Positions 1-64,000 of a stretch of DNA of 64,000 nucleotides are shown one piece after another. The translations under genes were made by a program, and so were the position numbers. The stretch's first letter is position 1; each line of letters begins with the position of its first letter. The stretch is taken from contig NZ_BOOQ01000015.1 in NCBI RefSeq assembly GCF_016863315.1, positions 1-64,000 of the forward strand, read 5' to 3'. This DNA is from Planotetraspora silvatica (lineage in GTDB: Bacteria; Actinomycetota; Actinomycetes; Streptosporangiales; Streptosporangiaceae). The notes under the pieces are model-generated. The model worked only from the letters and a program-made list of their open reading frames with translations. It had not been told where the DNA came from and did no database searches.

Positions 1-2544
1 GGGACCGGCCGGAGGCGGCCCGCCGTTCCAGGGCACGAAGTCCGGCTGGATCACGTACCCGTTGCCGCCGGCGTTCGGCGGGGCGAAGACCGCCGACTGC
101 GTGCTCCCCACCGGTGCCACCGCGGTGGAGGTGGTCACGGCGGCCGGCTCCAGTTCCAGGACCCGGCTCACCGGGACCGGCAACTCGACCTCGACCCGGC
201 TGTGGGTGCGGTGGGCCTCGGCGGCTGCGACGTGGTAGGCCTCGATCTCGTCGTAGAACGGGTCGGAGGTGTAGATCGTGCCGTCGATGAGCGGGCCGCG
301 CGTGCTCTCGATGACCGCGACGACGTCCTCACCGTCGAGCGTCTTGTGCGTCTCCAGGGCGTGGGCGACGCACAGCACCTCACGGCGGTTGTCCCGCAGC
401 AGCGCCTCGGTCCTGGCCAGCAGGCGGACGAGGTTGTGCTCGATGCGCTCGCCCAGCATGTCCGGAACGATGTCGTCGCGCCGCGAGGACGGCTCGTTCC
501 CGGAGCCGGCTCCTCCCTCGCCGGTCTTGGGCTTCTGCACCGGCTTGCCCGCCATGATCTGGAGTTCCTGCAGCGCGGGCAGTGACGAGACGCCGACGCC
601 CATCCCCCAGTAGGACTCCATGAGCCCGGTGACATAGGTGGCGGAGGTCAGGTCCCCGGAGACGCCGGAGGAGTTGTCGTCGGAGAAGAACATGCGCTCA
701 CCGGCGAGGGACGCCAGGGAGACCATGACGTCCGCCTCGTACTCCGAGCGCCATCCCGTGAACTGGTCCTCCGGCTTGATGCTGGAGACCATGCCCAGGT
801 AGTCGGCGCCCTTCTCGATCGTCGCGAGGTCGATCTCGAGGTGGTGCCGCGTCCGGTAGGCCACCACCGCGTGGCACGCCTCGTGGACGGCCACCGCGTG
901 CCGCTCGCGCTCGATGTACTCGACGTTCTCGGGCGGGCCGAGTTGCTTGAGCCGCTTGGCGCGCACCACGTCCGACCACTGGATGACCTCGCGGCCGTCC
1001 CGGATCGCGTTGATCAGGGACTCGTTGACCAGGTCCTTGATGGTCGCGCCCGTGGCGTACGGCGTTATGGTGGCCAGCTTGTCGATCTGGGCCTCGGTGA
1101 GCTGGTGCTGCACCTTGTCGAAGTAGCCCTCGTAGGTGCGGATGCGACCGGCCTTCGACGGATAGCCGACCTTGTAGATGCGGTCGATGCGGCCGGGCCG
1201 CAGCAGAGCCTCGTCGAGGGCGTTCGGCATGTTGGTGGCCATCATGACGAGGATCCGGTACTTGGGCGGCGGCTTGGGCCGCATGCCGAGCAGTCGCCGG
1301 ACGTGCCGGTTGACGATCCCGCGTGGCTTCTTCAGACCGGACAGCTCGGTCAGCAGCGCCTGGAGGGTTCCCGGGTCGCCGCCACCGCCGCCCATCATGT
1401 TGCCGCCCATGACGAACCGGTTGCGCCGAGCCGGCTGTCCTTCGTCCTGCTGCCCGTTCATCGACTGCCGCGCGATCATCGAACGGACGTCTTCCGACAG
1501 GTAGGAGAAACCGTGGCAGCCGGCCTGCGCGCCGAACCGGCCCTGCCCCTGGGGACCCTGCTGGGCGAGGCTGCCGCGCCGGCCGAGGGAGTCCGCCTCG
1601 TCGAAGAAGACGATGACCCCGCCGTACCGCAGCGCGAGCTTGCGCAGCTTGCGGAACAGCGACTTCACCTTCAGGATGCCGATGCCCATGAACATGTTGA
1701 CGAACGCGCCCGGGTCGACGAAGACGTACGGCCTGCCCGTCTCGCCCGCGACGGCCTCGGCCATGAGGGTCTTGCCGGTCCCCGGCGGCCCCCACAGGAG
1801 CAGGCCGCTCGGCACGTAGCCGCCCTTGTCCTCGATCTCGTCGGGCCGCTCCAGGAAGACGATGTTCTCCTTGACCCGCTCCACCACGTGGTCCTGGCCC
1901 CAGACATCGGAGAACCGCGTCTTGATGTCGTCGGGGAAGTAGGTCTCGACGCCGCCTCGCGACAGCAGCCAGAACATGCCGATGAACTGGAAGGCGATGA
2001 AGAAGAACGCGAAGGCCAGTTGCGCGGCGTACGGCAGGGCGCTCCAGAGCAGCTGCGGCGCCTTGAACAACGCCAGTACGGGCGAGGTGTCGAGGACGGC
2101 CCCGAGGATCAGGGCGAGGACCACGAGCCAGAACAGCCACTTGAGCATCCGCGCCATGCGGAAGCGGTTCCAGTCGCTGAAGCGCCTCTTGCTCCAGCGG
2201 TCGGAGCCGCCGAAGACCTTGTGGGTCCAGAACCGGTGGTAGCCCGCCGACCGCTCGCTGATCAGGAAGTGCGCCTGGCGCAGGACCTCGATCCCCATCA
2301 GGACGAAGATCCACGGCCTTTCCCTGGCCGTCACCACGAGGGCGTCGGAGAACGACATGATGCCGGTGAAGGACACCACGTTGTACCAGACGAGGACCAG
2401 GTAGATGATGCTGAAGATCAGCAGGAACTTGGCACGGTCCCACAGAGAGATCTTCTTACGGGTCTTGGGGTCCCGGTCGTCGGGTCCCGAGCCGGGCGGG
2501 CGCAGCCCCTCGGGGTGGACGTGCGGCGGTGGCGCCGTGTTCAT
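1..2544 (-). CDS. FtsH-like membrane AAA+ metalloprotease, C-terminus cut by window edge
   Basis: ATG at 2544 has a GAAGGAG ribosome site; the frame stays open for 848 codons to the left edge. The N-terminus has a basic Pro-rich leader and hydrophobic segments near residues 36-56, 135-152 and 170-195, which is more membrane sequence than the two segments of classical FtsH. The AAA core shows Walker A GPPGTGKT (252-259), pore loop FVNMFMG, Walker B FFDEAD (313-318) and the arginine-finger block RPGRIDR. The M41-type zinc site is HEACH at 554-558, with a likely third ligand in GVSGDLTSAT. Compared with FtsH there are Gly/Gln-rich insertions between Walker B and sensor 1. It is expected to be an ATP-driven membrane protease for membrane or misfolded proteins. 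It lies 13 bases after a lipoprotein gene, so the two are probably co-transcribed. The family assignment is firm; the substrate is unknown. Confidence 0.9.
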   Translation of the reverse strand, partial: MNTAPPPHVHPEGLRPPGSGPDDRDPKTRKKISLWDRAKFLLIFSIIYLVLVWYNVVSFTGIMSFSDALVVTARERPWIFVLMGIEVLRQAHFLISERSAGYHRFWTHKVFGGSDRWSKRRFSDWNRFRMARMLKWLFWLVVLALILGAVLDTSPVLALFKAPQLLWSALPYAAQLAFAFFFIAFQFIGMFWLLSRGGVETYFPDDIKTRFSDVWGQDHVVERVKENIVFLERPDEIEDKGGYVPSGLLLWGPPGTGKTLMAEAVAGETGRPYVFVDPGAFVNMFMGIGILKVKSLFRKLRKLALRYGGVIVFFDEADSLGRRGSLAQQGPQGQGRFGAQAGCHGFSYLSEDVRSMIARQSMNGQQDEGQPARRNRFVMGGNMMGGGGGDPGTLQALLTELSGLKKPRGIVNRHVRRLLGMRPKPPPKYRILVMMATNMPNALDEALLRPGRIDRIYKVGYPSKAGRIRTYEGYFDKVQHQLTEAQIDKLATITPYATGATIKDLVNESLINAIRDGREVIQWSDVVRAKRLKQLGPPENVEYIERERHAVAVHEACHAVVAYRTRHHLEIDLATIEKGADYLGMVSSIKPEDQFTGWRSEYEADVMVSLASLAGERMFFSDDNSSGVSGDLTSATYVTGLMESYWGMGVGVSSLPALQELQIMAGKPVQKPKTGEGGAGSGNEPSSRRDDIVPDMLGERIEHNLVRLLARTEALLRDNRREVLCVAHALETHKTLDGEDVVAVIESTRGPLIDGTIYTSDPFYDEIEAYHVAAAEAHRTHSRVEVELPVPVSRVLELEPAAVTTSTAVAPVGSTQSAVFAPPNAGGNGYVIQPDFVPWNGGPPPAGP

Positions 2545-2557
2545 ATGAGGGGCTCCT

Positions 2558-3253
2558 TCATTGGTTGAGAAGTCGCGTGACCTTGAAGGACTGGGCGATC
2601 TGGTCGATCTCCTTGGACCGCTGCTGGTAGCACGCCGCCGAGCAGCGGATCAGCAGGGTCGAGATGCGTGAGCCGTCAGCCGACAGGTACGACGTCTCAT
2701 CGAAGGTCTGCACCCCGTTGGCGAGACGGAAGTTGAAGACGCTCCGCACCCCCCGGACACCGTCCTGGGTGGGCAGCACCTGGTCGCCCAGGAGCTCGAA
2801 GTTCTTGAACGGATACTCCGCCGCCGACTCCATCTGCTTGCGCGTGTCGTCCGGTACGGCGACCGGCAGCCCGATGGCGTTGCGCATGGAGTCGAGCGAG
2901 ACCTGGTTCCGCTGGGACTCGGTGAGCGTCTGGACCTTCGCCATCACGAACGGCTGGTCCTCGGATCCGCCGGTGCCGATCAGGAGATGATCGGCCGAGG
3001 GCTCGGCCTGGGCGTCGTAGGCGACGCTCCAGGTGAGCTGCTTCTGGACCTGCGCCGTCGCCGACGACGGGTCGCCGAACAGCTGCCCCTCGAGTGCTGC
3101 CTGGTCCACTTTCTTCCACGCCGAGGGAACCTTGAAGTAGGTGCCCCCGTCGGCGTCCTTCACGTAGGTGTACTCGGGTCCGGCGCAGCCGGACAACAAC
3201 AAGGCGGCCGCAGCCGCCGTTATGACCCCCGATATCGCCCGCGATCTATCCAC
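2558..3253 (-). CDS. Lipoprotein of unknown function upstream of the FtsH-like protease
   Basis: This is a 231-aa protein starting at GTG 3253, with GGAGG about 10 nt upstream. It has a type II signal peptide with lipobox LSGC and lipidated Cys at residue 23, so it should sit on the outer face of the cytoplasmic membrane. The mature part is mixed alpha/beta, contains TYFKVPSAWKKV near its start and has no transmembrane segment. The stop is 13 nt before the FtsH-like start, so the two form an operon. I do not recognise a named family. A role as an extracytoplasmic partner or adaptor of the protease is inference from linkage only. Confidence 0.85.
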   Translation of the reverse strand: MDRSRAISGVITAAAAALLLSGCAGPEYTYVKDADGGTYFKVPSAWKKVDQAALEGQLFGDPSSATAQVQKQLTWSVAYDAQAEPSADHLLIGTGGSEDQPFVMAKVQTLTESQRNQVSLDSMRNAIGLPVAVPDDTRKQMESAAEYPFKNFELLGDQVLPTQDGVRGVRSVFNFRLANGVQTFDETSYLSADGSRISTLLIRCSAACYQQRSKEIDQIAQSFKVTRLLNQ

Positions 3254-3306
3254 CTGGGCCCAACCTCCGCTTTGCGGGTCTACGAGGTACTACTGCCCGT
3301 TTTCTC

Positions 3307-3312
3307 AGTATC
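3307..3312 (-). promoter_or_regulatory. Possible -10 element (GATACT) for the lipoprotein-protease operon
   Basis: On the minus strand GATACT lies about 54 nt upstream of the GTG at 3253. No convincing -35 is present at 17 nt (TGTCCG). The 213-nt divergent region 3254-3466 also contains TTGA-TCCG-TCAA at about 3424-3435, close to the pirin gene, which could be a small operator. Both are suggestions only. Confidence 0.3.
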
Positions 3313-3466
3313 ACTCTCAGCCCAGGTCTCGGACAGACTGGAAAACTTGACCAAATCTTGGCCCGATGCTGGCTGCACTTGTGACACGAGGGGAGGAAAC
3401 CTTGGTGGAGGAATAGTTGATCCGTCAATAGTTGTTGCGCGGAGCGTATTCGACAGAGGAGACCCG

Positions 3467-4468
3467 ATGCCAGCCATCACCGCAGACACGCTTACGCTTC
3501 CCCGCCTCCCCCGGCTGCCCGAGGCGGCCACGACGTGGCGTCCCGTCGCCCGCGTCGTCACGGCGCAGCGCTTCCTCGAGGGAGAGGGCTTCGCCGTCCG
3601 GCGCCCGTTCCCCGGCGTGGACCTGTCGCTCGCCGACCCTTTCCTGCTTCTCGACCACATGGGGGCCGTGGAGTACGCCCCCGGTGAGGCGAAGGGCACT
3701 CCCTGGCACCCGCACCGCGGCTTCGAGACGGTGACGTACATCATGGACGGCGCCTTCCAGCATCGGGACACGAACGGGGGCGGCGGGCTCATCTCCGATG
3801 GCGATACCCAGTGGATGACCGCCGGAAGCGGCCTGCAGCACATCGAGCAGCCCCCGCCGGAACTCGTCGCCAGCGGCGGCCTGTTCCACGGAGTGCAGCT
3901 CTGGGTGAACCTGCCGCGCGCCCAGAAGTGGGTGCCGCCGCGCTACCAGGACATCCGCGGGGGCGATGTGAAGCTCCTGGCCAGTGACGACGGCTCGTCC
4001 CTCGTCCGGGTCATCGCGGGCTCGCTCGCCGGATACGAGGGCCCGGGGGCGACCTACACCCCCATCACCTACGTCCACGCGACGGTGGCCCCCGGCGCGC
4101 GGCTGGCCCTCCCGTGGCCCGCCGACTTCAACGCCATGGTCTACGTCCTGAGCGGCGAGGGGAGCATCGGCCCGGACGACCGGACGCTCCGCGAGGGACA
4201 ACTCGGCGTGTTCGGCGGCTACAAGGGCACCGCGGGCGCGCTGAGCATGCGCGCGGCGGACAACCAGCCGCTCGCCTCGCGCCAGGGCTGGGAGATCCTC
4301 GTGCTCGGCGGCCTGCCGATCCGCGAGCCGGTCGCCCGTTACGGGCCGTTCGTCATGAACACCCGCGAGGAGATCGTCACGGCCTTCGAGGACTTCCAGG
4401 CGGGCAGGATGGGCGTGGTCCCCGCGGAGCACGTCCCCCACCGGTCGGCCGTGGACGAGTCCTTGTAA
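3467..4468 (+). CDS. Pirin family protein
   Basis: ATG at 3467 follows AGAGGAG; the upstream extension of the open frame lacks coding character. The product is 333 aa, somewhat longer than the roughly 290 aa of typical pirins. The N-terminal cupin carries the pirin metal ligands: H-x-H in WHPHRGFETVTY, and H plus E in SGLQHIEQP. A C-terminal pirin domain follows, containing AMVYVLSGEGSIG and the conserved end LGGLPIREPVARYGPFVMN. Pirins bind Fe(II); bacterial members include quercetinases and modulators of central metabolism. It is divergent from the lipoprotein gene and followed by a carboxymuconolactone-decarboxylase-like gene 157 nt downstream. The substrate cannot be told from the sequence. 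Confidence 0.92.
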   Translation: MPAITADTLTLPRLPRLPEAATTWRPVARVVTAQRFLEGEGFAVRRPFPGVDLSLADPFLLLDHMGAVEYAPGEAKGTPWHPHRGFETVTYIMDGAFQHRDTNGGGGLISDGDTQWMTAGSGLQHIEQPPPELVASGGLFHGVQLWVNLPRAQKWVPPRYQDIRGGDVKLLASDDGSSLVRVIAGSLAGYEGPGATYTPITYVHATVAPGARLALPWPADFNAMVYVLSGEGSIGPDDRTLREGQLGVFGGYKGTAGALSMRAADNQPLASRQGWEILVLGGLPIREPVARYGPFVMNTREEIVTAFEDFQAGRMGVVPAEHVPHRSAVDESL

Positions 4469-4625
4469 GTCAGAACGTAAGCCAGAACGGCGCAACGTTC
4501 ATGCAACCGTCCTCTTGCGACAATGCGCTCGCACAGGGCCACCCGGCCATGTAACGCCTGATCCCCCCGAACGCGACATATCCGTGCATGTCTCGAAATT
4601 TGGGCCGACGGACGTGGAGTGCCGC

Positions 4626-4949
4626 ATGAGCGACAGCATCGATGACCTCGACCGCCGGGCCAGGAGCCTGGAATTCGGGATGGCGGTCGAGCACACGTTC
4701 GCGGAGGTGTGGTCGGGAGACGCGCTGACCATCAGGGATCGGCGCCTGCTGCTCCTGGGCCTGCTCGTGGCCCAGGGGCTGGACGATGTGATCGCGCCGC
4801 AGCTGGACGCGGCTCTGCGCACCGGGGAGCTGACGCCGAGTGAGCTGCGCGAGATCGTCGTCTTCCTGACCCACTACGCGGGCTGGCCCCGCGGGGCGAA
4901 GTTGAACGCCCAGGTCGAGGACCTGATAGCCAGGTTCATGGCCGCCTGA
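4626..4949 (+). CDS. Carboxymuconolactone decarboxylase (PcaC-like) family protein
   Basis: ATG at 4626 has GTGGAG 6 nt upstream, which decides the start over the upstream in-frame GTG at 4614. The 107-aa all-helical protein matches the gamma-carboxymuconolactone decarboxylase fold: FAEVWSGDALTIRDRRLL, then a middle helix, then LREIVVFLTHYAGWPRGAKL. It lacks the CxxC of AhpD, so a peroxidase role is unlikely. No other protocatechuate-pathway gene is nearby, so a true PcaC role is doubtful; many single-copy relatives have unknown function. It converges on the dehydrogenase gene with 7 nt between stops. Confidence 0.85.
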   Translation: MSDSIDDLDRRARSLEFGMAVEHTFAEVWSGDALTIRDRRLLLLGLLVAQGLDDVIAPQLDAALRTGELTPSELREIVVFLTHYAGWPRGAKLNAQVEDLIARFMAA

Positions 4950-4956
4950 GGCGGGC

Positions 4957-6216
4957 TCACAGTCTCTCGACGTTGGGTCCGCGGCAGCGGTTGCGCGTGT
5001 CGAAGACGAACTCGCTCGACCGCTGCACGAGGTCGTAGTCGAAGCGGTCGTGGTCGGTGAGGACCACGACCGCGTCGGCCCTGGCCAGCTCCTCGCCGGT
5101 CGGCTCCACCAGCTCGATCCCCACCGGCAGCAGGAAGTCGTCGACGTGCGGGTCGGCGGCCCTGACCTCCGCGCCGAGCTTGCACAGGGCCTTGGCCACC
5201 TCGATCGCGGGAGACTCGCGGCAGTCGCCCGCGTTCTTCTTGTACGAAAGACCGAGCAGGAGGAACCGGCTGCCCCTGATCGAGCGGTAGCGCTGGTTCA
5301 GCGCCAGGCCGAGCCGGTGGACGACGTGTTCCGGCATGTGGTCGTTGATGTCGTTGGCCAGCTCCACGAACCGGAAGTTGTGCCCGAGGCTGCGCTTGAC
5401 CTTCCACGACAGGTATGACGGGTCGATCGGCAGGCAGTGGCCGCCGACGCCGGGGCCGGGAGTGAAGCGCATGAAGCCGAACGGCTTGGTGGAGGCCGCG
5501 TCGACGGCCTCCCACACGTCGATGCCGAGCTGCCTCGCGAAGATCGCCAGCTCGTTGACCAGCGCCACGTTGACGTGCCGGAACGTGTTCTCCAGGAGCT
5601 TGCACAGCTCCGCCACCCGGAGCGAGGAGACCGGGACCACCTCGCGGACGATCCGGCTGTAGAACGCCTTGACGTGCTCGAGGGAGACCGCGTCGATGCC
5701 GGACACGACCTTCGGCGTGTTGTCCAGCCGCCACCGGGTGTTGCCCGGGTCGATCCGTTCCGGGCTGTACCCGAGGTGGAAGTCCTCCGGCGTCCGCAGG
5801 CCCGAGCCGTCCTCGAGCAGCGGTCTGAGGTACTCCTCTGACGTGCCCGGATAGGTGGTGGACTCCAGGATCACGGTCACGCCCGGCCGTAGCAGCGGCG
5901 CGATCGACTGGCCGGCGGAGCCGATGTGCCGCAGGTCGGGCACGCCGTCGCGCAGCGGGGTCGGCACCGAGATGACGCAGACGTCGAATCCCTCGGCGTC
6001 GGCGTAATCGGTGCTCACGCGGTACCGCCCCGATCCGAGGGCGGCGGCGAGCACACCGTCGGGGACGTCCCCGACGCACGACTCGCCGGCGGCGAGACGC
6101 TTGACCCGCCACTCGTCGACGTCGATCCCCACGACGTGGAACCCGGCCTCGATCGCACGCATCGCCAGAGGCAGCCCGACATAGCCCTGCCCCACGACCA
6201 CCAGCCTGTCTCCCAT
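4957..6216 (-). CDS. Nucleotide-sugar dehydrogenase (UDP-ManNAc / UDP-glucose 6-dehydrogenase family)
   Basis: The 419-aa protein is started at ATG 6216, where the Rossmann motif GQGYVG falls at residues 9-14. A further 31 in-frame codons upstream look non-coding. Catalytic Cys261 lies in GVGGHCLPIDP, the WecC-type version of the motif. YSPERIDPGN and the C-terminal Rossmann-like domain (LLLGLSYKKNAGDCRESPAI) are complete. It oxidises C6 of a UDP-sugar to the uronic acid using two NAD+. It opens the glycopolymer locus, so the polymer probably contains a hexuronic or N-acetyl-hexosaminuronic acid. The ribosome site is weak (GTGGGG). Whether it acts on ManNAc, GlcNAc or Glc is not decidable here. 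Confidence 0.9.
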   Translation of the reverse strand: MGDRLVVVGQGYVGLPLAMRAIEAGFHVVGIDVDEWRVKRLAAGESCVGDVPDGVLAAALGSGRYRVSTDYADAEGFDVCVISVPTPLRDGVPDLRHIGSAGQSIAPLLRPGVTVILESTTYPGTSEEYLRPLLEDGSGLRTPEDFHLGYSPERIDPGNTRWRLDNTPKVVSGIDAVSLEHVKAFYSRIVREVVPVSSLRVAELCKLLENTFRHVNVALVNELAIFARQLGIDVWEAVDAASTKPFGFMRFTPGPGVGGHCLPIDPSYLSWKVKRSLGHNFRFVELANDINDHMPEHVVHRLGLALNQRYRSIRGSRFLLLGLSYKKNAGDCRESPAIEVAKALCKLGAEVRAADPHVDDFLLPVGIELVEPTGEELARADAVVVLTDHDRFDYDLVQRSSEFVFDTRNRCRGPNVERL

Positions 6217-6351
6217 GCCCCACGACTGTAAGAGCCCGGCTCCACGCCCCCGTTCGGGCGGCCTCCCACTCCGGCAAAGGAATCGCAAGAACATCACCGC
6301 GCCGATCATGGAAGGGCGGTCCGAAACGTCCGGCCGATCAAGATTGCGCGC

Positions 6352-8637
6352 ATGGCCGAGATCATCGCCGTCAGACCACCCAGGATCGACCCGCCTCGCC
6401 GGCCGTCCGCGGGCGAGCGCCTCGGGTCACGGCTCCTGTGGCCGCGGTGGCTGCCTGCGGCGTCCGCCGCGGTCTTCAGCGTCGCGGTGCTCGTCGCCTA
6501 CGGCGTATCCGTCCGCGACATCGTCGTCTTCTGCGGCTACGTCGCGCTCTGCCTGGGCCTCCCGGGCGTGCTGATGGTCCGCGCGCTGCTCGGCGGGACG
6601 CGGTCACACGCCGAGGAGATCGCCCTGGGCCTGACCCTCGGTTACGCCGTGGAGGTCGCCGCCTACATCGCCGCGCGCGCCGTGGGCGCCCCCCTGCTGG
6701 TGCTGGCCTGGCCCGCAGGCGTCGTCGGGGCGTTCCTGGTGCTCCCCCGGCTGCGTGCACACTGGCGGCCCGGGCGGCGGCCGCGCCCTCCCGTCTGGTG
6801 GTCGTGGTCGATCGCGCTGGTCGTCGTCTATCTGGTCGCGTGGAGCGCGCGCACGGTCTTCAGGGCCACCCCCGTGACCTGGCCCGGACTCGCGGGCTCG
6901 TTTCAGGACATGTCCTACCATCTGGCCCTGATCGGTGAGCTGAAGCACCACGTGCCGCCGACCCTGCCGATGGTCGCCGGAGAGCCCCTCTTCTACCACT
7001 GGTTCGTCTACGCGCACCTCGCCGCGGCGAGCTGGATCACCGGGATCGAACCGGTCGTGCTCCTGCTCCGGCTGGCCATGCTGCCGATGCTGGCCGCGCT
7101 GATCGTGCTGGTCGGGATGCTCGCGCAGCGGATGACGGGCTCCCGGCCCGCCGCCCTGCTCGCCGTCCTCGGCACGCTGTTCGTGGCGCCGCCGAGCCTC
7201 TACCTGGGCACCAACGGGGCGTTCACCTGGGGCGGCGTGCCCGACCTCCTGTGGACCAGCCCGACCCAGACCTTCGGCTCCCTGCTGTTCGTCCCCGTCG
7301 TGCTGTTCCTCACCGATCTCCTCGGCCGCCGCGGGCCGGCGCGTGGCCGGTGGCCGCTGCTGGGCGTCCTCCTCCTGGCGCTGTCCGGCGCGAAGGCGAC
7401 CTACCTGCCCCTGCTCGGCGCGGGCCTCGGCCTGGTGGTCGCGGTCCAGGTGGTGCGGCGCCGGTCGCCGTGGGCCGCAGTCGCGGCGCTCGGCATGACG
7501 GCCGTCTGCTTCGGCTACGCACAACTCGTGCTCTTCGGGCACACCAGGCAGGGCATGCTGGTCGAGCCGTTGTACTCCATACGCACCACGTGGGAGGAGC
7601 AGACCGGCCTGATCGGCCCGGCCGGGCCCTCCGCGCCCGTCCTGTACGGCATCGCGGCGGTGCTCGCGCTGTGCTGGGGCGTCGCCTGGTCGGGAGCCTT
7701 CGGGCTGCTCGCGCGGCCACGCCTGCTCGTCCGGCCCGATCTGGTCCTCATACTCGGGTTCGGCGCGGCGGGGCTGGGGACGTTGTTCCTGCTCGGGCAC
7801 CCGACGAGGAGCCAGCTCTTCTTCGTGTGGGGGGCGGGCCCGTACATGGTGATCGTCGCCGTCCACGGGCTCGTGGTCCTGCTCCGCCGTGCGCGCCTCA
7901 GCAGGCGGACGATGGTCACGGCCGCCGGGGGCGGGATGCTCGCGGCCTACCTGATCCCGGTGATCTGCGGGGTCAGGGTGCCGCTGAGCCCGGGCCGGCA
8001 GGACGTCGCCCTGTTCCTCCCGTACGTCGTCTTCGTGGCCGTGGCCCTCGTCGCGGCCGCCGCGCTGTGTCTCGCCCGCGGCCGCGTCCGGGCGTGGGCC
8101 GTCATGAGTGTCGCCCTGGCCGCCGTCGGCCTGCCCGCCGACGTCCATGCCCGGGTGCTCGCCGTCGGGCGAGACGTTCCCACGGCCGCGGACCCGGGCG
8201 TCGCCGTACCGCAGGGCACGATGACGGCCGCGCGCTGGCTTCGCGCCAATTCCGACCCGGACGACCTGGTCGCCACGAACGCCCACTGCCTGTGGGGACA
8301 GGACGAGCCCTGCGACAGCCGCCACTTCTGGGTGTCCGCGCTGTCGGAGCGGCGCGTGCTGGTGGAGGGCTGGGCGTACGCCCCGAAGAACCTCGACACC
8401 TGGCTTCCGGGCGAGCAGCCCTTCGAGCGCCCCTTCTGGGACACGGCCCGCATCCAGGCCAACGACGCCGTCTTCACCGCGCCGTCCGCCGCCGCCGTAC
8501 GGGGACTGCGGGACCGGTACGGCGTCCGCTGGCTGTTCGCCGATGAGCGCCTGCTGCCCCCCGGGTCGGCACTCGGCGAGTTCGCGAGCCTCCGGTTCCG
8601 GTCCGGCGAGTACGCCGTCTACCGGATCCCGGGTTAG
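6352..8637 (+). CDS. Large polytopic membrane protein, paralogue of the 19089-21419 gene
   Basis: A 761-aa protein with at least ten hydrophobic segments over residues 25-590, then a soluble C-terminal domain of about 150 aa. That domain carries MTAARWLRANSDPDDLVATN, EPCDSRHFWV and SERRVLVEGWAY. The overall plan resembles GT-C-type membrane glycosyltransferases, with a loop containing PPTLPMVAGEPLFYHWFVY, but I cannot match a named family. No Shine-Dalgarno is evident; the ATG is preceded by TTGCGCGC, the same eight bases found before its paralogue. It is divergent from the dehydrogenase, and its stop overlaps the aldo/keto reductase stop. A lipid-linked sugar transferase or polymerase role is inferred from context. 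Confidence 0.85.
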   Translation: MAEIIAVRPPRIDPPRRPSAGERLGSRLLWPRWLPAASAAVFSVAVLVAYGVSVRDIVVFCGYVALCLGLPGVLMVRALLGGTRSHAEEIALGLTLGYAVEVAAYIAARAVGAPLLVLAWPAGVVGAFLVLPRLRAHWRPGRRPRPPVWWSWSIALVVVYLVAWSARTVFRATPVTWPGLAGSFQDMSYHLALIGELKHHVPPTLPMVAGEPLFYHWFVYAHLAAASWITGIEPVVLLLRLAMLPMLAALIVLVGMLAQRMTGSRPAALLAVLGTLFVAPPSLYLGTNGAFTWGGVPDLLWTSPTQTFGSLLFVPVVLFLTDLLGRRGPARGRWPLLGVLLLALSGAKATYLPLLGAGLGLVVAVQVVRRRSPWAAVAALGMTAVCFGYAQLVLFGHTRQGMLVEPLYSIRTTWEEQTGLIGPAGPSAPVLYGIAAVLALCWGVAWSGAFGLLARPRLLVRPDLVLILGFGAAGLGTLFLLGHPTRSQLFFVWGAGPYMVIVAVHGLVVLLRRARLSRRTMVTAAGGGMLAAYLIPVICGVRVPLSPGRQDVALFLPYVVFVAVALVAAAALCLARGRVRAWAVMSVALAAVGLPADVHARVLAVGRDVPTAADPGVAVPQGTMTAARWLRANSDPDDLVATNAHCLWGQDEPCDSRHFWVSALSERRVLVEGWAYAPKNLDTWLPGEQPFERPFWDTARIQANDAVFTAPSAAAVRGLRDRYGVRWLFADERLLPPGSALGEFASLRFRSGEYAVYRIPG

Positions 8638-9461
8638 AAGGAGGCGTCGGGGTCGGCGCCGAGCCGGCTGCCGGTGTCCATCCCCGCCATGAACTCCATG
8701 TCCTCCGCGTCGAGTTCGAAGCGGAAGACGTCGGCGTTCTCCCTGACGCGGGAGGGCGTCACGGACTTCGGGATCGCGGCGTTGCCCAGCTGGAGGTGCC
8801 ACCTGAGCACGATCTGGGCCGTGGTCCTGCCGTGCTTGGCCGCGAGGCCTTCGAGCGTGGGATCGCGCAGGAGGTCCCTGCCCCGGCCGAGGGGGCTGTA
8901 GGCCATCGTCGCTATCCCCCGCTCCGCGTGGAAGGCGCGCAGGTCCGCCTGGGCCAGGTTCGGATGGAGCTCGACCTGGTTCACCGCGGGCACGACGTCG
9001 GACTCGGCGGCCAGGCGCCCGATCGCGCCGGCGGTGAAGTTCGACACCCCGATCGCGCGGACGCGGCCCTCCGCGTAGAGGCTCTCCAGGGCGTGCCAGG
9101 TCTTCACGTACATGTCCCGCCCGGGGCAGGGCCAGTGGATCAGGTAGAGGTCCACGTGACCGAGACCCAGGCGGTCCGCGCTCGCGTCGAACGCCCGCAG
9201 CGCCTCGTCGTAGCCGTGGTCGTCGTTCCACACCTTCGTGGTGACGAACACCTCAGCGCGCGGCACACCGGAGGCGCGTACGGCACGGCCCACCGACTCC
9301 TCGTTCCCGTAGCGGCTGGCGGTGTCGAGGCAGCGGTAGCCGGCCGCCAGCGCCGCGGCCACCGCCGGGCCGGCGCCGTCCGCGGGCACTCTGCCCACGC
9401 CGAAGCCGAGCCGCGGCATGACGACGCCGTTGTTGAGCGTGAGCGTCCGCACGTCCGGCAT
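8634..9461 (-). CDS. Aldo/keto reductase
   Basis: A 275-aa (alpha/beta)8-barrel NADPH oxidoreductase. The catalytic tetrad is visible: Asp and Tyr in DTASRYGN, Lys in VTTKVW and His in LIHWPCPG. The C-terminal cofactor segment AIPKSVTPSRVREN is present. It reads like 2,5-diketo-gluconate reductase-type AKR5 proteins. ATG 9461 is 5 nt after the GT2 stop, so the two genes are co-transcribed. It is an unexpected member of a glycan locus and might reduce a sugar intermediate or simply ride in the operon. The gene overlaps the stop of the convergent membrane-protein gene by four bases. Confidence 0.92.
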   Translation of the reverse strand: MPDVRTLTLNNGVVMPRLGFGVGRVPADGAGPAVAAALAAGYRCLDTASRYGNEESVGRAVRASGVPRAEVFVTTKVWNDDHGYDEALRAFDASADRLGLGHVDLYLIHWPCPGRDMYVKTWHALESLYAEGRVRAIGVSNFTAGAIGRLAAESDVVPAVNQVELHPNLAQADLRAFHAERGIATMAYSPLGRGRDLLRDPTLEGLAAKHGRTTAQIVLRWHLQLGNAAIPKSVTPSRVRENADVFRFELDAEDMEFMAGMDTGSRLGADPDASF

Positions 9462-9466
9462 CCCTG

Positions 9467-10429
9467 TCACAGGTGGGCGTGCGCGTCCGGCCGGGTCGCC
9501 GGCACGCCCGGGCCGGCGAGTTCGCGGACGACGTACGCCGGCCGGCCCATTCCGCTTCCGTGGATGCGCCCGACGTACGCGCCGAGGATCCCGATGGCCG
9601 TCAGCTGGACCGCGGAGAAGATCGCGACCATCGAGGCGAGCATGGTGAAGCCCGCCACCTTGGTGTCGCCCGCGGCGAAGCTCCACAGGACCACTCCCGC
9701 GAGCGCCAGGCCGACGAAGCCCACGAGGAACCCGAGGTAGCTCGCCGCACGGAGCGGCGCCGTGCTGTAGCCGAGCAGCATGTTGACGGCATGCCGGACC
9801 AGCAGGCGCGGGGTGTAGTTCGACCGGCCTGCGTGCCGTTCGCTCATGAGCACCCGGACCGAGCCGACCCGCGTCGTGACCCATGACAGCGCCACGTCGA
9901 CGGACACGTGCGGCCCGGACAGGTCCCGGAAGCCGTCGCGCAGGGCCGTGCGGAATGCGCGGAACGAACTGATCGTCCGCGCGTGCCGGATCCCCAGGAC
10001 CGCGGCCATCCCCGCCTTCACGGACCTGGAGGCGAGGCTGCGCGCGAAGCCGTGCTCCTCCTCCCGCGGCACGCCGTACACCACGTCGAGAAGGTCGCCC
10101 TCGAGCGCGGCGAGCAGGAGCGGGACCTCCTCGGGCAGGTGCTGGAGGTCGTCGTCCATGGTGACGACCACGTCGAACCGTGCCTCCCTGATGCCCGCGA
10201 CCAGTGCGTTGTGCTGGCCGTAGTTGCGGGACAGGCGGATCGCCCGCACGGAGTCGAAGCGCCGGGTGAGTGCGGCCGCCGCCTGCCAGGTGTCGTCGGG
10301 GCCGCCGTCGACCGCGAGGACGACCTCGTGCCGCGGCGAGATCCCGCGCAACACCGACACGAGCCGGGGAACCAGGACAGGAAGTGTTCTCGCGGAGCGG
10401 TAACACGGAATGACGACCGACACTGACAT
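9467..10429 (-). CDS. Family 2 glycosyltransferase, GtrB / polyprenyl-phosphate sugar synthase type
   Basis: A 320-aa protein from ATG 10429, preceded by GGGGGA; an ATG seven codons upstream lacks a good site. The GT-A domain starts VSVVIPCYRSA, with DDDLQH at 92-97 as the metal/nucleotide motif. Two C-terminal membrane helices lie near 222-248 and 258-284. This is the GtrB/DPM1 architecture: transfer of a sugar from a nucleotide donor to polyprenyl phosphate on the cytoplasmic face. A GtrA-type protein is encoded divergently next door, which supports a GtrA/GtrB pair for flipping and delivering a side-branch sugar. Confidence 0.9.
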   Translation of the reverse strand: MSVSVVIPCYRSARTLPVLVPRLVSVLRGISPRHEVVLAVDGGPDDTWQAAAALTRRFDSVRAIRLSRNYGQHNALVAGIREARFDVVVTMDDDLQHLPEEVPLLLAALEGDLLDVVYGVPREEEHGFARSLASRSVKAGMAAVLGIRHARTISSFRAFRTALRDGFRDLSGPHVSVDVALSWVTTRVGSVRVLMSERHAGRSNYTPRLLVRHAVNMLLGYSTAPLRAASYLGFLVGFVGLALAGVVLWSFAAGDTKVAGFTMLASMVAIFSAVQLTAIGILGAYVGRIHGSGMGRPAYVVRELAGPGVPATRPDAHAHL

Positions 10430-10506
10430 TGATCCCCCGACATGATCCATGGATTCCCGCGAGGCAGTTAGGCTCCTCTCGGTCCGGCCCTATCGAGGAG
10501 CTTCAG

Positions 10507-10971
10507 GTGATTGAAATAGCGACCGCCGCCGCGGGCGACGGGAATTCGAAGACCACACGGTCCGCCCTGCGCGCGGCTCTCAGCCGGGAGCGCATCACAT
10601 ATATGGCGGCCGGCGCCACGACCGCCCTCGTCTATTACGTTTTCCTAGGCCTAGGATTGCTCGTGACTGGAGATCGGGTTCCTTACCTTTTTCTTGTCGC
10701 CGCCTGTTATTCGGCCACGGTGCCGGCCGCCTATCCCGTGTACCGGCGGCTGGTCTTCCGCGACGCCGGCGGGTCGTGGCTCACCGGCTGCCTGCGGTTC
10801 TACGCCGTGGGGGCGTCCTTTCTCGCGGTGTCGATGACCGGCGTGCCCCTGCTGGTGGAACTCGCCGGATTTCCCGTCCTCGTGGCACAGGGACTCATCA
10901 TCATCGCGAGTCCTCCATTGACCTACCTAATACACAATAAATGGACTTTTCGCTCCGGGCAGCCGGTCTAA
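10507..10971 (+). CDS. GtrA-like four-helix membrane protein
   Basis: GTG 10507 follows GAGGAG by 6-7 nt. The 154-aa product has four transmembrane helices and typical GtrA features: YMAAGATTALVYYVFL, VPAAYPVYRRLVFRD and a final HNKWTFR. GtrA proteins are thought to flip polyprenyl-phosphate-linked sugars made by GtrB, which is encoded divergently 77 nt away. Base composition falls here: 43-62% G+C in several 60-nt lines, against about 70% around it. That extends through the 108-nt gap to 11079 and may mark an acquired segment. Confidence 0.88.
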   Translation: MIEIATAAAGDGNSKTTRSALRAALSRERITYMAAGATTALVYYVFLGLGLLVTGDRVPYLFLVAACYSATVPAAYPVYRRLVFRDAGGSWLTGCLRFYAVGASFLAVSMTGVPLLVELAGFPVLVAQGLIIIASPPLTYLIHNKWTFRSGQPV

Positions 10972-11079
10972 TATTGGCAACGTCTCGCATCCTGTTCAAC
11001 AAAAGCCGACGCGCCGGGGCACATCGATTCCCCATTGGCATAAATTCAGGCCCCGGACCTTCGTGGAAGGACACGGGCG

Positions 11080-12147
11080 ATGAAGGCACTTGTTCTGGCC
11101 GGCGGCAAGGGCACCAGGTTGCGCCCGCTGACACATACGTCGGCGAAACAACTGGTGCCCGTCGCCAACAAGCCCGTGCTCAATTACGGGCTCGAGGCGA
11201 TTCGTGACGCCGGGATAACCAGTGTGGGAATGGTCGTCGGCGACACCGGTTCCGAGATCATGCGAGCCGTCGGGGACGGCTCCGAATTCGGCCTCGACGT
11301 GACCTACATCCCGCAGGAGGCCCCGCTCGGACTGGCCCACTGCGTACTGATCGCCGCGGAGTTCCTCGCCGACGAACCGTTCGTCATGTACCTGGGGGAC
11401 AACCTGCTCGTCGGCGGCATCTCGAGCCTCGTCGAGTCCTTCCGCCACCGACCGTGCGACGCGCAGATCCTGCTCACCAGGGTCGCCGATCCCCGGCTCT
11501 TCGGGGTCGCCGAACTCGGCCCCGAGGGGGAGATCGTCGGCGTCCAGGAGAAGCCCCTCGTCCCCCGGAGCGACCTCGCCATCGTCGGCGTCTACTCGTT
11601 CTCACCGGCGATCCACCAGGCGGTGCGGGCGGTCAGGCCGTCCGCACGCGGGGAACTGGAGATCACCGATGCCATCCAGTGGCTGATCGATACCGGCCGT
11701 TCGGTGCGGTCGCACGTGGTCACCGGTTACTGGAAGGACACCGGGCGGGTCCAGGACCTGCTGGAATGCAACCGCATCGTCCTGGAACTGGTCGAGCAGG
11801 ACATCCGCGGGACCGTCGACGGCCTGACCGAGATCACCGGCAGGGTGTCCGTCGAGCCCGGAGCGGTGGTGGAGAACTCCGTGCTCCGGGGGCCGATCGT
11901 CGTCGGAGCCGACACCAAGATCCTTTCATCGTATGTCGGGCCCTTCACGTCGATCGGCCCGGAGTGCGTCATCCAGGACGCCGAGATCGAGGACTCCATC
12001 GTCCTCGGCGGCTCGTCCGTGCACGGCGTCTCCCGCGTCGCCCACTCGCTCATCGGGCGCAACGTCGAGGTCAGCCGTGCCGTGGGCACGCCCAACATCC
12101 ACCAGCTCGTGGTCGGCGACCACAGCAAGATCCAGGTGCGCGCATGA
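11080..12147 (+). CDS. Long-form glucose-1-phosphate thymidylyltransferase-like nucleotidylyltransferase
   Basis: A 355-aa protein. The N-terminal catalytic domain has GGKGTRLRPLT (8-18) and the phosphate-binding Lys region AKQLVPVANKPVL. LGDN and VTGYWKDTG follow, then a C-terminal left-handed beta-helix of hexapeptide repeats from about residue 245. It lacks the compact 290-aa RmlA layout and resembles the long StrD-like group, so it activates a hexose-1-phosphate with dTTP or UTP. AAGGA lies about 10 nt before the ATG. The stop overlaps the next ATG (ATGA), starting a seven-gene plus-strand operon. Confidence 0.9.
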   Translation: MKALVLAGGKGTRLRPLTHTSAKQLVPVANKPVLNYGLEAIRDAGITSVGMVVGDTGSEIMRAVGDGSEFGLDVTYIPQEAPLGLAHCVLIAAEFLADEPFVMYLGDNLLVGGISSLVESFRHRPCDAQILLTRVADPRLFGVAELGPEGEIVGVQEKPLVPRSDLAIVGVYSFSPAIHQAVRAVRPSARGELEITDAIQWLIDTGRSVRSHVVTGYWKDTGRVQDLLECNRIVLELVEQDIRGTVDGLTEITGRVSVEPGAVVENSVLRGPIVVGADTKILSSYVGPFTSIGPECVIQDAEIEDSIVLGGSSVHGVSRVAHSLIGRNVEVSRAVGTPNIHQLVVGDHSKIQVRA

Positions 12148-12842
12148 GGACCACGGAGATCCGCCGCATGGTCGAGATCGAGGAGCGGCACTGGTGGTAC
12201 CGGGAGCGCCGCGCCCTGCTCGCCCGCGAACTCCGCCGCATCCGGAAGGTCGGAACGGCGCTCGACATCGGCGCCGGCGGCGGGGGCAACACCCGGGTGC
12301 TGCTGGCACACGGGTGGCACGCGATGGCCGCGGACTACTCCGAGACGGCGGTCGAGCTCGCCCGCGAGCGCGGTCTCGAGGCGATCCACGCCGACGCGCA
12401 GGACCTGCCGCTCCCGCCGATGGCGCTGGACCTCGTCCTCGCGTTCGACGTGCTGGAGCACATCGAGCGCGACGACCTGGCCGTCAGGGAGATGGTGCGC
12501 GTGCTCCGCCCGGGCGGCACGGCGCTGATCACGGTGCCCTGCGACATGGCCCTGTGGTCGGCCCACGACGTGGCGTGCCAGCACCAGCGGCGGTACTCCA
12601 GGGAGGGACTCGTCTCCCTCCTCACCGGGGAAGGCCTGGTCCTCGACCGCGTACGCAGCTGGAACGTGCTGCTCAGGCCGGTCGCCTCCTGGCGCAGGAG
12701 GCGCTGCACCGGCTTCGATCTCGAGGAGACGCCGCGCCTGGTCGACGCGCTGCTCACGGCGGTCGTGCGGACCGAGAGGTTCCTCCCGGTCGGATCGTTG
12801 CCCGGCGTCTCCCTCATCGTGCGGGCGCACCGGCCGAGATGA
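12144..12842 (+). CDS. Class I SAM-dependent methyltransferase
   Basis: A 232-aa protein coupled to the preceding gene by an ATGA overlap. SAM motif I is ALDIGAGGGGN, an acidic residue follows at AADYSE, then LVLAFDVLEHI (motif II) and VLRPGGTALITVP (motif III). The N-terminal IEERHWWYRERR is common in methyltransferases of sugar and polysaccharide loci. It may methylate a sugar hydroxyl or the growing glycan. The substrate is unknown. Confidence 0.88.
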   Translation: MRTTEIRRMVEIEERHWWYRERRALLARELRRIRKVGTALDIGAGGGGNTRVLLAHGWHAMAADYSETAVELARERGLEAIHADAQDLPLPPMALDLVLAFDVLEHIERDDLAVREMVRVLRPGGTALITVPCDMALWSAHDVACQHQRRYSREGLVSLLTGEGLVLDRVRSWNVLLRPVASWRRRRCTGFDLEETPRLVDALLTAVVRTERFLPVGSLPGVSLIVRAHRPR

Positions 12843-12849
12843 GGACGAC

Positions 12850-13938
12850 GTGAGGATCCTGCAGGTGAGTTACCGCCTGCCGCCTGAACCCGGCGGGCTC
12901 GAGCGCCACGTCCAGCGCCTGGCCCGCGAGCAGGTCAGATCCGGGCACGAGGTCCTCGTGGCCCGCAGGAGCGGGCACGCCCCCGAGGGCACGCGCGCGC
13001 TGCGGGTGACGCCCACCGGGGCCGGCAGGATCGCGTCGCTCAAGTCCGACGTGCTCGCGTTCGCCGTGGACTGCGCCCGCGCGCTCCGGAAGGCCGGTCC
13101 GCTCGACGTCGTCCACCTGCACGGCGACCACCGGGAGGCGCTCGCCATCGGACCGGCCGCGCGGCGCCTGGGGATCCCGGTCGTGCTCACCGTGCACGGG
13201 TCGCTGTCGGCGCACCACCGGGCGATCATGCCGCTCGCCTTCCGCCATGTCCGCGGCTTCGTCACCGTGGGGAAGCGGCCGGCGGCCGAACTCGCGAAGG
13301 TCGGCGTCCCCGCGACGAGGATCCACCAGATGTCCAGCGGTCTCGATCTGGCCCGGATGGAGCCGTTCCGCGAATCGCACCGGTTCGACCCCGGCCTCAT
13401 CGTCAGCGTCGGTTCCCTGGAGAAGGTGAAGAACCACGCGCTGACCCTCGACGCCTTCCGCCGGCTGCGGATCCTCCGTCCGCACGCGCGCCTGGTCATC
13501 GCGGGGGACGGTCCCGAGCGCCGGCATCTCGAACGGCTCGCGGGGCCGGGGGTGGAGTTCACCGGGCGCCTGACGGAGGACGAGGTGTACGCGCTGGTGA
13601 GCCGGGCCCACGCCTTCGTGCTCGCCTCCCGGCGCCTTCCGTCGATCGGAGAGGGAATCCCCACCGCCGCCCTCGAGGCGCTCGCGCTGGGCACCGCCGT
13701 CATCCTCTCCTCTGACATCTCGCTCGACCCCGTCGTGACCGACAGGACCGCCTACCGCACCTTCCGGAGCGGATCCGCGCCGGAGTTGCTGGCGCAGATG
13801 GCGGCGGCGATCGACGACGACACTCCCCGCGCCGAGGTCGCCGAACGCGGCCGGCGAGCGGTGGCCGGCCTCGACTGGCCGGCGGTCGCCGCCGCGGTCG
13901 GCGGCTGGTACGAGCGGTTCGGCATCGGCTTCAGGTGA
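12850..13938 (+). CDS. Family 4 glycosyltransferase
   Basis: A 362-aa GT-B enzyme from GTG 12850, 7 nt after the methyltransferase stop. The N-terminal domain has YRLPPEPGGLERHV and VVHLHGDHREA. The C-terminal donor domain has IVSVGSLEKVKNHALTLDAF, the Lys-containing phosphate-binding motif, and the E-x7-E segment GEGIPTAALEALALGTAVI. It is a retaining cytoplasmic sugar transferase building the lipid-linked repeat unit. The stop overlaps the flippase start by GTGA. Confidence 0.9.
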   Translation: MRILQVSYRLPPEPGGLERHVQRLAREQVRSGHEVLVARRSGHAPEGTRALRVTPTGAGRIASLKSDVLAFAVDCARALRKAGPLDVVHLHGDHREALAIGPAARRLGIPVVLTVHGSLSAHHRAIMPLAFRHVRGFVTVGKRPAAELAKVGVPATRIHQMSSGLDLARMEPFRESHRFDPGLIVSVGSLEKVKNHALTLDAFRRLRILRPHARLVIAGDGPERRHLERLAGPGVEFTGRLTEDEVYALVSRAHAFVLASRRLPSIGEGIPTAALEALALGTAVILSSDISLDPVVTDRTAYRTFRSGSAPELLAQMAAAIDDDTPRAEVAERGRRAVAGLDWPAVAAAVGGWYERFGIGFR

Positions 13939-15272
13939 CCGGCCGGTTCAGCCCGCCTGGCCGGCGTCACCTGCACACCTTCACCTCCCTGACGGCGGCG
14001 GGCCTCGCCGAGGCCGTCGTGTCCTCGCTCGGCGTCGTCGCCCTGGTGCGGCTCACGGGAACCGAACGGGCCGGGCAGGCGATCTTCGCGCAGTCGGTGG
14101 CGGGCGTCTGGTTCCTGCTGTGCGACCCCCGCCTGGAGAACGCCGCCCAGCGGTTCGTCCCCGCCGAGCACCGGGCGACGGGAGGAGGGTCCGCCCTCTT
14201 CCTGCGCCTGGTCCGCTGGGACGTGGCCGGCCGTGTGGCGACGACCGTGCTCGGCCTCGCCGCGGTGCCCGTCACGTGGCTGCTGGGCTTCGCCGGGCCG
14301 GGCCTGGCGCTCATGCTCGCCCTCGCCGTCGTCGCGCGCGGCCTCACCGGGCCGAACGGCGCGCCCCGCGCGGCGTTCGCGCTGACCGACCGGCTGCGCT
14401 CCTTCGGGGTGCTGCGTCTCGCGTGCGCCGGCTTGTCTCTGGCGCTGTCGGTGGCGGGAATGCTCGTGTGGGGCGCGCCGGGCTTCCTGGCCGGGCAGGC
14501 GGTGAGCGCGCTGGTGGTCGCCGTGACGCAGATCGTCCTGGCCGTGCGCGCGGTGCGCGCGGCGATGGGCCCGCCCGGCCGGCCGGGTCCGGTTCCCCCG
14601 GGCCTCCTGGGCTTCACCGTCAAGGCGTCCGGCGGCACGGCCCTGGCGGAGGTGTCCGACTCCGGCATACTCGCCGTCGCGGGTCTCCTCGGGGGCTCCA
14701 CGCTCGTGACCCTTCTCAAGATCGCATCTGCTCCCGGGCGGCTCTACGCGTCGATGATCATGCCGGTGGCCTCGATGTTGTACCCGCGGTTGTGCCGGGC
14801 CGTCGCGGACGGAGAGGTGAGCACGCGCGGCCGCCGGGACCTCCGGCGGGCCACCCTCCTGCTCGCCGCCGTGGGCACGCTCACGCTGGGCGTCGCCGTC
14901 CTCGTCGTCGACGACGTCCTGCGCCTCGTCTACGGGAGCCGGTACGGCGGGCTCGCCGCGGTCGCCGCGGTCCTCGTCGCCGCCGCGTGCGTGAAGGGGC
15001 TGGTCTGCTGGTCGAACGTGCTCCCCCTCGCTCTGGGCCGGCCGGGCTGGCGGCTCGCCTACCTGGGGGCGGAGGGGCTCGCCCTGGTCGGGCTCCTCCT
15101 GCTCGCCGGCCTCGCCGCGCGGGACGCCGCGGGGACGTCGCTCCTGTTCGCCTGTGGGACGCTGGCCGTCTCCGTCTGCTGCGCGGGCACCTGGCTCACC
15201 CTGCTGGGCAGGTTCGCCGACGACGACGCCAAGGAGCCCAAAAGGCCGCTCCGGGCCGGCGTCCGTTCCTGA
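13935..15272 (+). CDS. Polysaccharide flippase, Wzx/MATE-like
   Basis: A 445-aa integral membrane protein with about twelve to fourteen hydrophobic helices, started by a GTG overlapping the previous stop. It shows the polysaccharide-biosynthesis/MVF-type layout: LENAAQRFVPAEHR early on, KIASAPGRLYASMIMPVASMLYP after the middle, and paired helix bundles. It likely flips the undecaprenyl-linked repeat unit to the outer leaflet. It is the only flippase candidate in the locus. Confidence 0.85.
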   Translation: MTGRFSPPGRRHLHTFTSLTAAGLAEAVVSSLGVVALVRLTGTERAGQAIFAQSVAGVWFLLCDPRLENAAQRFVPAEHRATGGGSALFLRLVRWDVAGRVATTVLGLAAVPVTWLLGFAGPGLALMLALAVVARGLTGPNGAPRAAFALTDRLRSFGVLRLACAGLSLALSVAGMLVWGAPGFLAGQAVSALVVAVTQIVLAVRAVRAAMGPPGRPGPVPPGLLGFTVKASGGTALAEVSDSGILAVAGLLGGSTLVTLLKIASAPGRLYASMIMPVASMLYPRLCRAVADGEVSTRGRRDLRRATLLLAAVGTLTLGVAVLVVDDVLRLVYGSRYGGLAAVAAVLVAAACVKGLVCWSNVLPLALGRPGWRLAYLGAEGLALVGLLLLAGLAARDAAGTSLLFACGTLAVSVCCAGTWLTLLGRFADDDAKEPKRPLRAGVRS

Positions 15273-15329
15273 AAGACACGATCATCTGGCGCGTGTCGGC
15301 GTGGCGCGCCCAGGGGCGGCGGTGCTCCT

Positions 15330-15956
15330 GTGGCCACCATGAAGCAGCTCACCAGGAAGGTCGAGGTCGCCCGGCGGCACGGCGCCGGAAGCGTCTCCAA
15401 GGCCCTGACACTCCGGGCCCTGCGGTTTCCCCTGTGGCTGGTGTACCGGCCGGAGAAATGGCATCTGCGTGGATTCCACACGACCAACTACAAGAAGATG
15501 GCGGTGGCCCTCGCCCACGAGGTGCCCGCGCCCCTGAACGTGGTCGTCGACGTCGGGTGCGGCCTGGGCGAGATCCTCAACCGGGTGGACGCGCCGCGCC
15601 GGATCGGCCTCGACGTCGAGCCCGGGGTCATCTCCTGGGCCCGGCTCCTGCAGCGCTTCACCCGGTCGGACGTCGAGTTCAGGGCCGGGAGCTTCGAGTC
15701 GCTCACGCCGGCCGACCCCGAAGTGATCGATCTCGTGATCGCGCTCGGCTGGTTCCACTACATGGCGGACGAGTGGATCGAGGACCGGATGCGCACGCTG
15801 CTCGCGACCCGGCGGGTCCGCTACGTCATGGTCGACGAGTTCCCCGCCCAGGCCGGCCGGATCGAGGGGATCTTCGACGACTTCGGCGAGCCCGTACGGC
15901 GCTGCCACGACTGGCAGGACGGCAAGACCCTGTTCCTCTACCGCTGCGACGGGTGA
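15330..15956 (+). CDS. SAM-dependent methyltransferase (second of the locus)
   Basis: A 208-aa protein. The SAM motif is VVVDVGCGLGEI near residue 73, then RIGLDVEPG and LVIALGWFHYM. GTG 15330 is used here; ATG 15339 three codons on is equally possible, as neither has a clear ribosome site. It begins 57 nt after the flippase and ends 7 nt before the deacetylase, within the same run. It is unlike the 12144 methyltransferase beyond the fold, so two distinct methylations are likely. Confidence 0.82.
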   Translation: MATMKQLTRKVEVARRHGAGSVSKALTLRALRFPLWLVYRPEKWHLRGFHTTNYKKMAVALAHEVPAPLNVVVDVGCGLGEILNRVDAPRRIGLDVEPGVISWARLLQRFTRSDVEFRAGSFESLTPADPEVIDLVIALGWFHYMADEWIEDRMRTLLATRRVRYVMVDEFPAQAGRIEGIFDDFGEPVRRCHDWQDGKTLFLYRCDG

Positions 15957-15963
15957 CCGGCCG

Positions 15964-16947
15964 ATGGGAGACCAGACCTTCCTCATCACCGTCGACGTGG
16001 AGGCCGACGACGCGTGGGACCACTCCAGGCCGGTCACCACCGAGAACGCCGCCTGCCTTCCCCGCTTCCAGGCGATGTGCGAACGGCACGGACTGCGGCC
16101 CACCTACCTCGCCGACTGGACGATGGCGTGCAGCCCCGTGTTCCAGGCGTTCGGACGGTCGGTCGTGGAGCGCGACGCGGGTGAGATCGGCATGCACCTG
16201 CACGCCTGGACCACGCCTCCCTTCGTGCCCCTGACTCAGGACGATCACCGGTGCAAGCCGTTCCTGATCGACTTCCCGGAGACCGTCATGGCGGCGAAGA
16301 TCGAGACGGCGACGCGTGCGCTGGAGACGGCCTTCGGCCTCTCCCCCACCAGTCACCGGGCCGGCCGGTGGATGCTGGACGCCGCCTACGCGCGCCTGCT
16401 CATCGAGCACGGCTACCTGACCGACTGCTCGGTGACTCCGGGCGTCTCCTGGAAGGGCACGTGGGGAGCGCCGGGCGGCGCCGGGCCGCAGGACTACTCG
16501 CGGTTCCCCTCCGCTCCGTACTTCGTCGACCCCATGGCCGTCGACCGGCCCGGACGCTCCCCGCTTCTGGAGGTGCCGATGACCATCACCCCCCGCCGGC
16601 ACCCGCGGCCGGTGGAGACGGCGCGCCGTCTCGTCTCCCGTTCCGGCCTCTCCAGGCGCGTCTGGGGGCGGCTTTTCCCCGAGACCGCGTGGATGCGCCC
16701 GAACGGCAGGAACCTGGACGGCATGCTCGGCCTCGCGCGCGCGGCGCGGGAGGACGGACGCGATCACGTCGAGTTCATGCTGCACTCGTCGGAGCTCATG
16801 CCGGGCGGCAGCCCGTACTTCGGGAGCGCCCGCGCGGTCGAGGGGCTCTACCGGCACCTCGACGTGCTCTTCGCCCACGTGTCCGGCGAGTTCGAGGGCC
16901 GGACGCTGTCGGAGTACCGCGCCCGCTTCACGGTGGGGACTCCGTGA
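15964..16947 (+). CDS. Polysaccharide deacetylase (NodB-like) family protein
   Basis: A 327-aa protein. Catalytic features visible are TVDVEADD (the base and first metal Asp region), IGMHLHAW (two metal His) and SHRAGRW (substrate-binding Arg), and HSSEL lies near the C-terminus. There is no signal peptide, so it acts in the cytoplasm, probably removing an N-acetyl from a lipid-linked sugar rather than from finished polymer. The stop overlaps the next GT4 start by GTGA. Confidence 0.85.
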   Translation: MGDQTFLITVDVEADDAWDHSRPVTTENAACLPRFQAMCERHGLRPTYLADWTMACSPVFQAFGRSVVERDAGEIGMHLHAWTTPPFVPLTQDDHRCKPFLIDFPETVMAAKIETATRALETAFGLSPTSHRAGRWMLDAAYARLLIEHGYLTDCSVTPGVSWKGTWGAPGGAGPQDYSRFPSAPYFVDPMAVDRPGRSPLLEVPMTITPRRHPRPVETARRLVSRSGLSRRVWGRLFPETAWMRPNGRNLDGMLGLARAAREDGRDHVEFMLHSSELMPGGSPYFGSARAVEGLYRHLDVLFAHVSGEFEGRTLSEYRARFTVGTP

Positions 16948-18128
16948 CCCGCGTCCACGTCTGCGAGGTGATCAAGACGCTGGACACGGGCGGGGCGGAG
17001 GTCCTGCTCGTCGAGCGCCTGCGAGCCGCTCCGCGCAGGGGCAGGCGCTACACCGTCGTGTGCCTGCGGGCCTCGACCGGGGAGCTCATCGGCCGGCTGC
17101 GCGCCTCGGGGATCGACGTCGTCGACCTGACCGCGTGCCCGCGCCCGTTCCGTCTCGCCCGCCTCGCGCAGGTGGTCGTCCGCCTCGCGCCCGACGTGGT
17201 CAACGTGCACTCGCCGGTTCCCGCGTCGGTGCTGCGGCCGCTCTGCCGTCTGTGGCGCAGGCGGCCCGCCGTGGTCTCGACCGTGCACAGCGTCCGGTTC
17301 CGCTGGCCCACGATGCTCCTCGACCGCGCGACGGGATGGCTGGACACCCATACGGTGGCCGTCTCCCCGCAGGTGGCCCGGGGCGCCACCACCTGGGGTT
17401 CCCGCCGCCTGTCGACCCGCGTCCACGGCGTCGACGTCGCCAGGCAACGACGCCGTGCCGAGCGGCGGGATGCCATCCGGCGTGAGTGGGACGTGCCCGA
17501 GGACGCCTTCCTCATCGTGCACGTGGCCAACTTCCGGCCGGTGAAGAACCACGCCCTGCTGGTCGACGCCGCCGCCGCCGTGACCGCCCGCGATCCCCGC
17601 GCCTGTTTCCTGCTCGCCGGATCCGGTCCCCTGCTCGACCGTACGGCCCGCAGGATCGCCGGCCTCGGCCTCACCTCGGTCCGGCTGCTCGGGCCCGTGC
17701 CCGACGCGGGCCGCCTGATCGCCTCGGCCGACCTGCTGGTGCTCAGCTCAACCTACGAAGGGCTGCCCGTCGTGGTGATGGAGGCGCTGGCCGCGGGTGT
17801 GCCGGTGGTCTCGACGGAGGTCGGCGGCGTCCCCGACCTGGTCAGATCCGGCCACAACGGCTACCTGACGCCGCCCGGCGACGCGGACGCCCTCGCCGCG
17901 GGCATCCTGGCCGCGATGCGGCCCGGCGAGCACCGCCGCCTTAGCGACGGCGCGCTCGCCGGATCCGGGCTCGTGGACATCACCCGCGCGGCCCGATGGT
18001 TCGACCGCCTGTACGACCGCCTGTCGGGACAGGCCCGCGCGCGGGCGCCTCGGCGGCCGCTTCCGGCAGCCACCGCAGTGTCCGCTCGCCCAGCCACCGC
18101 CGGGCGGGCTTCTCGAACACCTCGGTGA
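16944..18128 (+). CDS. Family 4 glycosyltransferase with antisense-overlapping C-terminus
   Basis: A 394-aa GT-B enzyme. DTGGAEVLLVERL is the N-terminal glycine motif, VHVANFRPVKNHALLVDA is the donor-domain start, and YEGLPVVVMEALAAGVPVVST carries the E-x7-E motif. The last 50 or so residues (Arg/Ala/Pro rich) are poorly conserved in character. They are encoded by DNA that also encodes the C-terminus of the convergent acyltransferase: a 149-bp overlap, unusually long. Confidence 0.9.
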   Translation: MTRVHVCEVIKTLDTGGAEVLLVERLRAAPRRGRRYTVVCLRASTGELIGRLRASGIDVVDLTACPRPFRLARLAQVVVRLAPDVVNVHSPVPASVLRPLCRLWRRRPAVVSTVHSVRFRWPTMLLDRATGWLDTHTVAVSPQVARGATTWGSRRLSTRVHGVDVARQRRRAERRDAIRREWDVPEDAFLIVHVANFRPVKNHALLVDAAAAVTARDPRACFLLAGSGPLLDRTARRIAGLGLTSVRLLGPVPDAGRLIASADLLVLSSTYEGLPVVVMEALAAGVPVVSTEVGGVPDLVRSGHNGYLTPPGDADALAAGILAAMRPGEHRRLSDGALAGSGLVDITRAARWFDRLYDRLSGQARARAPRRPLPAATAVSARPATAGRASRTPR

Positions 18129-19086
18129 GGACGAGGCAGCCCAGGGCGAGCAGGGTGATGAACAGCAACCCCAGCCCCGGGCCGACCTCCGGGGCGCGGA
18201 GCCCCACGTAGATCAGCACGGAGTACAGCCAGATGTGCATCACGTAGAGGGCGTACGACGCGCGGCCGAGCTTGTCGCACAGGAGGCCGGTCACGCCGCT
18301 CGGCTCCGACCTCGCGCCCAGCAGCACCAGCACGGGGAGCACCACGAGGGCGCAGATCAGCTGCCCCACGTATCCCATCGGGATGAGCGCGAGCACCGGC
18401 AGCGCCAGGAGCAGGACGACGGGCCGAACGCGGGGGACGCGCAGGCGCTCGTGGTACCGGTAGATCAGCGCGCCGAGCAGGAACGCGTACATCACCCGGG
18501 CGAACCCGCCCGGGATGGTGAGCCACACGATGCCGAGCGCGGTCGACTTGAACGCGACGGCGGCGACGGACAGCAGCACGCCGCAGGCCACGAGTGTCCC
18601 GATCGCGAACCTGGTCCGCCGCAGGCGGTGCCACAGCACGACCCAGGTGGCGTTCGCGACGAGCTCGAAGAAGACCGACCACATCACCGGGTTGAGGGGG
18701 AACAGGCCGGCGGTGAACGGCGTCGGCAACATCAGCAGCGCGAAGGGGACGGTCAGCAGGAGGCCGGCCCAGCTCCACCCGGAGTCGTCCACGTGCAGGA
18801 GGATCGCCAGGAGGGCGTAGACGACGCCCAGGCCGATGCTCAAAATGTAGAGCGGATACAGCCGGACGAACCGGAGCCGCATGAAGGACCGCGCGGTCAT
18901 GCCGTCGCGCACGCGGTCGTCGTACACGTGGGCGAGGACGAAGCCGCTGAGCCCGAAGAACAGGTCGACCGCGATCTGCGCGGACGGGATCCACGGGCGG
19001 AAGTAGTCCGGCATGTGGTGGGCGGCGATGCAGAACGCCGCGACCCCGCGGATCCCGTCCAGCGTCCGGTAGTTCTTGCGCCTCAT
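17980..19086 (-). CDS. Acyltransferase family 3 (OafA-type) membrane O-acyltransferase
   Basis: A 368-aa protein with about ten membrane helices. The family hallmarks are YRTLDGIRGVAAF, the catalytic-type His in AAHHMPDYF, and DLFFGLSGFVLAHVY. The conserved end TEVFEKPARRWLGERTLRW is followed by a 28-residue tail that overlaps the GT4 gene on the other strand. It is expected to O-acetylate the surface glycan using acetyl-CoA. ATG 19086 is 2 nt after the stop of the paralogous membrane-protein gene, so translation is coupled. Confidence 0.9.
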   Translation of the reverse strand: MRRKNYRTLDGIRGVAAFCIAAHHMPDYFRPWIPSAQIAVDLFFGLSGFVLAHVYDDRVRDGMTARSFMRLRFVRLYPLYILSIGLGVVYALLAILLHVDDSGWSWAGLLLTVPFALLMLPTPFTAGLFPLNPVMWSVFFELVANATWVVLWHRLRRTRFAIGTLVACGVLLSVAAVAFKSTALGIVWLTIPGGFARVMYAFLLGALIYRYHERLRVPRVRPVVLLLALPVLALIPMGYVGQLICALVVLPVLVLLGARSEPSGVTGLLCDKLGRASYALYVMHIWLYSVLIYVGLRAPEVGPGLGLLFITLLALGCLVLTEVFEKPARRWLGERTLRWLPEAAAEAPARGPVPTGGRTGGRTIGPRG

Positions 19087-19088
19087 CG

Positions 19089-21419
19089 TCAGGTCCTTGC
19101 CGTGGTGGTGTGCGGATCGGTCGGGCGGGCGGGGACCCGGTAGACGGCGTAGCCGCCGGAGCGGAACCGCAGGGTCGCGTACGCGCCGATGTCGGCGCCG
19201 GGCGGGACGCGGCTCTCGTCGGCCACCAGCCAGGCCACGCCGTACCGGTCGCGCAGGCGCTCGACGGAGGCCGCCGAGGGGGATGTGAAGACGGCGTCGT
19301 TGACCCGCAGCCGCTCGCCGTCCCAGAACGGCGACGACAGCAGCGGCGCGCCCGGACGCCATCGCGCCAGGTTGGCCGGCGTGTACGCCCAGCCCTCGAC
19401 GAGGACGCGCCGCTCGGAGAGCGCGGTCACCCAGAAGTGCCTGCTGTCGCAGGGGGTCTCGCCTCCCCACCGGCAGTGTTCGTTGGTGGCGATCAGGTCG
19501 TCGGGCTCGGAGTGCGCGCGCAGCCAGCGCGCCGCCGCCATGGCGCCGGGCGGGGTCGTGACCGGTCCCTCGTCGGCGTCCTCGGCGACGGAGGCCGCCG
19601 TACCGTCCACGAGCAGTTGGAGACGGGTCTGCCAGGCGGCGGGTACGGCGGCGGCCGTCATCATGACGAGCACCAGGGTCCACGCGCGGAGCCGCCGCCT
19701 GAGCGCGACGACGGTGAGCGCCGCCGCGGCCGCCACGGCAACCAGGAGGAGGTGCGGCAGGTAGAGGGCGCTCTCCGGCTCATCCGGCCCGAGGGGCACG
19801 GTGACGGCGCACGCCGTGCGGATGGTGTACGCCACCGCGAGACCCGCGGCGGCCGCGCACCAGATCGCCGGTCGTGGCGTCCTCTCCCGCCGGGCCACCG
19901 CGAAGACGCCGTAGGCCGCGAGTATCGCCAGGTAGGGATAGGCCGCCTGCAGGAAGTACCCCTGGTTGAGCGTGGGGCTGCCCAGCGCCAGGATCGCCCC
20001 GAGTCCGCCCGCGCCCACGCCGATCATGAGGACCACGCCCGGCCGCCCGAGCGCCCGCGGCCTGCTCAGCAACCCGAGAGCCCCGCACCAGGTCGCCGCC
20101 CACGACAACACGTGCAACGACGCGATCCCGAGCACCGACGCCGCCCCCGGAGCCGCCTGGCCGTCCGAACCCGTCAGGTCCCGCCACGCCGGTCCCATGA
20201 GGGACAGCGGCTCGACGGAGGTGGCATAGCTTGCTCCGCCGTACAACACGAACTGCGCGTAGGCGAGACAGGCGCCCGCGGCCGCGAGCGCGGTGAGGGC
20301 GGGTGCGCGCGGCCGGCGCCGCCGCACGAGGTCCCCCGCGACCACCGCGGAAAGCCCCGCGACGAGCAGCGGCAGGTACGTCGCCTTGGCGCCCATGAGG
20401 GCGAGCAGCAGTACGGCGAACAGGAGCCAGGTCCGCACGGCCCGCCCGCGGCCCTCCAGGAGGTCGACGAGGAGCAGGACGACCGGCGCGAACACCAGCG
20501 CGCCGAGGGTCTGGGACGGACTCATCCACGGCGTGTGCTGGACGCCGGTCCACAGCAGGAGTCCGTTCGCGTTCAGGTAGAGGCTGGGGATCGCGACGAA
20601 GATCGTGCCCACGACCGCCAGCGCGGCGCCCGGCCAGGAGCCGATCACACGGCGGCCGATGGTCCCCACGATGACGACGAACGCCGCCAGCATGGGCAGC
20701 GCCGCGAGGCGGAGCAGCAGGACGACGGGGTCCACACCGGTGATCCAGCTCGCCGCCGCGAGGTGCGCGTAGACGAACCAGTGGTAGAGCAGGGGCTCTC
20801 CGGCGACCATCGGAAGGGTGGGCGGCATGTGGTGCCGCAACTCGCCGATCAGGGCGAGGTGGAACTGCAGGTCCGGATGGGACGCCGCGAGCGCCGGCCA
20901 GGTGAGCGCGGTGCTCCGGAAGAAGGTGAAGGCGCCCCACCCCACCAGGTACACGACCATCAGGCCGATGAACCACGACCAGGCGGCGGGCGCGGGCTTC
21001 CGTGCCGGTCGCCTCCAGTGCGGACGCAACCGGGGGACGGCGAGGAAGGCCGCGTACGTCGCGACCGGCCACGCCAGGACCAGCAGGGGTGCGCCCACCG
21101 CCCGGGCGGCGACGTATGCGGGGATCTCGACGGCGTAGCCGAGCGTCACCCCGAGGGCGATCTCCTCGGCCAGGGTGAGCGAGCCCCGGTACGACGCCCG
21201 GATCAGCAACTGGCCGGGAAACGCGAGGCACAGGAACACGTACGCCGCGAACCGGGCCGTCTCCCCCGGCGAGACGCCGAACCTCACGAGCACGGCGACG
21301 GTGAACGCGACGGCGAGCGCCGCGGGCGACCATCGCCAGACGCGGGAACGCCATATGCGGCCTCGCCGGCGTCCGCCCGTTTCCGCCGCCGGCTCCGCCA
21401 GTGACGACGTTGTGATCAT
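19089..21419 (-). CDS. Large polytopic membrane protein, paralogue of the 6352-8637 gene
   Basis: A 776-aa protein collinear with the 6352 gene over its whole length. Shared blocks include AEEIALGVTLGYAVE, GAPLLVLAWP, HMPPTLPMVAGEPLLYHWF, LMGAKATYLPLL and, in the soluble C-terminal domain, PCDSRHFWVTALSERRVLV. It has about twelve hydrophobic segments. Its ATG overlaps the upstream stop (ATGA) and is preceded by TTGCGCGC, as in the paralogue, with no Shine-Dalgarno. The order is polymerase-like protein, this protein, acyltransferase. It is unassigned; a GT-C-like transferase is a reasonable guess. Confidence 0.87.
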   Translation of the reverse strand: MITTSSLAEPAAETGGRRRGRIWRSRVWRWSPAALAVAFTVAVLVRFGVSPGETARFAAYVFLCLAFPGQLLIRASYRGSLTLAEEIALGVTLGYAVEIPAYVAARAVGAPLLVLAWPVATYAAFLAVPRLRPHWRRPARKPAPAAWSWFIGLMVVYLVGWGAFTFFRSTALTWPALAASHPDLQFHLALIGELRHHMPPTLPMVAGEPLLYHWFVYAHLAAASWITGVDPVVLLLRLAALPMLAAFVVIVGTIGRRVIGSWPGAALAVVGTIFVAIPSLYLNANGLLLWTGVQHTPWMSPSQTLGALVFAPVVLLLVDLLEGRGRAVRTWLLFAVLLLALMGAKATYLPLLVAGLSAVVAGDLVRRRRPRAPALTALAAAGACLAYAQFVLYGGASYATSVEPLSLMGPAWRDLTGSDGQAAPGAASVLGIASLHVLSWAATWCGALGLLSRPRALGRPGVVLMIGVGAGGLGAILALGSPTLNQGYFLQAAYPYLAILAAYGVFAVARRERTPRPAIWCAAAAGLAVAYTIRTACAVTVPLGPDEPESALYLPHLLLVAVAAAAALTVVALRRRLRAWTLVLVMMTAAAVPAAWQTRLQLLVDGTAASVAEDADEGPVTTPPGAMAAARWLRAHSEPDDLIATNEHCRWGGETPCDSRHFWVTALSERRVLVEGWAYTPANLARWRPGAPLLSSPFWDGERLRVNDAVFTSPSAASVERLRDRYGVAWLVADESRVPPGADIGAYATLRFRSGGYAVYRVPARPTDPHTTTART

Positions 21420-22690
21420 GCGCGCAAGTTTGACGACGCGAATCCGCCGATCCCGTCCGGACTTTCCTGTGTGGCGATGTCCTTGCCGTTCCTTTGTCTC
21501 CCCGGCCGTGTTCTCGACCACGCGACCGCGGCCAAAAGGCTCGTGACCATCACGATGGGCATGCGCTGCCGGAATATCAGGCCGACATTGGCCATGGTGG
21601 TGGCATAGGTGATCAGGCCGGGAACGATGAACAGCAGCAGGATCACGAGCATGGCGCGATCGTCGCGCCACAACCGGCGGCCCCCGCGGAACGCGCTGTA
21701 GAGAATGAAATACCACACGAGCATGTCGACCTTGCCGAGCTGCAGGACCACGCTGCCGCCCATCCAGGGAAACGGCGCCAGCAACGTGTAGAGCAGTTTC
21801 GGGGCGATCGCATTCCAGGCGTTTCCGCCGTCGTCGAAAATCACGCCGGAACCGCCGTCGGCATTGGCGCGGCGGGCGAACTCCGACTGCCCGTATTCCA
21901 GCTGCCCCTGCATGATCTCGACCGGTCCCCCGTCGGCGCTCATGACGAAAAGCGCGGCGAGGACGGACACGATGAGGGCGATGTGCAGCGGGCGCGGAAG
22001 GGGCGACCTTCTGACCACCGCGGAACTGAGCACCAGCGGCACCGCGCACATCGCCACCATGTACGGCCGGACATACCACAGGGCCCACAACAAGGGCCCG
22101 AGGGCGAGGAGTCTGCGCACGTCGAAGCGCTGGGCGTTGGAGGCCGCGAGGGCCAGGCAGGACACGACGAGGAGCACGTTGAGGCCGTCCTTGAAGGTGT
22201 CCGACGTGTGCAGGAGGAACGCCGGCATGAAGGCCGTCACGACGAGCAGGAGGAACGCCGCCCGCTCGTCCGCGCCGACGATCAGCGCGAACCGGTACAT
22301 GACGATGCACAGCAGGCACGCGATGAGCGCCACGACGCCCGTGCACGCGAACGGCGCCGGCCCCCCGCACAGATAGACGACGATCGCGAAGAGATTGCAC
22401 GGAACGGCCGCGAAGGAAAGGGAGGGAATCTGCTCCGCCGTGACGAACTGGAATCCCTCGTTGCGCCAGTAGGCGGCGACCTCCACGGCCTTCATTTCGT
22501 ACCAGAAGTTGTCGCCGCCATAGTGGATGAGGGAGCCGCGCAACACCAGGACGTGAACCAGCAATCTGGCGCCGTACGCCAGCAGGAGCACGGGCAGCGC
22601 CCGCCGCGCCACCGAGGCGCCCAGAGCGGCGCGAACAATAAGGACGAGGGCCGCCGTCGTGACGACGACGATGAGGAATTGCACGGACAT
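21416..22690 (-). CDS. Polytopic membrane protein, candidate Wzy-type polymerase
   Basis: A 424-aa protein with about ten to twelve helices and a central periplasmic-type loop (about residues 235-285, Asp/Gly/Asn rich). GGDNFWYEMKAVEVAAYW near residue 60 and HTSDTFKDGLNVLL are the main hydrophilic motifs. It sits in the glycan locus together with a flippase, so a polymerase role is plausible. Sequence alone does not prove it; a GT-C transferase is the alternative. GAGGGCGG precedes ATG 22690. Its base composition is slightly lower in G+C than its neighbours. Confidence 0.75.
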   Translation of the reverse strand: MSVQFLIVVVTTAALVLIVRAALGASVARRALPVLLLAYGARLLVHVLVLRGSLIHYGGDNFWYEMKAVEVAAYWRNEGFQFVTAEQIPSLSFAAVPCNLFAIVVYLCGGPAPFACTGVVALIACLLCIVMYRFALIVGADERAAFLLLVVTAFMPAFLLHTSDTFKDGLNVLLVVSCLALAASNAQRFDVRRLLALGPLLWALWYVRPYMVAMCAVPLVLSSAVVRRSPLPRPLHIALIVSVLAALFVMSADGGPVEIMQGQLEYGQSEFARRANADGGSGVIFDDGGNAWNAIAPKLLYTLLAPFPWMGGSVVLQLGKVDMLVWYFILYSAFRGGRRLWRDDRAMLVILLLFIVPGLITYATTMANVGLIFRQRMPIVMVTSLLAAVAWSRTRPGRQRNGKDIATQESPDGIGGFASSNLRA

Positions 22691-22717
22691 CCGCCCTCGG
22701 TCGGCCTTTCAGGAATA

Positions 22718-22740
22718 CGGCGCCAGCGACGCTAGCGCCG
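22718..22740. promoter_or_regulatory. 23-bp near-perfect palindrome in a divergent promoter region
   Basis: CGGCGCCAGCG-A-CGCTAGCGCCG reads the same on both strands with a single mismatched pair. It lies 27 nt upstream of the minus-strand ATG at 22690 and 217 nt before the GT4 start at 22958. It could be an operator controlling one or both arms of the glycan locus, or an RNA hairpin in the leader. Elsewhere in 22691-22957 a CebR-box-like core GAGCGCTC occurs near 22810, with 11 of 14 positions fitting. Confidence 0.5.
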
Positions 22741-22957
22741 TGCCCGCGTGATATCGGCCGGGGCGAACGCCCATGGCACGGCGATTACCTTTTTCTGCGG
22801 ATTCTTTCCGAGCGCTCCCCCGCGCGATTCACGCCCACCGGCGACTCGATCATGCGCGGGTCGGGATAGGGAAAACATTTCCCCTCCGCCTCCACAGCGC
22901 CGGTGAACAGACCAAAGGGCCAGCTAGCTTCTCCAAAGTGACCAAGAAGGAGCTCGC

Positions 22958-24133
22958 ATGAAACCGGACGGCCGGATCCGTGTCATGCAGATCATCGCCC
23001 GGATGAATGTCGGCGGCCCGGCCACTCAGGTGTCCGGGCTGTCCGAGCGGCTCAACGCCGCGGAGTTCGACCACCGCCTCTACACGGGTTACGTCGACGG
23101 CGGCGAGGGAGACCACCTGCAGTTGCGTCATACGACGATCCCGGTCCACCGGATCCCCGGCCTCGGACGGTCGATCAAGCCCGCCGACGACTACCGCGCC
23201 CTGTTCCGCCTCATCAGCGCCATGCGCGAGTTCCGTCCCGACGTCATCCAGACCCGGACCACCAAGGCGGGGGCGCTCGGCCGGGTTGCGGCCCGCATGT
23301 CCGGCGTCGACGCGGCACGGGTCCACGTCTTCCACGGCCACCTTCTCCAGGGCTACTTCTCGGGGTTCAAGCGGTCGGTCTACACCCGGTCGGAACGCTT
23401 CCTCGCCTCCCTGTCCGACCGGCTGGTCACCGTCGGCGCCCGGGTCCGCGACGATCTCCTGGCGGCCGGCATCGGCAGGCCGGAACAGTACGTCGTGATC
23501 CCGCCGGGTGTCCGGCTCGGCCCGGTCCCGGACAGGGCCGAGGCACGCGCGGCACTCGGCATCCCCGCCGACGTCCCCGTCGTGGCGTACGTCGGCAGGC
23601 TCACCAAGGTGAAGCGGCCCGACCGGTTCGTCGACGCCGCGAACGCCGTACTCGAGCGGATCCCCGGCTGCCGCTTCCTCGTCTGCGGAAGCGGTGAGCT
23701 CAAGGAGGAGATGGAACGGAACGTCCACCCGATCTGGGACTCCTTCCGCCTCCTCGGCTGGCGGCGCGACGTCGAGACCGTGTACGCCGCGGCCGACGTG
23801 GTCATGCTGACCTCCGACAACGAGGGCACGCCCCTCGCGCTCGTCGAGGCGGGGATGGCGGGCGTCCCCGTGGTCTCCACCCGGGTCGGCAGCGTCGCCG
23901 AGGTCGTCCGCCACGGTTCCACCGGCCTGCTGGCCAATCGGGACGCCGGCGAACTGGCCGCGCACGCGATCCGCCTGCTGTCCGACCCGCATCTCGCCCG
24001 CGGCATGGGCGAGGCCGCCAAGGAGTGGACGACGCGCAACTTCGCGGTGGAACGGCTGGTCGCCGACACCGAGGCGCTCTACCGGTCGCTCCATGGCTCG
24101 TCGAAACCGCGCCGTGGAGTGAGCAGCCGGTGA
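22958..24133 (+). CDS. Family 4 glycosyltransferase
   Basis: A 391-aa GT-B enzyme. ATG 22958 has a strong AAGAAGGAG site. MNVGGPATQVSGLSERL is the acceptor-domain motif, VHVFHGHLLQGYFSG follows, then VAYVGRLTKVKRPDRFVDA. NEGTPLALVEAGMAGVPVV holds the E-x7-E pair. It resembles transferases that add the second sugar to undecaprenyl-PP-sugar. It heads a plus-strand operon through 28489, and its stop overlaps the epimerase start (GTGA). Confidence 0.9.
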   Translation: MKPDGRIRVMQIIARMNVGGPATQVSGLSERLNAAEFDHRLYTGYVDGGEGDHLQLRHTTIPVHRIPGLGRSIKPADDYRALFRLISAMREFRPDVIQTRTTKAGALGRVAARMSGVDAARVHVFHGHLLQGYFSGFKRSVYTRSERFLASLSDRLVTVGARVRDDLLAAGIGRPEQYVVIPPGVRLGPVPDRAEARAALGIPADVPVVAYVGRLTKVKRPDRFVDAANAVLERIPGCRFLVCGSGELKEEMERNVHPIWDSFRLLGWRRDVETVYAAADVVMLTSDNEGTPLALVEAGMAGVPVVSTRVGSVAEVVRHGSTGLLANRDAGELAAHAIRLLSDPHLARGMGEAAKEWTTRNFAVERLVADTEALYRSLHGSSKPRRGVSSR

Positions 24134-25086
24134 AGGTCCTCGTCACGGGGGGCGCGGGGTTCATCGGCGCGAACCTCTGCCGCGCGCTCGCGGTCCGCCC
24201 CGAGATCGAACGCGTCACGGTCCTCGACGATCTGAGCAGCGGCGACCCCCGCAATCTCGACGGCGTCGACGTGGACCTCGTGCCGGGCAGCATCCTCGAC
24301 CAGGGCCTGCTCTCCGGGCTCGTCTCCTCGGCGGGCACGGTGATCCACCTCGCCGCGCGCACATCGGTCCCGCGGTCCATCAAGGACCCCATCGCCGCGC
24401 ACACCGTGAACGCGACCGGCACCCTCCACGTCCTGGAGGCCTGCCGCTCCGCCGGTCCCCACGTGATCCTCGCGTCCTCGTCGTCGGTCTACGGCGACGT
24501 CCTCGAGCCGTACAAGCACGAGGACCTCCCGACCCGCCCGCTCAGCCCGTACGGCGCCAGCAAGCTCGCCACCGAGGCCTACGCGGTCGCGTACGGGCGC
24601 AGCTTCGGGCTGCCGGTGCTGCCCTTCCGCTTCTTCAACGTGTACGGGCCGCTGCAATCCGCGGGACACCCCTACGCCGCCGTCGTCCCCGTGTTCCTTT
24701 CCGCGGCGCTGCGCGGCCGCCCCCTCCCGATCCACGGTGACGGAACCCAGGCCCGCGACTTCACCTTCGTGCGCTCGGTCACCGACGTCCTGGTGGACGC
24801 CACCCTGCGCCGGGTCACGAACCCCACGCCGGTGAACCTCGCGTTCGGCACCCGTGTCTCGCTGCTGGACCTGCGCGACCGGCTCGCGACCGTGCTCGGC
24901 CGGGACGTCGGCACCGAGTTCCTGCCGGCCAGGACGGGCGACATCCGCGAGTCCCAGGCGTCCAGCCGGCTGCTGCACGACCTGTTCCCGCAGGTTCGGC
25001 CCGTGTCGCTCGACGACGGCCTCCGCATGACCGCCGCCTGGCTGCAGCAGCAGGCCATGAGTTCCCAGCCAGTCTCTTACATGTAA
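24130..25086 (+). CDS. NAD-dependent epimerase (GalE / WbpP-like SDR)
   Basis: A 318-aa extended SDR. GGAGFIG is the NAD motif, HLAARTSVPRS and ASSSSVYGD follow, and the catalytic YGASK is present. RFFNVYGP and a substrate loop lead to HGDGTQARDFTFV. It is most like UDP-glucose or UDP-GlcNAc 4-epimerases. It would supply a galacto-configured precursor, or one feeding the WecC-like dehydrogenase. Confidence 0.88.
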   Translation: MKVLVTGGAGFIGANLCRALAVRPEIERVTVLDDLSSGDPRNLDGVDVDLVPGSILDQGLLSGLVSSAGTVIHLAARTSVPRSIKDPIAAHTVNATGTLHVLEACRSAGPHVILASSSSVYGDVLEPYKHEDLPTRPLSPYGASKLATEAYAVAYGRSFGLPVLPFRFFNVYGPLQSAGHPYAAVVPVFLSAALRGRPLPIHGDGTQARDFTFVRSVTDVLVDATLRRVTNPTPVNLAFGTRVSLLDLRDRLATVLGRDVGTEFLPARTGDIRESQASSRLLHDLFPQVRPVSLDDGLRMTAAWLQQQAMSSQPVSYM

Positions 25087-25099
25087 TGGGGAGAAGTCG

Positions 25100-26083
25100 G
25101 TGAACACCTCAGCAAGGAGCTACCTGATCACAGGAGGGAGCGGATTCGTCGGGTCACACCTGACCGACGCGCTGCTCGCCCGCGGGGACTCCGTCGTGAT
25201 CCTCGACAACCTGTCCACGGGACGGCTCACCAACCTCCGGCCGCACCCCCGGCTGCGATTCGTGCAGGGTTCGGTGCTCGACGAGCTCGTGGTCGACGAG
25301 CTGGTCCACCAGTGCGAGGTCGTGGTGCACCTCGCCGCCGCGGTCGGCGTCAAGCTGATCGTCGAGCAGCCGCTGCGCTGCCTGACGACCAACATCCGCG
25401 GCGCGGAGATCGTCATCGAGGCCGCGCACCGGTACCGCAAGAAGATCATGCTGACGAGCACCAGCGAGATCTACGGCAAGAACTCGTCGGGGCCGCTGCG
25501 GGAGGACTCCGACCGTGTGCTCGGCAGCCCCGCCGTCGTGCGGTGGGCCTACAGCACGGCCAAGGCGGTCGAGGAGATCCTCGCCAACGCCTACTTCAAG
25601 GAGCGCGGCCTGCCGACGATCGTCGTCCGCCTGTTCAACACGGTGGGCCCGAGGCAGAGCCCGGCCTACGGCATGGTCATCCCCAGGCTCGTACGGCAGG
25701 CCCTCAACGGCACGCCCCTGTCCGTCTTCGGCGACGGGACCCAGACCCGGTGCTTCGCGCACGTGGCGGACATCGTCGACGCCCTCCTGGGCCTGCTCGA
25801 CACCGAGGCGGCCATCGGGCAGACCTTCAACGTGGGCTCCACCGAGGAGGTGAGCATCCTGGAGCTGGCCAAGCTCGTCATCGAGCACACCGGCTCCACC
25901 TCCGGGGTCGACCTCGTCCCCTACCACGAGGCCTACGAGCACGGCTTCGAGGACATGACACGCCGGGTGCCGGACACCGCCAAGCTGCGCGCGCTGACGG
26001 GATGGACGCCCCGGCGCTCACTCGACGAGATCCTGGCCGAGGTCGTCCAGGAGGCACGCGACGATCTGGTGTCATCCCGGTGA
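25100..26083 (+). CDS. NAD-dependent epimerase/dehydratase, UDP-glucuronate decarboxylase-like
   Basis: A 327-aa extended SDR from GTG 25100 with GGGGAGA upstream. GGSGFVGSHL, STSEIYGK, catalytic YSTAK, RLFNTVGPRQ and GDGTQTRCFAHV are present. The STSEIYGK plus RCFAHV combination is common in UXS-like decarboxylases and related dehydratases. That would convert a uronic acid made by the dehydrogenase into a pentose, but GalE-like activity cannot be excluded. Its stop overlaps the WecA-like start by GTGA. Confidence 0.85.
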   Translation: MNTSARSYLITGGSGFVGSHLTDALLARGDSVVILDNLSTGRLTNLRPHPRLRFVQGSVLDELVVDELVHQCEVVVHLAAAVGVKLIVEQPLRCLTTNIRGAEIVIEAAHRYRKKIMLTSTSEIYGKNSSGPLREDSDRVLGSPAVVRWAYSTAKAVEEILANAYFKERGLPTIVVRLFNTVGPRQSPAYGMVIPRLVRQALNGTPLSVFGDGTQTRCFAHVADIVDALLGLLDTEAAIGQTFNVGSTEEVSILELAKLVIEHTGSTSGVDLVPYHEAYEHGFEDMTRRVPDTAKLRALTGWTPRRSLDEILAEVVQEARDDLVSSR

Positions 26084-27120
26084 ACGCGGTGATCGCCCTC
26101 ATGGCGGGCCTGGCCGCCTGCCTGCTGAGTGCGGCGACGATGGCTCCGCTGAGACGCCTGGCCCTCCGATGGGGCCTGACCGACCGGCCGGCCGGCCACA
26201 AGGCCCACGCCCGGCCGACCGCGTTCCTGGGGGGCGTCGGGATCGCGCTGGGCACCGCCCTGCCGACCGCGGCGGCGCTCGGCTTCAGCGACCTGCGGGT
26301 CACCGCGATCCTCCTGGCCGCCCTCGCGGTCGCCGTACTCGGCCTGATCGACGACATCCGGTCGCTCCCCGTGGCGGCGCGGCTCATCGTCGAGTCGGTC
26401 GCCGCCGGAGGCGTCGTGGCCTCGGGAGTTCAGATCACCCTCACCGGCCAGTGGATGGACGGCCCGCTGACGGTGATGTGGATCGTCGTGATGACCAACT
26501 CCTACAACCTCCTCGACAACATGGACGGCGCGCTGGGCGCGGTGACGGCCGCCACCGCGGTCTTCCTCGTGGGGGCGGCCTTCGTCGCCTCGCAGCCGGC
26601 GCTGGCGATCCTGCTGTCCGCGCTGGCCTGCGCCTCCCTCGGCTTCCTCGCCCACAACTGGGCGCCCGCCCGGATGTTCATGGGCGACTCCGGCTCGCTG
26701 TTCATCGGCTTCGTCCTGACCTGCTCGACGATCGCCCTGGCGACCGGGCTGACTCCGGGCGCCATCTACGCCGGCCTGCTGCTCCCCGCGTTCGTCGCGG
26801 TCGTGGACACCGGCGTCGTCATGGTGTCCCGGGTGCTCGCGGGCCGGCCGCCGCTCAGCGGGGGAACCGACCACGTCACCCACCGCCTCCAGCGGACCGG
26901 CCTCGGCAGCCGGGCGATCGCCGTCTCGCTCGCCACGGCGGCGGCGATGACGGGGGCGCTGTCCCTGACGGTCACGCTCGGCTGGTTTCCGCCGCTCGAG
27001 ACGGCGATCGTCGCGGGCATGACCGCAATCATCCTGATCGGCCTGCTCCAAGGTGTGGACGTCTACACACCGGCCCGGCCGTCCGGGGAGCTCTCAAGAA
27101 TCAGCCAAAGGCGGCGGTGA
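26080..27120 (+). CDS. Undecaprenyl-phosphate sugar-1-phosphate transferase (WecA/MraY family)
   Basis: A 346-aa protein with about eleven helices. Family motifs are present: HARPTAFLGG, the Asp pair in LGLIDDIRSL, NLLDNMDG, FMGDSGSLF and the cytoplasmic His motif HVTHRLQR. It transfers a HexNAc- or hexose-1-phosphate from a UDP-sugar to undecaprenyl phosphate, the committed first step of the lipid-linked repeat unit. Its gene lies 4 nt before the BY-kinase gene, within the same operon. Confidence 0.92.
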   Translation: MNAVIALMAGLAACLLSAATMAPLRRLALRWGLTDRPAGHKAHARPTAFLGGVGIALGTALPTAAALGFSDLRVTAILLAALAVAVLGLIDDIRSLPVAARLIVESVAAGGVVASGVQITLTGQWMDGPLTVMWIVVMTNSYNLLDNMDGALGAVTAATAVFLVGAAFVASQPALAILLSALACASLGFLAHNWAPARMFMGDSGSLFIGFVLTCSTIALATGLTPGAIYAGLLLPAFVAVVDTGVVMVSRVLAGRPPLSGGTDHVTHRLQRTGLGSRAIAVSLATAAAMTGALSLTVTLGWFPPLETAIVAGMTAIILIGLLQGVDVYTPARPSGELSRISQRRR

Positions 27121-27124
27121 TCCT

Positions 27125-28489
27125 GTGGATCTGCTCTATTTCGTTCGGCTCACGCGCAGGAACTGGCCGCTCATCCTCCTGTCGCTGCTCATCGGCCTGG
27201 CCGGAGCGCTCGCCGTGACCGCGAGGATGCCTCCCCAGTACGTCGCGACCATCACCATGCTCGTCTCCGGCTACGACAAGGAGGGCAGCCTGTCCGCCGC
27301 GATCCAGGCGGGAGCGCTGTCGCAGCAGAGGGTCCAGTCGTACGCGACGCTCATCACGAGCCGCCGGGTCGTCGGCCAGATCACCCGGGAGCAGGACGTC
27401 GAGAGCGTCCAGGCCAAGATCCACGCGGAGGCCATCCCCGCCACGGTGCTGCTGCGCGCCACCGTCACCGACAGCAGCGCCGCCCGCGCCGCCCGCCTGG
27501 CCAACGACCTCGGCGACACCTTCACTCAGCTGATCAACCAGATCGAACGTCCGACGCAGGACAAACGCCCCAGCGTGAAGGTGAGCGTGGTGGACCGGGC
27601 GGAGGTGCCGGACACTCCGGTCAGCCCACGGCCGCTGGTCAACGTCGGGATCGCCGAACTGATCGCTCTCCTCGTCGCGCTCACGGCCCTCGTCCTGCGC
27701 GACCTTCTCGACACCACCATCAGAACCTCCGAGGCGCTCCAGGAGACCTCGAGAGGACCGGTCCTCGCGACCATCGGCTACGAGCGGAACGCCAGGAGGT
27801 ATCCCCTCATCCTGCGCAGCCACGGCCGGTCGACCAGGGCCGAGGCCTTCCGGTCGCTCCGCACCAACCTGCAGTTCATCGGCGTCGACCACCAGCCCCG
27901 ATCGCTGGTCGTGACCAGTTGCCTGCCCGGTGAGGGCAAGTCCTCGACGTCCACCAACCTGGCGATCACGCTCGCCCAGGCCGGTTGGCGGGTGATCCTG
28001 GTGGACGGCGACCTCCGCCGGCCCCGCATCCCGGCCTACCTCGGCATCGAGGGCGCCGCCGGGATCACGGACGTGCTGATCAGCGAGACGCGTCTTGAGG
28101 ACGTCATCCAGCCCTGGGGCGGGCCCGGACTGTTCGTGCTGCCGAGCGGGCAGGTCCCGCCGAACCCGAGTGAGCTGCTCAGCTCACAGGGGATGCGGAA
28201 CGTCCTCACCGAGCTCACGTCCCGGTTCGACATCGTGATCATCGACGCCCCGCCGCTGCTCCCCGTCACCGACGGCGCGGCACTCGCGGCGATCTGCGAC
28301 GGCGCCCTGCTCGTCGCCCGGTACGGCAGGACCCGCAGAGAGCAGTTGACCCGCGCCGTCGACCTGCTGTCCTCCATCAACGCCCGGCTGGTGGGGACGG
28401 TGCTGAACTTCGCCCCCGCCAAGAGCCGGAACCACGGTTACGACTACGGCTACGAGGCCGCGGAGGCCAGGACGCCGGTCGACGCCTGA
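27125..28489 (+). CDS. Wzc-type bacterial tyrosine kinase / chain-length regulator
   Basis: A 454-aa fused protein starting at GTG 27125. The Wzz-like N-terminal part has membrane helices near 14-33 and 177-192, enclosing a short extracytoplasmic domain. The C-terminal kinase has Walker A SCLPGEGKS (265-273), Walker A' ILVDGDLRRP (291-300), Walker B IVIIDAPP and a short Tyr cluster HGYDYGY near the C-terminus. Both modules sit on one chain, as in proteobacterial Wzc, rather than as the CapA/CapB pair of Firmicutes. It controls polymer length and export. The phosphatase gene converges on it with a 40-bp overlap. Confidence 0.93.
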   Translation: MDLLYFVRLTRRNWPLILLSLLIGLAGALAVTARMPPQYVATITMLVSGYDKEGSLSAAIQAGALSQQRVQSYATLITSRRVVGQITREQDVESVQAKIHAEAIPATVLLRATVTDSSAARAARLANDLGDTFTQLINQIERPTQDKRPSVKVSVVDRAEVPDTPVSPRPLVNVGIAELIALLVALTALVLRDLLDTTIRTSEALQETSRGPVLATIGYERNARRYPLILRSHGRSTRAEAFRSLRTNLQFIGVDHQPRSLVVTSCLPGEGKSSTSTNLAITLAQAGWRVILVDGDLRRPRIPAYLGIEGAAGITDVLISETRLEDVIQPWGGPGLFVLPSGQVPPNPSELLSSQGMRNVLTELTSRFDIVIIDAPPLLPVTDGAALAAICDGALLVARYGRTRREQLTRAVDLLSSINARLVGTVLNFAPAKSRNHGYDYGYEAAEARTPVDA

Positions 28490-29118
28490 CTCTCGGGCAC
28501 GGCCGCGGTGAGCAGACGGAAGGGGCCGTTGAGCGCTTCGGCGATCCGGCGGCCCGCCTCGCGGTGCCTGCGCCGGGATCGCCCGTTGGGGTCCGGAATG
28601 TCGGGCTGGTCCACCAGGATCAGCCCCCGCTGGGCCCGTACCTCGGCGACCAGCGCCCGCATCCGCTCGACCGGATCCGCCAGATGGACGACCCTCCAGG
28701 GATGCACCGCGGCGGCGAGCGCGCCGAACTCCGCGATCGTGAAGGCGTGCGCGGCGGCGGCCGGGTGCATCGCCACCGACTCGGCGCGGTGCCGTACGCC
28801 CGCGCCCAGCACGAGGTCGGCGCCGGCCACCAGGTCGGGGGTGAGCCGCCGGGACGCGAAGGCCGCGTGGGGCTCGCCGCCCAGCTTGACGACCGCGCGG
28901 CGGGCACGCTCGGTCATCGGCCTGCCCGGCTCCGAGCGGATGCCCGCGCTGGCCACGACGAGGGGCGAGCCGGGCCCGAGCATCGCGCGCGCGAGCCCCT
29001 CCGCCATCGGAGACCGGCAGACGTTGCCGGTGCACACGAACAGAATGCGGAACGTCGTCTCGAAGGGCCGGGCGGGCGTCCCTGAGGGGACTCCGCCGTC
29101 GGGCCGTGTCGCGGCCAT
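28450..29118 (-). CDS. Low-molecular-weight protein tyrosine phosphatase
   Basis: A 222-aa protein, longer than the roughly 150 aa of the family because of an N-terminal leader and a C-terminal extension. The P-loop is C29-TGNVC-R35-S, and a candidate Asp loop lies in PDIPDPNG. ATG 29118 is 26 nt after the LCP stop. It is the probable Wzb-like partner that dephosphorylates the Tyr cluster of the neighbouring BY-kinase. The last 40 bp of both genes overlap on opposite strands. Confidence 0.9.
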   Translation of the reverse strand: MAATRPDGGVPSGTPARPFETTFRILFVCTGNVCRSPMAEGLARAMLGPGSPLVVASAGIRSEPGRPMTERARRAVVKLGGEPHAAFASRRLTPDLVAGADLVLGAGVRHRAESVAMHPAAAAHAFTIAEFGALAAAVHPWRVVHLADPVERMRALVAEVRAQRGLILVDQPDIPDPNGRSRRRHREAGRRIAEALNGPFRLLTAAVPESQASTGVLASAAS

Positions 29119-29144
29119 GTCACCGTCCTGGTCGTTGTAGTGGG

Positions 29145-30086
29145 TCAGTCGCGGGAGGTCGTCGGGGCTCCGGGCATCGCGGCCCATTGGGCGCGTGCGC
29201 GGGAGGCGTCGAGGAGGAGCACGGGCTCGGGCCCCATCCATGAGGCGCGGGAGTGCGGCGTCTCGATTCGGGTGCTCCCCGGGCCGACCCGCGCGGCCTG
29301 TCCGGCGAGCCGGCGGATGTCCACCGTCGCGTCCACGCTGACCGACCGGGCGAATGCGCGGATCAGCGCGTCCACGCGGAAGGGGTTGGCCAGCAGGCCG
29401 ATGTCGGTGGCCTTGGCGCCGAGCGCGTGGAGGAAGGCCTGTTGCCACCCGGCCCCGCCGCGGTCGTCGCACGTGTGCCCGCAGGCCGAGCGGCCGCGGA
29501 CGTATCCCAGCGCCGCATGGCCGGTCAGATGACGGCCGCCGAGGTCGACGCCGCCGAGGATGTCGATCACGTTCCCGAGGCCGGTGAAGTCGAGGATCGC
29601 GAAGTGGTCGATCCGCACGCGCATGAGGTGCTCGACGGTCTCGACGAGCAGCGGGGACCCACCCAGGGCGAACACGTCGCCGATCTTCCCGGTGCCGTGA
29701 CCGGGGATCGGCACCCACGAGTCACGCGGCAGGGACAGCGCCTGCGGCGGCGAGGCGCCGGAGGAGAGCCGGACGAGCATCAGGACGTCGGAGCGCCGCT
29801 CGTCGGGCGTCCAGAAGGGGCCGCGCCGGTCGGACCCGACGACCAGCCAGGTCTCCCCCGGTGAGGAATCGGGGGGAAGACGTCTGTTCTCCGGCGGGAA
29901 CGCGTTCGGGATCCGCGTGATCTCCTGCTCGTAGGAGCGGAGCAGCAGGTAGCCGCCGCCCGCCGTACCCATGAGAAGGGTCAGCGTGACGATTCCGCAG
30001 ACGGCGGCGATTCTGCGCCACCTGCGCGGCCGCGGCGGGGCCTGGACGCCGTCGTCGCGTCCGGCGGCCTGCCGCGTACCTTCCAT
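29145..30086 (-). CDS. LytR-CpsA-Psr (LCP) family glycopolymer ligase
   Basis: A 313-aa protein with an N-terminal basic cytoplasmic stretch, one membrane helix (about 24-48) and an extracytoplasmic LCP domain. The domain starts WLVVGSDRR and continues with RRSDVLMLVRL, LSLPRDSWVPIP and VDHFAILDFTGL-type segments. LCP enzymes attach undecaprenyl-linked polymers to peptidoglycan. Its presence suggests the product of this locus is wall-anchored rather than released. GAAGGAG lies 16 nt before the ATG, rather far. It is first in an operon with the phosphatase. Confidence 0.92.
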   Translation of the reverse strand: MEGTRQAAGRDDGVQAPPRPRRWRRIAAVCGIVTLTLLMGTAGGGYLLLRSYEQEITRIPNAFPPENRRLPPDSSPGETWLVVGSDRRGPFWTPDERRSDVLMLVRLSSGASPPQALSLPRDSWVPIPGHGTGKIGDVFALGGSPLLVETVEHLMRVRIDHFAILDFTGLGNVIDILGGVDLGGRHLTGHAALGYVRGRSACGHTCDDRGGAGWQQAFLHALGAKATDIGLLANPFRVDALIRAFARSVSVDATVDIRRLAGQAARVGPGSTRIETPHSRASWMGPEPVLLLDASRARAQWAAMPGAPTTSRD

Positions 30087-30151
30087 GCCCGCGACGCTAG
30101 ATCTCCTTCGCGTCGCGGCGGACCGCGGCGCTCCGGGCTTTACTCATTTCT

Positions 30152-30183
30152 GCCGGTACGGCGGAACCCTCCGCCGTACCGGC
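30152..30183 (-). terminator. Perfect 14-bp stem hairpin after the ABC ATPase gene
   Basis: GCCGGTACGGCGGA and its exact reverse complement are separated by a 4-nt loop (ACCC), 9 nt beyond the ATPase stop on the minus strand. There is no U-tract, as is usual for actinobacterial terminators. It insulates the ATPase transcript from the LCP/phosphatase operon downstream. Confidence 0.88.
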
Positions 30184-30192
30184 AGCGGGCGC

Positions 30193-31416
<1,224 letters not shown>

Positions 31417-31448
31417 GCCAGTCCTTCGCGGTTCCCAAACAAGGTACT

Positions 31449-31462
31449 TGGATACGTTTTCA
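31449..31462. promoter_or_regulatory. LacI-type operator at the ATPase transcription start
   Basis: TGGATACGTTTTCA has the central CG and TGG...CA ends of LacI-family operators. It matches the second site at 31526-31539 at 11 of 14 positions. It starts 3 nt downstream of the -10 of the minus-strand promoter and so covers the predicted transcription start. Confidence 0.7.
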
Positions 31463-31465
31463 GGA

Positions 31466-31494
31466 ATCTCACCCGAACTACCGTCTAATGTCAA
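31466..31494 (-). promoter_or_regulatory. Consensus-like promoter for the ABC ATPase gene
   Basis: On the minus strand: -35 TTGACA (31494-31489), a 17-nt spacer and -10 TGAGAT (31471-31466). This is one of the best matches to a housekeeping promoter in the window. The start would fall near 31459, inside the LacI-type operator, giving a leader of about 43 nt. Confidence 0.75.
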
Positions 31495-31524
31495 GGTTTT
31501 GGTCCCATAAGGGATGGAAGCATG

Positions 31525-31540
31525 ATGGAATCGTTTCCAT
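31525..31540. promoter_or_regulatory. LacI-type operator abutting the regulator start codon
   Basis: ATGGAATCGTTTCCAT is a 16-bp palindrome with 14 matching positions. It overlaps the first two bases of the regulator ATG at 31539, which predicts autorepression. The same consensus lies at the ATPase start 76 bp away. Confidence 0.75.
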
Positions 31541-32525
31541 GAACATGGCGCAACGCCGTACGACGATCAAGGACGTCGCGGAGGCGGCGGGGGTCGGGGT
31601 CGCCACGGTTTCCCGCGTCCTGTCGGGGGGGTCGGCCAGCGCCGAGACGCGCGAACGCGTCCTGGCGACGGCGGCCCGGCTCGACTACCGGCCGAGCGCC
31701 CTGGGGCGCAACCTCCGGCAGCAGCGGTCCGGGGGGATCGGGCTTCTCGTCCCGGACATCACCGACAGCTTCTACGCCCGGCTGACCGACGGCGTGCTGT
31801 CGTGCGCCCGGTCGTACGGCGAGCCGGTGACGATCGGGGTGACCGGGGACGACCCGGAGCAGGAGGCCGAGCTCATCGGCACGCTCATCGAGCAGAGCAT
31901 GGACCGGGTCATCGCGGTCCCCTCGGGCGACGGCGAGACGTGGGCGCCCGCGCTGCGCGCCGGCCTGAACGTGGTCTTCGCGGACAGGCAGGTGCGCGAC
32001 GACGTCCCCGGAGTGGTCGCCGACGACCGCGCCGGGGTCCGCACCGCGGTGGAGTACCTCGTCGGCCTCGGCCACAAGAAGATCGCCTTCCTGGCCCGGC
32101 ACGGGCAGTCGCAGCGGGTGGCCGCCTTCACCGACACGCTCACCTCGATGGGCGTGCCGGTGGATCCGGAACTCGTCGTCCACGCGCGCGCCAGCCGCGA
32201 CTCGGCGTACGCGGCCGCCGCGGGGCTGCTGCAGCACCGCGCCGACCTCACGGCGGTGCTGACCGGGGGCAACATGCTCGGCGAGGCCACGGTCCTGGCC
32301 GCGCGGGAGCTCCACGTGCGGATCCCGAGGGACGTGTCGCTCGTCATGTTCGACGACGTGCCCTGGGCCGAGCTGTGCTCTCCCCCGCTGACGGTCATCG
32401 CACAGCCCGCCCAGGACGTGGGCTACCGCGCCGCCGAGCTGGTCCTGCGGCAGGGACGCCGTCCGCGGACGGTGACCCTGCCGACCGAGCTCATCGTGCG
32501 GGCCAGTTGCGGGCCTAGGAGATGA
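31539..32525 (+). CDS. LacI family transcriptional regulator
   Basis: A 328-aa protein from ATG 31539; ATG 31545 is an alternative. The N-terminal helix-turn-helix [20 protein letters not shown] and hinge [16 protein letters not shown] lead into a periplasmic-binding-protein-like effector domain with [22 protein letters not shown] and [10 protein letters not shown]. Two matching operators in the divergent region predict repression of itself and of the ABC ATPase. The effector is probably a sugar. The stop overlaps the glutathione peroxidase stop by 11 bp. Confidence 0.93.
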
Positions 32526-33003
32526 CCTTCTCGATCGCCTCGACGACCTCGGGGGACTCCGGCTCGACGCGGGGCCGGAACCTCGCCACGACCTCGCCGT
32601 CGGCGGTGAGGAGGAACTTCTCGAAGTTCCACTGAACGTCGCCGGCGGCGCCCTCCGCGTCCGCGGTCGCGGTCAGCCCCGTGTACAGCGGATGCCTGTC
32701 GTCGCCGTTGACCTCGGTCTTGTCCAGCAGCGGGAAGTCCACGCCGTAGGTGGTCGAGCAGAACTCCTGGATCTCCTCGGCCGAGCCCGGCTCCTGGCCC
32801 ATGAACTGGTTGCACGGGACGCCGACGACGGTGAACCCCCGGTCGGCATAGCTCTCCTGAAGCCGGACGAGTCCGGCGTACTGCGGCGTCAGACCACACT
32901 TCGAGGCGACGTTGACCACGAGGGCCGCGCGGCCGCCGAGGATTTCACCCAGGGTCGTGGAGGCGCCCTCAAGGGTGTTGACGGGTGTTTCGAGAAGGCT
33001 CAT
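32515..33003 (-). CDS. Glutathione peroxidase family thiol peroxidase
   Basis: A 162-aa protein. The peroxidatic Cys36 is in NVASKCGLTPQY, Gln70 is in CNQFMGQEPG, and Trp125-Asn126 are in VQWNFEKF, which together complete the catalytic tetrad. Actinomycetes lack glutathione, so thioredoxin or mycothiol is the likely reductant. ATG 33003 lies only 6 nt after a TATAGT -10, so the mRNA may be nearly leaderless. Confidence 0.93.
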   Translation of the reverse strand: MSLLETPVNTLEGASTTLGEILGGRAALVVNVASKCGLTPQYAGLVRLQESYADRGFTVVGVPCNQFMGQEPGSAEEIQEFCSTTYGVDFPLLDKTEVNGDDRHPLYTGLTATADAEGAAGDVQWNFEKFLLTADGEVVARFRPRVEPESPEVVEAIEKVIS

Positions 33004-33009
33004 GAGCGG

Positions 33010-33030
33010 ACTATACCGAATGATGTTCGG
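33010..33030 (-). promoter_or_regulatory. -10 element with adjoining CCGAA-N5-TTCGG palindrome upstream of the peroxidase
   Basis: On the minus strand TATAGT (33015-33010) sits 6 nt before the ATG, and the palindrome CCGAACATCATTCGG (33030-33016) directly abuts it. The palindrome fills the -35/-10 spacer position, so a redox or metal regulator may bind there. No good -35 is seen, which suits an activator-dependent promoter. Confidence 0.5.
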
Positions 33031-33347
33031 TACCGGACGCGCCGGTGGCGCTCCCGAACATCCAGGTCAAGGGCGGCCGGTCAACGTCATCGCCGTCCCG
33101 CGAGACGCCCGCCGCCCGGAACCGAATCGGCAAAGAACCGTCCGCCGCGTGTCGCAGGTGGCGGCCGTGGGCCGGGTCGGCGTACTTCAATCCGCCTAAA
33201 GGACCCGTCGCGGTGCCTGCCGGAAGTTGTCTTGGATCCGGTGCAGGCCGAGCGGACGGCCGCGCTCACGCCATGAGCGCGGTACGGCCGGCGATCGCGT
33301 GCCACACGCGCCCGCCTTCCGCACGCGACCCGACGACAAGGACCGAT
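33031..33347. other. Non-coding stretch between peroxidase and secreted lysozyme-like gene
   Basis: About 320 nt without a credible gene on either strand; the open frames have no ribosome site and an Arg/Pro-rich composition. I looked for a ydaO-type c-di-AMP riboswitch, which often precedes wall-hydrolase genes in actinomycetes, and did not find its conserved blocks. It presumably holds the promoter and leader of the 33348 gene. Confidence 0.5.
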
Positions 33348-33854
33348 TTGGACAGTTTCAGTGTTCTGCGCAACACAGCGGTGGCCGTGATCGCGATCAG
33401 CGTGATCGGCGGCGCGAGCGCCACACCGGCGATGGCCGAGCAGTCCACGACCAGCCAGGACGCGCAGACCAGTCAAGGCATCCATGTCGCGACATGGAAG
33501 ATGCGCGTCACGGTGAAGGCCCGCAAGATTCACCGGGCGCCCGCACCGACGAGGACCCGCAGCAAGGCCTACGCCTTCCGCCTCGTCAGCCGGCGGGCAT
33601 GGCCGAGCACGCAGTTCGAGTGCCTCGACAGCCTGTGGACCCGGGAGAGCAACTGGGACCACCGGGCCTACAACGCGGGCTCCGGCGCCTACGGGATCCC
33701 GCAGGCTCTGCCCGGAAGCAAGATGGGGTACGTCGCCGAGGACTGGCGGTTCAACCCGCAGACCCAGATCCGTTGGGGCCTGCGGTACATCAAGGGCCGG
33801 TACGGCTCACCATGCGGCGCCTGGGGTCACTTCCAGTCGCACAACTGGTACTGA
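33348..33854 (+). CDS. Secreted lytic transglycosylase-like protein
   Basis: A 168-aa protein with a TTG start at 33348; AAGGA lies 5 nt upstream and the signal peptide begins right there (LRNTAVAVIAISVIGGASA, cleavage after PAMA). The C-terminal 80 residues form a small lysozyme-like domain: LDSLWTRESNWDHRAYNAG, with the catalytic-type Glu, then GAYGIPQALPGSKM and WGLRYIKGRYGSPCGAW. Such proteins cleave peptidoglycan glycan strands during growth. An ATG at 33273 in frame is less likely. A strong hairpin follows. Confidence 0.85.
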   Translation: MDSFSVLRNTAVAVIAISVIGGASATPAMAEQSTTSQDAQTSQGIHVATWKMRVTVKARKIHRAPAPTRTRSKAYAFRLVSRRAWPSTQFECLDSLWTRESNWDHRAYNAGSGAYGIPQALPGSKMGYVAEDWRFNPQTQIRWGLRYIKGRYGSPCGAWGHFQSHNWY

Positions 33855-33896
33855 GCAGGTCCGGGAACGCCCAGGGGAAGGGACCGTTCCTTCGAG

Positions 33897-33921
33897 GCGC
33901 CCGGGGGTCATCCCCGGGCGC
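33897..33921. terminator. Bidirectional terminator hairpin
   Basis: GCGCCCGGGG and its exact complement flank a 5-nt loop (GTCAT). The loop contains the start of the TetR stop codon at 33908. It lies 42 nt beyond the lysozyme-like stop, so it can serve both convergent genes. Confidence 0.8.
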
Positions 33922-34552
33922 TTCGCCTTCCGGCCTGCTTCCCCGCCCGTACGGACATCGCCTGGACCAGCAACTCCAGCCCGAACTCGAACTCCTCGTC
34001 GTGGTCGCACGAGGTCAGGTAGGGCGCCAGCGAGCTCACCTCGGGGAACAGGGCGGGATCGACGTCGACCGTGGTCGCGTCGCCCCGCACGGGCGCGAAC
34101 GTCGGAGTGACGCCCACCTCCCTGAGCAGCGAGCCGACGATGTAGGCGACGAACATGCGCAACATGCGCACGGCCTCGCTCCCCTCGAACCCCGCGTCGC
34201 GCAGCGTGGACAGGGCCCGCTCGACCGGGAGCAGCCCGGCCGTGGAGTGGAGCTGACGGCTGAACACCACCATCGTCGAGCGCGGGTAGTGGTGGGCGAT
34301 CTGCCGGAACGCCCTCGCCTGGACGCGCACCCGGTCGGTCCAGTGCGCCGACGGGTCGTCGGTGAACTCGATCTTCGACAGGACGCTCTCGGAGATGGCG
34401 TCGAGCAGCGCCGCCTTGTTGGGAACGTGGTTGTAGAGCGACATGACTCCGACCCCGAGCCCGGCCGCGATCCTGCGCATGGAGACGGCGTCGGCGCCCT
34501 CGCGCTCGATGAGGTCGACGGCGGCGTCGACGATCCTGCTGCGGCTGAGCAT
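33908..34552 (-). CDS. TetR family transcriptional regulator
   Basis: A 214-aa protein from ATG 34552, with GGGAGAG upstream; a GTG six codons earlier is the alternative. The helix-turn-helix is SMRRIAAGLGVGVMSLYNHV, followed by NKAALLDAISE. A TetR_C-type ligand-binding domain follows. It is divergent from a diiron ferritin-like gene, and two identical-arm palindromes lie between them, so it very probably represses that gene and itself. Confidence 0.93.
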   Translation of the reverse strand: MLSRSRIVDAAVDLIEREGADAVSMRRIAAGLGVGVMSLYNHVPNKAALLDAISESVLSKIEFTDDPSAHWTDRVRVQARAFRQIAHHYPRSTMVVFSRQLHSTAGLLPVERALSTLRDAGFEGSEAVRMLRMFVAYIVGSLLREVGVTPTFAPVRGDATTVDVDPALFPEVSSLAPYLTSCDHDEEFEFGLELLVQAMSVRAGKQAGRRSARG

Positions 34553-34581
34553 GTGGCGATTCTCTCCCACCCCGTTGACGG

Positions 34582-34596
34582 ACGTACAGCGTACGT
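34582..34596. promoter_or_regulatory. TetR operator, copy 1 (ACGTAC-AGC-GTACGT)
   Basis: A perfect inverted repeat with 6-bp arms around a 3-bp centre, 30 nt upstream of the TetR ATG. The arms are identical to those of copy 2; centre-to-centre spacing is 33 bp, about three helical turns on the same face. Confidence 0.82.
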
Positions 34597-34614
34597 GCCA
34601 GTCTCGAAATCACT

Positions 34615-34629
34615 ACGTACGGTGTACGT
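34615..34629. promoter_or_regulatory. TetR operator, copy 2 (ACGTAC-GGT-GTACGT)
   Basis: A perfect inverted repeat with the same arms as copy 1, ending 14 nt before the GTG of the ferritin-like gene and directly before its ribosome site GAGGAGGG. Occupancy would block the ferritin-like transcript. Confidence 0.82.
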
Positions 34630-34643
34630 CGAGGAGGGCCCCC

Positions 34644-35762
34644 GTGTCGACCCACGAGCTCTACACCATCCCCGCCGAGCTCTCCACATGGGACGTGGAG
34701 ATGACCGGTGCCGCGCGGTTCACCTGGGAGTACGACGACGGCAGAGACCGCATGCTCGCCCTGTACCAGAAGGGCAAGGACAAGCAGTGGGACTCCGTCA
34801 AACGGATCGACTGGGACATCGAGGTCGATCCGTACGACGTGCTCGGCGTCCCCGACCAGTCGATCTCCATCTACGGCACGCCGCTCTGGGAGCGCATGAG
34901 CGAGCAGCAGCGCAAGGACGTCCGGCTGCACAGCGCCTCCTGGCAGTTCTCCCAGTTCCTGCACGGCGAGCAGGGCGCCATGATCTGCTCGGCCCGGATC
35001 GTCGAGTCCGTGCCCGATCTCGACTCGAAGTTCTACGCCGCGACGCAGACGATGGACGAGGCGCGGCACGCGGAGACCTACGCCCGCTTCCTCCAGGACA
35101 AGGTCGGGCTCGTCTATCCCATCAACCAGCACCTCAAGGCGCTGCTGGACAGCACGCTCGGCGACTCCCGGTGGGACATGCCGTACCTCGGGATGCAGGT
35201 GCTGATCGAGGGCCTCGCGCTGGCCGCGTTCGGCGTGATGCGCGACATCACCACCAAGCCGCTGCCCAAGCAGATCCTGGCGTACGTCATGCAGGACGAG
35301 GCCAGGCACGTCGCCTTCGGCCGGATGGCCCTGCGGGACTACTACCGCGACCTGTCGGAGGCCGAGCGGCGCGAGCGTGAGGACTTCGTCATCGAGGGCT
35401 GCTATCTCATGCGCGACCGCCTCCGCGGCCAGGAGACCTGGGAGACCCTCGGCCTGAGCAAGGACGAGGTGGCCCAGGCCATGGAGGCCACCGACCGGTC
35501 GGAGTACCTCAGGCTGTTCCGCTCCCTGCTGTTCAGCCGCATCGTGCCCTGCGTCAAGGACATCGGGCTGTGGAGCCCCCGTCTGCAGAAGGCCTACGCC
35601 GACATGGGCGTGCTCGACATGGCGGGGCAGAGCCTCGACGCCCTCATGAAGCAGGACGAGGAGATCGCGGAGAAACTGGACGCGGAGCGTTTCACCCAGG
35701 AGGAGTCCGAACGGCACGCCGAGGTGGCCGAGACCATCGAGGCGGCACGCGAAGAGAGCTGA
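34644..35762 (+). CDS. Ferritin-like diiron-carboxylate protein
   Basis: A 372-aa helical protein from GTG 34644 with GAGGAGGG upstream. The six diiron ligands fit E109, E139-x-x-H142 (DEARH), E189 and E219-x-x-H222 (DEARH again), the pattern of ribonucleotide reductase R2, AurF-like oxygenases and acyl desaturases. It is too long for ferritin. It is probably an oxygen-activating oxidase or oxygenase of unknown substrate, controlled by the divergent TetR regulator. A terminator hairpin begins 2 nt after the stop. Confidence 0.87.
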   Translation: MSTHELYTIPAELSTWDVEMTGAARFTWEYDDGRDRMLALYQKGKDKQWDSVKRIDWDIEVDPYDVLGVPDQSISIYGTPLWERMSEQQRKDVRLHSASWQFSQFLHGEQGAMICSARIVESVPDLDSKFYAATQTMDEARHAETYARFLQDKVGLVYPINQHLKALLDSTLGDSRWDMPYLGMQVLIEGLALAAFGVMRDITTKPLPKQILAYVMQDEARHVAFGRMALRDYYRDLSEAERREREDFVIEGCYLMRDRLRGQETWETLGLSKDEVAQAMEATDRSEYLRLFRSLLFSRIVPCVKDIGLWSPRLQKAYADMGVLDMAGQSLDALMKQDEEIAEKLDAERFTQEESERHAEVAETIEAAREES

Positions 35763-35763
35763 C

Positions 35764-35789
35764 AGTCCCGCCGGCCCGCGGGCGGGACT
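35764..35789. terminator. Bidirectional terminator hairpin between convergent genes
   Basis: AGTCCCGCC and its exact complement GGCGGGACT enclose an 8-nt loop. The hairpin starts right after the ferritin-like stop and overlaps the stop of the DUF202 gene on the other strand. Confidence 0.78.
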
Positions 35790-36102
35790 ACACGCGGGAC
35801 AGGACCAGCGCCAGCGACCCGGCGACCACGCAGAGCACGCCGGCCCACGCGAGGCGCGCGTCCGCCGTGTCGTCCAGCGGGCCGGCCTCGCGCAGCGCCC
35901 GCTCGACCCGCCTGTACCGCGCGCCGGTGCGCAGGAGCAGAATCGCTCCGCAGAGCGCGGCGACCGCGAAGGGCGCGATCATCCCCGGTCCTTCGCCGCC
36001 GCGCAGGCCCGCTCCGGCCGCGACGAGGCCGGCGACCGCCAGGAGCGTCGCCGTCCTGACCCAGGCCAGCCGCGTCCGCTCGCTGTGCAGTCCGGCGGTC
36101 AT
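35788..36102 (-). CDS. DUF202 family membrane protein
   Basis: A 104-aa protein with three predicted helices. The DUF202/YidH N-terminal motif ERTRLAWVRTATLL is followed by two further helices. Its ATG overlaps the stop of the upstream DUF202 gene (ATGA). The family shares its fold with the membrane part of VTC polyphosphate proteins; function in bacteria is not established. Confidence 0.85.
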   Translation of the reverse strand: MTAGLHSERTRLAWVRTATLLAVAGLVAAGAGLRGGEGPGMIAPFAVAALCGAILLLRTGARYRRVERALREAGPLDDTADARLAWAGVLCVVAGSLALVLSRV

Positions 36103-36434
36103 CGCCCGAGGAGGATCAGGAGAAGGGCGACGACCGCCACCGCGGCGACGCCGTACCCGAAGAGGGGGGCGAGGGCGGGCGGCGGAAGCGGCTGGTCACG
36201 GCGCAGAGCCCGCTGGATGTGCCGCCACCGCGGGTAGGCGGTGGCGGCGGAGACGGCGGACAACGACACGAGCACCAGGGCCAGCAGCGTGCGGACCCAC
36301 GGCACGAAGACGCCCTCGGGCACGACCGCCATGGCGATGCCTCCGGCGCTGAGGGCCAAAGACGTGCTCAGCCAGGTGAGGTACGTGCGTTCGTTGGCCA
36401 ACGTGAACCTGGGGTCCGGCTCGTGCCCATCCAT
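36099..36434 (-). CDS. DUF202 (YidH-like) membrane protein
   Basis: A 111-aa protein with three helices; FTLANERTYLTWLSTSLAL is the family motif. It is the first gene of a tandem pair with the 35788 gene, overlapping by 4 bp. The pairing of a YidH-type and a shorter DUF202 protein suggests a hetero-oligomer. No function can be assigned. Confidence 0.87.
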   Translation of the reverse strand: MDGHEPDPRFTLANERTYLTWLSTSLALSAGGIAMAVVPEGVFVPWVRTLLALVLVSLSAVSAATAYPRWRHIQRALRRDQPLPPPALAPLFGYGVAAVAVVALLLILLGR

Positions 36435-36477
36435 GGGAACAGGGTAGTTTTGCCCCTTTTCCCCTGGCTTTGCCGGG

Positions 36478-36849
36478 TTACAGGCAGGCCTCGGTGATCT
36501 GCTTCAGGTAGGCGGCGCTGTCGGTGGCCGCCTTCTGGGCGGCGTCGACGGCGGCGTTGGCGTCGTCCACGTTGAGCTTCTGGAGGCTGTCGGACATCCC
36601 CTGCAGCGCTTCCTTGAGGGTGGTGTCCCCCGCGTCGTTGGCGAGGTCGTTCAGCTTGGCGGCACCGTCGGAGATCTCCTTCTGCATCGCCTCGGGATCG
36701 TTGGCCGCGGCGGTGACCTTGCTGATCGTCTCACTGATCAGCTTGGGCGCCTCGAGACAGGACTGCGCCTTGTCGGCGGCGGAGCATCCGGAGAGCAACA
36801 GGACCGAGGCGGCCACGGCGGCAGCGGCGGAGAGGGGGAGGGGTCGCAT
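36478..36849 (-). CDS. Small helical lipoprotein
   Basis: A 123-aa protein. The signal peptide with lipobox LSGCS (Cys near residue 22) is followed by an all-helical mature domain rich in Ala, Asp and Lys, with heptad-like spacing. ATG 36849 follows GGTAGGG. It is divergent from the zinc-finger gene with 49 nt between starts. No family was recognised. Confidence 0.82.
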   Translation of the reverse strand: MRPLPLSAAAAVAASVLLLSGCSAADKAQSCLEAPKLISETISKVTAAANDPEAMQKEISDGAAKLNDLANDAGDTTLKEALQGMSDSLQKLNVDDANAAVDAAQKAATDSAAYLKQITEACL

Positions 36850-36898
36850 GGCCAGAACCCTACCCAATCGTAATTTCGGCCGGGCTAGCATCAGCTTT

Positions 36899-37156
36899 AT
36901 GGATATCTGTGAGCATTTGCAGTCCGCGGGCGACCCTCCGCCCCTCCCCGCGGAGGGATGCGCCGAGTGCCTGGAGACGGGCGGGCGCTGGGTCCACCTG
37001 CGCAAGTGTCTTTCATGCGGCCACGTGGGCTGTTGCGACTCCTCCCCCAGCCGCCACGCGACCGCGCACTTCCACCAGTCCGGGCATCCGGTGATGCGGT
37101 CCTACGAACCGGGCGAGGAATGGCGCTGGTGCTTCGTGGACAACGCGCTCGGCTGA
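36899..37156 (+). CDS. UBP-type zinc finger protein
   Basis: An 85-aa protein consisting of one ZnF-UBP domain. Candidate ligands are C4, H6, C21, C24, C37, C40, C45, H53, H57 and H63, in the usual CxH...CxxC...CxxC order. Bacteria lack ubiquitin; stand-alone UBP fingers in actinomycetes have no established partner, though a C-terminal Gly-Gly peptide ligand is conceivable. TAGCAT lies 7 nt before the ATG with no ribosome site, suggesting a leaderless mRNA. Confidence 0.88.
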   Translation: MDICEHLQSAGDPPPLPAEGCAECLETGGRWVHLRKCLSCGHVGCCDSSPSRHATAHFHQSGHPVMRSYEPGEEWRWCFVDNALG

Positions 37157-37159
37157 ACG

Positions 37160-37185
37160 CCGGGCCGCCGGAGGCCGCGGCCGGG
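37160..37185. terminator. Probable terminator between convergent genes
   Basis: CCGGGCCGC pairs with GCGGCCGGG with one mismatch across an 8-nt loop, lying between the zinc-finger stop (37156) and the antiporter stop (37190). Confidence 0.5.
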
Positions 37186-37189
37186 GAGG

Positions 37190-38779
37190 TCAGCTCCGTT
37201 CGAGCGTGGCCTCCTCGAAGTCGAGTTCCTGCATCACCCGGTGGAGCACCTCGTCGTCGATCCGCCGCTCGTCCCTCAGCCGTACGAACACCTCACGCTG
37301 GGCGGTGAGCATCTCGCGGCGGAGCCGCCGGTAGGCCGTCGACGGGGTCTCCGCGCCGTCGAGGCCGGTGCCTCCGCCGAGCCTCTCCCATCCCCGCAGC
37401 GCCGTACGCTCGGCGCGTGACCGCAACTGCTCGACGACCTCCTCGTGGACGTCGAGGACGCCGTCGGCGATCAGCTCCTCCAGCCGCGCCAGCGCGGCCG
37501 CCGACGCGGCCTGCTGGGCGGCCGCCTCCGCGAGGTCGTCGGAGTAGCGCTCCGCGTCGTTGGACACGCCGAGCCGCCTGATCAGCCACGGGAACGACAG
37601 GCCCTGCACGATCAGGGTGCCGATGACGACGGCGAACGTCAGGAACAACACCAGGTTGCGCTGAGGGAAGTCCTCCGGCAGACCGAAGGCCGCCGCGAGC
37701 GAGACCACCCCGCGCATGCCCGCCCAGCTCGTGAGCACCACGTTGCGCCAGGCGGGCGCCCGCGCCTCCCGCTCGCGCACCCTTCTGATCAGCCTCGGCG
37801 CGTAGACGGTGATCGGCACCCACAGCGCCCGGAGCACCACGGCGAGCAGGAACAGGACGACCGCGTACACCCCCACCCGGGTGAGGTTCTCATCCGCAAG
37901 CCCCATGAGGATCGGCCGCACCTGCAGGCCGATCAGGGCGAACACGATCGACTCCAGCACGAGATCGGCGACCTTCCACACGGCGCCGGACAGGATGCGG
38001 GTGCCGTAGCTCGTGCGGCTCATCTGGTGGCCCAGATAGATTCCGGCGATCACCACGGAGATCACTCCGGACGCGTGCACGGCCTCCGCCGCGATGTAGG
38101 CGCCATACGGGACGAGCAGCGAGATCCCGTTGGCGATCAGTGAGTCGCTGAGCCTGCGCAGCAGGGCCGCCACGACGTACGCGATCGCGAGCCCGATCAC
38201 GATGCCGGCCCCGGCCGAGTAGAGGAACTCCGCGCCGGCGCCGAACAGGTCGGCCGCGGTTCCCGCGACGGCCGCCGCGACGGCCACCCGGTACGCCGTG
38301 AGCGCCGTGGCGTCGTTGAACAGGCCTTCCCCGACGAGGATCGTGATCGACTTGCGCGGCAGGCCGAGCTTCCTGCCGACCGCGATGGCGGACACGGCGT
38401 CCGTCGGCGCCACGATGGCGCCGAGCGCGAACGCCGCGGCGAGCGGGAGCCGCGGGATCAGCGCGTGCGCGATGAGCCCGATCACGACCGTGTTGAACAG
38501 GACGAGCCCGACCGCGAGCAGCCCGACCACCTGCTTCACGGCACGCAGGCGCAGATATGAGCTGTCGAGCGCCGCCGAGTAGAGCATCGGCGGCAGGAAC
38601 ACGGAAAGGACGATCTCCGGGTCCAGCGCATAGCTGGGCATCCCGGGAACGAACGAGGCGACCAGCCCCGCGACGACGAGCAGCAGGGGCGCGGACCACC
38701 CCCGTCCTCTCGCGACGGCGGTGACGGCCAGAGCGCCGGCGGGAAGTAACAGGAACTGCGATGCGGTGGAGATGTCCAT
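37190..38779 (-). CDS. Na+/H+ antiporter, CPA1 (NhaP/NHE) family
   Basis: A 529-aa protein with about twelve helices. FLPPMLYSAALD, the unwound-helix motif IVAPTDAVSA and the Asp-containing ion site GEGLFNDATAL are present, as is the SWAGMRGVVSLAAA helix. A C-terminal cytoplasmic helical tail of about 130 aa follows. It exchanges Na+ or K+ for H+ to control pH and salt. ATG 38779 is preferred to a TTG immediately before it. TATAAGT at 38801-38795 is a possible -10. Confidence 0.93.
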   Translation of the reverse strand: MDISTASQFLLLPAGALAVTAVARGRGWSAPLLLVVAGLVASFVPGMPSYALDPEIVLSVFLPPMLYSAALDSSYLRLRAVKQVVGLLAVGLVLFNTVVIGLIAHALIPRLPLAAAFALGAIVAPTDAVSAIAVGRKLGLPRKSITILVGEGLFNDATALTAYRVAVAAAVAGTAADLFGAGAEFLYSAGAGIVIGLAIAYVVAALLRRLSDSLIANGISLLVPYGAYIAAEAVHASGVISVVIAGIYLGHQMSRTSYGTRILSGAVWKVADLVLESIVFALIGLQVRPILMGLADENLTRVGVYAVVLFLLAVVLRALWVPITVYAPRLIRRVREREARAPAWRNVVLTSWAGMRGVVSLAAAFGLPEDFPQRNLVLFLTFAVVIGTLIVQGLSFPWLIRRLGVSNDAERYSDDLAEAAAQQAASAAALARLEELIADGVLDVHEEVVEQLRSRAERTALRGWERLGGGTGLDGAETPSTAYRRLRREMLTAQREVFVRLRDERRIDDEVLHRVMQELDFEEATLERS

Positions 38780-38799
38780 CAACAGATGAGGTTACTTAT

Positions 38800-38815
38800 A
38801 TCGGGGGCTCCCGAT
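38800..38815 (-). terminator. Hairpin after the low-complexity protein gene
   Basis: ATCGGG and CCCGAT are separated by a 4-nt loop, 15 nt beyond the stop at 38831 and before the antiporter start. It is short but perfect. Confidence 0.55.
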
Positions 38816-38830
38816 GACCCGCCGGACTTG

Positions 38831-39886
38831 TCACCAGACGCGCTGGTCGTCCCGGGGGTCGTCGGGCCGCTGCTCCGGCCGCTGGTCCGGCCGTATGCGC
38901 TCGCCCGTGGCGTACATGGGCTCCTGCGGATAGTCCTGGCCGTATTCCTGCTGATAGTCCTGCGGGTACGGCCGGCCCTGGCCGAGGCCGAGCGGGTCGC
39001 TCGGGTCGACCCGTCCCTGCGGCTGCGGCGGGTACGGCGGGGTCTGCGGACCCGTGTCGTACTGGTAGCCGGCCTGGCCGGGATGTCCCGCCGCGGGCTG
39101 GCCGGGGTGACCTCCGGCGGGCCTGGCCGGGCGACCCGGCTGGCCGGGGTGACCTCCGGCAGGCTGACCTGGACGGCCGGGCTGAACGGGCTGTCCCGGG
39201 TGAACGGGCTGGCCCTGCTGGCCGGGGTGATGCCCGGGAGGCGGCGCGCCGTACTGGCGGGGAGGCTCCTCGTAGGGGCCGGGGGCGAACGGCCGGTCGC
39301 GGGGCACCTCGCGGGGGGCCTCCCTGGGCGGAGCCCCGCGTGCCACGAGGACGTCGTTCGATCCCATCGGCGGCTGCGGGCCGCTGGGCCCCCCGTACGG
39401 GTCGACCGCCGGCCCGCCGTACGGATCCGGTGCGGGGTTTCCGTACGGGTCCGGTGCCTGCCCGCCGTACTGGTCCGGTGCCGGCCGCGAGTACTGGCCG
39501 GTGCCCGGGTAGTCCGGGTATTCGGGCTGGGGAGCGGGATAGTCGGAAGGATGTCCGGCGTACTCAGGCTGCCCGGGGTACTCAGGCTGTCCGGGGTATT
39601 CGGGCTGGACCGCGTCCTGACGCGCCATGGGGCCGGTGCCGGGATCCTGTCCGTCGTCGACGTACTGGCCGCCCGCCTCCGCGTAGCCGTCGTCGAGACC
39701 GTCGATGAGGCGCCCGACGTCATCCATGGGCATCCGGAAACTCCCGGTGCACATCTCGCCGCGCCACAGGCTCAGGACCAGCGTTCCCTCGTGCCAGGTC
39801 ACCCGGAGAACCCGGTCCTGGCCGCGGGCGTCGAAGAACACCTCACCGAATGATGGCAACGGGACAACTTCCGACATGACAGACAT
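38831..39886 (-). CDS. Conserved N-terminal domain protein with Pro/Gln/Gly-rich repeat tail
   Basis: A 351-aa protein. The first 75 residues form a compact domain (VVPLPSFGEVFFDARGQDR, then VTWHEGTLVLSLWRGE and SFRMPMDDVGRLIDGL). The remaining 275 residues are low complexity with short tandem motifs: QPEYPG near 39540-39610, PDPYGG near 39400-39475 and HPGQP near 39065-39240. No signal peptide or membrane helix is seen. The tail looks intrinsically disordered and could support phase separation or protein contacts. The family is not named here. Confidence 0.8.
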   Translation of the reverse strand: MSVMSEVVPLPSFGEVFFDARGQDRVLRVTWHEGTLVLSLWRGEMCTGSFRMPMDDVGRLIDGLDDGYAEAGGQYVDDGQDPGTGPMARQDAVQPEYPGQPEYPGQPEYAGHPSDYPAPQPEYPDYPGTGQYSRPAPDQYGGQAPDPYGNPAPDPYGGPAVDPYGGPSGPQPPMGSNDVLVARGAPPREAPREVPRDRPFAPGPYEEPPRQYGAPPPGHHPGQQGQPVHPGQPVQPGRPGQPAGGHPGQPGRPARPAGGHPGQPAAGHPGQAGYQYDTGPQTPPYPPQPQGRVDPSDPLGLGQGRPYPQDYQQEYGQDYPQEPMYATGERIRPDQRPEQRPDDPRDDQRVW

Positions 39887-39981
39887 AGTGCCTTTACCTG
39901 CCCTTATCCGTCCACTCGACCTCGGGAAACCCTACCGAACGTCTTTCCTATCCTCTTTGTCCCCTACTCGGTAGATCGTCG

Positions 39982-40009
39982 TTGACCTTGAGAGTGTGAC
40001 GCCTAGTGT
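39982..40009 (+). promoter_or_regulatory. Promoter for the DinG-like helicase gene
   Basis: TTGACC, a 16-nt spacer, then TAGTGT, a good housekeeping-type match. It would give a leader of about 85 nt to the GTG at 40101. Confidence 0.6.
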
Positions 40010-40100
40010 GCCACGGGAGACGATTTCCGGCTCCTGGAACGCCAGGATGCAACCGCCCGCTCACGCCTCGGATGTCGGCGGCAGCGGGTAGCGTTCTCCC

Positions 40101-42074
40101 GTGCCCAAGGACAGTCGCGACCTCCCGCCCGTCGAGGAACTGCTCACCACCGCGGTGACGGAGCTGGGCGGCTCCGAGCGCCCCGGGCAGGTCAAGATGG
40201 CCCAAGCGGTGCGCGACGCCGTCGAGAGCAAGGAGCACCTCGCGGTCCAGGCGGGCACGGGTACCGGCAAGTCGCTCGCCTACCTGGTGCCCGCCATCCG
40301 GCACGCCGCGGAGACCGACAACGCCGTCGTGGTGTCGACCGCCACGATCGCCCTGCAGCGCCAGCTCGTCGACCGCGACCTGCCCAGGCTCGCCGACGCG
40401 CTCGAGGGCGTGCTCGCCCATCGGCCGGAGTTCGCGATCCTCAAGGGCCGCCGCAACTACCTGTGCCGCCACAAGATGGGCGCGGGCATGCCCGACGACG
40501 AGGAGGACCAGCTCTTCGATCCCCGCGAGGTGAGCGCGACCGGGCGGATGGTCCAGCGGATCCAGGAGTGGGCCTCGGAGACCGAGACGGGCGACCGCGA
40601 CGAGCTCGTCCCCGGCGTCAGCGACCAGGCGTGGCGGCAGTTCTCCGTGCACGCCAAGGAATGCCTCGGCGCGCAGCGCTGCCCGAGCGGCGCGGAGTGC
40701 TTCGCCGAGCTGGCCAGGGAGCGTGCCGGCCAGGCCGACGTGGTGGTCACCAACCACGCGCTGCTCGCCATCGACGCCATGGAGGACTTCCCCGTCCTGC
40801 CGGAACACGACGTCGTCGTCGTCGACGAGGCCCACGAGCTGGTCGACCGGGTCACGTCGGTGGTCACCGACGAGCTGTCGGAGGGCACGGTGGGCGTCGC
40901 CGTCCGCCGCGTCGGAAGGCTGATCGAGCAGGCGCTGGCCGACCGGCTCCAGGAGGCCGGTGAGGACCTCGCGGCCCTGCTCACCGCCGCTCCGCCCGGC
41001 CGGGTCGACGACCTGCCGCAGTCGCTGGGGCTGACCCTCGCCCTGGTCCGTGACTCCGCGTACGCCTGCATCAAAGCCCTGGGCCCGCGGAACAAGGACA
41101 AGGACGACCCGGAGAACGCCGGCCTGCGCAAGGCGACGTTCACCGCCCTCGACGAGGTGCACGACACCGCCCAGCGCATGCTCGACGCGTTCGGCGGAGA
41201 CTCCGAGGCCGACCGGGCGGAGGTCGTCTGGCTCGACGAGGGACGCGGCCGGATCCCCCCGACCCTGCGCGTGGCGCCCCTGTCGGTCGGCGGGATGTTG
41301 CGCGACAAGCTGTTCGGCGACCGCACGGTCGTCCTCACCAGCGCCACCCTCGCACTGGGCGGCTCCTTCGACGGCATGGCCCGCCAGTGGGGGCTCAGCG
41401 GAGACGACTGGACCGGTCTCGACGTCGGGTCGCCCTTCGACCACCCGCGCAGCGGGATCCTCTATGTGGCCAAGCACCTTCCGCAGCCCGGCCGCGACGG
41501 CCTGCCCGAGGAGTACCTCACCGAGATCACCGAACTGATCGAGGCCGCGGGCGGGCGCACGCTCGGATTGTTCTCCTCGATGCGGGCCGCGAAGGCCGCC
41601 ACCGAGGCACTGCGCGAGCGGCTGGACGTGCCGTTGCTCTGCCAGGGCGACGACTCGACCTCGCAGTTGGTCAAGCAGTTCGCCGCCGACCCGGCGACGT
41701 GCCTGTTCGGGACGCTGTCCCTGTGGCAGGGCGTGGACGTGCCCGGCCCTTCGCTCACCCTGGTCATCATCGACCGCATCCCGTTCCCCCGGCCCGACGA
41801 TCCGCTGGCCTCCGCACGGCAGCGGCACGTCGCCGCGACCGGCGGCAACGGCTTCATGGCGGTCGCGGCGACGCACGCGGCGCTGCTCCTGGCGCAGGGG
41901 GCGGGCCGCCTCCTGCGGTCGATGAACGACAGGGGCGTCGTGGCGGTGCTCGACCCCCGGCTGGCCACCGCCCGATACGGCGGGTTCCTGCTGGGCTCGC
42001 TGCCGCCGTTCTGGCGCACGACCGACCCGGCCAAGGTCCGTGAGGCGCTGACCCGCCTCACGGACGGAGCCTGA
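40101..42074 (+). CDS. dinG: DinG/XPD-like ATP-dependent DNA helicase
   Basis: A 657-aa superfamily 2 helicase from GTG 40101. Walker A AGTGTGKS (51-58), TATIALQRQL (motif Ia), DEAH in VVVDEAHEL, LTSATL (motif III), LGLFSSMRAAKAA (IV) and GAGRLLRSMNDRG (VI) are present. Four Cys near YLCRHK and KECLGAQRCPSGAECF fit the 4Fe-4S cluster of the XPD/DinG group. It unwinds 5'-3', probably at R-loops or damaged forks. It converges on the phosphoesterase gene with 29 nt between stops. Confidence 0.93.
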   Translation: MPKDSRDLPPVEELLTTAVTELGGSERPGQVKMAQAVRDAVESKEHLAVQAGTGTGKSLAYLVPAIRHAAETDNAVVVSTATIALQRQLVDRDLPRLADALEGVLAHRPEFAILKGRRNYLCRHKMGAGMPDDEEDQLFDPREVSATGRMVQRIQEWASETETGDRDELVPGVSDQAWRQFSVHAKECLGAQRCPSGAECFAELARERAGQADVVVTNHALLAIDAMEDFPVLPEHDVVVVDEAHELVDRVTSVVTDELSEGTVGVAVRRVGRLIEQALADRLQEAGEDLAALLTAAPPGRVDDLPQSLGLTLALVRDSAYACIKALGPRNKDKDDPENAGLRKATFTALDEVHDTAQRMLDAFGGDSEADRAEVVWLDEGRGRIPPTLRVAPLSVGGMLRDKLFGDRTVVLTSATLALGGSFDGMARQWGLSGDDWTGLDVGSPFDHPRSGILYVAKHLPQPGRDGLPEEYLTEITELIEAAGGRTLGLFSSMRAAKAATEALRERLDVPLLCQGDDSTSQLVKQFAADPATCLFGTLSLWQGVDVPGPSLTLVIIDRIPFPRPDDPLASARQRHVAATGGNGFMAVAATHAALLLAQGAGRLLRSMNDRGVVAVLDPRLATARYGGFLLGSLPPFWRTTDPAKVREALTRLTDGA

Positions 42075-42103
42075 CCGGGCAGGCGGTCGCTACTTCCCGG
42101 TCA

Positions 42104-43675
42104 CTACTTGGTCACCGTGAACATGGCCGACTGGGCCACCGAGACCACTCCGTCGTCGGGCAGAAGCCGCACGACATACCGGCCCGGGGGCAGCGGCCAG
42201 GAGGAGTCCGCTCCGATCGACTTCGGTCCGATCTTCGCCTGTCCCTCGATCGCCGAGCCGGTGTAGGTGTACACGAGGTACTCGGAGGTGTCCTGGCACT
42301 TGCCTCCCGGGCAGGCGTAGACCGAGACCCAGTCCAGACCCATGCCGGGTGCGTTCGACCAGTCGACCTTGATCGATTCGCCCTGCTTGTAGCTGCTCTT
42401 GCCGACCGACACCTTGGTCGGCTCGCCCGCGGGGTAGAGCCAGACCGGCGCCTTGGAGACGACCTTGCCCCGGGAGACGAGGGCGACGGCGTAGGCGCCG
42501 CGGCGCAGGCCCTTCGTCGGCAACGTGACCGTTCCGTCGGTCCTGCCTGACTTCGTCGGGCGCGAGGTGACGGCCCGGCCCTTCGCGTCCCGCAGTTCCA
42601 CCCGCTCGCCCTGCCGTCCGGCGGCGTGGAAGGCGACGGGGAGGTCCTTGCCGATCGTGACCCGGCGGGTGGCCGGTGACACCAGAACCTGAGGCACCGC
42701 CGGCACGACGTCCAGCGTGGACACGACTCCCCGGTGGTCGGTCGGCCAGGGCGACACACCCACGCCGACGTCGGGTCCGCCCTTCTCGCCGACCACCGTG
42801 CTGTCGATCGTGCGGGTCGGACCGGAGGTCAGCACCCAGTCGATCCGGTCGAACACCTCGTGCGCGTCGGCCTCCGGGCTGCCCGGCGTCCAGGTGAAAC
42901 CGGGGACGGCGACGGGATCCGGGTGCGCTTCGCGATAGGTGTCCCGCAGCCCCGCAGCCGCCAGAGCGCTGCTGGCCGGCCACTTCACCGCGTAGGGAAC
43001 GTCTGCGCGCTCGGCCGCGACCGCGGGCGTCCAATCCAGGTGGGAGGGGCTGTTGAAGTCTCCGGTCAGCATGACCGGGATGCCCTTGCGGGCCAGCGCG
43101 GGGAGCACCTTGACCAGGTCCTGCACGGCGGGCAGGCGGGTCTTGCGCTCAAGGTCGAGCACCTGCTTCACGGTGCCGCCGTCCCGGACGAGGTACGGGC
43201 CGTAGGGGTCGGACGGCAGGTGGGTGTTGGCGACGGCCACGACACGGCCCGGGGCCACCTCGACGTACACGTACAGGCCATTGCTGCCCGGCGGGTCGAT
43301 GATGGGGAACCGCGACATCACATGGGCCCGGTCGCTGCCGTACCAGCCGAGCGCCGACGCGATCCTCTCGACGTTCCGCTCCGGCTCCTGCACCCCGACG
43401 ATGTCGGCACGCGCCTGCGTGACGGCGCGTTCGATCTGCACCAGGGTCTGCGGGCACCCGTTCGGCGTCGCGCAGAAATCGCCGGTCTTCAGATCGAGGT
43501 CGTCGCCCCCGTAGAAGATGTTGAGCGTCATCACCCGGAGTCGTTCGTGCTCTACGGCACTGTGCCCGCCGGTCGTCGCGACCGCGGACGTCGATCCCAG
43601 CGAGAGCATCGCGGCCGCGATCAGCGCCCCGGCGGATACCACCACGCGCCGTCGCTTCAATCGTTTCAAATTCAC
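42104..43675 (-). CDS. Secreted endonuclease/exonuclease/phosphatase family phosphoesterase
   Basis: A 523-aa protein from GTG 43675, with GAGGAG 7-10 nt upstream. A basic signal peptide (LKRLKRRRVVVSAGALIAA...) is followed by an EEP domain: RVMTLNIFYGG, the catalytic Glu in GVQEPERN, NTHLPSDP, GDFNSPSHL and the final DHRGVVST. Two C-terminal beta-sandwich-like domains follow and probably bind polymer or wall. It hydrolyses phosphodiesters (nucleic acid or phospholipid) outside the cell. A triple 11-bp PHO-box-like repeat upstream suggests induction by phosphate starvation. Confidence 0.9.
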   Translation of the reverse strand: MNLKRLKRRRVVVSAGALIAAAMLSLGSTSAVATTGGHSAVEHERLRVMTLNIFYGGDDLDLKTGDFCATPNGCPQTLVQIERAVTQARADIVGVQEPERNVERIASALGWYGSDRAHVMSRFPIIDPPGSNGLYVYVEVAPGRVVAVANTHLPSDPYGPYLVRDGGTVKQVLDLERKTRLPAVQDLVKVLPALARKGIPVMLTGDFNSPSHLDWTPAVAAERADVPYAVKWPASSALAAAGLRDTYREAHPDPVAVPGFTWTPGSPEADAHEVFDRIDWVLTSGPTRTIDSTVVGEKGGPDVGVGVSPWPTDHRGVVSTLDVVPAVPQVLVSPATRRVTIGKDLPVAFHAAGRQGERVELRDAKGRAVTSRPTKSGRTDGTVTLPTKGLRRGAYAVALVSRGKVVSKAPVWLYPAGEPTKVSVGKSSYKQGESIKVDWSNAPGMGLDWVSVYACPGGKCQDTSEYLVYTYTGSAIEGQAKIGPKSIGADSSWPLPPGRYVVRLLPDDGVVSVAQSAMFTVTK

Positions 43676-43704
43676 GGTTCGCTCCTCACTCGTCCCCTCG
43701 GCAC

Positions 43705-43721
43705 GCCGGCCACCGGCCGGC
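43705..43721. repeat. Small GC hairpin in the phosphoesterase leader
   Basis: GCCGGCC-ACC-GGCCGGC is a perfect 7-bp stem with a 3-nt loop, 30 nt upstream of the GTG at 43675. It may affect leader stability or be chance in GC-rich DNA. Confidence 0.4.
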
Positions 43722-43780
43722 ACGAGCGGGGCCAACGTTAGGAGCGAACGGGAGGCCACAGCTCCCCATAACCCCTGTCC

Positions 43781-43813
43781 GCTGGGCGAACTTGCCCTGA
43801 ACCGCGATCGAAC
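43781..43813 (-). promoter_or_regulatory. PHO-box-like array: three direct 11-bp repeats
   Basis: On the minus strand the repeats are GTTCGATCGCG, GTTCAGGGCAA and GTTCGCCCAGC, exactly in register at 11-bp spacing. This is the arrangement of PhoP direct-repeat units in Streptomyces (GTTCACC-type). Nine nt later comes TTATGG (43771-43766), a possible -10. The array begins 4 nt after the MOSC stop and drives the phosphoesterase gene. Confidence 0.7.
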
Positions 43814-43817
43814 AGCG

Positions 43818-44636
43818 TCACGAGGGCGTGACGGGATCCCCCACGCGGATCGCGCCGGGGTTCCTGGGCACCAGCCGGACGCCGAACCAGGTCTTGCCGT
43901 CCCATCGGCGGTGTCTGGCCAGCGTCCGCAGCGGTTCCTTGCCTTTGACCCACGTGTCCGGGTCGATCGTCGTGACGGCACAGCGGTCGCACGACTCTGA
44001 GACGCGGAAATCCACCTCACCGATGCGGACCCCCGCCCAGCCGTCCTCCGCGTACGGCTCCGCACCGTCGACGACCACATTGGGCCGGAACCTGGCGACC
44101 GACAGAGGCTGAGGCGGCACCTCCCCCCGTTCTAGGGCGCCTTCGGCGATCCAGTCGTCGAGGCGGCGCAGCGAGGCGGCCGAGGTGAGCAGCAACGGAG
44201 CGTCCCAGGCGAAGCTGACGACGTCTCCGGGAAGCCCGCCGTGACGAGCGGAGACCGGCCGCAGGCGAGGGTCGTCCAGCCAGACGAGCCGTGCCGGACA
44301 GCCCAGCAACCGGGTGAACCACGCGTGCGCCGCCTCGTCGGCGGCGACGGCCCGGTCGAGACCGGAGAACCCGACGGGCACGGCGGGGCCGGTCGCAGGG
44401 GGGACCGTCAGGTCGGGGAGACCCGGAGCGGACAGCGCGAGACCTCCGCCGGCGAGGTCGCGGGCCCGCACCGAGACCATGCGGGAGAACTCACCGAGCC
44501 ACAGGTTCTCGCCGTCCTCGCCGACCACGGCCCAGCGGCGGTCCCCCTCGAGCCCCCACGGATGTACGAGAGCGCTCTCACGCGACAGTCCCATCGCGGA
44601 TTTCAATGGATAGATACGGATTCCCGTAAGCTCCAT
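43818..44636 (-). CDS. MOSC domain protein (YcbX/mARC-like)
   Basis: A 272-aa protein. The N-terminal beta-barrel domain (GIRIYPLKSAMG, WGLEGDRRWAVV) leads into a MOSC domain with RFRPNVVVDG, the molybdenum-binding Cys region SCDRCAVTTIDPDT and a conserved FGVRLVPRNPGAIRVGD end. Such proteins use a Mo cofactor to reduce N-hydroxylated bases or to move sulfur. The start is bracketed by a 20-bp inverted repeat. It lies 33 nt after the SGNH hydrolase stop, in the same run. Confidence 0.9.
   Translation of the reverse strand: MELTGIRIYPLKSAMGLSRESALVHPWGLEGDRRWAVVGEDGENLWLGEFSRMVSVRARDLAGGGLALSAPGLPDLTVPPATGPAVPVGFSGLDRAVAADEAAHAWFTRLLGCPARLVWLDDPRLRPVSARHGGLPGDVVSFAWDAPLLLTSAASLRRLDDWIAEGALERGEVPPQPLSVARFRPNVVVDGAEPYAEDGWAGVRIGEVDFRVSESCDRCAVTTIDPDTWVKGKEPLRTLARHRRWDGKTWFGVRLVPRNPGAIRVGDPVTPS
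44567..44586. repeat. Inverted-repeat arm inside the MOSC coding region (GAGAGCGCTCTC operator-like)
   Basis: CGAGAGCGCTCTCACGCGAC occurs here and as its exact reverse complement at 44650-44669. Each arm contains the 12-bp palindrome GAGAGCGCTCTC, close to CebR-type LacI-family operators. This copy lies about 17-24 codons into the MOSC gene. Confidence 0.7.
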
Positions 44637-44649
44637 TCCCCGAGCTTAC

Positions 44650-44669
44650 GTCGCGTGAGAGCGCTCTCG
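44650..44669. repeat. Inverted-repeat arm upstream of the MOSC start
   Basis: The exact reverse complement of 44567-44586, ending one base before the SGNH hydrolase stop codon at 44670 and 13 nt upstream of the MOSC ATG. Centre-to-centre distance between the palindromes is 89 bp. This could be two operators for a looping repressor or an RNA stem enclosing the start codon. Confidence 0.7.
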
Positions 44670-45452
44670 CTAGCTGAGCGGAGTCAGACCCGGGCGCTTG
44701 GGGTCGAGGTCGTCGCCGGAGGACGTGCCCCGCACGCGGCGGCCGACCCACGGCGCCAGGTGTTCGCGCACCCACTGGACGTCCTCGCGGCGCTTGAGCC
44801 TCGCGTCCACCTTCTCGCGCGCCGGCCACGTCATCCGCCAGTCGTCCGACGGGACGCCGAGCACGTCGAGGACCTTCCCCGCGACGATGCGGTGGCCTTC
44901 GGCGTTCAGGTGCAGCCTGTCCGCGCTCCACGCCCGCCAGTCCCGCAGTGCCTGCAGCGACCAGATGTCCACCAGGCGGCAGCCGTACAGGTCGGCGATC
45001 CCGCGGACGTGCATGAAGAAGATGGCGAACTTGCCGCGTGCCACGCGCATGATCGGCGTGTCCCGGGGGTCCATGCCGGTGAACAGCAGCACCTCGGCGC
45101 CGCTGCCGCGCAGGGTCCGCACGGCCGACGCGAGCTTCTTGGCCATCCGGTCGGGGTCGGCGCCCGGCCGGAGCAGGTCGTTCCCGCCCGCGCAGAAGCT
45201 GATCAGATCCGGCCGCATCTCGACCGCCTGCGGCACCTGCGACTCGACGATCTGGTCGATGAGCTTGCCGCGGATCGCCAGGTTGGCGTACGCGAACCCG
45301 GGTTCCTGCTCGGCCAACCGCTCGGCCACCCGGTCGGCCCACCCGCGGTACCGGGTCACCTGACCTGCGACGACGGGCGGATCGGCGAGGAGGGGGTCGT
45401 TCAGGCCTTCGGTGAAACTATCTCCTATTGCGACATATGACCTGTAACTCAT
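44670..45452 (-). CDS. SGNH/GDSL-type hydrolase
   Basis: A 260-aa protein with no signal peptide. Catalytic Ser12 is in GDSFTEG, Gly in LAIRGKL, Asn in AGGNDLL and Asp/His in DRLHLN, giving the complete SGNH set. It is an esterase or lipase of cytoplasmic type. It lies 31 nt downstream of aroQ and 33 nt before the MOSC gene on the same strand. The C-terminal 60 residues are basic and extend beyond the fold. Confidence 0.9.
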   Translation of the reverse strand: MSYRSYVAIGDSFTEGLNDPLLADPPVVAGQVTRYRGWADRVAERLAEQEPGFAYANLAIRGKLIDQIVESQVPQAVEMRPDLISFCAGGNDLLRPGADPDRMAKKLASAVRTLRGSGAEVLLFTGMDPRDTPIMRVARGKFAIFFMHVRGIADLYGCRLVDIWSLQALRDWRAWSADRLHLNAEGHRIVAGKVLDVLGVPSDDWRMTWPAREKVDARLKRREDVQWVREHLAPWVGRRVRGTSSGDDLDPKRPGLTPLS

Positions 45453-45483
45453 CGAACCCCGCCTTGCTCTGCTGTATCAGTCG

Positions 45484-45918
45484 TTACTCACCAGTATCGG
45501 CGATCGCGCGGAGTGCCAGTTCATATGACCGCATGCCGAAACCGGCGATCGTCCCCGTCGCGACGGCCGCCACGACCGAGGTGTGGCGGAACTCCTCCCG
45601 GGCGCTGGGGTTGGACAGATGCACCTCGACCAGGGGTGCCGTCCGCTGGGCGATCGCGTCGCGCAACGCGTAGGAGTAATGGGTGAACGCCGCCGGGTTG
45701 AGGACGACGGGAGTGCGGGAATCGGCGGCCTCGTGGATCCAGCCGACCAGTTCCGCCTCGTCGTCGGTCTGCCTGACCTCCACCGACAGGCCGAGCTCCC
45801 GGCCGGTCTCCCGGCACAGGGCAGACAGGTCGTCGAAGGTCTGCGCGCCGTAGACGTCGGGCTCGCGGCTTCCGAGACGCCCGAGGTTGGGACCGTTCAG
45901 CACGAGCACGGCCCTCAT
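45484..45918 (-). CDS. aroQ: Type II 3-dehydroquinate dehydratase
   Basis: A 144-aa dodecamer-forming enzyme. [17 protein letters not shown] carries the active-site Asn, Arg and Tyr; [17 protein letters not shown] and [18 protein letters not shown] supply the His and substrate loop. It converts 3-dehydroquinate to 3-dehydroshikimate. Its ATG overlaps the aroB stop (ATGA). Confidence 0.96.
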
Positions 45919-46991
45919 CGGCCGACCTCCCGGTAGGCGGCTTCGAGTAGTTCCTCCGACGGGTTCTCCAGGCGCGACACCTTGGCGATCCCGTCGAGCA
46001 CGACGAAGCGCAACGTGGCCCCGCGGCTCTTCTTGTCGACCCGCATGTGGTCGCGGAGCTCTGGCCACGCCTCCTTGCGGTAGGCCGTGGGCAGCCCGAC
46101 CGAGGCGAGGATGGAGCGTGTCCGCTCGACGACGTCCCTGCCGATCCGGCCGTCGAGGCGGGAAAGCTCGGCCGCGTACACGAGGCCGATCGCCACGGCC
46201 TCCCCGTGCCGGATGTGGAAGTGCTCGACCCGCTCGATCGCGTGGGCCAGGGTGTGACCGTAGTTGAGGATCTCCCGCACGCCGCTCTCGCGCAGGTCGG
46301 CGCCCACGACGTCGGCCTTGACCTGGATCTTCCGCTCGATCAGCTGGCGGGTGTGCCCGCCCTCCGGCGTGCAGGCCCCGGCCGGGTCGTCCTCGATCAG
46401 CATGAGGATCGTGGGGTCGGCGATGAAGCCGCCCTTGATCACCTCGGCGAGCCCGGCGACGTAGTCCTCGCGGGGCACGCTCACCAGCGTCGCCAGATCG
46501 CACAGGACGCCCGCGGGAGGGTGGAAGGAGCCGACGAGGTTCTTGCCCTCGGGGGTGTTGATGCCGGTCTTGCCGCCGACGGCCGCGTCCACCATGCCCA
46601 GCAACGTGGTGGGGACCTGCACCACCTGCACGCCGCGCAGCCAGGTCGCGGCCGCGAACCCGGCCAGGTCCGTGGTCGCTCCCCCGCCGACGCCGACGAC
46701 CGCGTCGGACCGCGTCACGCCGTAACGTCCGAACGCCGACCAGAGCTCGGCCGCGACCTCGACGGACTTGGCCGCCTCGCCGTCGGGGACCGGCAGGGAG
46801 AGCACCTCGAGCCCCGCGGTCTCCAGCACCCCGCACACCGGCCGCGCGATCTCGGGGAGGCTGGCCGGGTGGACCACCGCCACCGTCTGGACGCCCGCGG
46901 CGAGCAGCCCGGGCAACTCGCCCAGGACGCCGGTGCCGACGACGACGTCGTAGGGGCTGTCCCCCCGCACGGTGATGCGCGTGGCGGTCAC
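45915..46991 (-). CDS. aroB: 3-dehydroquinate synthase
   Basis: A 358-aa NAD+- and metal-dependent enzyme making 3-dehydroquinate from [48 protein letters not shown] and the metal His motifs in [11 protein letters not shown] and HGEAVAIG are present. GTG 46991 overlaps the aroK stop by four bases, so the aro genes are translationally coupled. Confidence 0.97.
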
Positions 46992-47500
46992 AGCGTGGCC
47001 GCGATCTCGGCGACGATGTCCGCGGGCTCCCGGTCGTCGGTCTCCACCGTGGTGACGGCCAGCCGCTCGTAGACCGGGCGGCGCTCCTCCATCAGCTTCC
47101 TCAGCTGGCTGCGCGGGTTGAGCACCAGCAGGGGCCTGGCGGAGGCGAGGCCGACCCGCTTGACCGCCTGGTCGAGCCCCACCCGCAGGTAGACGACCCG
47201 ATGACCGGCCAGCAACTCCTGCGTCGGACCGTGCAGGACCGCCCCGCCGCCGAGCGACAGCACGCCGTCGTGGCCCTCCAGCGCGGCCTGTACGGCCACC
47301 GCCTCCAGCTCGCGGAACCTGGCCTCGCCGTCCTCGACGAACACGTCGCTCACCGGTTTGCCCGCGACGGCCTCGACGTCGGTGTCGGTGTCGCGGAAGG
47401 ACAGCCCGAGGCGGTCCGCGAGGAGCAGGCCGATCGTCGACTTGCCGGAACCCGGCGGCCCGATGAGGACCACCGTGGGCTGTTGAGACGCGGAACTCAT
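46988..47500 (-). CDS. aroK: Shikimate kinase
   Basis: A 170-aa P-loop kinase. Walker [10 protein letters not shown] (14-22), [11 protein letters not shown] with the shikimate-binding Asp, LSLGGGAVL and a lid [19 protein letters not shown] are present. ATG 47500 follows AAGG by 9 nt, and the gene starts 14 nt after the aroC stop. Confidence 0.96.
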
Positions 47501-47514
47501 GATCACAGACCTTA

Positions 47515-48693
47515 TTACTTGATCACCAGAGAAGAGAGGTAACCCGCCAGGTTGCGGGCGACCTCTTCGACCGAGTCGCCGCCGAACTTCTCTACGGCGG
47601 CGTCGGCCAGCACGAGTGCGACCATCGCCTCGGCGACGATCGCCGCCGCGGGCACGGCGCACACGTCGGAACGCTCGTGGTGGGCCGTGGCCGCCTCGCC
47701 CGTCAGCACGTCGACCGTCGCGAGCGCCCGGGGAACGGTGGAGATCGGCTTCATGGCGGCGCTGACCCGCAGGGGCTCCCCGTTGGTCATGCCGCCCTCG
47801 ACGCCGCCGGCCCGGTTCGTGATCCGCCGGACGCCGCCGGCGGTGTTCTCGATCTCGTCGTGGGCCCGCGAGCCCGGCCGCCGCGCGGTCTCGAAGCCGT
47901 CGCCGACCGCCACGCCCTTGATCGCCTGGATGCCCATCAGCGCACCGGCGAGCCGGGAGTCGAGTCGCCGGTCCCAGTGGGTGTAGCTGCCGAGACCCGG
48001 CGGCAGGCCGTAGGCGAGGACCTCGACGACTCCGCCCAGCGTGTCGCCGTCCTTGTGCGCCTTGTCGATCTCGGCCACCATCGCGGCGCTCGCCGCGGGA
48101 TCCACGCAGCGCACGGGATCGGCGTCGACCGCCGCCATGTCGCCGGGACCGGGGAGGACGCCGGCGGGCGCGGACGCCCCGCCGATGGCCACCACGTGGC
48201 TGACGATGTCGACGCCGAGGGCCTGCTTGAGGAAGCTCCGGGCGACCTGGCCGAGTGCCACACGGGCGGCGGTCTCCCGGGCGCTGGCCCGGTCGAGCAC
48301 CGGGCGCGCGTCGTCGAAGCCGTACTTCTGCATGCCCGCGAGGTCGGCGTGGCCGGGCCGGGGACGCGATCGCGGCGCGTTGCGCGCCTGCCCCTCGAGG
48401 AGCTCGGGGTCGACCGGGTCGGCGGCCATCACCGTCTCCCACTTGGGCCACTCCGTGTTGCCCACCCGGATGGCCACGGGCGAGCCGAGCGTGCGGCCGT
48501 GCCGTACGCCGCCGGAGATCGTCACCACGTCCTGCTCGAACTTCATCCGCGCGCCGCGGCCGTAGCCGAGGCGGCGGCGGCGCAGCGCCTCGTCGATCTC
48601 GGCGGTGGTCACCGCCACTCCCGCGGGCAGTCCCTCCAGGATCGCGAGAAGCTCGGGGCCGTGTGACTCCCCTGCCGTCAACCAGCGCAACAT
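47515..48693 (-). CDS. aroC: Chorismate synthase
   Basis: A 392-aa FMNH2-dependent enzyme. The signatures are [53 protein letters not shown] and [11 protein letters not shown]. It carries out the last common step of aromatic synthesis. ATG 48693 follows GGAAG, and the gene is 20 nt after the prepilin peptidase stop. Confidence 0.97.
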
Positions 48694-48713
48694 GCTGACA
48701 AGTCTTCCATGTG

Positions 48714-49385
48714 TCACACGCGGGTCAGCACCGCCACGAGGGCCGCGACGAGCATGAACGGCCCGAAGGGGAACTCGGTGCCGCGATTCGCCCGGCGCGT
48801 GACCAGGAGGCCGACCGCGTAGATCGCGCCGAGGAAGTGGCCGCCCAGTCCGGCGACGATCGCGGCCTGCGAGCCGAGCGCGCCGGTGAGCAGGCCGACG
48901 ATCCCGGCGAGCTTGACGTCTCCGAGCCCCAGTCCGGCGGGACGGATGAACCACAGGACGGCGTAGATCCCGGCGAGGACGAGCCCCCAGATCACGGCCG
49001 AGGCCAGGTGCCCGGAGGGGAGGAGGAGCGCGAGGATGATCGGGTAGGACGGCAGCGTGATCATGTCGGGCAGCCGGAAGGTCCGCCAGTCGATCACGGC
49101 GAGGGCGACCCCGGCCACCACCGCGTAGAGCCACGGTGCGAGGAGCCAGCCGTCGTGGAGCCGCCAGGTGACCAGCCCGGCCGCGAGCGCGGTCACGCCC
49201 TCGATCAGGTACGGCCGGCGGGGCAGAGGGACGATCCGGATCGCCCGCGCGAAGGCCTGCCGGGCCTCCTTGCGGTGGTCCTCCACATCGGTGCCGAACC
49301 CGTCGGCGACGGCGCGCGCGTACGAACCGGCGATCAGCCCGAGGAACGCCGCGACGGCGACGGGCACGGCCACCTGGACGACCAT
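48714..49385 (-). CDS. A24 prepilin peptidase
   Basis: A 223-aa membrane aspartic protease with about seven helices. The two catalytic Asp motifs are [11 protein letters not shown] and GLGLGDVKL. It lacks the Cys-rich N-terminal cytoplasmic domain of PilD, so it is the short type that cleaves but probably does not methylate. No pilin or pilus ATPase gene lies in the window. This position beside aroC is seen in other actinomycetes. Confidence 0.88.
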
Positions 49386-49395
49386 GACCCCGCCC

Positions 49396-49956
49396 CTATC
49401 CGCGCCGCCTCCGGGACCACCATCGTCGCGGACTGTCCCCCAGCCGCGCCACGGTGGCGCCGGGAAGCGCCTCCACCAGCCGGTCGACGGCCGACGAGTC
49501 GCGTCTGGCCTCCTCGATCGTGGCGAGGGCCTGGAGCATCCCGCCCTCGATCACGAAGGGGACGGGCCCGGCGACGTCGACGACCACGGCCGCCGCGTCC
49601 TCGTGGCGGGCGGCCTGGCACACCTGGGGAGCGGTCGCCTGGACGGGGCGGGCGTCCGCGCGCCACCTCCGCATCGCCTCGGCCCCCGTGAAGGCGAGAA
49701 CCGCCTCCCGGCCGTCCTTGCCGACGAGCTTGGGGAGCGCCATCTCGCTCTCCTTCTCCTGCCTCAGCCCGTGCTCCCCCACCTCGGACTCGGTGAGCAG
49801 GGCCACGACCGGCACGAGCAGCCTCGCCTCGCCGATGGCCGCGAGCACGTCGGCGGCGGTCGCCGTCCCGGCCTCGAAGCCGGAAAGGGCCGCGGAGACC
49901 GACGCGTCCGCGCCGCCGTCGTCGTCAGGTCTGAGAGGCTGCGGAATGGCGGGCAC
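49396..49956 (-). CDS. SseB-like protein
   Basis: A 186-aa soluble protein. RLLVPVVALL, SEMALPKLVGKDGREAVLAF and AMRRWRADARPVQ match the SseB N-terminal domain pattern. It starts 11 nt after the ring-opening amidohydrolase stop and ends 10 nt before the prepilin peptidase start. The function of SseB-domain proteins in actinobacteria is unknown. Confidence 0.78.
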   Translation of the reverse strand: MPAIPQPLRPDDDGGADASVSAALSGFEAGTATAADVLAAIGEARLLVPVVALLTESEVGEHGLRQEKESEMALPKLVGKDGREAVLAFTGAEAMRRWRADARPVQATAPQVCQAARHEDAAAVVVDVAGPVPFVIEGGMLQALATIEEARRDSSAVDRLVEALPGATVARLGDSPRRWWSRRRRG

Positions 49957-49967
49957 GGCTCACGACC

Positions 49968-51077
49968 CTACCCAGCGAGGTCGGCTATGGCGATGACGGG
50001 GCCGCCTCCCGAGGGGCCCTGGTGGACGGCCGCGACGGAGACGAACACGGCCGGGTCGCCGGTCACGCCGGCCGCGACGCCTCCCACGGTGGCCTTGATC
50101 TGCCGGTGCCAGTGCACGTCGGAGTCGTCCAGCATGATGTTGCGCCGTCCGCGGACCCGGCCCGAGGGATCGGCCTCGCACTTCATGAAGACGTTGACCA
50201 GGCGGTCGCCCAGGTCGTCGGGGTGGGGGCGCTCGGGAAGCTCGATGCCGGAGTCGCGGATGGCCTCCCAGATGCCGTCGGCGTCCAGGGCGTCCTTCAT
50301 GACCGAGTGACCCGCCCGGTAGCGGCCGCCGATGCCCCGGACGTTGCCGACCACCACGATCTGGGCCACGTCGAGTTCGACGCCGCTGGAGCACGAGGCG
50401 ACCGACGAGTAGAGGGACAGGTCCTTGTGGATCTGCTCGGCCGCGGGCATCTCGATCTCCCCCAGGGCGACGGCGATGCCGAGCGCGGTCGTGGAGTTGG
50501 AGATGTCCATCGACTTGAGCGTGTCCTCGGTGACGACCGACTGCCCGCGGCGTTTGGCGTCGGTGATCGTCGAAAGCGTGAGCAGCGGGGTCTTGGTCTG
50601 CACGTAGTGGACGTCGGCCGGGTCGTCGATTCCGGCGATCTTCATGGCCTCCCGCACTCCGGCGGCCACCTTCTCCACCATGGCGGGCCTGCCGATGTCC
50701 TCGGGCAGGATCACCTCGCTCATCGCCACGCCGACGCTGACCCGCGGCTCGTCGGTCGGCACGGCCTTGGCCGGATCGAGGCTCGCGAAGACGGTGGCGT
50801 GCGGGCTGAGCACGCCGTCGGTGCCGCCGGACCAGACGAGGGGCACCTGCCTGACCTCGTCCTCCGACCGCGTCCCCTTGGCCACGAGCACCTCGCGGAA
50901 GGCCCGGTCGGCGAGGATGCGGGTGTAGTCGTTCACCCCTCCGTTGCCCTCGGTCTTCCCGATCACCGCCAGGACCCGGTCGGCCTCGATGACTCCGTCG
51001 TCGATCAGCCTGGCGAGCCCGGACGCGTCGGTGACGCTCTCGATGGCGACTTTCCGTACCTCGATCGGATCCGGCAT
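49968..51077 (-). CDS. Ring-opening amidohydrolase (cyanuric acid amidohydrolase / barbiturase family)
   Basis: A 369-aa protein of three pseudo-repeats. Lys41 ([16 protein letters not shown]) and Ser83 (WSGGTDG), and Lys162 (QTKTPLL) and Ser230-Ser231 (SCSSGVELD), match Lys-Ser dyads of the AtzD family; a third Ser lies in QGPSGGGP. The family opens cyanuric acid or barbiturate rings. Its ATG directly follows the carbamate kinase TAG with no spacer, so the two are coupled. Which ring is cut here is not known. Confidence 0.9.
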
Positions 51078-52019
51078 CTATCTCTCCACCCCTCTGGATA
51101 CCCTTGTACCGATATTTCCTGATAGCGCCTCGCCGATGTGCTCCAACGAGGTGATCACTGCCCGCCGCCCGCCGTCCTCGGCGAAACGCAGGGCCGCCTC
51201 CACCTTCGGCCCCATGCTGCCGCCGGCGAAGTGCCCGGCGGCCTGCAGGACACGGAGCGCGTCCGTGGTGATCTCCTCGATCGGCCGGGCGGACGCCGTG
51301 CCGAACCCGATGACCGCGTTCGGCACGTCGGTCGCGATGACCAGGTCCGTCGCGCGCACGGCCCGGGCCAGCGCCGCGGCCGCGAGGTCCTTGTCGATGA
51401 CGGCCTCGACGCCGTCGAGCGTGCCGTCCGCGCCGCGGATGACGGGCACTCCCCCGCCTCCGGCGGCGACCACCGTGTACCCCGCCTCCATGAGGGCGAT
51501 CGCGGCGGGCGCGTCGAGGATCTCCACGGGCTGGGGCGAGGCGACGACCCTGCGCCAGCCACGCTCGAACCGCCGCCAGGTCTGGCCCCGGCCCTCGATG
51601 CGGCGGGCCTCCGCCTCCTCGAAGTACTGCCCGATGGGCTTCACCGGATCCTGGAACGCGGGATCGTCGCGATCGACCAGCGTCCGGGTCACCACGGTGG
51701 CCAGCCGGGCCCGCTCGGGTGCCAGCGCGCGCTCCAGCGCGTTCATCATGAGGGTGCCGATCGTGCCCTGCGTCTGCGCGACGCACCAGTCCAGCGGGAC
51801 CGGCGGCAGGACATGGGCGGTGAGCTGGTTCTTCAGCAGGATGTTGCCGACCTGCGGGCCGTTGCCGTGGGTGAGCATCACCTCGTGACCGGCCCTGATG
51901 AGGCTCGCGACGTGTGTCATCGCCCGCCCGATCGCCCGGTGCTGGTCAGCCGGCGCGGCGCTCCCGTCGGGAGCGGTCATGGCGTTGCCGCCCAGTGCGA
52001 TCAGTATGCGTCCGCCCAC
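51078..52019 (-). CDS. arcC: Carbamate kinase
   Basis: A 313-aa amino-acid-kinase-fold protein. ALGGNAM, LTHGNGPQVGN, AGGGGVPVI, DKDLAAAALA and the final GSMGPKVEAALRF are family motifs. It interconverts carbamoyl phosphate + ADP and carbamate + ATP. No arginine deiminase or ornithine transcarbamoylase gene is near; the downstream partner is a ring-opening amidohydrolase, so carbamoyl groups may come from a ureide pathway. The start is GTG 52019 with a weak ribosome site. GGCGA-ATA-TCGCC at 52056-52068 is a possible operator. Confidence 0.93.
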   Translation of the reverse strand: MGGRILIALGGNAMTAPDGSAAPADQHRAIGRAMTHVASLIRAGHEVMLTHGNGPQVGNILLKNQLTAHVLPPVPLDWCVAQTQGTIGTLMMNALERALAPERARLATVVTRTLVDRDDPAFQDPVKPIGQYFEEAEARRIEGRGQTWRRFERGWRRVVASPQPVEILDAPAAIALMEAGYTVVAAGGGGVPVIRGADGTLDGVEAVIDKDLAAAALARAVRATDLVIATDVPNAVIGFGTASARPIEEITTDALRVLQAAGHFAGGSMGPKVEAALRFAEDGGRRAVITSLEHIGEALSGNIGTRVSRGVER

Positions 52020-52153
52020 ATCGCGAAACTATCCAGCTCACGACCGCCCTACATTGGCGAATATCGCCCATCGAACGCCCATCCTTCGGCAAGCCTTCGC
52101 ATCTTTGGCCCGGATCTGCCGCAGCGGCGCGAAATGACGGCAGAATCGACTTC

Positions 52154-52492
52154 GTGCCCCCCGAGAAGCTGGAACCCAACGAAGTCGGCGCGGCCTTCGC
52201 CGCCCGCCGCGAGCTCGGCCCCCAGTACGAACTGGAGCTCGCCGAATCGCTCGTCGACAGGGTCAACGCCGTGATCGACTCACGGCTGGCCGAGAAGAAG
52301 GGCAAGCGCCCGCCGCTCGACTGGGCGCAGATGACGCTCGGCCTGGGTTCGCTCGCGTTGTCCATCCCCCTGGTGGCTATCGTGTCCTCCGACGGTCCCG
52401 GCACGCTCGGGCTCATGCTCGTCTTCGGCGTCATAGCCGTGGTGAACCTGGCCTACGTGCTCACCCGGGCCCTGCACAACACCCGCGACTGA
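52154..52492 (+). CDS. Small two-helix membrane protein
   Basis: A 112-aa protein from GTG 52154. The N-terminal 60 residues are soluble and charged (ELELAESLVDRVNAVIDSRL). Two membrane helices follow (LGLGSLALSIPLVAIV and LMLVFGVIAVVNLAYVL). It is divergent from arcC and convergent with the sulfotransferase. Similar small proteins are common in actinomycetes; no function is known to me. Confidence 0.75.
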   Translation: MPPEKLEPNEVGAAFAARRELGPQYELELAESLVDRVNAVIDSRLAEKKGKRPPLDWAQMTLGLGSLALSIPLVAIVSSDGPGTLGLMLVFGVIAVVNLAYVLTRALHNTRD

Positions 52493-52505
52493 ACGGGCCC
52501 GCCCC

Positions 52506-53363
52506 TTACATGTAATCCCATTTGCGGCTGATGTCGTGGAGCGCTTCCGGCACGTCCTCGGGGGACGGTAGGGCCCGCCCCCGCTGGACGGCACCGGACC
52601 GGATCTTGTCCCGCCAGTCGCCGATGCCCTTGACGAACTCCTCGTCCTGCCGTTCGCCGTACCGCAACATGGACGGCTCCCAGTCCACGCCGAGGAACTC
52701 GCAGATCCGCCTCAGCTGGGTCTCCGGCTCGTCCGTGAGTTCCTCGTACCGCACGGTCAGGCCCGCCAGTCGGCTCCTGGCGTTCTCCAGGTACGTCATG
52801 TAGTTCAAGGTGTGCCGGACGGCCTCCTCCGGGGAACGCCGCTCGGGATCGGCCTCCGCCCAGGACTGGGCGATCGACATCGGGTGCCTGATCAGGAAGA
52901 TGAACCGCGCCTCCGGCCAGCACGTCGAGATCCGCCGCCAGGCGAAGACGTTGCTCGGCGTCTTCTCCACGAGGATGCGCTTGCCGCTCCTGGCGAGCTC
53001 CCGGTGGAGGAGGCGGTCCCAGAGGATGTGCTCGATGTCGCTCTGCGTGTGCCCCAGGGTGTCCATCGCCTGCCGTAACGGCTCGGTGGGGAGGTTGACC
53101 GACAGGCGGCGCACGTGCAGTTCGTGGGGTGCGTGGATCTCGGAGTGGCAGTTCAGCATGACGCGCAACAACGTCGACCCCGAGCGCACCGAGGACAACA
53201 CGAACACGGGGTCGCGCAGGAGGCGGTCGGTGGCACGATCGGCCGGAGGCCGCACGGCGTCGTTGGGCATCCGCATGAACATCTCAGGGATCGAGTCAGG
53301 CCGCTTGATCGAGTATCCGGTCAGGCCGACGAGTTTCGAGTTGACCTTGCGTTTCCAATTCAT
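52506..53363 (-). CDS. PAPS-dependent sulfotransferase family protein
   Basis: A 285-aa protein. The 5'-phosphosulfate loop is VLSSVRSGSTLLR and the 3'-phosphate motif is IFLIRHPMSIAQSW; YEELTDEPETQLRRICEFLG is typical of the family. It moves sulfate from PAPS to a hydroxyl on a lipid, sugar or small molecule. It stands alone, 78 nt before the aminotransferase stop in a locally AT-richer stretch. No PAPS synthesis gene is in the window. Confidence 0.9.
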   Translation of the reverse strand: MNWKRKVNSKLVGLTGYSIKRPDSIPEMFMRMPNDAVRPPADRATDRLLRDPVFVLSSVRSGSTLLRVMLNCHSEIHAPHELHVRRLSVNLPTEPLRQAMDTLGHTQSDIEHILWDRLLHRELARSGKRILVEKTPSNVFAWRRISTCWPEARFIFLIRHPMSIAQSWAEADPERRSPEEAVRHTLNYMTYLENARSRLAGLTVRYEELTDEPETQLRRICEFLGVDWEPSMLRYGERQDEEFVKGIGDWRDKIRSGAVQRGRALPSPEDVPEALHDISRKWDYM

Positions 53364-53441
53364 GACCTTGAAACCTTAACGCCCGGTTAAAAACGGTGCC
53401 AAGGCAATGCAAGCACTTCACAGGCAGGTGACAGGCACACT

Positions 53442-54614
53442 TCAGCCAAGACGCTGGAGGCGGGTGACGGCCTCGTCGATGACCTCGTCCTTCTTGCAGA
53501 AGGCGAAGCGCACGAAATGCCGCCCGCGTTCCCGGCGGTCGTAGAAGACCTGGGTGGGGATGGCGACCACGCCGGCGAGCTCGGGCAGCCGCATGGCGAA
53601 CTCGAGGCCGTCGTCGAACCCCAGCGGGCGGATGTCGGTCTGGACGAAGTAGGTGCCGGCGGGGCGGAGCACCTCGAACCCGGCCGTGCGCAATCCCGCC
53701 ATCAGCCGGTCGCGCTTGGCCTGCAGGGCCGCCCGCTGCGCGGCCACCCATTCCATCTCCTCCCGCAGCGCGAACGCCACGGCCAGCTGCCACGGGGCAC
53801 TGGAGGTGAAGGTCAGGAACTGCTTGACCGTCTGGACGGCCCGCGTCAGCGAAGGCGGCGCGCAGATCCAGCCGGTCTTCCAGCCGGTCACACTGAAGCT
53901 CTTGCCGGCCGACGAGATCATGATCGTTCGCTCCCGCATGCCGGGAAGGGTCGCGAGGGGGACGTGCTCGACGTCGTCGAAGGTCAGGTGCTCGTAGACC
54001 TCGTCGGTGATGGCGATCAGGTCGTGTTCCCGGCAGACCGCCGCGATCTCCTCGAGCTCGGCCCGGGTGAAGACGGTCCCCGTGGGGTTGTGCGGAGAGT
54101 TGACCAGGACGGCCCTGGTCCGGGGGCCGACGGCGGCGGCCAGTTCCGCGGGGTCGAAGGTGAAGCGGCCCGCGTCGACCCGCAGGGTCACGGGCCTGCG
54201 CACGGCTCCCGCGAGCGCGACGGCCGCGCCGTAGGAGTCGTAGAAGGGCTCGAAGACGATCACTTCGTCGCCGGCCTCGCAGACGGCGAGCACGGCGGCC
54301 GCGATCGCCTCCGTGGCGCCGACCGTGACCAGGACCTCGGTGCCGGGGTCGTAGGACAGGCCGTACCAGTCCTTACGGTGATCGGAGACGGCCTGCCGCA
54401 ACTCCGGGACGCCGGGGCCCGGCGGGTACTGGTTCAGTCCGCCCTTGATCGCCTCGACGGCGCGTTCGAGCATGCGGGCGGGCCCGTCGGTGTCGGGGAA
54501 GCCCTGGCCCAGATTGATCGAACCCGTGTCCACGGCCAGCTTCGTCATCGTCGCGAAGACGGTCGTGCCGAACTCGCGCATCCGTCCCACCAGCGGCTCT
54601 TCCACAGCGGCCAC
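53442..54614 (-). CDS. Class I/II PLP aminotransferase
   Basis: About 390 aa from the GTG at 54614. Upstream ATG 54641 and downstream GTG 54605 are also possible, as no ribosome site decides. NLGQGFPDTDGP, NQYPPGPGVPELRQAV, NSPHNPTGTVF, ITDEVYEHLTF and the PLP Lys in SSAGKSFSVTGWK mark the fold type I family. That family holds methionine/kynurenine aminotransferases and N-succinyldiaminopimelate aminotransferases. The exact substrate is open. Confidence 0.88.
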   Translation of the reverse strand: MAAVEEPLVGRMREFGTTVFATMTKLAVDTGSINLGQGFPDTDGPARMLERAVEAIKGGLNQYPPGPGVPELRQAVSDHRKDWYGLSYDPGTEVLVTVGATEAIAAAVLAVCEAGDEVIVFEPFYDSYGAAVALAGAVRRPVTLRVDAGRFTFDPAELAAAVGPRTRAVLVNSPHNPTGTVFTRAELEEIAAVCREHDLIAITDEVYEHLTFDDVEHVPLATLPGMRERTIMISSAGKSFSVTGWKTGWICAPPSLTRAVQTVKQFLTFTSSAPWQLAVAFALREEMEWVAAQRAALQAKRDRLMAGLRTAGFEVLRPAGTYFVQTDIRPLGFDDGLEFAMRLPELAGVVAIPTQVFYDRRERGRHFVRFAFCKKDEVIDEAVTRLQRLG

Positions 54615-54795
54615 TTTATGCCCGGGCGGCCTCGACCCCATAGCCCGGCCGGACGGTCGTCGCGGCTCCTCCGCGCGAGCTGGAGCCTCTGTGAATTCCG
54701 GCAAAAAGACCAATTCGGGCCGATTGGCCGACTTCACGCTTAACGGCTCTAGATGGTGCCGTTTCACCGGGTTACTTTCTAGGGATCGGAACATT

Positions 54796-54807
54796 TGGCA
54801 CGTGCCA
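54796..54807. promoter_or_regulatory. Perfect 12-bp palindrome TGGCACGTGCCA upstream of the RyR-domain gene
   Basis: It ends 20 nt before ATG 54828, just ahead of the ribosome site, in the promoter region. Its symmetry and position suggest a repressor site. I see no second copy in the window. Confidence 0.55.
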
Positions 54808-54827
54808 CCCAGTGAAGGACGAGAGGA

Positions 54828-56519
54828 ATGACGCTTTCCGCGACCTTTGTGGTACGGGTCGCTTTCGTGATTCTCGGGCTCTCGGCACTGGCGGCCGGAT
54901 ACATCGGACTGGACATCCTCGCGCCGGTCATGGAGGGACGGCCCCCCACACGTCTCGACATCCTCTACTGGGACCTGCAGCTGTTCGTCTTCGACTCCGC
55001 TCCTCTCGGAGGAAACGGGCCTCTGCCGGCCGCGCTGGAATTCGCCCGGTTCGCCGCGCCGGGAGTCACCGTTTACACCCTGGTCGAAGGCGCCCGTCTG
55101 CTCCTTTCTTCAGAAATGCGGCGGATACGCGCCCGCGAATCCCGTGACCACGTCGTCGTGTGCGGATCCGGAGCGGTGGCGATCGCCCTGGTCGAGAAAC
55201 TCCGCCGCACGAGCGAGAGAATCGTGATGATCGGCCCGTCGGCCACCCCTCCCATGAGCGACAACAAGGTCCTGTACGTCAACGGTGACGCCCGGAGCCC
55301 TTCGACGCTGCGGGCCGCCGGCGTGCAGCGGGCCTCGGTGCTGTACGCCTGCGAAGCCGACAGCTCCGTCAACACCGCCATCGCACTGGCCGCGCACGGT
55401 ATGCCCAGGAGTGGTGACCGGCACCCCCTCTCCGCGTACGCGCACATATCCGATCCCGACCTGTGCGCCGCCCTCCGCGCGCGCAGACTCAGCCTCCCCG
55501 GTACGCCGCGGCTGCGACTGGACTTCTTCAACCTCGACGAGCTGGCCGCCCGCGTGCTGCTCGAACAGCACCCCATCGTGAACGACCGGCCCATCGTGGT
55601 GATCGGGCTCGACGCGTTCGGCCGCAGCCTGCTCACCGAGATCGCCAGGCGACGGCGCCTGCAGGGCTCCCCTCCGCACCGCCTGCCGGTCACGGTGATC
55701 GACGCCCACGCGAGCCAGGCCGCACCCGCCCTGTGCCGCAGATTCGAGTTCATCAGCGAGGTGTGCACGCTCACCTGCCACGACGTCTCACCCAGCGACC
55801 TGCCGCTGACCGACCTGCTGCCCGGAGAGACGCCTCAGCGGGTGTTCGTCTGCTACGCCGACCAGGACCTGGCGCTCAAGACGGCGCTCACATCCCTTCG
55901 GCTGTGGTGTTGCGGGCCCGGCTCCCTGGTCGTGCGGGTCGAGCAGACGGCCACGTTCGGCAGCGCCTTCGACGACGTCCGGCTGCTGGAGGGGCTCTCC
56001 GGGGCCCTGCGCATCTTCGCGATCAACGAGGCGGCGGGCGATCCTCAGCTGATCACCGAGGATCTGGTCGAGACCCTCGCGCGCGCGATCCACGACAACT
56101 ACCTCCTCGTCAACGCGGCCCGCCACACCACCGCCGCCGCGAACGCCTCCATGGTCGGCTGGGACGGGTTGCCTGCGCATCTGAAAGCGGCCAACCGGGC
56201 GCAGGCGGAGGACATCGGCCGCAAACTCGCCGGCATCGGCTGCGCGCTCGCCCCGCGGGTCGAACCGGAACTCGCCTTCGCCTTCAAGGACCACGAGATC
56301 GAGCGACTCTCGCAGATGGAGCACGAGCGCTGGCTCAAGGACCTGATCGGGAACGGCTGGGCGTGGGGCCCGATGAGGGACCCCGAGCGGAGACGGCATC
56401 CCGACCTGGACAGCTGGGACAGGCTGTCGGCGGACGCCAAGGAGAAGGCCCGCGACACCGTGCTGAGCCTGCCGCGGATCCTCGCCGACGCGGGCTTCCA
56501 GATCGTCAGAATCTCGTGA
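54828..56519 (+). CDS. Membrane-anchored TrkA-N-like protein with C-terminal RyR-type domain
   Basis: A 563-aa protein; ATG follows GAGAGGA. One strong N-terminal helix (9-31) and a second weaker one (about 75-96) are followed by two Rossmann-type units: VVVCGSGAVAIALVEKL near 108 and IVVIGLDAFGRSLLTEI near 262, as in RCK/TrkA-N subunits of K+ systems. Residues 497-560 (MEHERWLKDLIGNGWAWGP, then PDLDSWDRLSADAKEKARD) match the RyR domain, a module named from ryanodine receptors. No K+-channel selectivity filter is seen. It is probably a ligand-sensing membrane signalling protein. The stop overlaps or nearly abuts a DUF418 gene. Confidence 0.85.
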   Translation: MTLSATFVVRVAFVILGLSALAAGYIGLDILAPVMEGRPPTRLDILYWDLQLFVFDSAPLGGNGPLPAALEFARFAAPGVTVYTLVEGARLLLSSEMRRIRARESRDHVVVCGSGAVAIALVEKLRRTSERIVMIGPSATPPMSDNKVLYVNGDARSPSTLRAAGVQRASVLYACEADSSVNTAIALAAHGMPRSGDRHPLSAYAHISDPDLCAALRARRLSLPGTPRLRLDFFNLDELAARVLLEQHPIVNDRPIVVIGLDAFGRSLLTEIARRRRLQGSPPHRLPVTVIDAHASQAAPALCRRFEFISEVCTLTCHDVSPSDLPLTDLLPGETPQRVFVCYADQDLALKTALTSLRLWCCGPGSLVVRVEQTATFGSAFDDVRLLEGLSGALRIFAINEAAGDPQLITEDLVETLARAIHDNYLLVNAARHTTAAANASMVGWDGLPAHLKAANRAQAEDIGRKLAGIGCALAPRVEPELAFAFKDHEIERLSQMEHERWLKDLIGNGWAWGPMRDPERRRHPDLDSWDRLSADAKEKARDTVLSLPRILADAGFQIVRIS

Positions 56520-56551
56520 CCGGCCCCGGGGTCCGTGGTGGACTGGCCGGC

Positions 56552-57538
56552 ATGGACCACTCCCCGGTGACCGGCCGCGTCCGCTCGCTCGACGCGCTCC
56601 GCGGACTCGCGATCTGCGGGATCATGCTCGTCAACACCTGGCAGCACACCCTCGCCTACCGGAAGTCGACGTCGATCGACTGGGTGATGGGCAACCTGTT
56701 CCAGAGCCGCTTCTATCCGATCTTCGCGTTCCTCTTCGGCATGGGCTTCGCGCTGTTCCTCCAGTCGGCGCGGGCACGGACCGGTCGTCCGCGGCTGGTG
56801 CTGCTCCGGCGGCTCGTCGTCCTGGCCCTGCTCGGCGCGGCCCACTGGTGGGTCGAGCCGGGTGAGGTGCTGCTGCCGTACGCGATCCTCGGCGTCACCG
56901 TGCTCCTCCCGGCGAGCTTCCTGCCCACACCTCTCGTTCTGCTCGCCGGCACGGGGACGATGGTCGCCGCCATGGTCACGGCCAAGCCGTACGTGCTGAT
57001 CGCCGCGCTGTTCCTGCTCGGCCTGGCCACGGTCAGGTACGGCCGAGCCGCGCGCCTGGCGTCGCCGGTCGTGTTCGGGACGAGCGCGGTGCTCGCCGTG
57101 ACGCTGACCTGGTGGTGGAACCATTCGCCGCCCGGCGGCGGGGTCTATCAGGCGGCGGCCCTGTGCGGCGCGGCCGCGTACGGCACCGGCTTCCTGCTGG
57201 TCGTCCGGCGGACCGAGGTCTTCGAGGCACTCGGCAGGATGGCGCTGACCAACTACGTGAGCAGCACGGCCGTCATCCTGACCGCGGCGCCGCTGCTGAG
57301 ATCGGACGGCACGGGAACGGCCGTGGTCGGCGTGACCCTCGCCGCGCTCGTCGCGCAGGCCGCCTTCAGCCGGTGGTGGCTGACGCGCTACCGGTACGGC
57401 CCGCTGGAATGGGTCTGGCGATCCCTCACCTGGTGGGAACCGGTCGTCAACCGGCAGACTGGGATCCGTGACCCGTATAGCCCTGTGCCAGATCCCCATC
57501 GACCACGATCCGAAGACGAACCTCGAGACCGTTCGTGA
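56552..57538 (+). CDS. DUF418 (YeiB-like) membrane protein
   Basis: About 328 aa from ATG 56552; GTG 56516, overlapping the previous stop as GTGA, is the alternative. RVRSLDALRGLAICGIMLVN, FAFLFGMGFALFLQ, GRMALTNYVSST and FSRWWLTRYRYGPLEWVWR are family hallmarks. The protein has about eight helices and is shorter than usual in the middle. DUF418 proteins are related to acyltransferase-like membrane proteins; function is uncertain. The last 71 bp overlap the nitrilase gene in another frame. Confidence 0.87.
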   Translation: MDHSPVTGRVRSLDALRGLAICGIMLVNTWQHTLAYRKSTSIDWVMGNLFQSRFYPIFAFLFGMGFALFLQSARARTGRPRLVLLRRLVVLALLGAAHWWVEPGEVLLPYAILGVTVLLPASFLPTPLVLLAGTGTMVAAMVTAKPYVLIAALFLLGLATVRYGRAARLASPVVFGTSAVLAVTLTWWWNHSPPGGGVYQAAALCGAAAYGTGFLLVVRRTEVFEALGRMALTNYVSSTAVILTAAPLLRSDGTGTAVVGVTLAALVAQAAFSRWWLTRYRYGPLEWVWRSLTWWEPVVNRQTGIRDPYSPVPDPHRPRSEDEPRDRS

Positions 57539-58259
57539 CGCCCTCGCCCAGGCGGAAGGCGCCGACCTGGCCGTTTTCCCCGAGGCGACGCTCACCCGGT
57601 TCGGCAGAGGCGTGGCGGAGGCCGCCGAGCCTCTCGACGGCCCGTTCGTCACCGGGCTCGCCGACGCGGCCAGGGAGCACGGCATCGCCGTCATCGCGGG
57701 CGTCTTCGAGCCCGCCGGCGACGGCCGGGTTCACAACACGGCCGTCGCCCTCGACGAGACGGGGCGGCTCGCCGGGGCCTACCGGAAGATCCACCTGTTC
57801 GACTCGTTCGGCGCCCGGGAGTCCGAGCTCGTCGCGCCGGGAGACGCGCCCGCCGTCGTGGAGCTGGCGGGGCTCAGGATCGGCCTCATCACCTGCTACG
57901 ACATCCGATTCCCCGAGCTGGCCCGTGAACTGGTCGACCGGGGCGCCGACGCCTTCGCCGTCATCGCGGCGTGGGGCTCCGGCCCGATGAAGGAGGATCA
58001 TTGGGTCACTCTGGTCAGGGCGCGGGCGATAGAGAACACGACCTGGACGATCGCCGTCGGCCAGGCTCCGAACCCGGCCGCCCGCGACGGGTTCGGCGTG
58101 GGCCGCAGCATGCTGATCGATCCGATGGGCGCCGTACGGCAGGACCTCGGTCCCGGGCCTGCCGTACAGGTCGGGGAGATCGACCCCCGCCTGACCGAAA
58201 GCGTGCGAAGGACCCTTCCGTCACTGGAACATCGCCGGCTTGGAATCACCAGCTCGTAA
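57468..58259 (+). CDS. Carbon-nitrogen hydrolase (nitrilase superfamily)
   Basis: A 263-aa enzyme from GTG 57468. The catalytic triad is Glu in VFPEATLT, Lys in YRKIHLFDSFG and Cys in ITCYDIRFPEL. It is most like omega-amidase/NIT2-type amidases. It starts inside the DUF418 gene, so co-translation is likely. The substrate is unknown; deaminated glutamine or other small amides are typical. Confidence 0.92.
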   Translation: MTRIALCQIPIDHDPKTNLETVRDALAQAEGADLAVFPEATLTRFGRGVAEAAEPLDGPFVTGLADAAREHGIAVIAGVFEPAGDGRVHNTAVALDETGRLAGAYRKIHLFDSFGARESELVAPGDAPAVVELAGLRIGLITCYDIRFPELARELVDRGADAFAVIAAWGSGPMKEDHWVTLVRARAIENTTWTIAVGQAPNPAARDGFGVGRSMLIDPMGAVRQDLGPGPAVQVGEIDPRLTESVRRTLPSLEHRRLGITSS

Positions 58260-58269
58260 ACTTGGGCTC

Positions 58270-58728
58270 ATGAGCGAGCCGGGACACAGGACACAGATGC
58301 AAAAGGTGATCCCTCCCAGGCTGCTCGTGCCGTACCTCGGGAGCAAACGGACGATCATCTCGGGGTACGTCTACCGCGTGCAGGACTGCGGTCGTCTCAC
58401 CACTCCCGGGTCACTCGTGGGAGCCCTCGACCTGGGCTTCGAAGGATCGGAGCTGACGCCGGACGTGCCCGAGCTGTACATCATGCGGTGGTACGCGCGT
58501 GACATCGACACCTACGTCGTCCCGTACGGCCCGCACATGGGCGGGGATTGGAGCGATTCACCGCCGTTCACGGGAAACGGGTTCACCACGTCCCGGGAGC
58601 ATGTGGTGCCCCAGTTCCACACCATGCCGATGCCGATCCCGGCCGGAGCCGAGATCATCCACCTCACCGGCGCGGGGGAACGCTCCTTCGCCGGGTACGA
58701 CGGCCTGACCTGGCGGCCCGCGTCATGA
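58270..58728 (+). CDS. Hypothetical protein
   Basis: A 152-aa protein from ATG 58270, 10 nt after the nitrilase stop; ATG 58297 is an alternative. It is soluble and beta-rich, with LYIMRWYARDIDTYVVPY and MPIPAGAEIIHLTGAGERSF. No family is recognised. Its stop overlaps the next start as ATGA, so the two hypothetical proteins are made together. Confidence 0.7.
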   Translation: MSEPGHRTQMQKVIPPRLLVPYLGSKRTIISGYVYRVQDCGRLTTPGSLVGALDLGFEGSELTPDVPELYIMRWYARDIDTYVVPYGPHMGGDWSDSPPFTGNGFTTSREHVVPQFHTMPMPIPAGAEIIHLTGAGERSFAGYDGLTWRPAS

Positions 58729-59159
58729 CGGACATCGAACCGGCCGGCCTGGGTTTCGTCGCCGAATACCACACCCAGACCTACGCCGCGGCCATCGGCC
58801 CGGAAAGCGACGACGTCGTCCTGTTCAGCGAGTCCGCCGACGAGGGGTTCGTCAAGGTCGGCAGCTACTGGCGGCTGACCGTGAGCCGATCCGACCTCGA
58901 GTCGCTCACGCTGCTGCGCACGGTCGGTGCCTTCGGCGGCGAGCCGTGCCTCGTCCTGGACGAGGACGACAGCGGCGACGCCGACGGCCTGCACATCGCC
59001 TACACCGGTCACAGCGGGATGAAGGCGGAGGCTCTCGGCTACTGGCTGGTCGACCACGGCGCGTATGAGGTGGTCGTCCCCCGGGATGAGGTGCATTCGA
59101 TCCGAGTGGAGCGGGTGCCCGTCCCCACCACCGGCGATCAGGACCCCAGCGACCTGTAG
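58725..59159 (+). CDS. Hypothetical protein
   Basis: A 144-aa soluble acidic protein (GLGFVAEYHTQTYAAAIG, CLVLDEDDSGDADG), translationally coupled to the preceding gene. No motif is recognised. The last 22 bp overlap the convergent carboxyltransferase gene. Confidence 0.7.
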   Translation: MTDIEPAGLGFVAEYHTQTYAAAIGPESDDVVLFSESADEGFVKVGSYWRLTVSRSDLESLTLLRTVGAFGGEPCLVLDEDDSGDADGLHIAYTGHSGMKAEALGYWLVDHGAYEVVVPRDEVHSIRVERVPVPTTGDQDPSDL

Positions 59160-60628
59160 CGTGCCAGCCGCGCGGCGAGACGGTCCTGGGCAGGCGTGTC
59201 GAGCAGGCCGATGATCTCGTATTCGAGCGTCCGGGCGACCCTGCGGCAGAAAGCGCCGGGCTCGTAGGCCGCGTCAGGGCATTCGGGGACGATCCGGTCG
59301 ACGATGCCGTCCCGCATCAGGTCCGCGGCCCGGACACCCTGGGCCCGCGCGATCTCGGGGGCGAAGTCGACCGTCCGGTAGAGAATCGCCGAGGCGCCCT
59401 CCGGCGGGAGCGGGGACAACCACCCGTGCTGGGCGCACACGACCCGGTCGGCGGGCAGCAGGGCCAGCGCCGCGCCGCCCGCGCCCTCTCCGAGCAGCAG
59501 GCACACGGTCGGCGCGTCCAGCATGACGAGGTCGGCCAGCGAACGGGCGATCTCCGCCGCGAGGCCGCCCTCCTCCGCCGCCTTGGACAACGCCGCTCCC
59601 GCCGTGTCGATCACCGTCACCAGGGGGAGGCCCAGTTCGGACGCCAGACGCATGCCGCGGCGCGCCACCCGCAGCCCCGCCGGGCCGAGAGGGGCGCCGG
59701 CCCGCTGGCGCCTGCGGTCCTGGCCCAGCACGACGGCGGGAGCCGTACCGAACCGGGCGAGAGCGAGCATGAGGCCGGGCTCGTGCTCCCCCGTGCCGGT
59801 GCCGTTGAGCGGCGTGACATCGTCCGCGCCCAGTTTGAGCAGGCTCCGAACCCCCGGCCGGTCGTCGCGCCGGGAGCGCATGATCGCCTCCCACGCCTCG
59901 GCCGGTTCGCCGGCCTCCTCCGGCTCCGGCCCGCGTTCCAGTCCCCTCCTCGGGGCGCACAACACGGCGAGCGCCCTGATCGCGATCTCCCGCGCGTCCT
60001 CCGCGGACACCACGGCGTCGACGAGACCGTGGGCGTACAGGTTCTCCGCGACCTGCACGTCCTCGGGGAACGGATAACCGTAGAGCGACTCGTAGACCCG
60101 CGGGCCCAGGAAACCGATGAGCGCCCCCGGCTCCGCCGCGGTCACGTGGCCGAGCGAGCCCCACGACGCGAAGACGCCGCCAGTGGTGGGATGGCGCAGG
60201 TAGACGACGTACGGCAGGCCCGCGTCGCGATGACGCGCCACCGCGACGGTGATCTTCACCATCTGGGCGAACGCGAGGGCGCCCTCCTGCATGCGGGTTC
60301 CGCCACTGGCCGGAGCGGCGAGCAGGGGCAGCCTCTCGGCGGTGGCCCGCTCGATCGCGCGGACCAGACGCTCGGTGGCGGCGACTCCGATGGATCCGGC
60401 GAGGAAGGAGAACTCGCACGCCACGACGGCCACCCGCCGGCCGTCGAGCGTGCCCTCCCCCGTGATCACCGCCTCGTCGTAACCGGTGGCGGCCCGGGCC
60501 GCGGCGATCTCATCGGCGTACTGCGACCCGGGGACGGCGCGGTCGGACGGCGGTTCGTCCCACGACTTCCACGACCGGGCGTCGAGCACCCGGACGATGA
60601 GGGCGCGCGCGTCCGGGCGTGAGGTCAT
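59138..60628 (-). CDS. Acyl-CoA carboxyltransferase with fused beta and alpha halves
   Basis: A 496-aa protein. The N-terminal half (AACC beta-like: ACEFSFLAGSIGVAATERL, APASGGTRMQEG) and the C-terminal half (AccA-like: LGLPLVTVIDTAGAALS, LLLGEGAGGAALALLPADRV, SPLPPEGASAIL) are on one chain. The zinc ribbon of AccD is missing. Without biotin carboxylase or biotin carrier genes here, it must use distant partners. ATG 60628 overlaps the CoA-transferase stop (ATGA), linking the two in one operon. Confidence 0.9.
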   Translation of the reverse strand: MTSRPDARALIVRVLDARSWKSWDEPPSDRAVPGSQYADEIAAARAATGYDEAVITGEGTLDGRRVAVVACEFSFLAGSIGVAATERLVRAIERATAERLPLLAAPASGGTRMQEGALAFAQMVKITVAVARHRDAGLPYVVYLRHPTTGGVFASWGSLGHVTAAEPGALIGFLGPRVYESLYGYPFPEDVQVAENLYAHGLVDAVVSAEDAREIAIRALAVLCAPRRGLERGPEPEEAGEPAEAWEAIMRSRRDDRPGVRSLLKLGADDVTPLNGTGTGEHEPGLMLALARFGTAPAVVLGQDRRRQRAGAPLGPAGLRVARRGMRLASELGLPLVTVIDTAGAALSKAAEEGGLAAEIARSLADLVMLDAPTVCLLLGEGAGGAALALLPADRVVCAQHGWLSPLPPEGASAILYRTVDFAPEIARAQGVRAADLMRDGIVDRIVPECPDAAYEPGAFCRRVARTLEYEIIGLLDTPAQDRLAARLARYRSLGS

Positions 60629-61797
60629 CGTTCGCGCTCGCGGAGCCAGCTGAGAACGGCGTCGCCGTCCTGACCCAGGGCGGGGGGCGGCGTGTGGTCC
60701 CTGACGGTGTCCCCGTCGAAGCGCAGAGGCGGGCCGGGCAGCTCGATCGGGCCGAGCACGGGATGGTCGACGGTCACCACCAGGCCCTGCGAGTGCACCT
60801 GGTCCCAGGCGTAGACCTCGTCGATCGAGCGGATTGCGCCGGCGGGCACACCGAGCTCGCCGAGCGTCGCCAGCCAGTGCGCCCTGGTGTGCGCGGCCAG
60901 CGCTTTCCCCATGTCGGCGATCAGCTCCTCTCGATGCGCGAACCGATCCCTATTCGTCGCATATTTCGGGATATCTGGATCTATGTCCAGTAGCTGGGCG
61001 GTCTTCCGCCACTGACCGTCGTTGGCGACCGCGAGCTGGATCATGCCGTCCGCGCAGTGGAACGCCCCATAAGGCGCGATCGAGGCGTGATGGTTGCCGG
61101 AGGCCCGGGGAACCGTCTCCCCGACGGTCCAGGCCGTCCCGTGGTAGGAGTGCACCCCGACCACCGAGGCCAGCAGTGACGTGCGCACCACAGTGCCGCG
61201 GCCGGTCCGCTCCCGGTCGTAGAGCGCCGCGACCACGCCGTACGCGCCGTGGACGCCCGCCAGCAGGTCGGCGATCGAGGCTCCGACCCGGTACGGCTCG
61301 TCCGGCGACGGACCCGTGAGCGACATGAGACCCGCCTCGCCCTGGGCGATCTGGTCATACCCGGGCCTGCCGCCCTCGGGCCCGTCATGCCCGAACCCCG
61401 TGATGGACAGGATGACCAGGCGCGGATTGAGCTCATGCAGACGCTCGACGGGGAAGCCGAGACGGTCGAGGACCCCCGTGCGGAAGTTCTCGACCAGCAC
61501 GTCGCTCTGCCGTACGAGCCTTTCGACGAGGTCGTGGCCCTCGGCCGACTTCATGTCGACGGTGATCGACTGCTTGTTGCGGTTCGCCGCCAGGTAATAG
61601 GTCGAAATATCGTGATCGGGCCCGACGAAAGGCGGGCCCCAGCCTCGCGACTCGTCCCCGGACGGGTGCTCGACCTTGATCACGTGCGCTCCCAGGTCCC
61701 CCAGCATCTGCGCTCCATGCGGACCGGCCAGAGCCCGGGACAGGTCGAGCACGACGACGCCGCTGAGAGGTCCCTGGTTACGGAGAGGTCCCTGCAC
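60625..61797 (-). CDS. CaiB/BaiF family CoA-transferase (type III)
   Basis: A 390-aa protein from GTG 61797 with GGAGG upstream. VVVLDLSRALAGPHGAQMLGDLGAHVIKVE, NRNKQSITVDMKS, LVENFRTGVLDRLG and GYDQIAQGEAGLMSLTG are classic; the catalytic Asp lies in the YYLAANRNK-to-SGYDQ region. It moves CoA between organic acids. Coupling with the carboxyltransferase suggests activation and carboxylation or decarboxylation of one acid. Confidence 0.92.
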   Translation of the reverse strand: MQGPLRNQGPLSGVVVLDLSRALAGPHGAQMLGDLGAHVIKVEHPSGDESRGWGPPFVGPDHDISTYYLAANRNKQSITVDMKSAEGHDLVERLVRQSDVLVENFRTGVLDRLGFPVERLHELNPRLVILSITGFGHDGPEGGRPGYDQIAQGEAGLMSLTGPSPDEPYRVGASIADLLAGVHGAYGVVAALYDRERTGRGTVVRTSLLASVVGVHSYHGTAWTVGETVPRASGNHHASIAPYGAFHCADGMIQLAVANDGQWRKTAQLLDIDPDIPKYATNRDRFAHREELIADMGKALAAHTRAHWLATLGELGVPAGAIRSIDEVYAWDQVHSQGLVVTVDHPVLGPIELPGPPLRFDGDTVRDHTPPPALGQDGDAVLSWLRERER

Positions 61798-61940
61798 GGT
61801 CAGCCTCCACGGAAGACGATTCCGGTTCTTCCGGCAAGACTGCCAGGTGGACCGGATCACTTCCACTGGAGACTCCACCCGCTCACCAGGTGCCCCGTCG
61901 CGTCAGCGCGTCGTTCTCACTGCGGTCGCACAGTGAAGGC

Positions 61941-61965
61941 CCGCACGGCGGGATCTGCCGTGCGG
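61941..61965 (-). terminator. Terminator hairpin after the 51-aa protein gene
   Basis: CCGCACGGC and GCCGTGCGG form a perfect 9-bp stem with a 7-nt loop, 16 nt past the stop at 61982 on the minus strand. The rest of 61798-61940 shows no gene and should hold the CoA-transferase promoter. Confidence 0.75.
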
Positions 61966-61981
61966 AATCAGGACCGTGGGA

Positions 61982-62137
61982 TCAGTGGGGCGTCTTGTGC
62001 CCGCGGAACCGATCCATCAGCCGCTGGAGCCGCTGCTTGTTCCGCGGATCACGGGCCATCGTCTTCGCCTTCTCCGTCATACGCCGGCCCTGCGGACCGC
62101 TGAGATATTCCTTGATCCGGTCGAGGAGCTTCGCCAT
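61982..62137 (-). CDS. Small basic conserved-looking protein, 51 aa
   Basis: ATG 62137 to TGA 61982 encodes a 51-aa, Lys/Arg-rich helical protein beginning MAKLLDRIKEYLSGPQGRR, with KAKTMARDPRNKQRLQRL in the second half. The GPQGRR...A..DPRN pattern recalls short proteins found in many actinomycetes. It lacks any signal peptide. It is divergent from the large right-edge gene and followed by a terminator, so it is probably its own transcript. Function is unknown; it could bind nucleic acid. Confidence 0.75.
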   Translation of the reverse strand: MAKLLDRIKEYLSGPQGRRMTEKAKTMARDPRNKQRLQRLMDRFRGHKTPH

Positions 62138-62312
62138 CTGTCCGTTCACCACCCTTGTATCGTTTTGTCATGAGTCGGCTACCCAGGGGTGTCGCCTCAA
62201 ATCACAAGATCACACCTGACTGCCGCCATACGGTTCACGGCGAATGCCTCGGCGCACCCATCCGTGAGGCGTTACGTTGGTGCGCCTGGGGCGTCGGAGG
62301 GGCGATCGGAAC

Positions 62313-64000
62313 ATGGGAAACGTGCCACCGGGGACGGGTCCGCTCTCTCCCGGCTTCAGCGGGATCGATCCCGCGCTGCTGGGTGGCTTCGTCACCGAAC
62401 TCGAGCACGCGCGTGGCGTGATCGGTGAGCGGGCCGAGATGATCCGGCGCATCTTCGCCGCCAACGGCGTGTCGGCGGCGTCTCTCGACCCCATCGGCGA
62501 GGCGGAGCGGTGGATCGACGAGAACCTGCCGGAGCTGCGCAGACGCCACCAGATGGCGGAGAACATCGCGCGTCTGCCCGGCTGGAATCCCGGGGCGCCC
62601 GGCGGGCTCCTGCCGTACGAGGAGAAGGCGATCCTCCCCGCCGCGGAGGCCCAGCGCCTCGGCCGCCAACTCGCCTCGGACTACCTCGGAATCTCGGACT
62701 CGTTCTTCAACCCGGATCGAGACGAGGACTACCGGACGATCGTGTACCGCCTGGTCGAGCACCTTCACGATCCGGAATTCACGGCGGCCTTCTTCGCCGC
62801 CCTCGGCCCGCAAGGCACACTGGATCTCCCCATGGTGCTGCGCGAGAACCTCTTCGCTCTTGCCGAGGACGCGACCCTGGGCCCGCCACGGCCTGATGAC
62901 CTCTGGCTTCGAACGGTGAGCCTGGCATTCGGCACCGCGGTCACCGGGGGATCTCATGTGCCGGGATTCGCTCAAGTGAAGAACGCGATCCTTACTCCGC
63001 CCTCACAGGACTGGTTCGGCGCGAGTCTTCTCCTCAGCTCCGGGGCGTTCCCGCCCGAATGGCTGGCCGAGGCGGTCGTGGCGCGTGGTCTCGACGATCC
63101 CCGGCATGTCAACGCCGGTTATCTTTACGCACTGGGGAACAACCCCGCCGCCGCGCGCCTGGCCGTCGCGACGGTGACAGGAGGCGACCCGGCCAAGCTG
63201 CGCGACTTCCTCACGGCCTTGAACAAGAGCGCGGCCGGGATGTACCAAGAGGCGGGCCGCGGTGACGCGTTCGGACGGATGCTGGCGGCCGCATCAGGCG
63301 CGTACGACGAGAAAGACGGCGCACACAGCAGGGAAGCGGCCTTCTTCGCCTACACCGTGATGACAACCCTCGGCAGACTCGAGGTCGGCGAAGAGGTGCG
63401 CGTGCATCTGGCCGAGATCGCCGGGGCCTATGCCACAGAAATCACCGAGGGCGCCTACCTCGAAGACGGCAACCGGATGCTTCCCAGCTCCTTCCAACCA
63501 GTGGACTCCATGGTGCCCGGGCTGAGGCCCGCATTCCGGCTCAGCCCGGAGGACACCTATCGGTTCATCGCGACATTCGCCAACACGCCGGATAACCGCC
63601 GGCCGTTCGACGAGGCCATGGGCGCCCTCACTCAACGTCTTGTCGATGAAGGCGTTCCGGTGATGTTGAAAAGCCGCGACGGAGCCGAATTGGAAGCGGC
63701 ATTCGCGGCGTTGGGCAACGTCAGCGGTCTCGAGTTGGCCGCTGAGGAGAAATTCGCTCAGGCGGCCGACCAAGCGGCAGAAGAACTCCATGACGACCTC
63801 AGCTTCGGGGTCGGCACCACGCTGGGAATCGCGGGAATCGTCATTCCAGGTGGAATGACAGGCGCCGTTCTCTGGACGGCGTTGTCCACCGGTTGGTCGG
63901 CTTACGACACCTACGAGCCCAATCAAGAAAGGCAGAGGGATCAAACTCGCGCGGCGTCCACCACACAGATACTCGGACGCCGGCACGCTGTGGCGCAATC
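62313..64000 (+). CDS. Large DUF6571-like protein, C-terminus beyond the window
   Basis: ATG 62313, with GGAGGGG about 10 nt upstream, opens a frame that stays open for 562 codons to the right edge. The N-terminal 70 residues are helical (LLGGFVTELEHARGVIGERAEMI), reminiscent of WXG/ESX-type helices. A long middle region has QDWFGASLLLSSGAFPPEWLAEA and TPDNRRPFDEAMGALTQRL. A hydrophobic segment lies near 505-535 (TLGIAGIVIPGGMTGAVLW). The block resembles DUF6571 proteins of Streptosporangiales, from memory. G+C is lower than in neighbours. A type VII-linked or toxin-like role is speculation until the C-terminus is seen. Confidence 0.75.
   Translation, partial: MGNVPPGTGPLSPGFSGIDPALLGGFVTELEHARGVIGERAEMIRRIFAANGVSAASLDPIGEAERWIDENLPELRRRHQMAENIARLPGWNPGAPGGLLPYEEKAILPAAEAQRLGRQLASDYLGISDSFFNPDRDEDYRTIVYRLVEHLHDPEFTAAFFAALGPQGTLDLPMVLRENLFALAEDATLGPPRPDDLWLRTVSLAFGTAVTGGSHVPGFAQVKNAILTPPSQDWFGASLLLSSGAFPPEWLAEAVVARGLDDPRHVNAGYLYALGNNPAAARLAVATVTGGDPAKLRDFLTALNKSAAGMYQEAGRGDAFGRMLAAASGAYDEKDGAHSREAAFFAYTVMTTLGRLEVGEEVRVHLAEIAGAYATEITEGAYLEDGNRMLPSSFQPVDSMVPGLRPAFRLSPEDTYRFIATFANTPDNRRPFDEAMGALTQRLVDEGVPVMLKSRDGAELEAAFAALGNVSGLELAAEEKFAQAADQAAEELHDDLSFGVGTTLGIAGIVIPGGMTGAVLWTALSTGWSAYDTYEPNQERQRDQTRAASTTQILGRRHAVAQ

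What the first reader, a model, noticed from the sequence alone, without database searches (positions are those of the whole stretch)
54796..56519. RyR-domain, TrkA-N-like membrane protein behind a perfect palindrome
An N-terminal membrane anchor, two Rossmann-type units and a C-terminal RyR-type domain form an unusual signalling architecture in bacteria. TGGCACGTGCCA sits directly upstream, so expression is likely controlled. No selectivity filter is present, so it is not itself a K+ channel. It may sense a nucleotide-derived ligand.
Basis: partly seen in the sequence, partly recalled or inferred. Interest (0 to 1): 0.75.

Follow-up and report, generated by a model that had tools for sequence, protein, structure and literature searches.

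The report
RyR-domain membrane receptor linked to TIR
This soil-bacterium gene encodes a membrane protein arranged rather like a gated potassium channel but without the potassium filter, ending in the nucleotide-binding module of animal ryanodine receptors, and in many relatives it sits near TIR immune-signal genes, so it may be a receptor for an ADP-ribose-type alarm signal.

Summary
The 563-aa ORF (54828-56519) has an N-terminal membrane region, a TrkA-N/RCK domain (Pfam E 9e-13), a second Rossmann-like unit and a C-terminal RyR domain (E 9.7e-13). The palindrome is real but ordinary: 47 such 12-mers in the window, about 44 expected; this one occurs once in the genome.

New here: the C-terminus is a tandem RyR pair whose predicted fold matches the nucleotide-binding Repeat12 of human RyR3. 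It aligns with the phage enzyme RyDEP, which cleaves the TIR signals 2'/3'cADPR. RyDEP's ligand residues H75, W78 and H100 are kept in 26 of 26 family members, catalytic D117 in 23 of 26; the window protein has alanine.

Of 34 Actinomycetota genomes with this architecture, 16 (11 of 17 genera) have a TIR match within 8 kb (0.35 expected, relatedness ignored), four within 82-157 bp. A SLOG-like gene abuts the RyR gene in 9 of 33 genomes. The full-length model resembles the RCK channel GsuK, but weakly, and no pore family is detected in 26 of 26.

Best reading: a host receptor/effector for a TIR-made ADP-ribose signal, perhaps channel-like. In the window's own genome the TIR and SLOG-like genes lie on other contigs. 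Ligand and pore are untested.

The parts
54796..54807 (.). 12-bp perfect palindrome TGGCACGTGCCA, 20 bases between it and the ATG; probably no operator
54828..56519 (+). 563-aa membrane / RCK / tandem-RyR protein
   Evidence: dN/dS about 0.1 against P. mira
54840..54920 (+). first transmembrane helix (residues 5-31)
   Evidence: hydropathy, helix 5-31 in model (low pLDDT)
54951..55130 (+). loop and possible second helix (residues 42-101), in the place of a K+-channel pore loop/TM2 but without TVGYGD; Y47, Q51, L52, R74, F75, P78 invariant in 26 of 26
   Evidence: pore homology not shown
55152..55406 (+). TrkA-N / RCK1 domain (residues 109-193)
   Evidence: 26 of 26 members at E<=1
55590..55940 (+). 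second Rossmann-like unit, possible RCK2 (residues 255-371)
   Evidence: alpha/beta pattern in model, pLDDT about 53-86; GsuK match (weak); hhalign to RCK1 weak
56058..56255 (+). degenerate first RyR repeat (residues 411-476): H422 kept, Y425 in place of W, N456 in place of D
   Evidence: hhalign repeat 1 vs 2, probability 97.3, E 2e-11; relatives G014 and G195 match PF02026 a second time in the same ORF, below Pfam's cut-off
56298..56507 (+). second RyR repeat (residues 491-560) with ligand residues H499, W502, H524
56448..56450 (+). codon GCC, Ala541, at the position of RyDEP catalytic D117 (Asp in 23 of 26 members)

Best explanation
A host-encoded, membrane-anchored receptor/effector for an ADP-ribose-type second messenger made by TIR proteins. 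Shown: the domain order is membrane region - RCK1 - second Rossmann-like unit - tandem RyR (Repeat12-like); the ligand residues defined in phage RyDEP are conserved; TIR genes and a SLOG-like gene are physically linked to it in many relatives. Inferred: a TIR partner (stand-alone TIR, TIR-WD40, or the FxsC/FxsT proteins of the FxSxx-COOH system) turns NAD+ into a cyclic ADP-ribose isomer; the RyR pair binds it; binding moves the RCK ring; the ring pulls on the membrane helices, changing ion permeability so that the infected cell stops growing or dies, as in Thoeris-like abortive infection. In the window protein the catalytic Asp is Ala, so it should bind without hydrolysing: a pure sensor. Here the partner genes lie elsewhere in the genome and would have to act in trans.
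For: Pfam domains. Predicted C-terminal fold (pLDDT 75) matches ryanodine-receptor Repeat12, including RyR3 with ATP, ADP, AMP-PCP or dantrolene: E about 1e-6, query TM-score mostly 0.63-0.72 over the whole tandem, rmsd mostly 5-8 A. RyDEP (MN234187 gp78, PDB 35TM) aligns, hhalign probability 96.8; H75/W78/H100/D117 map to 499/502/524/541; the first three are invariant in 26 of 26. TIR_2 match within 8 kb in 16 of 34 genomes, 11 of 17 genera, 0.35 expected; within 1 kb in 4 of 34, 0.075 expected. All 12 TIR domains looked at by eye (10 from RyR loci, 2 from the own Fxs cluster) carry a Glu at the site recalled as catalytic in NAD-cleaving TIRs. SLOG-like gene within 263 bp in 9 of 33 genomes, 0.013 expected. 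The same RyR pair is joined to other modules: a DUF1003 membrane protein beside a SLOG-like gene; a protein of unknown N-terminus behind a DUF4062-AAA-WD40 protein; a kinase-like protein (Pkinase below cut-off). Best full-length fold match: GsuK, solved with ADP and with NAD. The own KGGVGR-TIR-TPR protein matches a PADLOC candidate defence model (PDC-M28B, E 9e-22).
Against: No TIR or SLOG-like gene is near it in the window: own TIR matches are on C47, the SLOG-like gene on C49. 18 of 34 genomes have no TIR match within 8 kb (some on short contigs), and the expectations ignore relatedness: the three g55 cases are one conserved block and the four g38 cases are one genus. Most cases within 3.6-5 kb are FxSxx-COOH clusters, not two-gene operons. 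In the genus the gene is present in 5 of 5 genomes, with metabolic genes on both sides in 4 of 5 and on one side in the 5th, under purifying selection, unlike most defence genes. PADLOC has no model matching it. Pore homology was not found. The full-length model is poor (pLDDT 58) and its GsuK match has TM-score 0.25, rmsd 25 A. SLOG assignment is weak (best E 0.0011, 3 of 12 members, below cut-off). Ligand binding is untested.
Confidence: 0.55

Rival explanations
1. A housekeeping ion-transport regulator or channel that reads the cell's adenine-nucleotide or NAD state: the RCK domain and the RyR pair bind ATP/ADP/NAD(H), as GsuK and animal Repeat12 do, with no immune role.
For: Crystal structures of RyR3 Repeat12 hold ATP/ADP/AMP-PCP and GsuK holds ADP/NAD (titles). 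The gene is stable beside metabolic genes in the genus, with dN/dS about 0.1.
Against: Linkage to TIR and SLOG-like genes far above expectation; the RyR pair recurs on unrelated membrane and signalling modules near a STAND-like or a SLOG-like gene.
Confidence: 0.22
2. A cell-encoded off-switch: the RyR pair degrades or sequesters the TIR signal at the membrane to limit self-damage, as phage RyDEP does for the phage.
For: Asp kept at the catalytic position in 23 of 26 members, His in 26 of 26. The RyDEP preprint shows both hydrolysing and sponge-type homologues (PMC13232231).
Against: The window protein, L082 and L098 have Ala at the catalytic Asp. A membrane-RCK output domain is not needed for an off-switch.
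Confidence: 0.13
3. An ordinary RCK-gated K+ channel with a diverged pore.
For: GsuK as best fold match of a low-confidence model; best NCBIfam match is the voltage-gated K+ channel model PRK10537, but only over the RCK part and at 40 bits against a cut-off of 425.
Against: No TVGYG-type filter and no Ion_trans_2 match in 26 of 26; hhalign to two channel pores not significant (a weak test with two sequences).
Confidence: 0.07

Closest known systems
RyDEP, mycobacteriophage DyoEdafos gp78 (PDB 35TM; preprint PMC13232231)
   Same: RyR/Repeat12 fold; ligand residues H75, W78, H100 aligned and kept
   Different: RyDEP is a small phage enzyme of 138 aa; this is a host membrane-RCK protein, with Ala at D117 in the window
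Animal ryanodine receptor Repeat12 (RyR1-3)
   Same: tandem repeat fold, query TM-score mostly 0.63-0.72; Repeat12 as one module of a membrane protein
   Different: RyR is a 5000-residue Ca2+ channel; here the membrane part is one or two helices plus RCK
GsuK (PDB 4GX0-4GX5; recalled as a 2TM-RCK1-RCK2 K+ channel)
   Same: RCK sequence similarity; best full-length fold match (TM-score 0.25)
   Different: no K+ filter, extra RyR pair, pore not shown
Thoeris (ThsB TIR plus cADPR-sensing effector)
   Same: TIR gene next to a predicted cADPR-binding effector in relatives (L175, L176, L177)
   Different: effector is RCK-RyR instead of the known effector kinds (recalled); no defence test; not adjacent in the window
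FxSxx-COOH system (FxsB, FxsC, KGGVGR-TIR-TPR protein)
   Same: TIR matches 3.7-6.5 kb from the RyR gene in G028, G020, G112, G177, G186 and the congener G001; NCBIfam names FxsC and FxSxx_TPR for G028 and FxsB for G020, the others by sequence look or frame size only
   Different: the RyR protein is not a named component; in the window's genome the cluster is on another contig

Membership tests
Pfam RyR (PF02026) | profile match above gathering cut-off | tested here: met
   48.6 bits against 27.4
RyDEP-type cADPR-binding RyR domain | ligand residues equivalent to H75, W78, H100 | tested here: met
   H499, W502, H524; 26 of 26
RyDEP-type cADPR glycosidase | catalytic dyad H75 and D117 | tested here: not met
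   His499 kept, but Ala541 in the window; Asp in 23 of 26 members
RyDEP-type cADPR glycosidase | hydrolysis of 2'/3'cADPR | not testable with these tools
   needs purified protein
RCK-gated K+ channel (GsuK/MthK type) | K+ selectivity filter / Ion_trans_2 pore | tested here: not met
   0 of 26 members match Ion_trans_2; no TVGYG in alignment
RCK-gated K+ channel (GsuK/MthK type) | RCK (TrkA-N) domain | tested here: met
   window over cut-off; 26 of 26 at E<=1
RCK-gated K+ channel (GsuK/MthK type) | second RCK domain and two membrane helices | tested here: inconclusive
   GsuK fold match on a pLDDT 58 model; hhalign 20%; weak second hydrophobic peak
Thoeris | TIR gene in the same operon | tested here: not met
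   none in the window; own TIR matches on C47; adjacent in relatives L175, L176, L177
Thoeris | phage-triggered cADPR signal activates the effector | not testable with these tools
   experiment needed
FxSxx-COOH system | gene lies in the FxsB-FxsC-FxsT cluster | tested here: not met
   own cluster on C47; TIR matches of FxsC/FxsT frame size near RyR in congener G001

The most novel reading that the evidence does not exclude
Bacteria have a TIR (with or without a SLOG-like partner) to cADPR-type signal to RyR-module pathway that acts on a channel-like membrane protein: an undescribed kind of TIR-signalled membrane effector, and a prokaryotic counterpart of the long-disputed cADPR-to-ryanodine-receptor link in animals.
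Probability: 0.4. Interest if true: 0.9.

Novelty: new variant of a known kind. Interest (0 to 1): 0.72.

Why it matters
RyR domains were recently shown in phages to destroy or sequester TIR-made cADPR signals (preprint PMC13232231). A host RyR module on a channel-like membrane protein, linked to TIR genes, would be the receptor side of the same chemistry. It gives a small bacterial system in which to ask whether Repeat12 is a cADPR receptor that gates membranes, a long-standing question for animal ryanodine receptors, and it names concrete two-gene candidates (L175, L176, L177) for a defence test.

Tried and rejected
Palindrome as an operator: rejected as unsupported. Ordinary K+ channel: no pore family in 26 of 26; hhalign to two channel pores without significance, a weak test. 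Defence-island reading of the window itself: neighbours are an aminotransferase, DUF418 and a CN_hydrolase, and PADLOC found nothing for the RyR and DUF418 proteins. Full-length structure prediction gave pLDDT 58 with 6 sequences, so its fold matches are only a lead. The viral-contig scan gave one locus, not used. Protein searches gave two weak plasmid hits and 7 phage records for the C-terminal module. PDB search with the SLOG-like profile gave nothing firm (DprA E 0.78). Literature, judged from listings: searches for RyR with TrkA, phage defense, nucleotide-centric conflict, SLOG, Thoeris or membrane effector (long lists seen only to row 20) showed the RyDEP preprint as the one relevant paper; two others that hold the word were checked by passage: PMC13288928 (a methylated phage RyR protein) and PMC8295901 (cADPR acting on animal RyR). 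A 2015 survey of nucleotide-centred conflict systems by Burroughs and co-workers (recalled, not read) may mention RyR domains. Gene calls in my scripts were heuristic; they missed a second TIR gene downstream of RyR in L075, which one search found, and did not show the true RyR ORF in several phylum loci (for example L162, L166, L172, L174, L178). Alignment A4 held one mis-framed row (L095) and was replaced by A6.

Full report
What is there. The window lies in a Planotetraspora genome: four other genomes of its genus group are named Planotetraspora species by contig match, and the protein is 98% identical to that of P. mira. The ORF 54828-56519 (+) encodes 563 residues. Pfam finds TrkA_N (109-193, E 9e-13) and RyR (491-560, E 9.7e-13), both over cut-off; NAD_binding_7 (over cut-off) and Slo-like_RCK (below cut-off) overlap TrkA_N. 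The best NCBIfam match, a voltage-gated K+ channel model, covers only the RCK part, far below its cut-off. It is the only RyR match in the genome. One strong and one weak hydrophobic stretch precede the RCK domain.

Palindrome. TGGCACGTGCCA is at 54796-54807. The window holds 47 perfect 12-bp palindromes against a mean of 43.9 (range 27-64) in 20 first-order Markov sequences. This one occurs once in the 8.66-Mb genome. It is kept in 3 of 5 Planotetraspora, has one change in a 4th, and is gone in P. thailandica and in Thermocatellispora. There is no sign of a regulon.

The C-terminus is a tandem RyR module. Residues 411-476 form a degenerate first repeat: hhalign of repeat 1 against repeat 2 gives probability 97.3 and E 2e-11, and the relatives in G014 and G195 match PF02026 a second time in the same ORF, below Pfam's cut-off. 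AlphaFold2 of residues 400-563 (6 sequences, pLDDT 75) gives a fold whose best PDB matches are ryanodine-receptor Repeat12 structures, including human RyR3 with ATP, ADP, AMP-PCP or dantrolene: E about 1e-6, query TM-score mostly 0.63-0.72, rmsd mostly 5-8 A over about 180-200 columns.

Link to RyDEP. The preprint PMC13232231 (read: abstract, the first part of the text, sections 4 and 5, extended-data and figure legends, and passages; [quoted passage not shown] I fetched gp78 of DyoEdafos and confirmed H75, W78, H100, D117 in it. Aligned to the family, they fall on H499, W502, H524 and A541 of the window protein. Across 26 full-length members, window included, H499, W502 and H524 are invariant; position 541 is Asp in 23 and Ala in 3: the window, L082 (G112) and L098 (G056). 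Near relatives of the first two carry Asp, so Asp was probably lost independently at least twice. Against P. mira the change is one base (GCC against GAC). A sequencing error cannot be excluded from the assembly alone.

Membrane part. None of 26 members matches a channel pore family and the K+ filter motif is absent. Yet Y47, Q51, L52, R74, F75 and P78 are invariant, more than a plain anchor would need. The full-length model is poor (pLDDT 58, low in the membrane part). Its best Foldseek match is GsuK, solved with ADP and with NAD (E 9e-7, but TM-score 0.25 and rmsd 25 A). I take this as a lead for a channel-derived body, not as proof of a pore.

Neighbourhood in the genus. In the window and 3 other Planotetraspora (L030-L032) the gene lies between an aminotransferase and DUF418/CN_hydrolase genes; in the 5th, P. 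thailandica, only the downstream side is kept, and two TIR matches in frames of 1318 and 436 aa, the sizes of FxsT and FxsC, lie 3.7-6 kb away (G001:C18). dN/dS against P. mira is about 0.1 (0.0118/0.1196), so the gene is maintained.

Neighbourhood across Actinomycetota. I searched TIR_2 (PF13676) in 34 genomes in which I had recognised the membrane-RCK-RyR architecture; the copy in G692 is cut by its contig end. Genomes with only other RyR architectures, a remnant, or an ORF I could not classify were left out, for example G008, G036, G048, G262, G288, G388, G394, G487, G621, G645, G694. A TIR match lies within 8 kb of the RyR ORF in 16 of 34 (0.35 expected from TIR counts and genome sizes), within 5 kb in 13, within 3 kb in 6, and within 1 kb in 4 (82-157 bp: G269, G413, G467, G695; 0.075 expected). 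The 16 fall in 11 of 17 genera. The expectation ignores relatedness; G112, G177 and G186 share one block and G043, G391, G413 and G467 one genus. Eighteen genomes, the window's among them, have none within 8 kb. TIR assignments over cut-off were seen for L067, L075, L086, L090, L175, L176 and L177. In L175 the TIR gene lies 19 bp from the RyR gene on the same strand. Twelve TIR domains looked at by eye carry a Glu at the place I recall as the NADase glutamate.

SLOG-like partner. A gene of about 150-160 aa with a GH(R)...GGT pattern abuts the RyR gene (gaps between matches 9-263 bp) in 9 of 33 genomes with a RyR relative: G020, G031, G112, G142, G177, G186, G216, G241, G288; expected 0.013 (only 12 candidates a genome were scored; for G020 the coordinates come from L077 and the homology). 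In G288 the RyR pair is on a DUF1003 membrane protein instead. The family is common (181 of 297 genomes of the order). Its SLOG assignment rests on weak hits, all below cut-off: YAcAr in 3 of 12, best E 0.0011; DprA in 2 of 12; YpsA in 1 of 12. The own genome has one copy, on C49, away from the RyR gene.

Other fusions. The same C-terminal pair occurs alone (157-163 aa: G036, G095, G133, G141), behind a DUF4062-AAA-WD40 protein (NACHT below cut-off) on a protein with no other Pfam match (L164; L167 and L168 by eye), and on a kinase-like protein (L163, Pkinase E 4.5e-4, below cut-off). One sensor on several outputs is the pattern of nucleotide-signalled conflict systems (general knowledge; for SLOG and TIR see PMC9503650 and PMC7159879, passages only; neither names RyR).

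Mechanism. I propose: the TIR partner makes a cADPR isomer, the RyR pair binds it, the RCK ring moves, and the membrane helices change permeability. Everything after the domain order and the conserved site is inference. In the window strain the Asp-to-Ala change would give binding without hydrolysis, like the sponge homologues of the preprint. The partner in this genome would be the FxsC-like and KGGVGR-TIR proteins on C47, the only TIR_2 matches in the genome (cluster by eye), acting in trans; the latter matches a PADLOC candidate model (PDC-M28B). That trans link is the weakest step. The main rival is a nucleotide- or NAD-gated transport regulator without immune role.

Novelty. In the held library, RyR with Thoeris is held by 2 papers, the RyDEP preprint and a review of axon degeneration; related searches, judged from their listings, added only a list entry of a phage RyR protein. 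I therefore rate it a new variant of a known kind: a TIR-linked candidate effector with a known sensor fold in a new place.

Noticed in passing
L101 (G008) 7623-8234: Truncated remnant of the gene (membrane region and part of RCK only, followed by stops) directly before the CN_hydrolase gene: decay in one genus.
   Followed up: partly
L137 (own genome, C47) 5720-13205: FxSxx-COOH-type cluster (FxsB-like radical SAM, FxsC-like TIR, KGGVGR-TIR-TPR protein, by eye) with an alpha/beta hydrolase gene like the one that lies beside RyR in G028, G112 and G186.
   Followed up: partly
L164, L167, L168: DUF4062-AAA-WD40 protein (Pfam for L164) followed by a 581-aa protein with a C-terminal RyR pair and unknown N-terminus (HD-like histidines by eye).
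   Followed up: partly
L176 5947-7482: TIR domain fused to a PknH_C extracellular sensor domain, next to a 780-aa RyR membrane protein.
   Followed up: no
G056: 34 TIR_2 matches in a 5-Mb genome, none on the RyR contig; the RyR protein there has Ala at the catalytic position.
   Followed up: no
L072, L073, L076, L078, L085, L088, L093: Small RyDEP-like single RyR proteins among phage-like genes in genomes of the order; relatives of the L088 copy occur in 283 phage records, most of the 40 rows shown annotated as hypothetical.
   Followed up: no
window 54769-54779: Leader motif GGGTTACTTTC shared by 4 of 5 Planotetraspora (GTTACTTTC in all 5) and partly by Thermocatellispora, better conserved than the palindrome.
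   Followed up: no
window 49968-52019: Two adjacent genes that look by eye like a ring-opening amidohydrolase and a carbamate kinase; not tested.
   Followed up: no
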